Shown: positions 1-28,289 of the stretch, in pieces | Numbering within the stretch: position 1 is the stretch's first letter | How the letters are laid out: each line of letters begins with the position of its first letter | From: a virus | Reading direction: 5' to 3' (one strand) | IMG/VR virus record: IMGVR_UViG_3300037010_000229 | Location: 1-28,289 of that record | DNA length: 28,289 nt | Made by a program: the position numbers and the translations under genes | Notes under the pieces: generated by a model | The model's database searches: none | Told to the model about the DNA's origin: nothing | What the model saw: the letters and a program-made list of their open reading frames with translations, nothing else

Positions 1-113
1 ACAGTTGAACTTGGACTGCCACCAGTACCAAAGTTTTGCCAAAATTCAATAGCAATATTCTTACTAGCATCTGCTTTGGCCCAGAAGGATAACGTAACAG
101 TTTTATTGGCCAT
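1..113. repeat. 113-bp exact direct repeat, copy 1
   Basis: Positions 1-113 are identical to 3691-3803. Both lie in the carbohydrate-binding-like domain of two paralogous fibre genes; the flanking domain sequence is similar but diverged. This indicates recent duplication or gene conversion. The true repeat may extend left of the window. Confidence 0.9.
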
Positions 114-425
114 CAAGTTTACATTTTCAATTGCTTGTTGTTTGACGACATAGTTTCCAGAGCCAGATGAACTAGTTACTTTTGTTCTACTGTAGAACAT
201 AGCATTAAATAATGCACGTTCTGTATCACCACATGTTTGTTGAGATGCTGTCTTAGTTGAACCATTGTTACTATTATTCCACCTATTATCAGAACCATAT
301 CCAGATGGGTCTTGGCTAGTACCATAATCCCATTTATCAAAGTTACCATTGATTAGATAATTCCTTCTTTGTGAACTTGCATCTGCTTTAACAGAATTAA
401 TCTGGTCTAGTGAACATACAATCAT
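1..425 (-). CDS. Tail fibre protein, N-terminal part (runs off left edge)
   Basis: The 5' part (141 codons) of a tail-fibre or adhesin gene whose 3' end lies outside the window. The product starts MIVCSLDQINSVKA and goes almost directly into a domain beginning RRNYLINGNFDKW. The same domain occupies most of the fibre protein at 3117-4376, and the two copies are nearly identical over this stretch. The NYLINGNFDxW...DRW pattern is common in phage tail proteins with carbohydrate-binding-like beta-sandwich domains, so a receptor-binding role is inferred. Unlike its paralogue it lacks the FTGQVFIPEG module between N-terminus and domain. The ATG overlaps the stop of the upstream 120-residue gene as ATGA, and AGGAG lies 10 bases upstream inside that gene, so translational coupling is likely. 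Confidence 0.85.
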   Translation of the reverse strand, partial: MIVCSLDQINSVKADASSQRRNYLINGNFDKWDYGTSQDPSGYGSDNRWNNSNNGSTKTASQQTCGDTERALFNAMFYSRTKVTSSSGSGNYVVKQQAIENVNLMANKTVTLSFWAKADASKNIAIEFWQNFGTGGSPSST

Positions 426-784
426 AGTGCGAATTCTCCTATTTTCTTCGGTCTAAAATATTCTTTAGTAGTTCCGTCCATATCAACATAACTTATTGGT
501 TTATCGTATGGATATACTGATTTATATAAGGCATGTGCTTCTTCATCAGCAAATAACTCATCATATGTCCCAAGTGACCGCATTGACTTTAATGTACCAA
601 TAAATGACAGTTCATCGTCAGTAAGAACTGACATGGCTAAACTACCATTCTCATTTTTAATAACTGGGGTGGTTTGGACTTTCCATCCAATCACATTACC
701 ATCCATATCTTTAGCTTTGTAACTATCAGGAAGCTCATCCATAAAAGCTTTAGTATCTTTACAATATGTAATAACATAATTCAT
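422..784 (-). CDS. Unknown protein paired with a tail fibre gene (120 aa)
   Basis: I do not recognise this 120-residue soluble protein. It has no membrane segment or signal peptide. It begins MNYVITYCKDTKAFMDEL and ends TKEYFRPKKIGEFAL. It sits between two fibre genes and its stop codon overlaps the start of the next fibre gene (ATGA). Its final codons carry the AGGAG ribosome-binding site for that fibre gene. A short remnant of the same 3' end is found at 4373-4429, directly before the paralogous fibre gene, so this gene and the fibre have been duplicated as a unit. A fibre-assembly chaperone or fibre accessory subunit is a reasonable inference, but nothing in the sequence proves it. GGAG precedes the start at 784. 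Confidence 0.8.
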   Translation of the reverse strand: MNYVITYCKDTKAFMDELPDSYKAKDMDGNVIGWKVQTTPVIKNENGSLAMSVLTDDELSFIGTLKSMRSLGTYDELFADEEAHALYKSVYPYDKPISYVDMDGTTKEYFRPKKIGEFAL

Positions 785-820
785 TATTAATAATCTCCAA
801 TGTTTTTAGTATTTAATATC

Positions 821-2278
821 TTATGCAAGGGATACCTCATATGCAGTCAAGGCTCTATCATAAACACGGAAGTTTGAAATATGACCATTGAAGCTATTTA
901 ATGCATATGTCTCAGTAGGATTATATGAACCAATTCGTACGGTTGGAAAACTACTATTACACGTTTGTGTAATTCTACCATCAGTATCTGCCTTGAACCC
1001 TGTTTGTACACCATTCTTATAGATGTAATGACCAGCATTACTAACCACTTGTGCTACTCTATATGTAGTTCTTGCTGATACTGACGAAAACCCAATGTCA
1101 CTTGACTCTGTTTCGCTTGATAAAGTTGATTTTCCCCCCTGGGTTGAAAAAACTAAACCAATATGATTCCACCCTGAAATATACAACCCCCAAACCCATT
1201 GGTCGCCCCCAGTAACGCCAAACGAATCAACATCACATAAAACACTAATAACACCATTTGTCTCAATGTTTGGAATATTACCAGTTCTAGTAAAATTTAA
1301 TATATCAACAGCTCTTGTAACAGTATTAGAAGTAGTTGGAATATATGATGTGGCAAAAGACCATACTTCTAATTGAGCACCAAATACATATATACCAGAT
1401 GAACCATCACCTGCATATGAACCTGTACCTAATCTTGTTGTCTGCAAATAAAATGCAGTAGATACTTTGGCAGCAGAAGTTGTTGTGGCAGATACCCTAA
1501 ACCAACCATTTGCTAATGGGGTAATGGTAGCCGCTACTGTAGATGAAGATACAGGCGTAGCCATTACAGCAACCAAATCAAAATCTGCTGTTATTGGAGA
1601 TACTTTGTTAGTTGAATCCCATGAATTGAGCCGAAACTTAGTAGATTCCGCTGCCTTAACAAAACAACTAAAGGTTAAATTAGAAGAATTGACTGATACC
1701 GTTTGATAGATATAATGAAGATTTGTTGAACTATCTTCTACAATTTTATCAGCATTATTAGTGCCATACGGATCAGTTGTGGCAGTAGTATTAGCTGACA
1801 CTGTAACATTTGTCTGAGACCATGCTGAATTATCCATTTGTTCACTATACATTAATGAATTTGTGCTAGAACTTTCATTCAGGTACCCTTCTTTTTCAAA
1901 TCGTGGAGTATCTACCCCAGCAACTTGTAAAATACCATATCTATCAATATATGTAGCAGTAGATGCTCTTGTAAATGTAACATTGCCAACCCCAGCCTTC
2001 ATCGCTAATGTATTTTTCAAAGGCAGATCCAACAATGGTGCATTAATATTACCGATAGCATGTAATAAATCTGAATTATTTGCTTTTAAGTTATCTGCAT
2101 TAGTGACAAATTCAGTTGTTGCTAACTGAGTTGTGTTTGTACCAGGTGTTGCAGTTGGTGCCATAACGGCATTCGTAAAATTAGTTACACCCGTTGAAGC
2201 ATCTGTAGTTAATACTTTTGTCGTACCATTATATATCTCTAAGTTTCCATTAGAGTTACTTCCAATACTAATACTCAT
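821..2278 (-). CDS. Tail fibre protein with LamG-like C-terminal domain (485 aa)
   Basis: A tail-fibre or adhesin protein, presumably at a fibre tip where it contacts the host surface. The first 60 residues are a short stalk ending in the TTQLATTEFV motif that recurs in all the fibres here. Then comes a conserved block with TFTRASTATYIDRYGILQV and PRFEKEGYLNE, typical of phage fibre/spike proteins. The C-terminal ~150 residues end in ISNFRVYDRALTAYEVSLA, a pattern typical of concanavalin A/LamG-like lectin folds. The protein at 4429-7074 has the same C-terminal arrangement after a much longer repeat shaft, so the two are paralogues with different shafts. GGAGG lies shortly upstream of the ATG. 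Receptor specificity cannot be read from the sequence. Confidence 0.9.
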   Translation of the reverse strand: MSISIGSNSNGNLEIYNGTTKVLTTDASTGVTNFTNAVMAPTATPGTNTTQLATTEFVTNADNLKANNSDLLHAIGNINAPLLDLPLKNTLAMKAGVGNVTFTRASTATYIDRYGILQVAGVDTPRFEKEGYLNESSSTNSLMYSEQMDNSAWSQTNVTVSANTTATTDPYGTNNADKIVEDSSTNLHYIYQTVSVNSSNLTFSCFVKAAESTKFRLNSWDSTNKVSPITADFDLVAVMATPVSSSTVAATITPLANGWFRVSATTTSAAKVSTAFYLQTTRLGTGSYAGDGSSGIYVFGAQLEVWSFATSYIPTTSNTVTRAVDILNFTRTGNIPNIETNGVISVLCDVDSFGVTGGDQWVWGLYISGWNHIGLVFSTQGGKSTLSSETESSDIGFSSVSARTTYRVAQVVSNAGHYIYKNGVQTGFKADTDGRITQTCNSSFPTVRIGSYNPTETYALNSFNGHISNFRVYDRALTAYEVSLA

Positions 2279-2305
2279 TTAGTTAATTCCTCCAATTTGT
2301 AATTC

Positions 2306-2329
2306 AATGTTTTATACACTATAAACATT
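2306..2329 (-). other. Small intergenic hairpin between fibre genes
   Basis: AATGTTT (2306-2312) and AAACATT (2323-2329) can form a 7-bp stem with a 10-base loop in the short gap between the 87-residue gene and the 485-residue fibre gene. No T-run follows on the minus strand, so a processing or stability element is more likely than a terminator. It may also be chance in AT-rich DNA. Confidence 0.3.
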
Positions 2330-2333
2330 TGTT

Positions 2334-2597
2334 TCATTTATAACCACCAATTATAGTCCATATAGAATCATTCTGTAAAGTAACCATTACGCCTGGTGCA
2401 AAATTAATAGTAGGTCCTATACTCATAGAATTTTGACCTGTATAGATTGTATAGTTATCTGTTATTGTTCGACTGTTAGTATAGAACATTGTACCCTTAT
2501 CTACTTTACCGGATTCTAGATTTTCAATTCGAACTCGATGAGACTTGAATTCAGATCCAATGGTTGTACCAAGATCTGCCATTATTTTATTAGACAT
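2334..2597 (-). CDS. Small fibre-associated structural protein (87 aa)
   Basis: An 87-residue protein with a short helical or coiled N-terminus (residues about 1-35, including HRVRIENLESGKVDKG). A beta-rich C-terminus follows, with GPTINFAPGVMVTLQND and WTIIGGY. This type of C-terminal beta-strand motif is frequent at the ends of phage tail-fibre and spike subunits, so a small structural or trimerisation subunit is inferred. It is the first gene after a perfect late promoter (2664-2671), which supports late expression as a virion component. GGAG lies 11 bases before the ATG. The 485-residue fibre gene follows 55 bases downstream. Confidence 0.75.
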   Translation of the reverse strand: MSNKIMADLGTTIGSEFKSHRVRIENLESGKVDKGTMFYTNSRTITDNYTIYTGQNSMSIGPTINFAPGVMVTLQNDSIWTIIGGYK

Positions 2598-2663
2598 ATA
2601 TTGTTTATCTCCATAAACTCACCTTATTTTATATACACTCGGCTAAGGCTTACCATTTTGATT

Positions 2664-2671
2664 TATTTATA
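2664..2671 (-). promoter_or_regulatory. T4-type late promoter
   Basis: The minus strand reads TATAAATA exactly, followed by AATC, 67 bases upstream of the 2597 start. This matches the -10 box recognised by the T4 gp55/gp33/gp45 late transcription system. The leader contains CCTTA and TAAGG, which could form a weak 5-bp stem. Confidence 0.75.
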
Positions 2672-2681
2672 TAATGATATA

Positions 2682-3101
2682 TTAAGAATTACTCAACGAT
2701 ACATACTTTGGTAATTGTGCTACGAAATCATCAATATTTACAATATGTGATTTTAACAATTCATACACTTTAGCCCATAATGTATCTTGCCATGCTAATA
2801 ATGAATCTGCTTCTGCTTTCCATATATTACTGTTTATAAATTGTGCTACTTCTGCAAAATTGCGGTAATCATATTGATGTGCAGTTTGATCAAGTAAATT
2901 ATAAACTGCCATCTTAGCTTGTTGTATAAGTTGCTCTTGTGTAGGACCATCAGCAGGTTCAGGTACATTACCAGCAGCAATCCATTTTAGAATTGCTTCT
3001 CGATCACTATTTCCTGGCGCATCTGGAACTGATACACTACCATTTAATAACCAACCATTAGGTTGTAATTTAACTGATTGAACTTCAACTATATTAAACA
3101 T
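2682..3101 (-). CDS. Putative tail fibre assembly/accessory protein (139 aa)
   Basis: The N-terminal half contains GWLLNGSVSVPD and REAILKWIAAGNVPEPADG. This resembles the small proteins with a 'W...GN.PEPA' segment often found beside phage tail-fibre genes. The C-terminal half is alpha-helical, with QYDYRNFAEVAQF, WKAEADSLLAWQDTLW and VYELL. That pattern (aromatic turn, EA..LLAW.D..W) is typical of DUF4376-like and fibre-assembly accessory proteins. It lies just downstream of the 419-residue fibre gene (15-base gap). A chaperone or fibre-accessory role is inferred from pattern and position; no catalytic motif is visible. Confidence 0.7.
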   Translation of the reverse strand: MFNIVEVQSVKLQPNGWLLNGSVSVPDAPGNSDREAILKWIAAGNVPEPADGPTQEQLIQQAKMAVYNLLDQTAHQYDYRNFAEVAQFINSNIWKAEADSLLAWQDTLWAKVYELLKSHIVNIDDFVAQLPKYVSLSNS

Positions 3102-3116
3102 TATATAAAATCCTTA

Positions 3117-4376
3117 TTAAAGTTCTGCTGAAAGCATGAAGTAGTCACCAGATCCCATATTAAAATAGGCATCTGTGGTAGCAGCCGTTGCATCCCAAAG
3201 TACTCTAGCCGTATTTATTGTTACCACATCTATCTTAAGTTTTTCGGCATTGCCATAGGAAACATTTGATAAACTAGATGTTACACTAGGTGTAGTTCTC
3301 ATTGGAACATAGTTTAAGTAACAAGTTGCATACGCTCCTTGGGCATATGCGCCAAAGTCACCATGTAAACCAGTAAATTTGTTTAAGTATCTTGCACATG
3401 CAGAAATTTCATCTCCAAAGTCACCGTCATAAGGATACCATCCATTAGTAGCAACTGAACCATCTTCAATCTTTACTTGAGCAATATCAAATGTTCCCGA
3501 TTGTTGTCCTAAACTGGCTGTGTCTGAATTGTAGTTACTACCTGCGTCAAACCAAAACAACATTGCAGTATAAGTCGTTTGTACCCCATCTGAACCTAAT
3601 GTTTTACCAGAAATAGATGGTATAGTTACAGTAATAGATTTTTTCTGCCAAGATGTTGTTAAAGAGACTTGTTGTGCACCAATACCAGTAACAGTTGAAC
3701 TTGGACTGCCACCAGTACCAAAGTTTTGCCAAAATTCAATAGCAATATTCTTACTAGCATCTGCTTTGGCCCAGAAGGATAACGTAACAGTTTTATTGGC
3801 CATTAAATTCACATTTTCAATATTCTGTCGTTTATAAGCATAATTACCAGATCCAGATGAAGTAGTTACCTTTGTTCTACTATAGAACATAGCATTGAAT
3901 AACGCACGTTCTGTATCACCACATGTCTGTTGAGATGCAGTCTTGGTTGTGCCATTATTGGCATTAATCCACCTATTATCAGAACCATACCCAGATGGGT
4001 CTTGACTTGTACCATAATCCCATTTATCAAAGTTACCATTGATTAGATAATTTCTGCGTCCACCTTTTTCACCAATAACAAATCCAGTTGTAGCGATTTG
4101 AGTTGTGTTTGTACCTGATGGTGCTGTTGGTGCAAGTGGAGTTTTAAGTAGGTTTACCCCAGATGGTGAAAAAGACATTACAGGTACAGTATTGCAAGTA
4201 GCACCAAATACACCATCAGCAATGTGGTATAAACCGGTATCCGGAGCCCCATCATTTTGGAACACCAACCCTGGTGCTGATGCAGTACCTTCAGGAATGA
4301 ATACCTGCCCGGTGAAAAATGGTGAATTAATATTCGCTTTTATAGAATTTATTTTATCTAGTGAATATTCAATCAT
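3117..4376 (-). CDS. Tail fibre protein with carbohydrate-binding-like domain (419 aa)
   Basis: The fibre starts MIEYSLDKINSIKANINS, the same N-terminus as the partial gene at 1-425. One long shaft module follows (FTGQVFIPEGTASAPG through TTQIATTGFV, about residues 20-100). Then comes a domain starting RRNYLINGNFDKW at about residue 106, with LSFWAKADASKNIAIEFW inside it, a pattern seen in carbohydrate-binding-like phage tail domains. The last part (ISACARYLNKF onward) is a further beta-rich segment. The role is inferred to be host adhesion. The ATG overlaps the stop of an 18-codon remnant ORF (ATGA), and the remnant supplies AGGAG 7 bases upstream. Confidence 0.9.
   Translation of the reverse strand: MIEYSLDKINSIKANINSPFFTGQVFIPEGTASAPGLVFQNDGAPDTGLYHIADGVFGATCNTVPVMSFSPSGVNLLKTPLAPTAPSGTNTTQIATTGFVIGEKGGRRNYLINGNFDKWDYGTSQDPSGYGSDNRWINANNGTTKTASQQTCGDTERALFNAMFYSRTKVTTSSGSGNYAYKRQNIENVNLMANKTVTLSFWAKADASKNIAIEFWQNFGTGGSPSSTVTGIGAQQVSLTTSWQKKSITVTIPSISGKTLGSDGVQTTYTAMLFWFDAGSNYNSDTASLGQQSGTFDIAQVKIEDGSVATNGWYPYDGDFGDEISACARYLNKFTGLHGDFGAYAQGAYATCYLNYVPMRTTPSVTSSLSNVSYGNAEKLKIDVVTINTARVLWDATAATTDAYFNMGSGDYFMLSAEL
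3691..3803. repeat. 113-bp exact direct repeat, copy 2
   Basis: Identical to positions 1-113. It lies inside the carbohydrate-binding-like domain of the 419-residue fibre gene and marks recent sequence exchange between the two fibre paralogues. Confidence 0.9.
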
Positions 4377-4429
4377 GCGAATTCTCCTATTTTTTGTTGT
4401 TTAAGACATTCTTTAGTAATAAAACACAT
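4373..4429 (-). pseudogene. 18-codon remnant of the 120-aa gene, now a coupling mini-ORF
   Basis: This ORF encodes MCFITKECLKQQKIGEFA. Its last 14 residues align with the C-terminus of the 120-residue protein at 422-784 (TKEYFRPKKIGEFAL). Both sit in the same place, immediately before a fibre gene that starts with ATGA overlapping their stop. The mini-ORF's ATG overlaps the stop of the 881-residue fibre gene (TGATG). It therefore links three cistrons without a gap and still carries the AGGAG used by the next fibre gene. I read it as the decayed second copy of a duplicated gene, retained because it provides translational coupling. Whether the peptide is made is unknown. Confidence 0.65.
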
Positions 4430-7074
4430 CATGCTAGAGCTACCTCATACGCAGTCAATGCTCTATCATAAATTCTAAAGTTAGCAAAGTGTCCACATGC
4501 ACCACCGCCCCCAATAGTAATTGATGTACTAGGTGTAGTTGCGTTTCCATTACCAGATGATCCACTGATAATAAGTGCACCATTCATATATGCTTTAGTA
4601 CTTCCAGTTTTATCATGCGATAATGCATATCGTGTCATTACATTTAGGTTAGTTGGTTTTATTAAAAGTTGTCCGCCGTGATATTTGTCTGCACCATATT
4701 GTAATGTCATGCTCTGGTCAGATGTCTTATAGAATGCCCTATACGCAGTAGACTCACCATTAAATGAAAATGCTTGAAAGTAACTGTCCTGACTGCCACC
4801 AAGTGCAGCAAAATCAAACAACAATGTTTCCTCTGAAAATCTATCAGTTACGCCATTTGAGTTGCCAATAGAATCCACAGTAAGACTATCTGCTGCTCTC
4901 GTAACAGTGGCAGAAGTAGTAGGAATATACGATGTAGGGAATGGTGATGTTTCTAATTGTGCTCCAAATACAAATAAACCTGATGAACCATCACCTGTAT
5001 ATGAATTACCATTACGTGCTAATTGTAAATAAAAATTTGTAGATACTTTGGCAGCAGAAGTTGTTGTGGCAGATACCCTGAACCAACCATTTGCTAATGA
5101 AGTAATTGTAGCATATACGGTTGATGAGTTAGCTGGTGCTGCAGTAACCGCAGATAAATCAAAATCCGCAATAATTGGATTACTTGGTGTAGATGATTCA
5201 TATGAGTTAAGTCTAAACTTAGTACACTCTGCTGCTTTTACAAAACAACTAAAAGTTAATGTGGCTGAGTTAACTGATACAGTTTGGTAGACAAGATGAG
5301 TACTATTAGATTTATCCTCTACTAGTTTATCTGCTAAATTTGTACCATATGGATCAACAGTATCTGTTGTATTTGCAGTTACTGTTACATCAGATTGAGA
5401 CCAAACTGCATTATCTGCTTGTTCACTATATGTTAATAAATTTGTGCTTGACCCTTCATTGAGGTGTCCTTGTTTCTCAAACCGCGGAACATCTGATCCA
5501 ACTACTTGTAGTATGCCGTATCTATCAATATAAGTAGCAGAAGATGATCTTGTGAATGTAGCACCACCACCACCAGATCGCATAGCTAATGAATTTTTTA
5601 GTGGAATATCTAATAACGGGTTATGTATATTACCAATAGCCATTAACAAATCTGAATTATTGGCCTTTAGGTTATCTGCAGTTGTAACAAACTCAGTGGT
5701 TGCAATCTGTGTTGTTTTTGTTCCAGCAGATGCAGTTGGTGCAGTTGGTGTACCGGTTAATGCTGGTGAATCCAATGGTGCTTTTAGATCATCAGCTTTG
5801 GTGACAAATTCAGTAGTAGCCAATTGAGTTGTTTTTGTCCCTGGATCTGCTGTTGGTGCCTTTGGTGTACCAGTAAACGATGGTGAATCCAACGGTGCTT
5901 TTAAATTGTCTGCAGTTGTGACAAATTCTGTCGTGGCTAATTGGGTTGTTTTTGTTCCAGCAGATGCAGTTGGCGCTGTTGGTGTACCAAGTAGGTTTAC
6001 TCCATTCGGTGTAAATGCCATAATCTCGGTACCATTACAGGTTGCACCAAAGTTACCGTTGGAAATATGGTATAACCCCGTATCAGCCGAGTCATCATTT
6101 TGGAACACCAACCCTGGCGCTGATGCAGTACCTTCAGGAATGAATACCTGACCGGTGAACGCTGGTGATGCCAATGGTGCTTTTAAATTGTCTGCCTTTG
6201 TTACAAACTCAGTTGTTGCTAACTGTGTTGTACTGGTACCAGCATCAGCTGTAGGAGCCTTAGGGGTACCAGTAAACGATGGTGAATCCAATGGCGCCTT
6301 TAAGTTATCTGCATTTGTAACAAACTCAGTTGTTGCTACTTGTGTTGTTTTTGTACCGGCAGATGCTGTTGGTGCTGTTGGTGTACCAAGTAAGTTTACC
6401 CCATTTGGCGTAAATGCCATGACTTCTGTTCCATTGCAGGTTGCGCCGAAGTTACCATTAGAAATATGGTATAAACCAGTATCAGCTGAGTCATCATTTT
6501 GGAACACCAAACCAGGAGCACTATTAGTTCCTTCAGGAATAAATACTTGTCCTGTAAATGATGGCGATGCAATGTTAGCCTTTAGGTTATCTGCAGTTGT
6601 AACAAACTCAGTGGTTGCAATCTGTGTTGTTTTTGTTCCAGCAGATGCAGTTGGTGCAGTTGGTGTACCGGTTAATGCTGGTGAATCCAATGGAGCCTTT
6701 TTGTCCAATTGTGACTGAATGTTATTATTAGCAGTTGTAACAAATTCAGTTGTAGCAATCTGGGTTGTTTTTGTACCGGCATCAGCTGTAGGAGCCTTAG
6801 GGGTACCAGTAAATGATGGTGAATCCACAGGTGCTTTTAAATTGTCGGCCTTTGTTACAAACTCAGTGGTTGCCAATTGAGTTGTACTTGTACCAGCGTC
6901 TGCAGTGGTTGCTTTAGGCGTACCAGTAAACGATGGTGAATCTAATGGTGCCTTTGATTTAATTGCATTTGCGACAAAGGCTGTATTTGCAATTAAAGTA
7001 GAATTATCACCATCTGGAGCAGTAGCAACTGTTGTACCAGTATTTGACCGCATAAATGAAAGTTTTCTTCCCAT
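4429..7074 (-). CDS. Long modular tail fibre protein with LamG-like tip (881 aa)
   Basis: This is the largest fibre in the window. After a short N-terminus (MGRKLSFMRSNTGTTV) comes a shaft of six short modules (APLDSPSFTGTPKAPTA to TTQLATTEFVTKADNLK, about 39 residues each). Two longer modules containing FTGQVFIPEG, TGLYHISNGNFGATCNGTE and TPNGVNLLG are interspersed. The region from about residue 470 repeats the plan of the 485-residue fibre: TFTRSSSATYIDRYGILQV, PRFEKQGHLNE, then a lectin-like domain ending FANFRIYDRALTAYEVALA. The module number looks prone to change because some modules are exact DNA repeats. A late-expressed, receptor-binding fibre is inferred. The start lies 3 bases after the stop of the 96-residue gene. 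Confidence 0.92.
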   Translation of the reverse strand: MGRKLSFMRSNTGTTVATAPDGDNSTLIANTAFVANAIKSKAPLDSPSFTGTPKATTADAGTSTTQLATTEFVTKADNLKAPVDSPSFTGTPKAPTADAGTKTTQIATTEFVTTANNNIQSQLDKKAPLDSPALTGTPTAPTASAGTKTTQIATTEFVTTADNLKANIASPSFTGQVFIPEGTNSAPGLVFQNDDSADTGLYHISNGNFGATCNGTEVMAFTPNGVNLLGTPTAPTASAGTKTTQVATTEFVTNADNLKAPLDSPSFTGTPKAPTADAGTSTTQLATTEFVTKADNLKAPLASPAFTGQVFIPEGTASAPGLVFQNDDSADTGLYHISNGNFGATCNGTEIMAFTPNGVNLLGTPTAPTASAGTKTTQLATTEFVTTADNLKAPLDSPSFTGTPKAPTADPGTKTTQLATTEFVTKADDLKAPLDSPALTGTPTAPTASAGTKTTQIATTEFVTTADNLKANNSDLLMAIGNIHNPLLDIPLKNSLAMRSGGGGATFTRSSSATYIDRYGILQVVGSDVPRFEKQGHLNEGSSTNLLTYSEQADNAVWSQSDVTVTANTTDTVDPYGTNLADKLVEDKSNSTHLVYQTVSVNSATLTFSCFVKAAECTKFRLNSYESSTPSNPIIADFDLSAVTAAPANSSTVYATITSLANGWFRVSATTTSAAKVSTNFYLQLARNGNSYTGDGSSGLFVFGAQLETSPFPTSYIPTTSATVTRAADSLTVDSIGNSNGVTDRFSEETLLFDFAALGGSQDSYFQAFSFNGESTAYRAFYKTSDQSMTLQYGADKYHGGQLLIKPTNLNVMTRYALSHDKTGSTKAYMNGALIISGSSGNGNATTPSTSITIGGGGACGHFANFRIYDRALTAYEVALA
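5664..5778. repeat. 115-bp exact direct repeat inside fibre gene, copy 1
   Basis: Positions 5664-5778 are identical to 6579-6693, 915 bases away in the same reading frame. Each covers one short shaft module. Recombination between them would delete or add 305 codons without breaking the frame. Confidence 0.9.
6579..6693. repeat. 115-bp exact direct repeat inside fibre gene, copy 2
   Basis: Second exact copy of 5664-5778. The surrounding short modules are more diverged copies of the same unit, some shared with the gene at 7370-8710. Confidence 0.9.
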
Positions 7075-7077
7075 AGT

Positions 7078-7368
7078 TTACACCTGAATTCCATAAGCTC
7101 TAAATGTAACACCAGCTGCTGAAGCATTTACAACGATATCTTCACCAGAAACGGCAATTAAACCAGTACGTTCTAATACATCATTTGCTGCTATAGTTGT
7201 TCCATATTCTATCTTATCACCACCAATAGAAATATTGACCGTTACAGAACTTGAATTTGTATTACATACATTGATTGTCATAGTAGCAGTAGCACCTGAA
7301 GCAATAGTACATAATGTTGTATCTTTATTTGCATCTGGTGTTGCACTTCCAAACTTTTTTCCAGCCAT
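7078..7368 (-). CDS. Small beta-rich structural protein (96 aa)
   Basis: A 96-residue protein starting MAGKKFGSATPDANKDTTL. Its alternating beta pattern (ATATMTINVCNTNSSSVTVNI, then IEYGTTIAANDVLERTGLIAV) looks like a small immunoglobulin-like or beta-sandwich phage virion protein. It sits between two modular fibre genes with gaps of 1 and 3 bases, so it is co-translated with them. A tail-fibre accessory or linker subunit is inferred. It has no membrane segment. Confidence 0.75.
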   Translation of the reverse strand: MAGKKFGSATPDANKDTTLCTIASGATATMTINVCNTNSSSVTVNISIGGDKIEYGTTIAANDVLERTGLIAVSGEDIVVNASAAGVTFRAYGIQV

Positions 7369-7369
7369 T

Positions 7370-8710
7370 TTATTGTCCCATTAAAAAGTAAAGTTTAAAA
7401 TCTAAATTATTGATAGCGGTTGTCACATACTCCGTCGTGGCCACCTGTGTATTATTTGTACCTGATGCCGCGGTGGGTGCTGTTGGTACCCCAAGTAAGT
7501 TTGTGCCAGATGGGGTAAATGCCATGACTTCTGTTCCATTACATGTAACCCCAATATTACCATTAGAAATATGGTATAAACCAGTATCAGCAGAGTCATC
7601 ATTTTGAAATGTTAGTCCAGGTGCAGACGCTGTACCTTCAGGAATAAATACTTGCCCGGTAAATGATGGCGATGCGACATTGGCTTTTAAATTGCCCGCT
7701 TTGGTAACAAACTCTGTTGTTGCTAACTGAGTTGTACTAGTACCTGCGTCTGCTGTTGGTGCCTTGGGGGTTCCAGTAAACGATGGTGAATCCAATGGCG
7801 CCTTTGAACTATTTACATTATTAACGAACTCTGTTGTAGCAATTTGTGTATTATTTGTACCTGATGCAGCGGTGGGTGCTGTTGGAGTTCCTGTCAATGC
7901 TGGAGAATCTAAAGGCGCTTTTGAGTTATTCGCTTTGGTAACAAACTCAGTTGTTGCCAATTGGGTTGTACTAGTACCTGCGTCTGCTGTTGGTGCCTTG
8001 GGGGTTCCAGTAAACGATGGCGAATCTAAAGGTGCTTTTAAGTTATCTGCCTTTGTTACAAACTCAGTTGTTGCTAACTGAGTTGTACTGGTACCAGCTG
8101 AAGCAGTGGTTGCTGTTGGTACCCCAAGTAAGTTTACACCATTAGGGGTAAACGCAGCAATCTCCGTGCCATTGCATGTAACACCAATATTACCATTTGA
8201 AATATGGTATAAACCAGTGTCAGATGAGTCATCATTTTGAAACACCAACCCTGGTGCAGACACTGTACCTTCAGGAATAAACACCTGTCCAGTAAATGAC
8301 GGTGACGCAATGTTAGCCTTTGAGTTATTCGCTTTGGTTACAAACTCAGTAGTAGCAATTTGAGTTGTGCTGGTACCAGCATCAGCTGTAGGAGCCTTAG
8401 GGGTACCAGTAAACGATGGTGAATCCAAAGGTGCCTTTGAATTGTTTACATTATTAACGAACTCAGTTGTAGCAATTTGAGTTGTGCTTGTACCAGTTGC
8501 TGCCGTTGGTGCTGTTGGTGTACCAGTGAATGCTGGTGATGCTAATGTTGCCTTGGTAGGATCAACAATCTGCTTAACGGTACCATCAGTATGTTTAACA
8601 TATGCCACAGCATCAGCGGTATTAATTGCAAGCTCATTAGTCATAAGACTATCAGCTGATGGCACCTTCCCAGCCGTATCATTATGCTTAGGTAAAATAG
8701 GGTTAGCCAT
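7370..8710 (-). CDS. Modular tail fibre shaft protein (446 aa)
   Basis: The N-terminus (PSADSLMTNELAINTADAVA, then YVKHTDGTVKQI) resembles the N-terminal fold found in many phage fibres, where 'gELAiNt.D..lyvK..dG' is a recurring pattern. The rest is five short modules (SPxFTGTPxAPTA...ATTEFV) and two long modules (FTGQVFIPEG...GLYHISNGNIGVTCNGTE...). It ends shortly after the last module (ATTEYVTTAINNLDFKLYFLMGQ), so unlike its neighbours it has no receptor-binding domain. It may be a proximal shaft subunit to which a distal protein attaches. The start codon overlaps the stop of the gene at 8710-9873 by one base (TAATG). Confidence 0.88.
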   Translation of the reverse strand: MANPILPKHNDTAGKVPSADSLMTNELAINTADAVAYVKHTDGTVKQIVDPTKATLASPAFTGTPTAPTAATGTSTTQIATTEFVNNVNNSKAPLDSPSFTGTPKAPTADAGTSTTQIATTEFVTKANNSKANIASPSFTGQVFIPEGTVSAPGLVFQNDDSSDTGLYHISNGNIGVTCNGTEIAAFTPNGVNLLGVPTATTASAGTSTTQLATTEFVTKADNLKAPLDSPSFTGTPKAPTADAGTSTTQLATTEFVTKANNSKAPLDSPALTGTPTAPTAASGTNNTQIATTEFVNNVNSSKAPLDSPSFTGTPKAPTADAGTSTTQLATTEFVTKAGNLKANVASPSFTGQVFIPEGTASAPGLTFQNDDSADTGLYHISNGNIGVTCNGTEVMAFTPSGTNLLGVPTAPTAASGTNNTQVATTEYVTTAINNLDFKLYFLMGQ

Positions 8711-9873
8711 TAAAATATGCCACCATCAATTGTACTAGAATTATTATAATAGTCTGTACCTGCTGTCGCAGCTACTAATGTTACCCCTGATTTTTTAAAT
8801 ATGGTTCCATCACTTGCTGAACTTAAATCTGTACCGGTGCCACCATGAACCATATCAACAGCTGTACCATTCCATGTACCTTTTGTGATTGTACCAAGTG
8901 TAACAATTGATGTTTGTCCTGCATATGTACTTGCAATATCAACACCTGAACTACTAACAGTAATTCTATCTTTTGTTCCTACAACTGACATTGTGTTACC
9001 AGATCTACTTAGACCATCACCAGCAACAGTTGATCCAACACCACTAAAGTTGATCCATGTTACATCAGTTTGTGTAAGTGTGCCACCTGGATCAGCTGTA
9101 CAAACAAACCCTAAATCTGCATTTGTATTACCTTCTTCAACAAAGCAATATGCATTTACTAACTCATTCCATGTATCAGCATCTAAAGAGCGGGTCCATG
9201 AACCATCTGATACAACATAGATACCATTTTGATTTTTTGTAGACTGATCTTTAACAAGTACACGATCACCAACAGCCAAATCAATACCATCAATGGTCAT
9301 TTTACCACTTAATTGTGATATATTTGATGTTGTTGCTACTCTAACTGCTTGTTTAGGATCTAACCCTTGGACTGCGCTGTCAACATAGTTTTTGTTTGCT
9401 GCATCCATTCCATTTACTGGATCTGCTAGATTAGTGATTCGGTTATCGTTTAAATTAATTGGTCCATTTGGCGCAGCAAATGCATTTAATTTTGTTGCGT
9501 TAACTGTTGACTGAAAGTCACTAATCTTTGATGCCGTTAAAGTTGGGATGTCATCTGCCGTTAAAGTTGTACCATTGGTCACTAGACCATTTGCATTAAC
9601 TGTTACTTTTGGATATGTACCAGCTGTTACACCTGTTGTGGCAAGGGTTAATTTAATACCATCAGATAACTTACCTGAACCGGTTACATCCCCTGTAATC
9701 GACAATGTGTCTGATTTTTTAGCAAAAAGACCAGATCCACCAATGGCAACAACTGCATTACCTGTTGCGCCAACAAAAAGTGTATCACTTTTTTCTGAAT
9801 ATGCCAACTCACCAACCAACAAACTAGATGGTGTTGCGGTTGTTTGTGAACGTTTAATTTGAATACTTGCCAT
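8710..9873 (-). CDS. Tail fibre protein with Mtd-like N-terminus (387 aa)
   Basis: The first ~45 residues (IQIKRSQTTATPSSLLVGEL then AYSEKSDTLFVG) match the pattern of the N-terminal domain of the phage major tropism determinant and many T4-like fibres, a likely virion-attachment or trimerisation region. The middle carries NRITNLADPVNGMDAANKNY and a conserved fibre block with VGDRVLVKDQSTKNQNGIYVV and GSWTRSLDADTW. The C-terminus ends SSTIDGGIF, sharing a DGGxF/Y ending with the two small proteins encoded just upstream. A proximal fibre or fibre-connector role is inferred. The ATG overlaps the stop of the 57-residue gene (TAATG). Confidence 0.88.
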   Translation of the reverse strand: MASIQIKRSQTTATPSSLLVGELAYSEKSDTLFVGATGNAVVAIGGSGLFAKKSDTLSITGDVTGSGKLSDGIKLTLATTGVTAGTYPKVTVNANGLVTNGTTLTADDIPTLTASKISDFQSTVNATKLNAFAAPNGPINLNDNRITNLADPVNGMDAANKNYVDSAVQGLDPKQAVRVATTSNISQLSGKMTIDGIDLAVGDRVLVKDQSTKNQNGIYVVSDGSWTRSLDADTWNELVNAYCFVEEGNTNADLGFVCTADPGGTLTQTDVTWINFSGVGSTVAGDGLSRSGNTMSVVGTKDRITVSSSGVDIASTYAGQTSIVTLGTITKGTWNGTAVDMVHGGTGTDLSSASDGTIFKKSGVTLVAATAGTDYYNNSSTIDGGIF

Positions 9874-10046
9874 TAGAAATAGCCTCCATCAATATCTATT
9901 TGTGAATTAAGATTACCAGTATCACCTTTATCGCCCTTATCACCTTTATCGCCCTTATCACCCTTTGCACCAATTGGTACAATAATGATCTGGGCTGGGC
10001 TTTTAGTGTTTATTTGTGTATTTATTTCTTCTATAGTTAATTTCAT
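9873..10046 (-). CDS. Collagen-like mini fibre protein (57 aa)
   Basis: A complete 57-codon gene sits between two accepted genes with overlaps on both sides: its ATG overlaps the upstream stop (ATGA) and its TAA overlaps the next ATG (TAATG). The product begins MKLTIEEINTQINTKSPAQI. It then has six Gly-X-Y triplets (residues 26-43, mainly GDK) and ends NSQIDIDGGYF. Gly-X-Y repeats in phage proteins form short collagen-like triple helices in fibres, so a trimeric connector or fibre subunit is inferred. The codons for its final Gly-Gly form GGAGG, a good ribosome-binding site 9 bases before the next gene. Confidence 0.85.
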   Translation of the reverse strand: MKLTIEEINTQINTKSPAQIIIVPIGAKGDKGDKGDKGDKGDTGNLNSQIDIDGGYF

Positions 10047-10354
10047 AATGTTACACCTTTTATGATACGAATTGTGCCGGTTATAATAACATTATATTGG
10101 TTATTACCGCTGTTCATGACAACATCAAATGCATATGATCCAACTGGAATTATTGGTAATGTTACAGTCAAAATACCATTAGTTGCATTACTTGCATCAA
10201 TTGTAAAACTAAATTCACCAGTTCCTCTTATGTTTTTTATTTTTGACTGAAATGTGGTAGTAGACATATTAAGTGGTTTACCACTATCATCTGCAAATGT
10301 GATGCGGTATATATGCATTTCACCATAGTAACTTTCTATATCCCAAGGTTCCAT
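10043..10354 (-). CDS. Beta-sandwich baseplate/fibre accessory protein (103 aa)
   Basis: A 103-residue protein with an Ig-like beta pattern: MHIYRITFADDSGKPLNM, TTFQSKIKNIRG, GILTVTLPIIPVGSYAFDVV, then IITGTIRIIKGV. This order, strands plus 'G.ltvtLp...l..G.Y.fdv', resembles the N-terminal domain of baseplate upper proteins (BppU-like) of other phages and small proteins near marine phage fibre genes. A structural role in attaching fibres is inferred. It starts directly after the stop of the 32-residue ORF (TAAATG) and overlaps the next gene by 4 bases. Confidence 0.75.
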   Translation of the reverse strand: MEPWDIESYYGEMHIYRITFADDSGKPLNMSTTTFQSKIKNIRGTGEFSFTIDASNATNGILTVTLPIIPVGSYAFDVVMNSGNNQYNVIITGTIRIIKGVTL

Positions 10355-10453
10355 TTAATAATTACCTCCATCCATTGTAATATTTTGTGCTCCAGTTTTT
10401 GTCAAAAATTGAATATGATGAACGATTATTTCTATATGACTTGATAATAACAT
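10355..10453 (-). CDS. Leader mini-protein of the fibre operon (32 aa)
   Basis: A 32-codon ORF (MLLSSHIEIIVHH... to ...NITMDGGNY) is the first gene after the late promoter at 10523-10530. A strong AAGGAG site precedes its ATG by 11 bases. Its TAA is immediately followed by the next ATG. Its C-terminal DGGNY resembles the DGGYF and DGGIF endings of two downstream proteins, and the GGAGG encoding Gly-Gly is placed to act as the next gene's ribosome-binding site. It may be a real small virion protein, the tail of a shortened fibre gene, or simply a coupling leader. Confidence 0.55.
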   Translation of the reverse strand: MLLSSHIEIIVHHIQFLTKTGAQNITMDGGNY

Positions 10454-10475
10454 GAAGTATACATCTCCTTAACAC

Positions 10476-10510
10476 GAACCTTATACAACTGAATATAAAC
10501 TATAAGGTTC
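10476..10510 (-). promoter_or_regulatory. 5'-leader hairpin of the fibre operon
   Basis: GAACCTTATA (10476-10485) and TATAAGGTTC (10501-10510) form a perfect 10-bp stem with a 15-base loop. On the minus strand it begins only a few bases after the expected start of the late transcript. It lies between the late promoter and the AAGGAG of the first ORF. A 5' RNA stabiliser or translation-controlling hairpin is inferred. Confidence 0.7.
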
Positions 10511-10522
10511 ACAATTTTAATT

Positions 10523-10530
10523 TATTTATA
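10523..10530 (-). promoter_or_regulatory. T4-type late promoter of the fibre operon
   Basis: Exact TATAAATA on the minus strand, followed by an AT-rich start region. No gene lies between it and the first small ORF at 10453. It is placed to transcribe the whole fibre cluster leftward. Confidence 0.8.
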
Positions 10531-10620
10531 TTATGTTATAAGAGATGTTGAGAAATGTGAAAGAATGGAATATTATAGATAGGTAATGTAGAATAGATAC
10601 GAATTTGATTGTAGGAAAGA

Positions 10621-10650
10621 TGGTAATATATCCATCAGAACATATTACCA
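10621..10650 (-). terminator. Hairpin terminator after the 10673-11128 gene
   Basis: TGGTAATAT (10621-10629) pairs with ATATTACCA (10642-10650), a 9-bp stem with a 12-base loop. It lies 22 bases beyond the stop codon. A short T-rich run (TCTTTCC) follows on the minus strand. It separates this early-type gene from the late promoter. Confidence 0.55.
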
Positions 10651-10672
10651 CTAATTGGACTAAAAGTAGATG

Positions 10673-11128
10673 TTATTCTTCATCATTGTATTCGTAGTCT
10701 TCATCTTCATCTTCATCAAATGTACAATCTGCATCTGCAAAATCATACATATCATATGAATTTCTTGCATATTCACCATTTCTGTTAAGAATATACTCAA
10801 CTACAACATCAACAGCTTTATTTAGAATTGGTTCAATTTTATCAAACATATATTCATTAATGTAATGACCAGAATTGACAACTTTAGCCAATTCAATAAA
10901 TTCTGGTAATTCAGATAAAATTCCAAACTTTTGAACTAAAAAATTATATGCTCCAGATGTATTATTACCAAATCCATTATTATAGGCATCATAGTAGATT
11001 TTAGTAATTGCACGAAGATATTCGCCTTCTTCTGTTGCACATTGACCAAATGAAGGAATCAATTCATCACATAATTTATCGTATTGAGCTTGGTGTGTAC
11101 CGTTATTGTTCCAGTATGTATTTGTCAT
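10673..11128 (-). CDS. Unknown acidic protein with its own early-type promoter (151 aa)
   Basis: I do not recognise this protein. It is acidic, and the last ~20 residues are almost all Asp, Glu and Tyr (TFDEDEDEDYEYNDEE). No membrane segment or enzyme motif is visible. I chose the ATG at 11128 (MTNTYWNNNG). The longer reading from a TTG at 11143 would put the GGAG ribosome-binding site inside the gene, whereas GGAG is 9 bases before this ATG. A strong TTTACA-17-TATAAT promoter at 11174-11202 and a terminator at 10621-10650 make it a single-gene unit set between late virion operons. Highly acidic small early proteins often bind host proteins or mimic DNA; that is only a possibility here. Confidence 0.8.
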   Translation of the reverse strand: MTNTYWNNNGTHQAQYDKLCDELIPSFGQCATEEGEYLRAITKIYYDAYNNGFGNNTSGAYNFLVQKFGILSELPEFIELAKVVNSGHYINEYMFDKIEPILNKAVDVVVEYILNRNGEYARNSYDMYDFADADCTFDEDEDEDYEYNDEE

Positions 11129-11173
11129 ATTGTTGATCTCCAAGTTGTTTAGTATTTGTTTATTGTTAGATAT

Positions 11174-11202
11174 ATTATAACAAGTCCAGTAGAGAATGTA
11201 AA
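11174..11202 (-). promoter_or_regulatory. Early-type sigma70 promoter (family member 1)
   Basis: The minus strand has TTTACA (11202-11197), a 17-base spacer and TATAAT (11179-11174), with CTA before the -35 and ATAT after the -10. It lies 46 bases upstream of the 11128 start. Confidence 0.85.
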
Positions 11203-11270
11203 TAGCAAAATGTAATTTTTATGATAGATTATATCTTAACATGTGCTATATTACTTTGACACTAGTAACG

Positions 11271-11945
11271 TCACTCAACCGTAATAAAATTGGATAAAGT
11301 ATTAGTGATTCGTTCCATTATATAGATCTTGTTATCTTTGGCCGCAATCAGATAAAATGAGTTAAGAATTGCTTTAGTCGTTTTCTTCAATACGATATCA
11401 GTGTTCATATCGAATTGACATACTTTAGAATAATGTGACATATCACATTCAGATTGTGTGATGCATGCATCCTGAATCTGTTTAATCCAATATTCTGTAT
11501 TGTACAACGTATCATCAGGATCGAACTTATCTGGATTAGGCAGTGTAACTTGATTATCATATCTCCCATAAAATTTAGACAATTCTTCATCCCATAAGAT
11601 TTCGTCAAGTTTATTTGGATCGAACTCTTTACCACACCTAGTATATAGGTCGGAAAGATGTTTGTACCTAGTTGTAACATTCTCTTCAATTCTATCTTCG
11701 ATACGGTAATCTTTGTTGGCAAAATCTCTAAGATATTCTATTGTTGTGTTCTCTGAGTAGAATATATCGAACTTTATACTTTTGCCATATGATATTGGAA
11801 CCATAAAGTTTCCATCATCAACCGAATACTCGTAACCATTACCTATTACAAATAATAGATGATGCATTACATGAATTGGGTATTGGTTACTGCTTGGGTA
11901 ACTAGTCTGAGTTTCTCGAATAAATTGAGCTAACCAATTGTCCAT
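11271..11945 (-). CDS. Unknown soluble protein with early-type promoter (224 aa)
   Basis: Unrecognised 224-residue protein, beginning MDNWLAQFIRETQTSYPSSN. It is rich in Asp, Tyr and Asn, with no clear domain, membrane segment or metal motif. The start was set at the ATG at 11945 because AGGAG lies 7 bases before it. Two extra upstream codons reached through a TTG at 11951 would fall in the spacer. A promoter of the conserved early family (11977-12005) lies directly upstream. Like its neighbour at 10673 it is an early-type insertion between structural genes. Overprinted ORFs in other frames are not credible. Confidence 0.8.
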   Translation of the reverse strand: MDNWLAQFIRETQTSYPSSNQYPIHVMHHLLFVIGNGYEYSVDDGNFMVPISYGKSIKFDIFYSENTTIEYLRDFANKDYRIEDRIEENVTTRYKHLSDLYTRCGKEFDPNKLDEILWDEELSKFYGRYDNQVTLPNPDKFDPDDTLYNTEYWIKQIQDACITQSECDMSHYSKVCQFDMNTDIVLKKTTKAILNSFYLIAAKDNKIYIMERITNTLSNFITVE

Positions 11946-11976
11946 CAGCAATCTCCTAGTTGTTTATTGTTAATAT

Positions 11977-12005
11977 ATTATAACAAGTAAAGCAGTGAAT
12001 GTAAA
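11977..12005 (-). promoter_or_regulatory. Early-type sigma70 promoter (family member 2)
   Basis: TTTACA (12005-12000), 17-base spacer, TATAAT (11982-11977) on the minus strand, flanked by CTA and ATATT. It shares TTC after the -35 and CTTGT before the -10 with member 1. It serves the gene starting at 11945. Confidence 0.85.
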
Positions 12006-12039
12006 TAGTTTTTATGAAAATAATGTACATCACATTGGG

Positions 12040-13125
12040 TTACTTACCGATGACATCAAAGATTTGTTTTATTGCAACATCTTTACCAATATTTGTCAAT
12101 CTTTTATTTTGTCCATATATGATTGTTTGAGCTGCTTGGTTTGCACTTCTTTTCATATCTGGATCATCAAAAACAGATCCAGCGATTCTACCAATTTGTG
12201 GAGCTGCTTCTTGTTTTGCCAATGCCCCAAAATCTGTTGGTTGACCATTCATTATATTTCTGACTGCAGTTTTTGCAATGTCTTTTGCTGCACTATAAAT
12301 TCTTGGATCCATAGAATCGCCAACTTCTTTAAAGAATCCTGATACACCATCTTTAGCACTGGTGAATGTGTCCTTAACATCATCTAAGAACGATTTATCC
12401 GTATTAGTATTGTCCAAATTCCAGTTATTTTCATCGTCCCATGGGTCTTGATCCTTCAATGCCTTACCAATTAGACCCCCGAAGCTATCTAATTTAAACC
12501 CATCGCTAAACAATCCACTTGGACCATCACTACCAGGCCAGGCAGATGCACCTACCATTGAACCCAATGCATCTCCGCCACCAGCATTTGCAGACACATA
12601 GTCCTCAACATTGAATGTAACGGTGATTTCGTGTATTGTATCTCTATCCCTATAACTAAATGCACCATATGAAATACTTTCAGGATATGCCTTGAACATA
12701 ACCCAGGTATTAATCAATGTACCAGTTTCATCAAATTGCTGTAATGTAATATCATCTGATGCAATATTGGAAAAGAAGTTCACTGCCTGATTACTATGTC
12801 CATCTGGTCTATTATAGATAATAGAATTCATATTAGTGCCAGCCATCCAACTTTCAAAATAGATTAGATTATCAGTTGGTAAAATCAATCCACCAATATA
12901 ATTTGTGGATAGTGTTACTGATAATGTTGTAATATCAGTTGCATAAGGTGTTTTAAGTGTGCGACCAATTACATAACTATTATCTTGTCTAGTTTGAATT
13001 GTTCTTGATGGTAATGTAACAGAACTTGCGCCTAAAACTGGGCCAGTACGACCAATGGTTAAAAGGTATCTATTTGATTTAACAAATGAGCCAGTGTTTG
13101 CAATAAATGAATCAATATCAAACAT
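12040..13125 (-). CDS. Tail tube-fold baseplate protein, gp54/gp48-like (361 aa)
   Basis: The N-terminal ~180 residues follow the tail-tube (gp19) fold pattern of T4-like phages. NRYLLTIGRTG opens the barrel, TDITTLSVTLSTNY aligns with the tube beta-hairpin, LIYFESWMAG with the short helix, and WVMFKAYPESISYG then HEITVTFNVEDYV with the closing strands. A C-terminal extension of about 180 residues is mostly helical and ends near RLTNIGKDVAIKQIFDVIGK. T4 gp54 (tail-tube initiator) and gp48 are tube-fold proteins of this size (320-364 residues), so I assign it to that group without choosing between them. Its ATG overlaps the stop of gp4 by one base. Late expression is expected from the promoter at 14328-14335. 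Confidence 0.75.
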   Translation of the reverse strand: MFDIDSFIANTGSFVKSNRYLLTIGRTGPVLGASSVTLPSRTIQTRQDNSYVIGRTLKTPYATDITTLSVTLSTNYIGGLILPTDNLIYFESWMAGTNMNSIIYNRPDGHSNQAVNFFSNIASDDITLQQFDETGTLINTWVMFKAYPESISYGAFSYRDRDTIHEITVTFNVEDYVSANAGGGDALGSMVGASAWPGSDGPSGLFSDGFKLDSFGGLIGKALKDQDPWDDENNWNLDNTNTDKSFLDDVKDTFTSAKDGVSGFFKEVGDSMDPRIYSAAKDIAKTAVRNIMNGQPTDFGALAKQEAAPQIGRIAGSVFDDPDMKRSANQAAQTIIYGQNKRLTNIGKDVAIKQIFDVIGK

Positions 13126-13610
13126 TATTTTTCCTTTACTTTGCCAAATAGTTCATTTTCAGTTAGAACTATGAATTCTATTCCATTGTTATTTGCAAAT
13201 TCTTTTGCTGCTTGCCATTTAGATTGATTTTTAATATATGTTTCAATTGCACGTTGGTAATTCATCATTGATTTTTCTGTTTTTCTTTTTGGTTGTTTTG
13301 GTGGCAATGTTTCTACATAGGGTTTAATTTCCATCAATAGAGTTTTTGTTCCACCATCAACAGTCTTAAATGTTGCCAACAAGTCTACATGATATCTGTG
13401 CATTTTATTATCAATTGGATAATGATATGGAATTACTATGTCCTCTGAATTCCATGATATAACAGATTCATTCAGATCAAGAAATATAAATGCACGTTTT
13501 TCCCATGATGATCTATATACTATATCAGGCATACCGTTGGCTAATCGTTTCCCAATATACTTTTCAGGATATCTTGGAATATAACGACCTTGTTTGAAAT
13601 GTCTAGCCAT
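13125..13610 (-). CDS. 4: Head completion protein gp4 (PD-(D/E)XK nuclease fold)
   Basis: The 161-residue protein matches T4 gp4, the head-completion protein, in length and motifs: KYIGKRL, VYRSSWEKRAFIFLD, SVISWNSEDIVIPY, HRYHVDLLATF and LLMEIKPY. Asp76 with Glu94-x-Lys96 gives the expected PD-(D/E)XK nuclease signature, with Glu37 in SSWEKR upstream. In T4 gp4 works with gp50 to finish packaged heads before tail joining. The gene overlaps its upstream neighbour by 8 bases and the next gene by 1 base, so the three form one late operon. Confidence 0.9.
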   Translation of the reverse strand: MARHFKQGRYIPRYPEKYIGKRLANGMPDIVYRSSWEKRAFIFLDLNESVISWNSEDIVIPYHYPIDNKMHRYHVDLLATFKTVDGGTKTLLMEIKPYVETLPPKQPKRKTEKSMMNYQRAIETYIKNQSKWQAAKEFANNNGIEFIVLTENELFGKVKEK

Positions 13611-14166
13611 TACGATGCATTTCCCCTAATGGTAAGAATAATATATCTTCCCACATATCATAAGGTACCTGTTTTGGTGGTACTATGAATTGAGAAAATA
13701 GATATCTTTTAATCATTGGACCAAAATACTTTGTATTGATTATTGTTTTTGCAATACTATAGTCCAATAGAATACGTTTCTTATCATCTTTACCTGTAAG
13801 TTTTAATGTATCCAAAAATGCTAAGAAAATCTTCTGTCTTACAGGTGGTGGTACAAAGTGTAAATTCAACCCAAGGAATCCGTCATCATATGAATCCAAT
13901 ACAATCACCAATGGAAATGCATCCCATTGTGGTAAAACATCTTTATACTTTGGATCATAATGATAAAACAACATCATACCAGGTAATACTCTTTTTACCT
14001 TTGGTAGATTTTTTAATAGTTTTAAACGCATTGGTATAGCATTTTGTGTGCCGGCTTTATTCACGAATGCACGAGTAAACGAAAGTCTATCATTATCAGA
14101 CTTAAATGTTCTACCCAATTTTGCTTTTTTGATTTTATCAATTAGTTTAGGAACATCAATGTCCAT
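13603..14166 (-). CDS. Conserved T4-like virion/assembly protein (187 aa)
   Basis: A 187-residue basic protein with LPGMMLFYHYDPKYKDVLPQ, FPLVIVLDSYDDGFLGLNLH and PPPVRQKIFLAFLDTL. I recognise this as a pattern seen in proteins encoded beside gp4 in T4-like phages, but cannot assign a T4 gene number with confidence. It starts with MDIDVPKLIDKIKKAKLG. As first gene of a late unit with gp4 and the tube-fold protein, a role in head or baseplate assembly is likely. The ATG is about 155 bases downstream of the predicted late transcript start, behind a structured leader. Confidence 0.75.
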   Translation of the reverse strand: MDIDVPKLIDKIKKAKLGRTFKSDNDRLSFTRAFVNKAGTQNAIPMRLKLLKNLPKVKRVLPGMMLFYHYDPKYKDVLPQWDAFPLVIVLDSYDDGFLGLNLHFVPPPVRQKIFLAFLDTLKLTGKDDKKRILLDYSIAKTIINTKYFGPMIKRYLFSQFIVPPKQVPYDMWEDILFLPLGEMHRNG

Positions 14167-14227
14167 TATATTGACACCACACTTCTTAATTTACTAAAAG
14201 TATTTATTTGTGTGATTTTAGGATATG

Positions 14228-14323
14228 TGTAATAGGATTGATACAAATATAATCAACCACCGATATACTTGTATCAAAGATATGACCCGGAACAGAAATC
14301 ATTCTTACTTTAATCCTATTACA
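14228..14323 (-). promoter_or_regulatory. Structured 5' leader with nested long stems
   Basis: Outer stem: 14228-14239 pairs perfectly with 14312-14323 (12 bp, TGTAATAGGATT with AATCCTATTACA). Inner stem: 14238-14246 pairs with 14269-14277 (9 bp, TTGATACAA with TTGTATCAA). The outer stem begins at about the predicted start site of the late promoter 14328-14335, so the transcript's 5' end would be sealed in a helix. A stretch containing TCCGGGTCAT lies unpaired between the stems. It could be a stabilising or regulatory leader; no known riboswitch class is recognised. Confidence 0.65.
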
Positions 14324-14327
14324 TTTC

Positions 14328-14335
14328 TATTTATA
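14328..14335 (-). promoter_or_regulatory. T4-type late promoter of the gp4 operon
   Basis: Exact TATAAATA on the minus strand, 162 bases upstream of the 14166 ATG. It is followed immediately by the 12-bp stem described at 14228-14323. Confidence 0.75.
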
Positions 14336-14356
14336 GTTTTTAATTAAAACTCTTCT

Positions 14357-14429
14357 GGTGAGTTATAATGTATTGAGATGATAGACTATATAGCTAATCT
14401 AATAAAAGTTCATTAGAAGAGATTATGGA
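14357..14429. other. Repeated intergenic element, copy A
   Basis: This 73-base non-coding stretch is homologous to 22882-22953. Shared blocks in the same order are GGTGAGTTAT, AGATGATAGA, CTATAT, CTAA, AAAGTT, ATTA and ATTATGGA. In copy A, ATTGAGAT and ATCTAAT can pair around AGATGATAG (one bulged G). CTCTTCT (14350-14356) pairs with AGAAGAG (14415-14421) to close about 72 bases. It lies after a terminator and before the late promoter. Function unknown. Confidence 0.65.
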
Positions 14430-14436
14430 TAAAATA

Positions 14437-14459
14437 AAGGGTCATATTATATGACCCTT
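14437..14459 (-). terminator. Rho-independent terminator after the 14490-15077 gene
   Basis: AAGGGTCATA and TATGACCCTT form a perfect 10-bp stem with a 3-base loop. The minus strand continues TTATTTTATCC, a T-rich tail. It lies 30 bases beyond the stop at 14490. Confidence 0.85.
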
Positions 14460-14489
14460 AAAATATATTCTTATCTTTTTATGTATGTT

Positions 14490-15077
14490 TTATTGCATTG
14501 CTGCTTTTAGTGCATCCCATAGTTTCTCAAAGTTATAACCTTTTGGCATACCAGAAGCAAATGCATCTACATCGTCATCAAGTACTGCAGCTCGCATTTT
14601 ACTGGCACTCATACCAGAAACATCATCAGAATCTGGATCGCGTTCACCCGCTGATTTAACAATGATTGAATCAAATTTATATAAACCATGTCTTGCTTCT
14701 GTACCATTGTATTTTTTGACCAATGTTTCAAATTCAGGTACACGGTCAGATCCAACAACTAGAATAATATGTTTAACACCTTCTTTATATAAATCAACTA
14801 AAACATCGAGAAGTGTTTTTGCGTCAGATTCGATGACATGACTACCATAAGGTGCTAATACTTCTCTAGCAAATTTTAATTTTGTATTATAATCCAATGG
14901 ATTCTTTTTTGGATCCTGTGAATGACTAAGGTACAATCTATAGTCTGATGGATTTGCACGTTTTAATTCTTCCATCAATTTAAGATGTCCAATTGTTGGT
15001 GGATTTAATCTACCAAATGAAACGGCAACAGTTGATTCTGCTGCTTCTAGTAAAAATTCATTCATTGTTTTCATCAT
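14490..15077 (-). CDS. Nucleotidylyltransferase with capsid-targeting-like N-terminus (195 aa)
   Basis: A cytidylyl/nicotinamide-nucleotide adenylyltransferase-fold enzyme. It has the (H/T)xGH signature in FGRLNPPTIGHLKLMEEL and the second signature ISxSxxR-like in VSGMSASKMRAAV. IILVVGSDRVPEF lies between them. NadM/NadR-type enzymes with this layout make NAD from NMN and ATP; the actual substrate is not certain. The first residues (MMKTMNEFLLEAAES) resemble the capsid-targeting peptide of T4 internal proteins. Cleavage would follow Glu11, with L-x-E just before the cut. The second Met (15074) is an alternative start and gives MKTMNEFLLEA. It lies 22 bases after another gene with the same type of N-terminus. 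A strong terminator follows. Confidence 0.85.
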   Translation of the reverse strand: MMKTMNEFLLEAAESTVAVSFGRLNPPTIGHLKLMEELKRANPSDYRLYLSHSQDPKKNPLDYNTKLKFAREVLAPYGSHVIESDAKTLLDVLVDLYKEGVKHIILVVGSDRVPEFETLVKKYNGTEARHGLYKFDSIIVKSAGERDPDSDDVSGMSASKMRAAVLDDDVDAFASGMPKGYNFEKLWDALKAAMQ

Positions 15078-15099
15078 GTGTTCTCTCTAATGTATATGT

Positions 15100-16365
15100 T
15101 TATTTCTTTTCCCACCCCTTAAGGATGTTTGTCGAAAAGTTATTTGCCGAAAATTCTAGTCTATCAACCAGTTTAATAATTTTACCTGACTTATCTGAAA
15201 TAACAAATCCTTCACCTGAAGCTGGTACAACAAATCCATCTTTAGTTTTAACGAATGTTTTTGTTAGATTGATTTTGTTCAATTGTTCAATGATTTTTAT
15301 TTTGGCATTTACGATTGCGACCATCATATCAAAGAACATAATCAAACCTTCTTTATGTGTATTATCAAAGAAAGATAATATCATATCACGTTTGTCTATT
15401 TGTGTTTGTTTACCTTTATCGGTACTTCTTGCATCGATTTCTTTTTGATATTTCTGATGGATATATTCAATCAATCCATCAACGTGTGCTTTAGAATTTG
15501 TAATAAACTGACCGTTGCGAATATGTGTATTATTATATGTCTCAATGATCTTAATCAATTCAGGATGGTTTGCTAATTCTGATAGAATTGATGAACCGAT
15601 TTTTTGAAATAGTTTACCAGCAACACTTAATAGTGCGGTGACATCCTTTGTATCAGATTCTGACATTGTTGCAATACCAGACAGATCAGGAATTTCTGGA
15701 CCAATTGCCCATACATTATCAGACTTTAATAGGTCCTTTGTTGTTACATCAAATGATGCCTTTAATGTTTCAATAGTAGAACCAGTATATCTAGTATGAA
15801 ACACGATACCAAGTTGACTTTTACCAATGATTTGACCAAGATGACTTGTTTGTTCAACTGCATACACCAATGTATTTGGATGCATAACCCAGCATTGTTT
15901 ACCATCAATCAATTCAGATGCTAGGTCTGTTTTTGTATGTAATAAATCACCTTGATATATTTGACCTTGTGGGATTACTTCTGGTAACCATCTCAAGCAT
16001 GCTTTAAACTTTTGGTTTAGTTCTTGACCAAGGTCTGTATCTGCATCAATTTCAGCTGGGGTTGTATAATATTTTGGATTTTTATTGAATACTGACTTTT
16101 TAGCAACAAAGAATGTTTTACCATCTGTTGGTAGATATCCAGCAACAATTGACGGAGCACCATCTATCTTAATTGTAATTTGTTGAATGGATGTTCTAGC
16201 ATTACCATGACCAGCTAACATATCCCTGGCATCTCGTAATGTATTGATAACATCACGAATTGAATTGACACCATGATACAAGAATTCTTCTAAATGACTC
16301 AGGTGCTTTAATTTCTCAACACTTGTTTCTGCTTCATTAAGAAAATATTGTTTGAATGATAACAT
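15100..16365 (-). CDS. Ligase-type nucleotidyltransferase with capsid-targeting-like N-terminus (421 aa)
   Basis: Motifs of the covalent nucleotidyltransferase (DNA/RNA ligase and capping enzyme) superfamily appear in order. Motif I is K66-IDG in TIKIDGAPSIVAG. A FFVAKKSVF strand follows at 85-93 and YQGDLL at 137-142 (motif IIIa-like). GEGFVI at 384-389 is motif IV-like and IIKLVDR, with Lys398, is motif V-like. A long mostly helical insert separates the last motifs from the rest. I infer an enzyme that becomes adenylylated on Lys66; the substrate (RNA, DNA or other) is unknown. The N-terminus MLSFKQYFLNEAETS has L-N-E before Ala12, matching a T4-type prohead protease site. It is close to the nucleotidylyltransferase gene and probably co-transcribed. 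Confidence 0.75.
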   Translation of the reverse strand: MLSFKQYFLNEAETSVEKLKHLSHLEEFLYHGVNSIRDVINTLRDARDMLAGHGNARTSIQQITIKIDGAPSIVAGYLPTDGKTFFVAKKSVFNKNPKYYTTPAEIDADTDLGQELNQKFKACLRWLPEVIPQGQIYQGDLLHTKTDLASELIDGKQCWVMHPNTLVYAVEQTSHLGQIIGKSQLGIVFHTRYTGSTIETLKASFDVTTKDLLKSDNVWAIGPEIPDLSGIATMSESDTKDVTALLSVAGKLFQKIGSSILSELANHPELIKIIETYNNTHIRNGQFITNSKAHVDGLIEYIHQKYQKEIDARSTDKGKQTQIDKRDMILSFFDNTHKEGLIMFFDMMVAIVNAKIKIIEQLNKINLTKTFVKTKDGFVVPASGEGFVISDKSGKIIKLVDRLEFSANNFSTNILKGWEKK

Positions 16366-16399
16366 TTTGTATCCTAGTTATAAGTGTTATGGGTATATG

Positions 16400-16798
16400 T
16401 TATTTATTCAATGATTGTACCATATTCTTAAACTCTGCTGCAAATGTTTTTTGGTTTACATGTACTAATAATGGAAATACATAACAAGCATTAATGACAT
16501 CATTGCACAGTTTATACATTTCATTCACATCCAAATCATTAAAATGTGAAAAACCATGACTTGGTATATTCCATATTGCATTGATATAAAACATTATTGA
16601 TGTTGTTTGATATATAGCAATAACTATCTCACCGCCCATTGTATAGACATCAACCTTAAATGTTTTATACTTATTAAACATTGGCAATGTATGTAGATAA
16701 TTTGTTATATTGTAACAAATATGCATTCCAAGTTTATCCATATCAATATCTTTATTGATTTTTATCATTCTAAAATGAATTAGTTTTGTTCTGCGCAT
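16400..16798 (-). CDS. Unknown protein (132 aa)
   Basis: I do not recognise this 132-residue protein. It begins MRRTKLIHFRMIKINKDIDM and contains VDVYTMGGEIVIAIYQTT followed by SIMFYINAIWNI, an alternating pattern that looks like a small alpha/beta fold. A helical C-terminus ends FAAEFKNMVQSLNK. No catalytic motif or membrane anchor is clear. It starts 4 bases after the primase stop and is probably translated with it, but nothing links it directly to priming. Confidence 0.7.
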   Translation of the reverse strand: MRRTKLIHFRMIKINKDIDMDKLGMHICYNITNYLHTLPMFNKYKTFKVDVYTMGGEIVIAIYQTTSIMFYINAIWNIPSHGFSHFNDLDVNEMYKLCNDVINACYVFPLLVHVNQKTFAAEFKNMVQSLNK

Positions 16799-16802
16799 AT
16801 TA

Positions 16803-17816
16803 TTACCACTTCCATTTGTTAAAATTAAGATTCAGTCTCAATCCAGTGTATGAATTCTTTTCTACATATTCTTGGATTTCAACAAGTGTTAAACCATCTT
16901 TTAGGGCATCATTCAAATCTTTATAATACCAGTCTGATCCAGGAATAAACACTCTATAGTTTGATTTAACTGCTGAGGCCATTCTTGAAACAATGAATTC
17001 ATTTTCTGGCTCATTATCCCATGCATATATCATACTATCTAATTTATTATCAATTGATGTCAGATGATTGCTTAACTTGGCAATACCATTTACTGTACTA
17101 ATTGCATCAAAGACGCCTTCTGTTACAATTATTGGTTTTGATGTATCAATCCATCTTGGTACCCATATAATATTATCATTACCAATTTTATGGATTTCAT
17201 ATCTTTTAGTATTTTTAGTATCTAATGATCGTGATTGTAGCCCAACCAACTTTTTAGAAAAATTCCTAAGAAGTATTACTAGCCGTGATTCACATTCATC
17301 AATATGTTCATATTCTGTCTTTGTTAGTTTTTCTAATACTTCCTTAAAATCATATGCCCATACGAAACTATCATATCTATCTTCTGGGATCGCTCGTGAT
17401 TTTAGATATTCCACGGCATCTTTGTTGTATATAACAGGTGATGCAATTGTCTTTTCAGCTTCTGGAACTCGATTGAATAGCGAACCATTACCATTAGAAG
17501 ATTTTGATGGTTTTGATTTTGTTTGTGTTGAATATTCAGCAGATTCCCTAAATGTTTCCAACTTATAATCATTATAGATATCAGGATAGTAGTCTTTTAG
17601 GAATTTACTAAATGGTGCAGCGTATCCACAATTAAAACAACCACAAACTGCACCATCTTGTTTTGATGATATACCAAAACGACGTTTGTATTTGTTTTTC
17701 TGTGAATCGCCACATACTGGACATCTAGCAACTAGTTCTGAATTACCTTTACGTTTAGGCAATTCCAAATAGTTTGCTACAATGTTAATATATTTTTCAT
17801 CAATGTACTTTGACAT
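16803..17816 (-). CDS. 61: DNA primase gp61
   Basis: A phage-type primase of 337 residues, close to the 342 of T4 gp61. The N-terminal zinc-binding domain has C32PVC35 and C60FNC63 around KRRFGISSKQDGAVC. The TOPRIM core has the acidic turn IIVTEGVFDA (Glu230) and the MIYAWDNEPEN strand (Asp264). It makes RNA primers for lagging-strand synthesis together with the gp41 helicase. The helicase gene lies just upstream, separated only by a 56-residue gene, as expected for a replication cluster. Confidence 0.9.
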   Translation of the reverse strand: MSKYIDEKYINIVANYLELPKRKGNSELVARCPVCGDSQKNKYKRRFGISSKQDGAVCGCFNCGYAAPFSKFLKDYYPDIYNDYKLETFRESAEYSTQTKSKPSKSSNGNGSLFNRVPEAEKTIASPVIYNKDAVEYLKSRAIPEDRYDSFVWAYDFKEVLEKLTKTEYEHIDECESRLVILLRNFSKKLVGLQSRSLDTKNTKRYEIHKIGNDNIIWVPRWIDTSKPIIVTEGVFDAISTVNGIAKLSNHLTSIDNKLDSMIYAWDNEPENEFIVSRMASAVKSNYRVFIPGSDWYYKDLNDALKDGLTLVEIQEYVEKNSYTGLRLNLNFNKWKW

Positions 17817-17825
17817 TAGATGGTC

Positions 17826-17996
17826 TTACGTTCTTGTTTTGTCTAAAATTGCATCGCGAGTTTTGATTGCAGTATATAGTGCAGTTCTATCGCCATATAC
17901 ATTTGTGTTATATGATACAGTCCGATGTCCAGGTACCCGTACCCGGTCTCCATCTACATAGACATAACGAAATGTATTTTTAACCTGTTGTTTCAT
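17826..17996 (-). CDS. Small basic unknown protein with own early promoter (56 aa)
   Basis: A 56-residue protein, MKQQVKNTFRYVYVDGDRV..., rich in Arg, Lys and Tyr with the segment RVRVPGHRTVSYNTN. I set the start at 17996 because AAGGAG lies 7-8 bases before this ATG and a promoter lies at 18034-18062. A longer in-frame reading to 18191 would run through the promoter and into the helicase gene and is rejected. The basic, aromatic composition fits a nucleic-acid-binding peptide, but that is a guess. It sits between helicase and primase genes. Confidence 0.75.
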   Translation of the reverse strand: MKQQVKNTFRYVYVDGDRVRVPGHRTVSYNTNVYGDRTALYTAIKTRDAILDKTRT

Positions 17997-18033
17997 TGTT
18001 GTTCTCCTTGTTGTTTGTTCAATTGATAGGTAT

Positions 18034-18062
18034 ATTATAATACAATAGACACGGGTTGTAAA
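18034..18062 (-). promoter_or_regulatory. Early-type sigma70 promoter (family member 3)
   Basis: TTTACA (18062-18057), 17-base spacer, TATAAT (18039-18034) on the minus strand, with CTA upstream of the -35 and ATA after the -10. It lies in the gap between the helicase stop and the 17996 start and can also feed the primase. Confidence 0.85.
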
Positions 18063-18093
18063 TAGATAAATGATAAAAATATTAAAAATATTT

Positions 18094-19461
18094 CTATCCA
18101 AACTTGAATGCTGACTTATCTGCCTTCTCTGATGTCTTTTGACTATACACAAGTTCTTGGGTTTTATTACCAGTACCTGAATGATTGACATTGTAGGATT
18201 TTGATTCTATATCATAGAAGTTCATATACCCTTTATTCAATCCAACTGGTCCACTGATATCCACCGGTCCATAACGATTCTTTAAGAATGTAATGATTGC
18301 TTGATTTGATTCTTCAAGTTCTTCATTTGAATATAAACTAAACATTGCATCTGCTGTATGAGCAATTGCCATTGAGTCTGAGATGTTGCTTAAACTTACT
18401 GATGAATTGTCATATCCACTACGATTTAATTGTGCACCACTAAACACCGGGATACCATAGTCAATACCAATCGCTCGTAGATCTTCTGCCACATGTTTTT
18501 GTTGTAGATAGGTATTCTCACCTCTACTACCACGAGCATCTGCAGTAATACCAATATAGTCAATGATGATTAGATCTGGTGTAAAATTCTTTTTAAGTTT
18601 CAGCTCATCAATAAATCCGCGAAAATCAATTGCTGATGCACCATTTGGCGGATATTGTTTAATGATCAAATTACCAGTGGTCTTTTTCCTGATTCGATTC
18701 ATTGCCGATTCAAAATCTGATTTTGATTGCTTTGTTACTTCCCATACCGGAATGCCTAATAGTTTGGCATCAATACGAGCAGCAATCTTCTTCTCTGCCA
18801 TCTCTAATGTAAAATAGATAACATTCTCACCACGTAACATTGCTGTTGCTGCAATATTTGTTAAGAAGATTGATTTGCCAGAACCAGAACCACCAACAAC
18901 AACATTAAGTGTACCATTTTCATATCCACCATCTGTATGATCATCCATGAATTTAAGACCGAATGACTTTTTAGCTTCTGTATCAGTATATAAACGATAT
19001 CGTTCCTCAACATCTTCCATATATGATAGACCTAAAGAATTATTAAACCCGTATGCAACTGCATCCCTTAGTTCTGTATATACTTTACCAAAGTTTTTAT
19101 CAGGATTCTCAAATTCAGAAATACCATTTAGGATTGCATTATATACTGAACGCTCTAATCCCCATGCCTCTGTTTTTTCAACAAGATATTTTGTCACTCT
19201 ATCATCAACTGGTTTATCATAGGCATTCTGAATAAATTCAGATAGTTCTGATAATTCTTCTTTACGAATCTTTGGTGCATTGGCAATAAGATGTTGGGTT
19301 ACATCAATTGTTGGTACAACATTATGTTCAACATAAAATTCAGCATATACACGATACAATGTTCGCATTTTACCTTCAAAGAATTCTTCTTTTAGATGTG
19401 ATACGACTTGTCTAGCATAGTTTTCATTCGTTAATAGTGCCTTTAGAATGAGTTCTTGCAT
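18094..19461 (-). CDS. 41: Replicative DNA helicase gp41 (DnaB-like)
   Basis: A hexameric DnaB-family helicase of 455 residues (T4 gp41 has 475). A helical N-terminal domain (about 1-140) is followed by the RecA-like motor. Walker A is VVGGSGSGKS (to Ser197), the catalytic Glu220 follows YFTLE, and Walker B is LIIID (297-301). QLNRSGYDNSS and the C-terminal GPVDISGPVGLNKGYMNFYD are typical of the family. It unwinds the parental duplex ahead of the fork and recruits gp61 primase, whose gene is nearby. It starts 3 bases after the dCMP deaminase gene, so the two are co-translated. Confidence 0.95.
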   Translation of the reverse strand: MQELILKALLTNENYARQVVSHLKEEFFEGKMRTLYRVYAEFYVEHNVVPTIDVTQHLIANAPKIRKEELSELSEFIQNAYDKPVDDRVTKYLVEKTEAWGLERSVYNAILNGISEFENPDKNFGKVYTELRDAVAYGFNNSLGLSYMEDVEERYRLYTDTEAKKSFGLKFMDDHTDGGYENGTLNVVVGGSGSGKSIFLTNIAATAMLRGENVIYFTLEMAEKKIAARIDAKLLGIPVWEVTKQSKSDFESAMNRIRKKTTGNLIIKQYPPNGASAIDFRGFIDELKLKKNFTPDLIIIDYIGITADARGSRGENTYLQQKHVAEDLRAIGIDYGIPVFSGAQLNRSGYDNSSVSLSNISDSMAIAHTADAMFSLYSNEELEESNQAIITFLKNRYGPVDISGPVGLNKGYMNFYDIESKSYNVNHSGTGNKTQELVYSQKTSEKADKSAFKFG

Positions 19462-19464
19462 TCA

Positions 19465-19884
19465 TTACTCCAACTTTTCAACTTCAACACCATTGTTACG
19501 TAATACATCTAATCCGTCGGTATTCCGATATTCCTCAGAATAGTATAATTTTTTTATACCAGATTGGACCAATAATAATGAACACACCATGCATGGACTC
19601 AATGTTACAAAAATACTACATCCATTTGCATTGCCACCAGACCGTGCCAATTTAGCAATACAATTCATCTCAGCATGAATAACATCTGAGACTGTATTGT
19701 TATGTTCATCCTCACAACAATCAGAACCTTTTACATTTCTAGGTCGGCCATTCCATCCGTATGCAAGAATGTTTTCATCATCTGGTGAAATGATTAAAGC
19801 ACCAACCTTTTTACGATTACATTTTGACATATTAGCAACATCGTACATGATGTTTTTATATAATGTCTTTATACTGTCTTTCAT
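19465..19884 (-). CDS. cd: Deoxycytidylate deaminase
   Basis: A zinc-dependent dCMP deaminase (139 residues). It converts dCMP to dUMP to supply thymidylate synthesis. The zinc and catalytic motif is H70-A-E72 in VIHAEMNCIAK, with P97-C98-M-V-C101 in LSPCMVCSLLL. The N-terminal SKCNRKKVGALIISPDDENI and GWNGRPRN are typical of phage and bacterial dCMP deaminases. It is somewhat shorter than the T4 enzyme. It lies directly upstream of the helicase gene in an early replication operon. Confidence 0.92.
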   Translation of the reverse strand: MKDSIKTLYKNIMYDVANMSKCNRKKVGALIISPDDENILAYGWNGRPRNVKGSDCCEDEHNNTVSDVIHAEMNCIAKLARSGGNANGCSIFVTLSPCMVCSLLLVQSGIKKLYYSEEYRNTDGLDVLRNNGVEVEKLE

Positions 19885-19889
19885 TATCG

Positions 19890-20315
19890 TTATGCTTCGG
19901 TTTTAAATAAATCTGGATTTTTCTCTACAGCTGCTTCAACCGTATCATTTGCATTTTTAGCTGCTTCAACAGTCTGAATCAAATAATATGCAATTGTTGG
20001 ATACACAATCCCATTGATATATCGTAATGTTGTTGCCGTATTCCAATGTTCTGTATCTTTTAATGGTTCAATTTCATACGTTAGTACCAATTCCGGTGAA
20101 TCATCAGATGATCCTAAATCTTCTTGTACTGATTGAATCTGATAACCAACAGCCTTCATTGGAACTTCGTAGTCAGCATAACATGTACCATTTCTGAACA
20201 TGATTGGTTTTGGTTCAACCTTCATATTCTCGGAATCATAGACTGTACCAATACCATTTTCAACAACCAATTTTAATTTGACTAAATAGGTTTTAACTTT
20301 TTCTGGTTTTGACAT
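19890..20315 (-). CDS. Unknown protein (141 aa)
   Basis: A 141-residue protein with a beta-rich first part (VKTYLVKLKLVVENGIGTVY, GTCYADYEVPMKAVGY) and a helical C-terminus (AYYLIQTVEAAKNANDTVEA). I do not recognise the family. The 'tYLVklklvvengigtv' style resembles small conserved proteins found next to replication genes in T4-like phages. Its ATG follows the stop of the 72-residue gene directly. It sits upstream of the dCMP deaminase with a 5-base gap, so it belongs to the same early operon. Confidence 0.7.
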   Translation of the reverse strand: MSKPEKVKTYLVKLKLVVENGIGTVYDSENMKVEPKPIMFRNGTCYADYEVPMKAVGYQIQSVQEDLGSSDDSPELVLTYEIEPLKDTEHWNTATTLRYINGIVYPTIAYYLIQTVEAAKNANDTVEAAVEKNPDLFKTEA

Positions 20316-20534
20316 TTATTTGTTCCTCATTTTAATATCATATGATATGGTAATCTTAATCATTTGAACTAATTTAATTGTTTTACCTACACATGGTTCC
20401 ATTGTAGAATCAACATCAATAACTAAATTAGGATAAAGTTTATGATTTCTTTTAATTCGTTTTAGAATTTTAATACCATCAGTATGTTTAACAACAATTG
20501 TAGATGTCCGACGACCAGTAATTGTATTAGTCAC
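20316..20534 (-). CDS. Small basic unknown protein (72 aa)
   Basis: A 72-residue Lys/Arg-rich protein (MTNTITGRRTSTIVVKHTDG... ending SYDIKMRNK). I do not recognise it. The start overlaps the last 8 bases of the acidic 60-residue gene, and its stop abuts the next ATG, so all are coupled. The pairing of a small acidic and a small basic protein translated together is noted, but no function can be given. Confidence 0.65.
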   Translation of the reverse strand: MTNTITGRRTSTIVVKHTDGIKILKRIKRNHKLYPNLVIDVDSTMEPCVGKTIKLVQMIKITISYDIKMRNK

Positions 20535-20709
20535 ACACTATCTCCAATAAATCATCAGACTCAAGACCATACTCGTCCATCAAAAATTCTTCAATTTCTG
20601 TTAAATCACCAGATGATTCAATAAAATCTTGTAATCTTTTCAATTCTAATTTTGCAGTTTCTTCACTAATGCCATCGCGATTGATTAGTGCCAATTCGAA
20701 GTTAGTCAT
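20527..20709 (-). CDS. Small acidic unknown protein (60 aa)
   Basis: A 60-residue acidic helical protein (MTNFELALINRDGISEETAK... ending DDLLEIVCD). AAGGAG precedes the ATG by 8 bases. A promoter of the early family (20745-20773) lies 36 bases upstream, making this the first gene of the operon that runs through the dCMP deaminase, gp41 and possibly gp61. Function unknown. Confidence 0.75.
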   Translation of the reverse strand: MTNFELALINRDGISEETAKLELKRLQDFIESSGDLTEIEEFLMDEYGLESDDLLEIVCD

Positions 20710-20744
20710 TGTATTGTTCTCCTTGTTGTTTAATTGATGTATAT

Positions 20745-20773
20745 ATTATAACATGTTGACTGCAAGTTGTAAA
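20745..20773 (-). promoter_or_regulatory. Early-type sigma70 promoter (family member 4)
   Basis: TTTACA (20773-20768), 17-base spacer, TATAAT (20750-20745) on the minus strand, with AACTA before the -35 and ATATA after the -10. It is placed to drive the operon starting at 20709. Confidence 0.88.
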
Positions 20774-20780
20774 TAGTTTT

Positions 20781-22424
20781 TCACTTACCAATGACATTAA
20801 TTGCTTCTAAAAAATAGTCAGGAAAAAGTTCCATATTCTGCCTGACTAATTTGATTATATTTTCATCAATGATATATGTAGTTGCCCAGTCCGATGGTCC
20901 ACGAACAGATCGACCACATGCCTGAATCAATCTTAGAACTGTTGATCTTGCATACCATTTACTATTACGTTCAGTATTCAATTTAATATGCGGATCGCCA
21001 AGATATCCAAATGGAATTTTTGCAATGATTTGAAACCTTGATAAGTCACCTTTGAAGTCATATCCTTTTTCAATAGATGGACTGATCACAATACCATTTG
21101 GTGTATCTCTCATATGATTCATAATATCTGTTGTATTACCAGATACAAGGACTCTCTTCGCATTTTCTTTTGATAGATTTTCAAGAATGTCATTTGCTAA
21201 CTTAAACGATACACTGTGAACTACACCACGTTCTGTTTTATGTTTTGACATCAACATATCAATCAATTTATAATAACGATCCCAGTCTGAAAAATTACGA
21301 CCGATATTAAATCCCTTAACAATATTGATTTTTCTATTTTCTACTGGAATCGGATTATCTGCACCAAAGTATACCCATGTACCATCGGGTAACCCTAAAG
21401 TTTTTGCATATTCTTCAGGGCCACAAATTGTGGCTGACATATGAACAAATTGATTGGCTTTACTATATACAACAGAATTAGCAACAGTTGCAGCATAAAT
21501 TGGTTTAATAACAATTGACTTTAATTTTGTATATTCAGTGATCATCCATTCAGATTCATCAGATAAAACCAATCTACTAAATGATTCTACGATTTCTGAT
21601 ACCGTATCATATTCTGCCTCATAAGACGTATCACCGGAATCAATCTTATCTTTCAAGGAATGCATATATGCTCTTGGTCCTTTAAGATAGTCTCTGATGA
21701 GTTCCTTTAATTCGGCCGTTGTATGAAATGGCGAATTTTTATACATAGCATATAAACCAGCAGTCAATTCCGCAATAGGTTCACCATACATCATATTGGT
21801 TTGTTGTATATTAGATGTAATTGTGGTTAAATCTAAATCAATTGTTGCTGCATCTAATATTGATGTTTCTAGTTCATGAGACTCATCAATGATTGTTAAA
21901 TCTGATTTATGATCTACAGATGCAATGAATTCTTCTGGAGCTTTACAGAAGAATGCATTATTAGTTAACCGGAATGATGAATCTTTTAACCATGTATTCC
22001 TACGTTTTACATAGGTACATTGTTCTGCTGGGTTGCACGCTTTTGATCCGCATGCCTTTTTACATTTCGGTGCACCATAAAAATCATTACCAATTGGACA
22101 TACATAATTCTGTTTGCCTTTCAGATCATATATGTTTGCAACTGATTCTACATATTGATTTTGTAACCCACGAGTTGCTGTAACAATTGATGTCCGATGT
22201 TTTGGATTTAACCGATATAAAGTTTCGTGGATTGTTTGAGCCACTGCACTTTTGCCAACACCGGTACATAATTCTAATATCACATGTTGTTTGCCATTGA
22301 GAATGTTTAGTACAGCAAACTCAATGGCATCAATTTGTCCTGGATTCGGTGTCTCAAATGGAAACACATCTCTAATAATATTCTTTATTTGTTGTGGAAG
22401 ATGATCCAATATATGATACTCCAT
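20781..22424 (-). CDS. DinG/XPD-like iron-sulfur DNA helicase (547 aa)
   Basis: A superfamily 2 helicase. Walker A is CTGVGKS (53-59) and the DEAH-type Walker B is IIDESHELE (Asp180-His183). Motif VI is QACGRSVR (501-508). Between motifs Ia and II lie clustered cysteines (Cys109, 121, 125, 130, 136), four of which are the expected ligands of the 4Fe-4S cluster of XPD/DinG helicases. These enzymes unwind DNA 5' to 3', often at damage, R-loops or recombination intermediates. In T4-like phages a role in recombination-dependent replication would fit; the exact task is inferred. It follows a 24-codon membrane-peptide ORF. Confidence 0.88.
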   Translation of the reverse strand: MEYHILDHLPQQIKNIIRDVFPFETPNPGQIDAIEFAVLNILNGKQHVILELCTGVGKSAVAQTIHETLYRLNPKHRTSIVTATRGLQNQYVESVANIYDLKGKQNYVCPIGNDFYGAPKCKKACGSKACNPAEQCTYVKRRNTWLKDSSFRLTNNAFFCKAPEEFIASVDHKSDLTIIDESHELETSILDAATIDLDLTTITSNIQQTNMMYGEPIAELTAGLYAMYKNSPFHTTAELKELIRDYLKGPRAYMHSLKDKIDSGDTSYEAEYDTVSEIVESFSRLVLSDESEWMITEYTKLKSIVIKPIYAATVANSVVYSKANQFVHMSATICGPEEYAKTLGLPDGTWVYFGADNPIPVENRKINIVKGFNIGRNFSDWDRYYKLIDMLMSKHKTERGVVHSVSFKLANDILENLSKENAKRVLVSGNTTDIMNHMRDTPNGIVISPSIEKGYDFKGDLSRFQIIAKIPFGYLGDPHIKLNTERNSKWYARSTVLRLIQACGRSVRGPSDWATTYIIDENIIKLVRQNMELFPDYFLEAINVIGK

Positions 22425-22427
22425 TTT

Positions 22428-22502
22428 TTATGAGTAGAAAAACCCTACAAATGTAATGGCAATCATTGTACTATAAACAATATATGTAATAATGTTCATC
22501 AT
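22428..22502 (-). CDS. Tiny single-span membrane peptide (24 aa)
   Basis: The gap between two accepted genes holds a 24-codon ORF whose product, MMNIITYIVYSTMIAITFVG plus FFYS, is almost wholly hydrophobic and long enough for one membrane span. An AGAG-type ribosome site lies about 9-10 bases upstream. The stop is 3 bases before the helicase ATG and the start is 13 bases after the previous stop, the tight spacing of a real gene. Small phage membrane peptides of this kind can affect lysis timing or host membrane proteins, but the function is unknown. It is too short for statistical support. Confidence 0.5.
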   Translation of the reverse strand: MMNIITYIVYSTMIAITFVGFFYS

Positions 22503-22515
22503 ATTAGTGTTCTCT

Positions 22516-22761
22516 TTATACATCTGTTGAGATAGAAACAATTGAATCTAAACGGAATGAACGCCATCCATCTGCTTCAACGTCAAAACAACGATAAACA
22601 TCCATATTCAATGAACCGTCATTGCCACCTTTAGGCATATGTTCTTCTGGAACGTTTTTGATTGTACCAATAAGTGTACGTTCTGTACCATCTTTCTTGG
22701 TAAAGACAACCTTAACTAGGTTATTTTGTTGGAAAATTTCTGAAACTTCTGTATATGTCAT
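22516..22761 (-). CDS. Small SH3-like unknown protein (81 aa)
   Basis: An 81-residue protein with a compact beta pattern: LVKVVFTKKDGTERTLIGTI, then CFDVEADGWRSFRLDSIVSI. The 'V.F.KkDGt.R.l.gTi....vfd.e..gwRsfrldsI' pattern is well known from small T4-like phage proteins, including a WYL/SH3-like motif, but I cannot name a function. GGAG precedes the ATG. A promoter of the early family lies 27 bases upstream. It is the first gene of the unit leading to the DinG-like helicase. Confidence 0.8.
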   Translation of the reverse strand: MTYTEVSEIFQQNNLVKVVFTKKDGTERTLIGTIKNVPEEHMPKGGNDGSLNMDVYRCFDVEADGWRSFRLDSIVSISTDV

Positions 22762-22787
22762 ATGTCGATCTCCATGTTGTTAGATAT

Positions 22788-22816
22788 ATTATAACAGGAA
22801 TTGGTGTGGTTGTAAA
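22788..22816 (-). promoter_or_regulatory. Early-type sigma70 promoter (family member 5)
   Basis: TTTACA (22816-22811), 17-base spacer, TATAAT (22793-22788) on the minus strand, followed by ATATC. The base before TTTACA is G where the other members have A. It serves the gene starting at 22761. Confidence 0.88.
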
Positions 22817-22881
22817 CAGGTAAACTTAAAATATTTTGGTTGAATGATAGAAGTATATCCAGAGTCAATTAAAGACCCGGT

Positions 22882-22953
22882 GGTGAGTTATTATTGTGTT
22901 AGATGATAGAATCTATATCTAACTAATTAAAGTTTATTATAGGACATTATGGA
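22882..22953. other. Repeated intergenic element, copy B
   Basis: Homologous to 14357-14429, with the same blocks in the same order. Here GTTAGAT and ATCTAAC form a clean 7-bp stem around GATAGAATCTAT. In copy A the outermost pair is A-T rather than G-C, and the stem has one bulged G. The compensatory change suggests that pairing is conserved. It lies downstream of the gp32 terminator and upstream of an early promoter. Confidence 0.65.
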
Positions 22954-22964
22954 GAGTCATTATA

Positions 22965-23025
22965 ATTTATGATTTAAATCTAAATCGTATATTAATAGCA
23001 TTTGATTTAAATCTAAATCATAAAT
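22965..23025. repeat. Large AT-rich inverted repeat
   Basis: A 22-base arm (22965-22986) and its inverted copy (23004-23025) differ at only two positions and flank a 17-base spacer. Each arm contains the palindrome GATTTAAATC followed by TAAATC, so the arms also form a direct repeat. It sits in the non-coding stretch 22762-23123. Candidate roles are protein binding, a replication start region or an RNA hairpin. Confidence 0.75.
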
Positions 23026-23080
23026 TCTGTTTATAGCATTAAACAAAATTAGTATACTTCTGTTAATAATATTAAACAAA
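23026..23080. repeat. Two 22-base imperfect direct repeats
   Basis: 23026-23047 (TCTGTTTATAGCATTAAACA then AA) and 23059-23080 (TCTGTTAATAATATTAAACA then AA) differ at a few positions and are spaced 33 bases apart. They lie next to the AT-rich inverted repeat. Iteron-like repeats in AT-rich DNA can bind initiators, but no such protein is identified here. Confidence 0.6.
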
Positions 23081-23082
23081 TA

Positions 23083-23114
23083 ATGGGCACAATATATTAC
23101 TATACCATGCCCAT
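23083..23114 (-). terminator. Terminator after gp32
   Basis: ATGGGCA (23083-23089) pairs with TGCCCAT (23108-23114), giving a 7-bp stem. It begins 10 bases after the gp32 stop, and TATTTGTTT follows on the minus strand. The loop is long (18 bases). Confidence 0.65.
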
Positions 23115-23123
23115 ATTCATATG

Positions 23124-24074
23124 TTATAGACCTAGACTTGCTAAGATGTCATCAACTGATGAATCTGCATCTGCTGTTTGTTTTGGTTTTGGGACATCTA
23201 CTTTTGGGTTTGCCTTTGGCGCAGGTGTTGAATCTGTTTCCCATGGCAATTCATCATCATCTTCAACCACTGCTTTCTTTTTAGCTGGGGTTGGCGGTTC
23301 TGGTAGACTATGACCTGATGCTGCCATCCATTCTAAAAATAAAGGATCACGACCAAAAACACTGGCCATCAGTTTTAATTTTTCTTCATCTGATTTGTTT
23401 TTAGATTTGTCTAAGAACATTTCTTCAAGATCATAGACTCGGCTATAAATTTCTTCAATCTCTTCATCGGTATCTGCTACTGCGGTGATCTTATCAGAGA
23501 ATGATGATTTGTCATAGTTACGATATCCAGCAACCATACCAGCTTTAAGTCTAAAGTTTTTGCCATCAAACAGATCAAATACATTTACTGGATCATCTTC
23601 ATCATCAACTGGACTCAATTGAGCTTTAATCATCTCCAGGATTTTGGTGCCAAATTTATAGATAAAGACTTTACCATTGTTTTCTGGTTTTGCTGGATCA
23701 TTAACAACCAGGATGTTTGCATATAAACGGGTTTGACGTTTTTGCCGACGCACAACATCTTCATGACCATTTTTCCAGAGCCATGCATTATATTGTCCAA
23801 TTGGATCTTGTTCTAATCCTTTCCATGTTGATGAACTCATTGCTTCGTATGTTTTGCCAGTGACTTGATGAGTAAACCAATGATTATATGTTGTTACATA
23901 AGGGAGTTTAGACAGGTCTTTGCCTGGTAGGAATCGAATCGTCGCGGAACCATTGCCTTGACTATCTACGGTGATGTTCCAAAAACGATCTTTATTTGAA
24001 TTTGATGATTCTTCTGATTCATCAATCTGTAACATCATTTGTTTCATTTTTGCGCGTAAATCTGATGCACTCAT
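23124..24074 (-). CDS. 32: Single-stranded DNA-binding protein gp32, zinc ligands missing
   Basis: A gp32-type ssDNA-binding protein of 316 residues (T4: 301). Family landmarks are GNGSATIRFLPGKD, LYANILVVNDPAKPENNGK then VFIYKFG, and GYRNYDKSSF. A Pro/Lys-rich linker leads to an acidic C-terminal tail ending SSVDDILASLGL, the part that in T4 contacts replication and recombination partners. In T4, zinc is held by His64, Cys77, Cys87 and Cys90. Here His65 is present, but the aligned cysteine positions are Met79, Asp90 and Gly93, and the protein has no cysteine at all. The fold must therefore be stabilised without zinc. It coats ssDNA during replication and repair. A leader hairpin lies upstream and a terminator downstream. 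Confidence 0.93.
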   Translation of the reverse strand: MSASDLRAKMKQMMLQIDESEESSNSNKDRFWNITVDSQGNGSATIRFLPGKDLSKLPYVTTYNHWFTHQVTGKTYEAMSSSTWKGLEQDPIGQYNAWLWKNGHEDVVRRQKRQTRLYANILVVNDPAKPENNGKVFIYKFGTKILEMIKAQLSPVDDEDDPVNVFDLFDGKNFRLKAGMVAGYRNYDKSSFSDKITAVADTDEEIEEIYSRVYDLEEMFLDKSKNKSDEEKLKLMASVFGRDPLFLEWMAASGHSLPEPPTPAKKKAVVEDDDELPWETDSTPAPKANPKVDVPKPKQTADADSSVDDILASLGL

Positions 24075-24131
24075 TATAATACCTCTTTATAACACTTTTT
24101 AAATTGCACTTTTTGTTACAACATTAGTTTC

Positions 24132-24148
24132 TGATGTTTATAACATCA
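24132..24148 (-). promoter_or_regulatory. Leader hairpin upstream of gp32
   Basis: TGATGT and ACATCA form a 6-bp stem with a 5-base loop containing TATAA, about 60 bases before the gp32 ATG. The region between is A/U-rich. T4 gp32 represses its own translation through a 5' structure followed by an unstructured A/U-rich leader, so this could be the counterpart. The embedded TATAA could alternatively be part of a promoter. Confidence 0.45.
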
Positions 24149-24192
24149 TACTTATCTCAACACCACGTAAAGGTTGTTGTTTGTTGAGTTAT

Positions 24193-24223
24193 ATGGTGGA
24201 ACATCATAAAAATATTCCACCAT
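24193..24223 (-). terminator. Hairpin terminator before gp32
   Basis: ATGGTGGAA (24193-24201) and TTCCACCAT (24215-24223) form a perfect 9-bp stem with a 13-base loop. It lies 17 bases beyond the stop of the 24240-24494 gene. The following T content is modest, so termination may be partial. Confidence 0.65.
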
Positions 24224-24239
24224 ACAAAAACTATATCAA

Positions 24240-24494
24240 TTAATCCCAAAAATACTCATCATAGTCATCATTAAAGTAATAGGCTGTATCATCACATTTT
24301 AAATCATTCATATAGATAATCATATTATCATCTGGCGTTATGTCAAATGATTTTAATAACCTAATAACTTCATTAACATCTTCTAAACCATGATATTCAA
24401 TGACCAAATCATCTGAATCGGTATAAAATATTGACAATGAATATGTATACATGAATGGATCATAGTCAACATCATAGGTATAATTGATAGGCAT
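24240..24494 (-). CDS. Small acidic unknown protein, intact paralogue (84 aa)
   Basis: An 84-residue acidic protein, MPINYTYDVDYDPFMYTYSL..., with DSDDLVIEYHGLEDVNEVIR in the middle and an Asp/Tyr-rich C-terminus (YYFNDDYDEYFWD). A second, frameshifted copy lies immediately upstream (24523-24775). The two share NYT(Y/F)DV(D/E)(Y/F)DP, TYSL, and the LEDVN(E/D)VI block. I do not recognise the family. The acidic beta-then-helix layout and early location suggest a small host-interaction protein, without proof. Confidence 0.75.
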   Translation of the reverse strand: MPINYTYDVDYDPFMYTYSLSIFYTDSDDLVIEYHGLEDVNEVIRLLKSFDITPDDNMIIYMNDLKCDDTAYYFNDDYDEYFWD

Positions 24495-24522
24495 TTTTTG
24501 GTTCCTGATATATTAAACGATA

Positions 24523-24775
24523 TTATACATCATCGTCATCAAAATTATCTGCATCTTCTGCCGAATCAATTGCCAATTGTTTAATATCGTTGATTGTTTC
24601 TTCATTTGGTGTAACACCAAAATCATCAATTAGTGTATTAATAACATCATTAACGTCTTCTAATTCATAATATTCATCGACGAACTTCATCGGTGTCAGC
24701 ATCAAATACTGTCAATGAATATGTATTGTTGATTGGATCAAACTCAACGTCAAAGGTATAATTAGCCATTTCCAT
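24523..24775 (-). pseudogene. Frameshifted paralogue of the 84-aa acidic protein
   Basis: Frame 1 starts at 24775 (MEMANYTFDVEFDP..., or at 24769 with MANY) and stops at TGA 24676-24674 after DADTDEVRR. The homology to the intact copy at 24240-24494 continues in the +1 frame as EYYELEDVNDVINTLIDDFG and ends at 24523 with DNFDDDDV. Removing one base in the GAAGTTCGTCGATGA stretch restores a full-length paralogue of about 84 residues. It is therefore a pseudogene by a single-base insertion, a sequencing error, or a programmed +1 frameshift at CGA-TGA. The downstream part alone has only a TTG or a late ATG as start. Confidence 0.75.
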
Positions 24776-24814
24776 ATTAGTTTACCTGTATATAAAGTTT
24801 ATAATAAAACAATA

Positions 24815-25063
24815 CTATTTAATAGGAGATACATTTGTACCTAATTCTTTATTCATATATGTAAGTCTATCCTTGAACCATGTTGGTGTCTGTAATTTAT
24901 CACCATAGGTTACACCAACAAATCCTGTAATAATTTGTTTAACGTGATTAGACTCATCACAATTCGGGCATGGCTTAGATTCTGGATCTTTACGAGAATC
25001 TACAGAATGAATTTCATCAAATGTATGACCACAATTTGAACATTTATAACTATATGATGGCAT
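24815..25063 (-). CDS. FmdB-like zinc ribbon protein (82 aa)
   Basis: The first half is a zinc ribbon of the FmdB type: MPSYSYKCSNCGHTFDEIHS with CxxC, then PCPNCDESNHVKQII with a second CxxC. The remainder (VGVTYGDKLQTPTWFKDRL) is a short tail. These small proteins occur in many bacteria and T4-like phages and are presumed regulators, though no mechanism is established. AAGGA precedes the ATG. A promoter of the early family (25099-25127) lies directly upstream, so it is expressed early. Confidence 0.85.
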   Translation of the reverse strand: MPSYSYKCSNCGHTFDEIHSVDSRKDPESKPCPNCDESNHVKQIITGFVGVTYGDKLQTPTWFKDRLTYMNKELGTNVSPIK

Positions 25064-25098
25064 TAGAATGATGTTCCTTTATACTCATGATTTAATAT

Positions 25099-25127
25099 AT
25101 TATAACAAGAATGATTGTGAATGTAAA
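25099..25127 (-). promoter_or_regulatory. Early-type sigma70 promoter (family member 6)
   Basis: TTTACA (25127-25122), 17-base spacer, TATAAT (25104-25099) on the minus strand, with CTA upstream and ATATT downstream. The TTC after the -35 and CTTGT before the -10 match members 1 and 2. It drives the zinc-ribbon gene. Confidence 0.88.
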
Positions 25128-25136
25128 TAGGTAAAC

Positions 25137-25685
25137 TTAAAATTGTTCATAGAACTCTAGATTATATACAGACAACCAATAGGCATCAATAACATCTGAT
25201 CTACAATTAACATCAGGTAAATCAATGCCTAATATTTCGATGAATGCTTCTCTCATCTTATCTTTATTTGCATTGCCTTTACCAGTAGCAAACTTCTTCA
25301 ATGTTGTTGGTGCAACAATATTTGTGGCAATGTTATTATTGTATAATGCTGACTTCAGGAATCCTGTTGATTCACCAATGGTAAAAGCCATCCCACCTCT
25401 ACCGGAACCCATTGCATATCCTTCAAGATTGACTATATTACAATCATGAAACTTTAATATGTTGATGTACTTTGATACAGAATTATCGAATCGTTCTGTA
25501 TTGTTTTTATAGGATTCTATTTGATCAACTGTTAGTATTATACTAACACCATTTCCGTTGATGTTATATGTACCTAAATCTTTCTTTTTAGTAGATTGGC
25601 CATATAGGTAAATTGTTGATCCGTCATTGACACATAGACCTGGGCTTGACATGCTCCAATCAAGCCCAGCAATTTTAGTCATCAT
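25137..25685 (-). CDS. RuvC-like Holliday junction nuclease (182 aa)
   Basis: An RNase H-fold nuclease of the RuvC type. The first acidic strand is KIAGLDWSMSSPGLCV (Asp9), followed by a middle acidic strand NIVNLEGYAMGSGRGG. PTTLKKFATGKGNANKDKM is typical of phage RuvC-like proteins. The last helix has two aspartates in SDVIDAYWLSVYN. It would cut branched DNA during recombination-dependent replication or packaging. I chose the start at 25685 (MMTKIAGLDW) because the motif strand normally lies at the N-terminus; the frame stays open to 25736, which would add 17 residues inside the upstream gene. It overlaps that gene by 11 bases. Confidence 0.8.
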   Translation of the reverse strand: MMTKIAGLDWSMSSPGLCVNDGSTIYLYGQSTKKKDLGTYNINGNGVSIILTVDQIESYKNNTERFDNSVSKYINILKFHDCNIVNLEGYAMGSGRGGMAFTIGESTGFLKSALYNNNIATNIVAPTTLKKFATGKGNANKDKMREAFIEILGIDLPDVNCRSDVIDAYWLSVYNLEFYEQF

Positions 25686-26325
25686 GTCTTGATTCAAACC
25701 CTGTACCAGTTTGGTCATCATCTGGTACAGTTCCATCAGAAGTAACCTTTACATCATCATTGGTGATTGTAATAAGTCTGCGTTCTCGATGATCTTTACG
25801 GCGTTTTAGTCCAATTGTTGCCCTACGAATAATATCACCGAGTTGTGTTGAATAACTAGCAACACCATCTGTTGTATTCGTAATTGGCGCAGAATCTTCT
25901 AAGATCGTATCAACTGGGATTGTATATACACCTGATTCAGAATATACATTAAACAAACCAATTGCAGATAATGCCTTATTATTTGTATCAATGATGACAA
26001 TATTACCTTCATGTAATCCAATAATAAATGAATTAGCAGTAAAATTATCTAAAATAGATTCTCTAACAAATAAAATATTCAACAATGACTGCATAAATTT
26101 AAATTTGAGTAATGGATATGTATCTAATATCTTTTTAAGTGCATATGCAAACTTATTAAATTTAGTATTAACTTCGACCTGCTCAGGAGTCAATTTTGCC
26201 AACTTAATTGGATCACCTTGCGCATCAATTAATCCAACTTTATATTGGTCAGTATCAACCCAATCTTTCTTGATATAACGATATAAGTTTAATAGTGCAG
26301 CACCCGCAATTAAATCTTTTAACAT
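25675..26325 (-). CDS. Unknown protein with hydrophobic N-terminus (216 aa)
   Basis: A 216-residue protein starting MLKDLIAGAALLNLYRYIKK, with a weakly hydrophobic first helix that may touch a membrane but is short for a span. The middle has FKFMQSLLNILFVRESILDN and a beta-rich part (GNIVIIDTNN). The C-terminal 60 residues are basic then acidic (GLKRRKDHRERRL, DDDQTG), probably disordered. I do not recognise the family. It lies 8 bases downstream of the 89-residue gene and overlaps the RuvC-like gene, so it may be co-transcribed with the late unit from 26879-26886. Confidence 0.7.
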   Translation of the reverse strand: MLKDLIAGAALLNLYRYIKKDWVDTDQYKVGLIDAQGDPIKLAKLTPEQVEVNTKFNKFAYALKKILDTYPLLKFKFMQSLLNILFVRESILDNFTANSFIIGLHEGNIVIIDTNNKALSAIGLFNVYSESGVYTIPVDTILEDSAPITNTTDGVASYSTQLGDIIRRATIGLKRRKDHRERRLITITNDDVKVTSDGTVPDDDQTGTGFESRHDD

Positions 26326-26333
26326 ATACTTCT

Positions 26334-26603
26334 TCAGTCCTTATTCTTATTCAGATGTTCCATTAAATTATTTAATTGGTCCTTTTCTAAATAAACAGAA
26401 AAGTATTTCTCTATGCCGGTTTTACCAAAACAATTAACTAAAATGGTAACATCATTTTGAGTAATCATCCCACTATTAAGATATTTATTTTTTACCCTAG
26501 TTAGATATTTGATATCAGAACTAAATGAAATACCATTATATGATACCTTCATATAAGATAATATATTAGAGCTATCAATTTCTATGATATCTGAAGTATA
26601 CAT
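26334..26603 (-). CDS. Unknown small protein (89 aa)
   Basis: An 89-residue protein (MYTSDIIEIDSSNILSYMKV...). It is rich in Ser, Tyr and Asn, with a Lys/Asn-rich C-terminal helix (DQLNNLMEHLNKNKD). No family is recognised. It follows the 76-residue gene by 9 bases. No good ribosome-binding site is seen before the ATG at 26603, so translation may rely on coupling, or the real start may be the internal Met18. Confidence 0.6.
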   Translation of the reverse strand: MYTSDIIEIDSSNILSYMKVSYNGISFSSDIKYLTRVKNKYLNSGMITQNDVTILVNCFGKTGIEKYFSVYLEKDQLNNLMEHLNKNKD

Positions 26604-26612
26604 TATAGTAAA

Positions 26613-26843
26613 TTATTTTTTAGAATTTTTTGTTTTTGTTTGTTTAGCAGGTTCAGATTCTACAACTTCTTCCGCTTGTTCAACAATAGGTTCTTCCACT
26701 ACAACTGCACTATCAAAATCATTCATATTTAATTTAATAGCAACCAATAGTTCATTGGTGCGTGGATCTCTCCAACCTGCTGGTGAAGGAACTGCATTTG
26801 GTGCGTATACTGGTGCGTGTTTATATAAATTGTGTTTAGTCAT
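26613..26843 (-). CDS. Small late protein with acidic-basic tail (76 aa)
   Basis: A 76-residue protein. Its N-terminal half has YAPNAVPSPAGWRDPRTNEL and LVAIKLNMND, and a Glu-rich stretch (EEPIVEQAEEVVESEP) precedes a Lys-rich end (KQTKTKNSKK). A perfect late promoter (26879-26886) lies 36 bases upstream, so it is expressed late, unlike most genes around it. A small virion or head-associated protein is likely. I recognise the 'GWRDPrTnElLvai' pattern as one seen in small conserved T4-like phage proteins but have no function for it. Confidence 0.75.
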   Translation of the reverse strand: MTKHNLYKHAPVYAPNAVPSPAGWRDPRTNELLVAIKLNMNDFDSAVVVEEPIVEQAEEVVESEPAKQTKTKNSKK

Positions 26844-26878
26844 TTTGTGTTACCCTTATCTTTTAATAAAATACATAT

Positions 26879-26886
26879 TATTTATA
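26879..26886 (-). promoter_or_regulatory. T4-type late promoter in the early region
   Basis: Exact TATAAATA on the minus strand followed by ATATG, with a short leader of about 25-30 bases to the 26843 ATG. No leader hairpin is visible here, unlike the late leaders at 10476 and 14228. Confidence 0.75.
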
Positions 26887-26953
26887 TTGTATTTTAGGAT
26901 GTATAACACTATGACATTATAATTAAATGCGGTATACGGTTGATTATACTATA

Positions 26954-27430
26954 TTAAGAATCAGAATGTAACAGATTTAATTGTTCAAAGACATTCTTGA
27001 ACAGAACATCATAATCAACATATTCTGCATCTTCATAATATTCAATAACATCAACCCAAACACCGGGCGGGAAGAAATATGTTGAATTACAAACTTCAAG
27101 AATTACCTTTCTTTTAGATTCTTGTACCAATAACTTAATTGAGCGATTTGGATTTGTTTCTGTATTACATGTTTCATCTACAACACCAAAGGTATTTGTA
27201 AATTCATCTGCTTCAAGGTGAATGTAATGTTCGTTGAACATATCTTTAATGGCAAGCAAATACATTCCAGCATCTTCACCATCCCAATCACCATAACCTA
27301 AATGTCCGTCATGATGGTGTTCAAACTCACCATATTGTGTAGAGACTTTAAATGATCCTAATGAGTAAGAACACCGACAATGACCGCAATAATGGTGTGT
27401 AAACCTAGGTTTACTAATTGTTATAGTCAT
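26954..27430 (-). CDS. Unknown Cys/His-rich protein (158 aa)
   Basis: A 158-residue protein whose N-terminus is crowded with possible metal ligands (HHYCGHCRCSYSLG) and has EHHHDGHLGYGDWDGED at about 37-53. The remainder is acidic and mixed alpha/beta. The Cys/His spacing suggests zinc or iron binding but does not match a family I can name. It starts one base after the ligase stop (TAAAATG), so it is coupled to it. Confidence 0.7.
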   Translation of the reverse strand: MTITISKPRFTHHYCGHCRCSYSLGSFKVSTQYGEFEHHHDGHLGYGDWDGEDAGMYLLAIKDMFNEHYIHLEADEFTNTFGVVDETCNTETNPNRSIKLLVQESKRKVILEVCNSTYFFPPGVWVDVIEYYEDAEYVDYDVLFKNVFEQLNLLHSDS

Positions 27431-27431
27431 T

Positions 27432-28289
27432 TTATAGGATATCCGCTGTATCTTTATCTTCTCGAATTTCTACAAATACCGGTAAAAATAGACTTTTTGT
27501 ATCTTTACCTTTTGATGTAATAACTTCATTATATTTGATTGCTGCAATTTTGCCTAAAATCGACTCTTGATTTTCCCAAATATATTTTCGTATATCATCA
27601 GACAAACCAGTACCAACAGATACTTTAACCTTTTTGTCTGCTGATTCAACTAGAATTGCACCAAGTGTACCTTCATATTTTCCAGAACCTTCTTCAAATC
27701 CAGCAATAATCAAATCTGCTTCTAGTTCTGCTTTATATTTCAATTGATGATTTACACGTTTTGCTTCATATGGTGATTGAGAATCCTTTAGGATAATACC
27801 TTCTTCACCACGTTCCAACATTGTGTTGAATAAATCATCAACTTCTTTAACTGAATCTACTCGATATGTTTCTTGTAAAACAGTACGACTCAGATTATTG
27901 ATTGCTTTTTCTAAATTGTTAAATCGAGATTCATATGGTTCTTTAGAATAACCTTGTAAAAAATCATCAATTTTAATCATATCCCACAATACAAGAACAA
28001 CATCAGGTTCAAATTCCATATCACCTTTTTGAATAGAATTTAGAATACCATTACCTGTTTTACGATCCAATACTTTACCATCACGCTTGACAATAGCTTC
28101 ACCATCAAAAGCAAATCCGGTGAATTGTTTGAATTGGTCAACCATGGATGGGAATTGTAACTCTTTACCATTACGAGTTCTAAACATTACTGTACCATTA
28201 TCTGATACAGTAACAATGATACGTAGACCATCAGATTTTAATTGAACAAATGGTTTGGTTTTAAAGTTGATTTTTCTAACATTCTTTTC
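27432..28289 (-). CDS. 30: ATP-dependent DNA ligase gp30, 5' end outside window
   Basis: The frame stays open to the right edge, so the gene begins beyond it. The part seen is 285 codons, against 487 residues for the whole T4 enzyme. The adenylated lysine lies in FVQLKSDGLRIIV (Lys codon at 28238-28236), the ligase motif I (KxDG). Motif III follows as FAFDGEAIV, motif IV as EEGIILK and motif V as QLKYK. The C-terminal OB-fold part contains IAGFEEGSGKYEGTLGAILV. It seals nicks between Okazaki fragments and in recombination. An internal ATG at 28187 would delete the active-site lysine and is not the true start. Confidence 0.93.
   Translation of the reverse strand, partial: EKNVRKINFKTKPFVQLKSDGLRIIVTVSDNGTVMFRTRNGKELQFPSMVDQFKQFTGFAFDGEAIVKRDGKVLDRKTGNGILNSIQKGDMEFEPDVVLVLWDMIKIDDFLQGYSKEPYESRFNNLEKAINNLSRTVLQETYRVDSVKEVDDLFNTMLERGEEGIILKDSQSPYEAKRVNHQLKYKAELEADLIIAGFEEGSGKYEGTLGAILVESADKKVKVSVGTGLSDDIRKYIWENQESILGKIAAIKYNEVITSKGKDTKSLFLPVFVEIREDKDTADIL

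Follow-up and report, generated by a model that had tools for sequence, protein, structure and literature searches.

The adjacent genes for a nucleotidyltransferase (NT) and a DUF6267 protein of an uncultured T4-like phage, in a 28,289-base IMG/VR virus record (the window, meaning the whole stretch of DNA analysed), probably encode internal proteins that are packaged in the phage head and delivered to the next host with the DNA. We put the probability of this reading at about 0.7, a figure that excludes the chemistry of the two enzymes. Delivery of both into the host is probable because both bear a T4-type capsid-targeting peptide (the tag) and because tagged relatives of NT occur in virions. 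The capsid-targeted internal proteins of T4, the presence of NT in virions and the idea of its injection are already known. What is new here is to explain this by the tag, to predict DUF6267 as cargo with an RNA-ligase fold, and to recognise the tag on many other proteins of environmental phages. No link between the tag and these enzymes, and no mention of DUF6267 by name, was found in the literature searched, with most subscription papers and all preprints beyond reach.

Two adjacent enzymes among T4-type genes

NT and DUF6267 are flanked in the window by T4-type genes, which encode a gp2-like DNA end protector, a gp4-like head closure protein, a tail-tube-like protein and a DNA primase. DUF6267 lies upstream and is transcribed first, and NT second. 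The features are as follows.

13125..13610, minus strand: gp4-like head closure protein (phrog_218, 8e-47; PF08722)
13603..14166, minus strand: gp2-like DNA end protector (phrog_429, 3.7e-35)
14490..15077, minus strand: NT, HxGH-superfamily adenylyl/cytidylyltransferase, 195 aa; likely 194 aa from the second ATG, 15074
14592..14609, minus strand: NT C-terminal motif SASKMR, residues 157-162 (S157, K160 and R162 invariant in 18 aligned sequences)
14985..15014, minus strand: NT catalytic motif GRLNPPTIGH, residues 22-31 (conserved in 18 aligned sequences)
15042-15044, minus strand: Ala codon before which gp21 is predicted to cut NT
15045..15074, minus strand: putative capsid-targeting peptide of NT, MKTMNEFLLE (from profile score, the L005 start and likeness to T4 IPIII)
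15100..16365, minus strand: DUF6267 protein, 421 aa, predicted ligase-superfamily covalent nucleotidyltransferase
15160..15174, minus strand: DUF6267 motif V, KLVDR, residues 398-402 (K398 and R402 invariant in 29 aligned sequences)
15202..15213, minus strand: DUF6267 motif IV, EGFV, residues 385-388 (E385, G386 and V388 invariant in the 29)
15277..15660, minus strand: DUF6267 helical insert before motif IV, residues 236-363 (AF2 secondary structure)
16159..16170, minus strand: DUF6267 motif I, KIDG, K66-G69 (K66, D68 and G69 invariant in the 29; K66 is the predicted adenylylated lysine)
16333..16365, minus strand: putative capsid-targeting peptide of DUF6267, MLSFKQYFLNE (from profile score), with the predicted gp21 cut before Ala

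Positions 821-9873 of the window encode several repeat-built tail-fibre-like proteins, with repeats such as KAPLDSPSFTGTPKAPTADAGTSTTQLATTEFV. A search for a larger contig of the same phage via its helicase gene yielded only the 7.4-kb contig L005/L112.

Both proteins begin with a T4-type peptide

As translated, NT begins MMKTMNEFLLEAAES and DUF6267 begins MLSFKQYFLNEAETS. The preliminary description placed L-x-E at residues 9-11, followed by Ala, in both proteins. This is so for both as translated, but for NT the cleavage E is likely residue 10. In the nearest relative, L005 (94% identity in DUF6267 and 89% in NT), TAT stands at the site of the window's first ATG and NT starts at the second, with MKTLNEFLLEA. 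The window NT therefore most likely starts at 15074, which puts its cleavage E at residue 10, in register with T4 IPIII and IPII. Seven of the 11 residues of the resulting peptide, MKTMNEFLLEA, are common to IPIII and IPII (MKTYQEFIAEA, NC_000866); the T4 record agrees with the IPIII peptide given in the preliminary description. The first ten residues of IPIII suffice for capsid targeting, with residues 4 and 7 mapped to targeting and residues 8 and 10 to processing (PMC9026906). Apart from small deviations, both window peptides follow this layout, with targeting positions 4 and 7 ahead of L/I-x-E at 8-10. Neither is an exact fit to the strict pattern M-x(2,3)-[FY]-x-x-[FY]-[LI]-x-E: NT has Met at position 4 (Leu in L005), a weaker match than an aromatic residue, and DUF6267 has one residue more before L-x-E. 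The first 16 residues of the DUF6267 AF2 model, the tag region, have pLDDT <50.

To assess chance similarity, a profile was built from tagged proteins that include neither NT nor DUF6267, and 14,358 internal ATGs were scored against it. The DUF6267 peptide scored 17.8 bits, a value that none of the internal ATGs reached, and the NT peptide scored 7.7 bits (8 of 14,358 as high); the two rank first and second among the 423 candidate starts in the window. Across 85 related viral loci, the strict pattern was found at 78 of 1,431 near-start ATGs and at 5 of 8,094 internal ATGs, about 90 times more commonly at starts, in counts that are not independent since the contigs are related. All five internal matches belong to one small-gene family. 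When the pattern was relaxed to 1-3 residues before the first aromatic, the only T4 matches at gene starts were IPII and IPIII. A 76-residue T4 product (NC_000866, 114210-114437; start MLLEFKQFLYEA), whose ATG lies inside a longer reading frame, also matches the tag pattern. We take this product to be UvsW.1, which is not known to be an internal protein.

Tagged NT orthologues are found in virions

NT orthologues have been detected by mass spectrometry in purified virions of four cyanophages, and all four carry the tag. We read it as MKKFSAFLNEA in S-SM1 (T4-GC190, PMC3037559), MRFRQFIIEA in S-SZBM1 (S-SZBM1_140, PMC9146016), MKSFLQFLKEA in S-SCSM1 (ORF91, PMC9602691) and MKNFSSFLTEA in S-CREM2 (ORF154, PMC10665884). 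Several papers place a cytidylyltransferase/NMNAT in cyanophage virions and leave unsettled by what route it enters and whether it is a contaminant, and the tag offers both a mechanism and a test. PMC9602691 and PMC10665884 name contamination of the CsCl preparation as a possibility and already propose injection, so the injected NT is not the novelty that the preliminary description took it to be. The available text of the cyanophage papers on virion NT contains no mention of the tag, and that of the virion papers no N-terminal peptide demonstrating cleavage. At starts in S-CREM2, the pattern matches only NT and a SAM hydrolase, both on the virion list (PMC10665884). The SAM hydrolase (OR473000, 3837-5081) starts MKDFDSFLEE, the same tag; this anti-restriction enzyme would be active upon entry.

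DUF6267 presents a different picture in three of these phages. The untagged DUF6267 proteins of S-SZBM1 (141), S-CREM2 (gp87) and S-SCSM1 (257) are absent from the published list or not labelled as virion proteins. By the preliminary description, orthologues without the peptide would count against packaging; some DUF6267 proteins do lack it, but they are those unreported in virions. The idea that NT and DUF6267 are always both tagged was dropped, as the cyanophage DUF6267 is untagged. S-SCSM1 ORF90, a virion protein adjoining NT, was considered as a DUF6267 protein and rejected, since the profile gave no match and the real DUF6267 is encoded elsewhere, untagged. In S-SZBM1 (OL473597, 122311-123125), the adjacent tagged proteins 191 and 192 adjoin a virion structural gene. 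Both are nevertheless absent from the 30-protein virion list (PMC9146016). A tagged protein may therefore go undetected, and little weight can be placed on DUF6267 not having been detected. The literature search found no virion proteome of the window phage or of any phage with a tagged DUF6267.

The tag appears to be a detachable prefix

NT and DUF6267 adjoin in many T4-like phages, in many of which they carry the tag, and they also occur as fusions (phrog_455 covers both; the two are fused in L083-L085). In phage C48C1, the tag or a close variant is present on DUF6267, the next gene, NT, the following gene and others nearby. The annotated start of the C48C1 cytidyltransferase (OQ984149, 63448-63514) is too late and omits the tag, MIKNFSQYLLEEE. 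The DUF6267 tag is kept in C48C1, in DLP6 and in about half of the non-redundant aligned relatives. DUF6267 of the marine cyanophage type is without the tag and has its N-terminus directly after the predicted cut site: the tagged protein of L074 would read AKNTHMEHLED after the cut, and the untagged S-SZBM1 protein starts M-AKNTHLEHLED (MAKNTHLEHLED). Judged from these alignments, the tag acts like a detachable prefix.

A gp21-type prohead protease is encoded in all six complete relatives as well as in T4. The preliminary description had looked to the rest of the genome for such a protease; every complete relative has one, but the 28-kb window, a fragment, gave no match, and the controls were likewise without a match. 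We propose that the 10-11 residue N-terminal peptide would draw NT and DUF6267 into the prohead core, where the gp21-type protease would remove it after L-x-E. The trimmed proteins would stay beside the DNA in the head and accompany it into the next cell. Tag-directed prohead entry is well supported for NT through its orthologues and likely for DUF6267 in the window lineage. Packaging of both window proteins is likely, that of DUF6267 being what we infer from its tag, and cleavage after L-x-E and injection of both would follow by analogy with T4. Together, the IPIII register, the enrichment at starts, the tag on unrelated proteins, gp21 in relatives and the tagged virion NTs bear out the capsid-targeting reading of the preliminary description.

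Other proteins carrying the tag

A DNA pattern for M-K-[ST]-F-K-x-F-x-x-E-A gave at least 82 matches in viral contigs, and among the matches listed 75 of 82 open an ORF of at least 50 residues. Cargo among the matches listed includes DUF6267, NT, adenylate kinase, a DPBB/RlpA-like domain and glucosaminidase, and probably a HAD phosphatase that scores below its family cut-off; most of the other tagged proteins among them are without a Pfam family. Examples from uncultured phages are the tagged adenylate kinase (L211:1977-2546), the probable HAD phosphatase (L248:10421-11020), the DPBB/RlpA-like protein (L179:2400-2801) and the glucosaminidase (L195:6253-7065). The tag predicts head cargo of uncultured T4-like phages from sequence.

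Longer NT relatives contain an AAA_33/zeta-type kinase domain, some with an added DUF5824 or sigma-70 region 4 domain, and NT relatives have HAD-like neighbours. Seven NT fusions (L055, L074, L075, L076, L079, L080 and L086) have tag-like internal sites ending [LI]-x-E after the NT domain, nine being observed against 0.65 expected from shuffling. Some of these sites sit just before the P-loop kinase. Such fusions are possibly polyproteins cut by the prohead protease.

A broader and more speculative picture is that T4-like phages widely load head enzymes by one swappable ten-residue tag that can be read from sequence alone. The window lineage might then deliver a cofactor adenylyltransferase and an RNA-ligase-fold enzyme, together a repair set that acts before phage gene expression. 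Kinases, a probable phosphatase and a SAM hydrolase would be added by the cargo of relatives, and fused cargo may be cut between domains by the prohead protease.

The predicted fold of DUF6267 resembles RNA ligases

The DUF6267 protein matches PF19782 at 282.1 bits (cut-off 27). The covalent nucleotidyltransferase motifs KxDG, EGxV and the motif V lysine are present across the 29 aligned sequences. Its AF2 model (pLDDT 86) was compared with known structures in VIA-align, where ranks 1-46 are all DNA or RNA ligases (Z 8.2 to 5.6) and unrelated structures begin at Z 5.3. The best match is the Naegleria RNA ligase (Z 8.2, rmsd 3.8, 185 residues), followed by T4 Rnl1 and Rnl2, which gives moderate support, from a predicted structure, for the nucleotidyltransferase fold. 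Foldseek with the same model returned no match below E 0.001, and a sequence-profile search of the PDB no credible relative. The ligase assignment therefore rests on the motifs and VIA-align. The ligase motifs noted in the preliminary description are indeed there, and the ligase-like predicted fold extends them.

In L059 (1325-3653), DUF6267 is split exactly at motif I (KWDG|SPA) by a split intein, making it a fractured gene. Each half of the intein is encoded by its own gene, and an HNH-like reading frame lies between the two. Inteins favour active sites, and motif I is a typical insertion position.

The role that we tentatively favour for DUF6267 is that of an ATP-dependent RNA-ligase-like enzyme repairing RNA as infection begins, such as tRNA that host anticodon nucleases have cleaved. 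If delivered from the head, an RNA-ligase-fold enzyme would counter, ahead of phage transcription, host defences that cut RNA or deplete cofactors, in a period beyond the reach of expressed anti-defence genes. PADLOC gave no match for NT or DUF6267, and neither enzyme was found in the accessible part of a paper on polyvalent proteins (PMC5512222).

The substrate of NT and alternative explanations

The substrate of NT admits two readings. NT matches PF01467 at 22.2 bits (cut-off 21) and phrog_3041 at 4e-54, and its (H/T)xGH and S-x-S-x-x-R motifs are invariant or nearly so, placing it among the HxGH nucleotidyltransferases. Its AF2 model (pLDDT 89) has the PPAT/NadD/NadM fold (Z 12.5-14.2). In host cells NT may be an NMNAT-like adenylyltransferase that restores NAD or a similar cofactor drained by host defences, a proposal we tentatively favour; the weak NMNAT matches in NCBIfam point this way, as do relatives in which NT is joined to a P-loop kinase, resembling NadR (PMC9503650). 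It is about as conceivable that NT instead makes another adenylylated cofactor (PPAT-like, in the CoA pathway) or acts on RNA, the pair forming an RNA-repair set, which is compatible with packaging. PPAT/CoaD structures (Z 14.2) match ahead of NadD and NadM (Z 12.5-13.2), and the best sequence-profile match in the PDB is UPF0348 MJ0951, a weak one (E 0.0024). NadV, reported alongside every phage NadM (PMC9503650), was sought in the six complete relatives, of which DLP6 alone yielded it. The AAA_33 kinase domains and HAD-like neighbours of relatives also favour this second reading. The best matches of NT to NMNAT equivalogs in NCBIfam reach 15-18 bits against cut-offs of 112-164. The NAD-synthesis enzyme of the preliminary description could thus not be upheld as such, since PPAT and NMNAT fit about equally and no equivalog cut-off was reached.

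Other explanations concern the packaging itself. It is unlikely that NT alone is packaged, with DUF6267 working in the cytoplasm and its N-terminal segment being a docking peptide or a remnant: virion presence is documented for NT alone and the cyanophage DUF6267 exists untagged, but the window DUF6267 peptide outscores that of NT on the tag profile, and the DUF6267 tag persists in about half of the non-redundant aligned relatives as well as in C48C1 and DLP6. We give similarly little credence to both proteins entering the prohead as core or scaffold and idling in the new host. The tag itself has core affinity, IPIII mutants show head assembly defects and a morphogenetic role has been proposed for IPIII (PMC9026906). 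However, all aligned relatives retain the catalytic motifs of the two enzymes, and the untagged DUF6267 is kept in phages where its presence in virions is unreported and therefore has a job outside assembly. Very improbable is that the peptides are chance amphipathic N-termini and NT a contaminant. Contamination is named as a possibility in PMC9602691 and PMC10665884, but the tag is enriched at starts and nearly absent at internal ATGs, the pattern recovers T4 IPII and IPIII, and four independent virion studies detected NT.

Comparison with known systems

Head packaging and delivery of NT and DUF6267, the reading we prefer, has its closest model in T4 IPII, IPIII and Alt, which share the length of the N-terminal peptide, its register and its L/I-x-E end; the complete relatives also share the gp21-type protease. 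T4 cargo consists of small basic proteins or an ADP-ribosyltransferase, whereas two nucleotidyltransferase-type enzymes make up the cargo here. The cyanophage NTs (T4-GC190 of S-SM1, S-SZBM1_140, S-SCSM1 ORF91 and S-CREM2 ORF154) are related enzymes with the same tag, detected in virions and suggested to be injected, but their DUF6267 partner is untagged, in contrast to that of the window. DUF6267 shares the KxDG, EGxV and K motifs and the predicted nucleotidyltransferase core with the Naegleria RNA ligase, T4 Rnl1 and T4 Rnl2. It differs from them in its helical insert (236-363), in having 10-17% identity in the aligned core and in being without a recognisable C-terminal RNA-binding domain. 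NAD salvage by phage NadM/NadR also employs an HxGH nucleotidyltransferase, and NT relatives with a P-loop kinase resemble NadR (PMC9503650), but NT lies below the equivalog cut-offs and NadV is missing in five of the six complete relatives.
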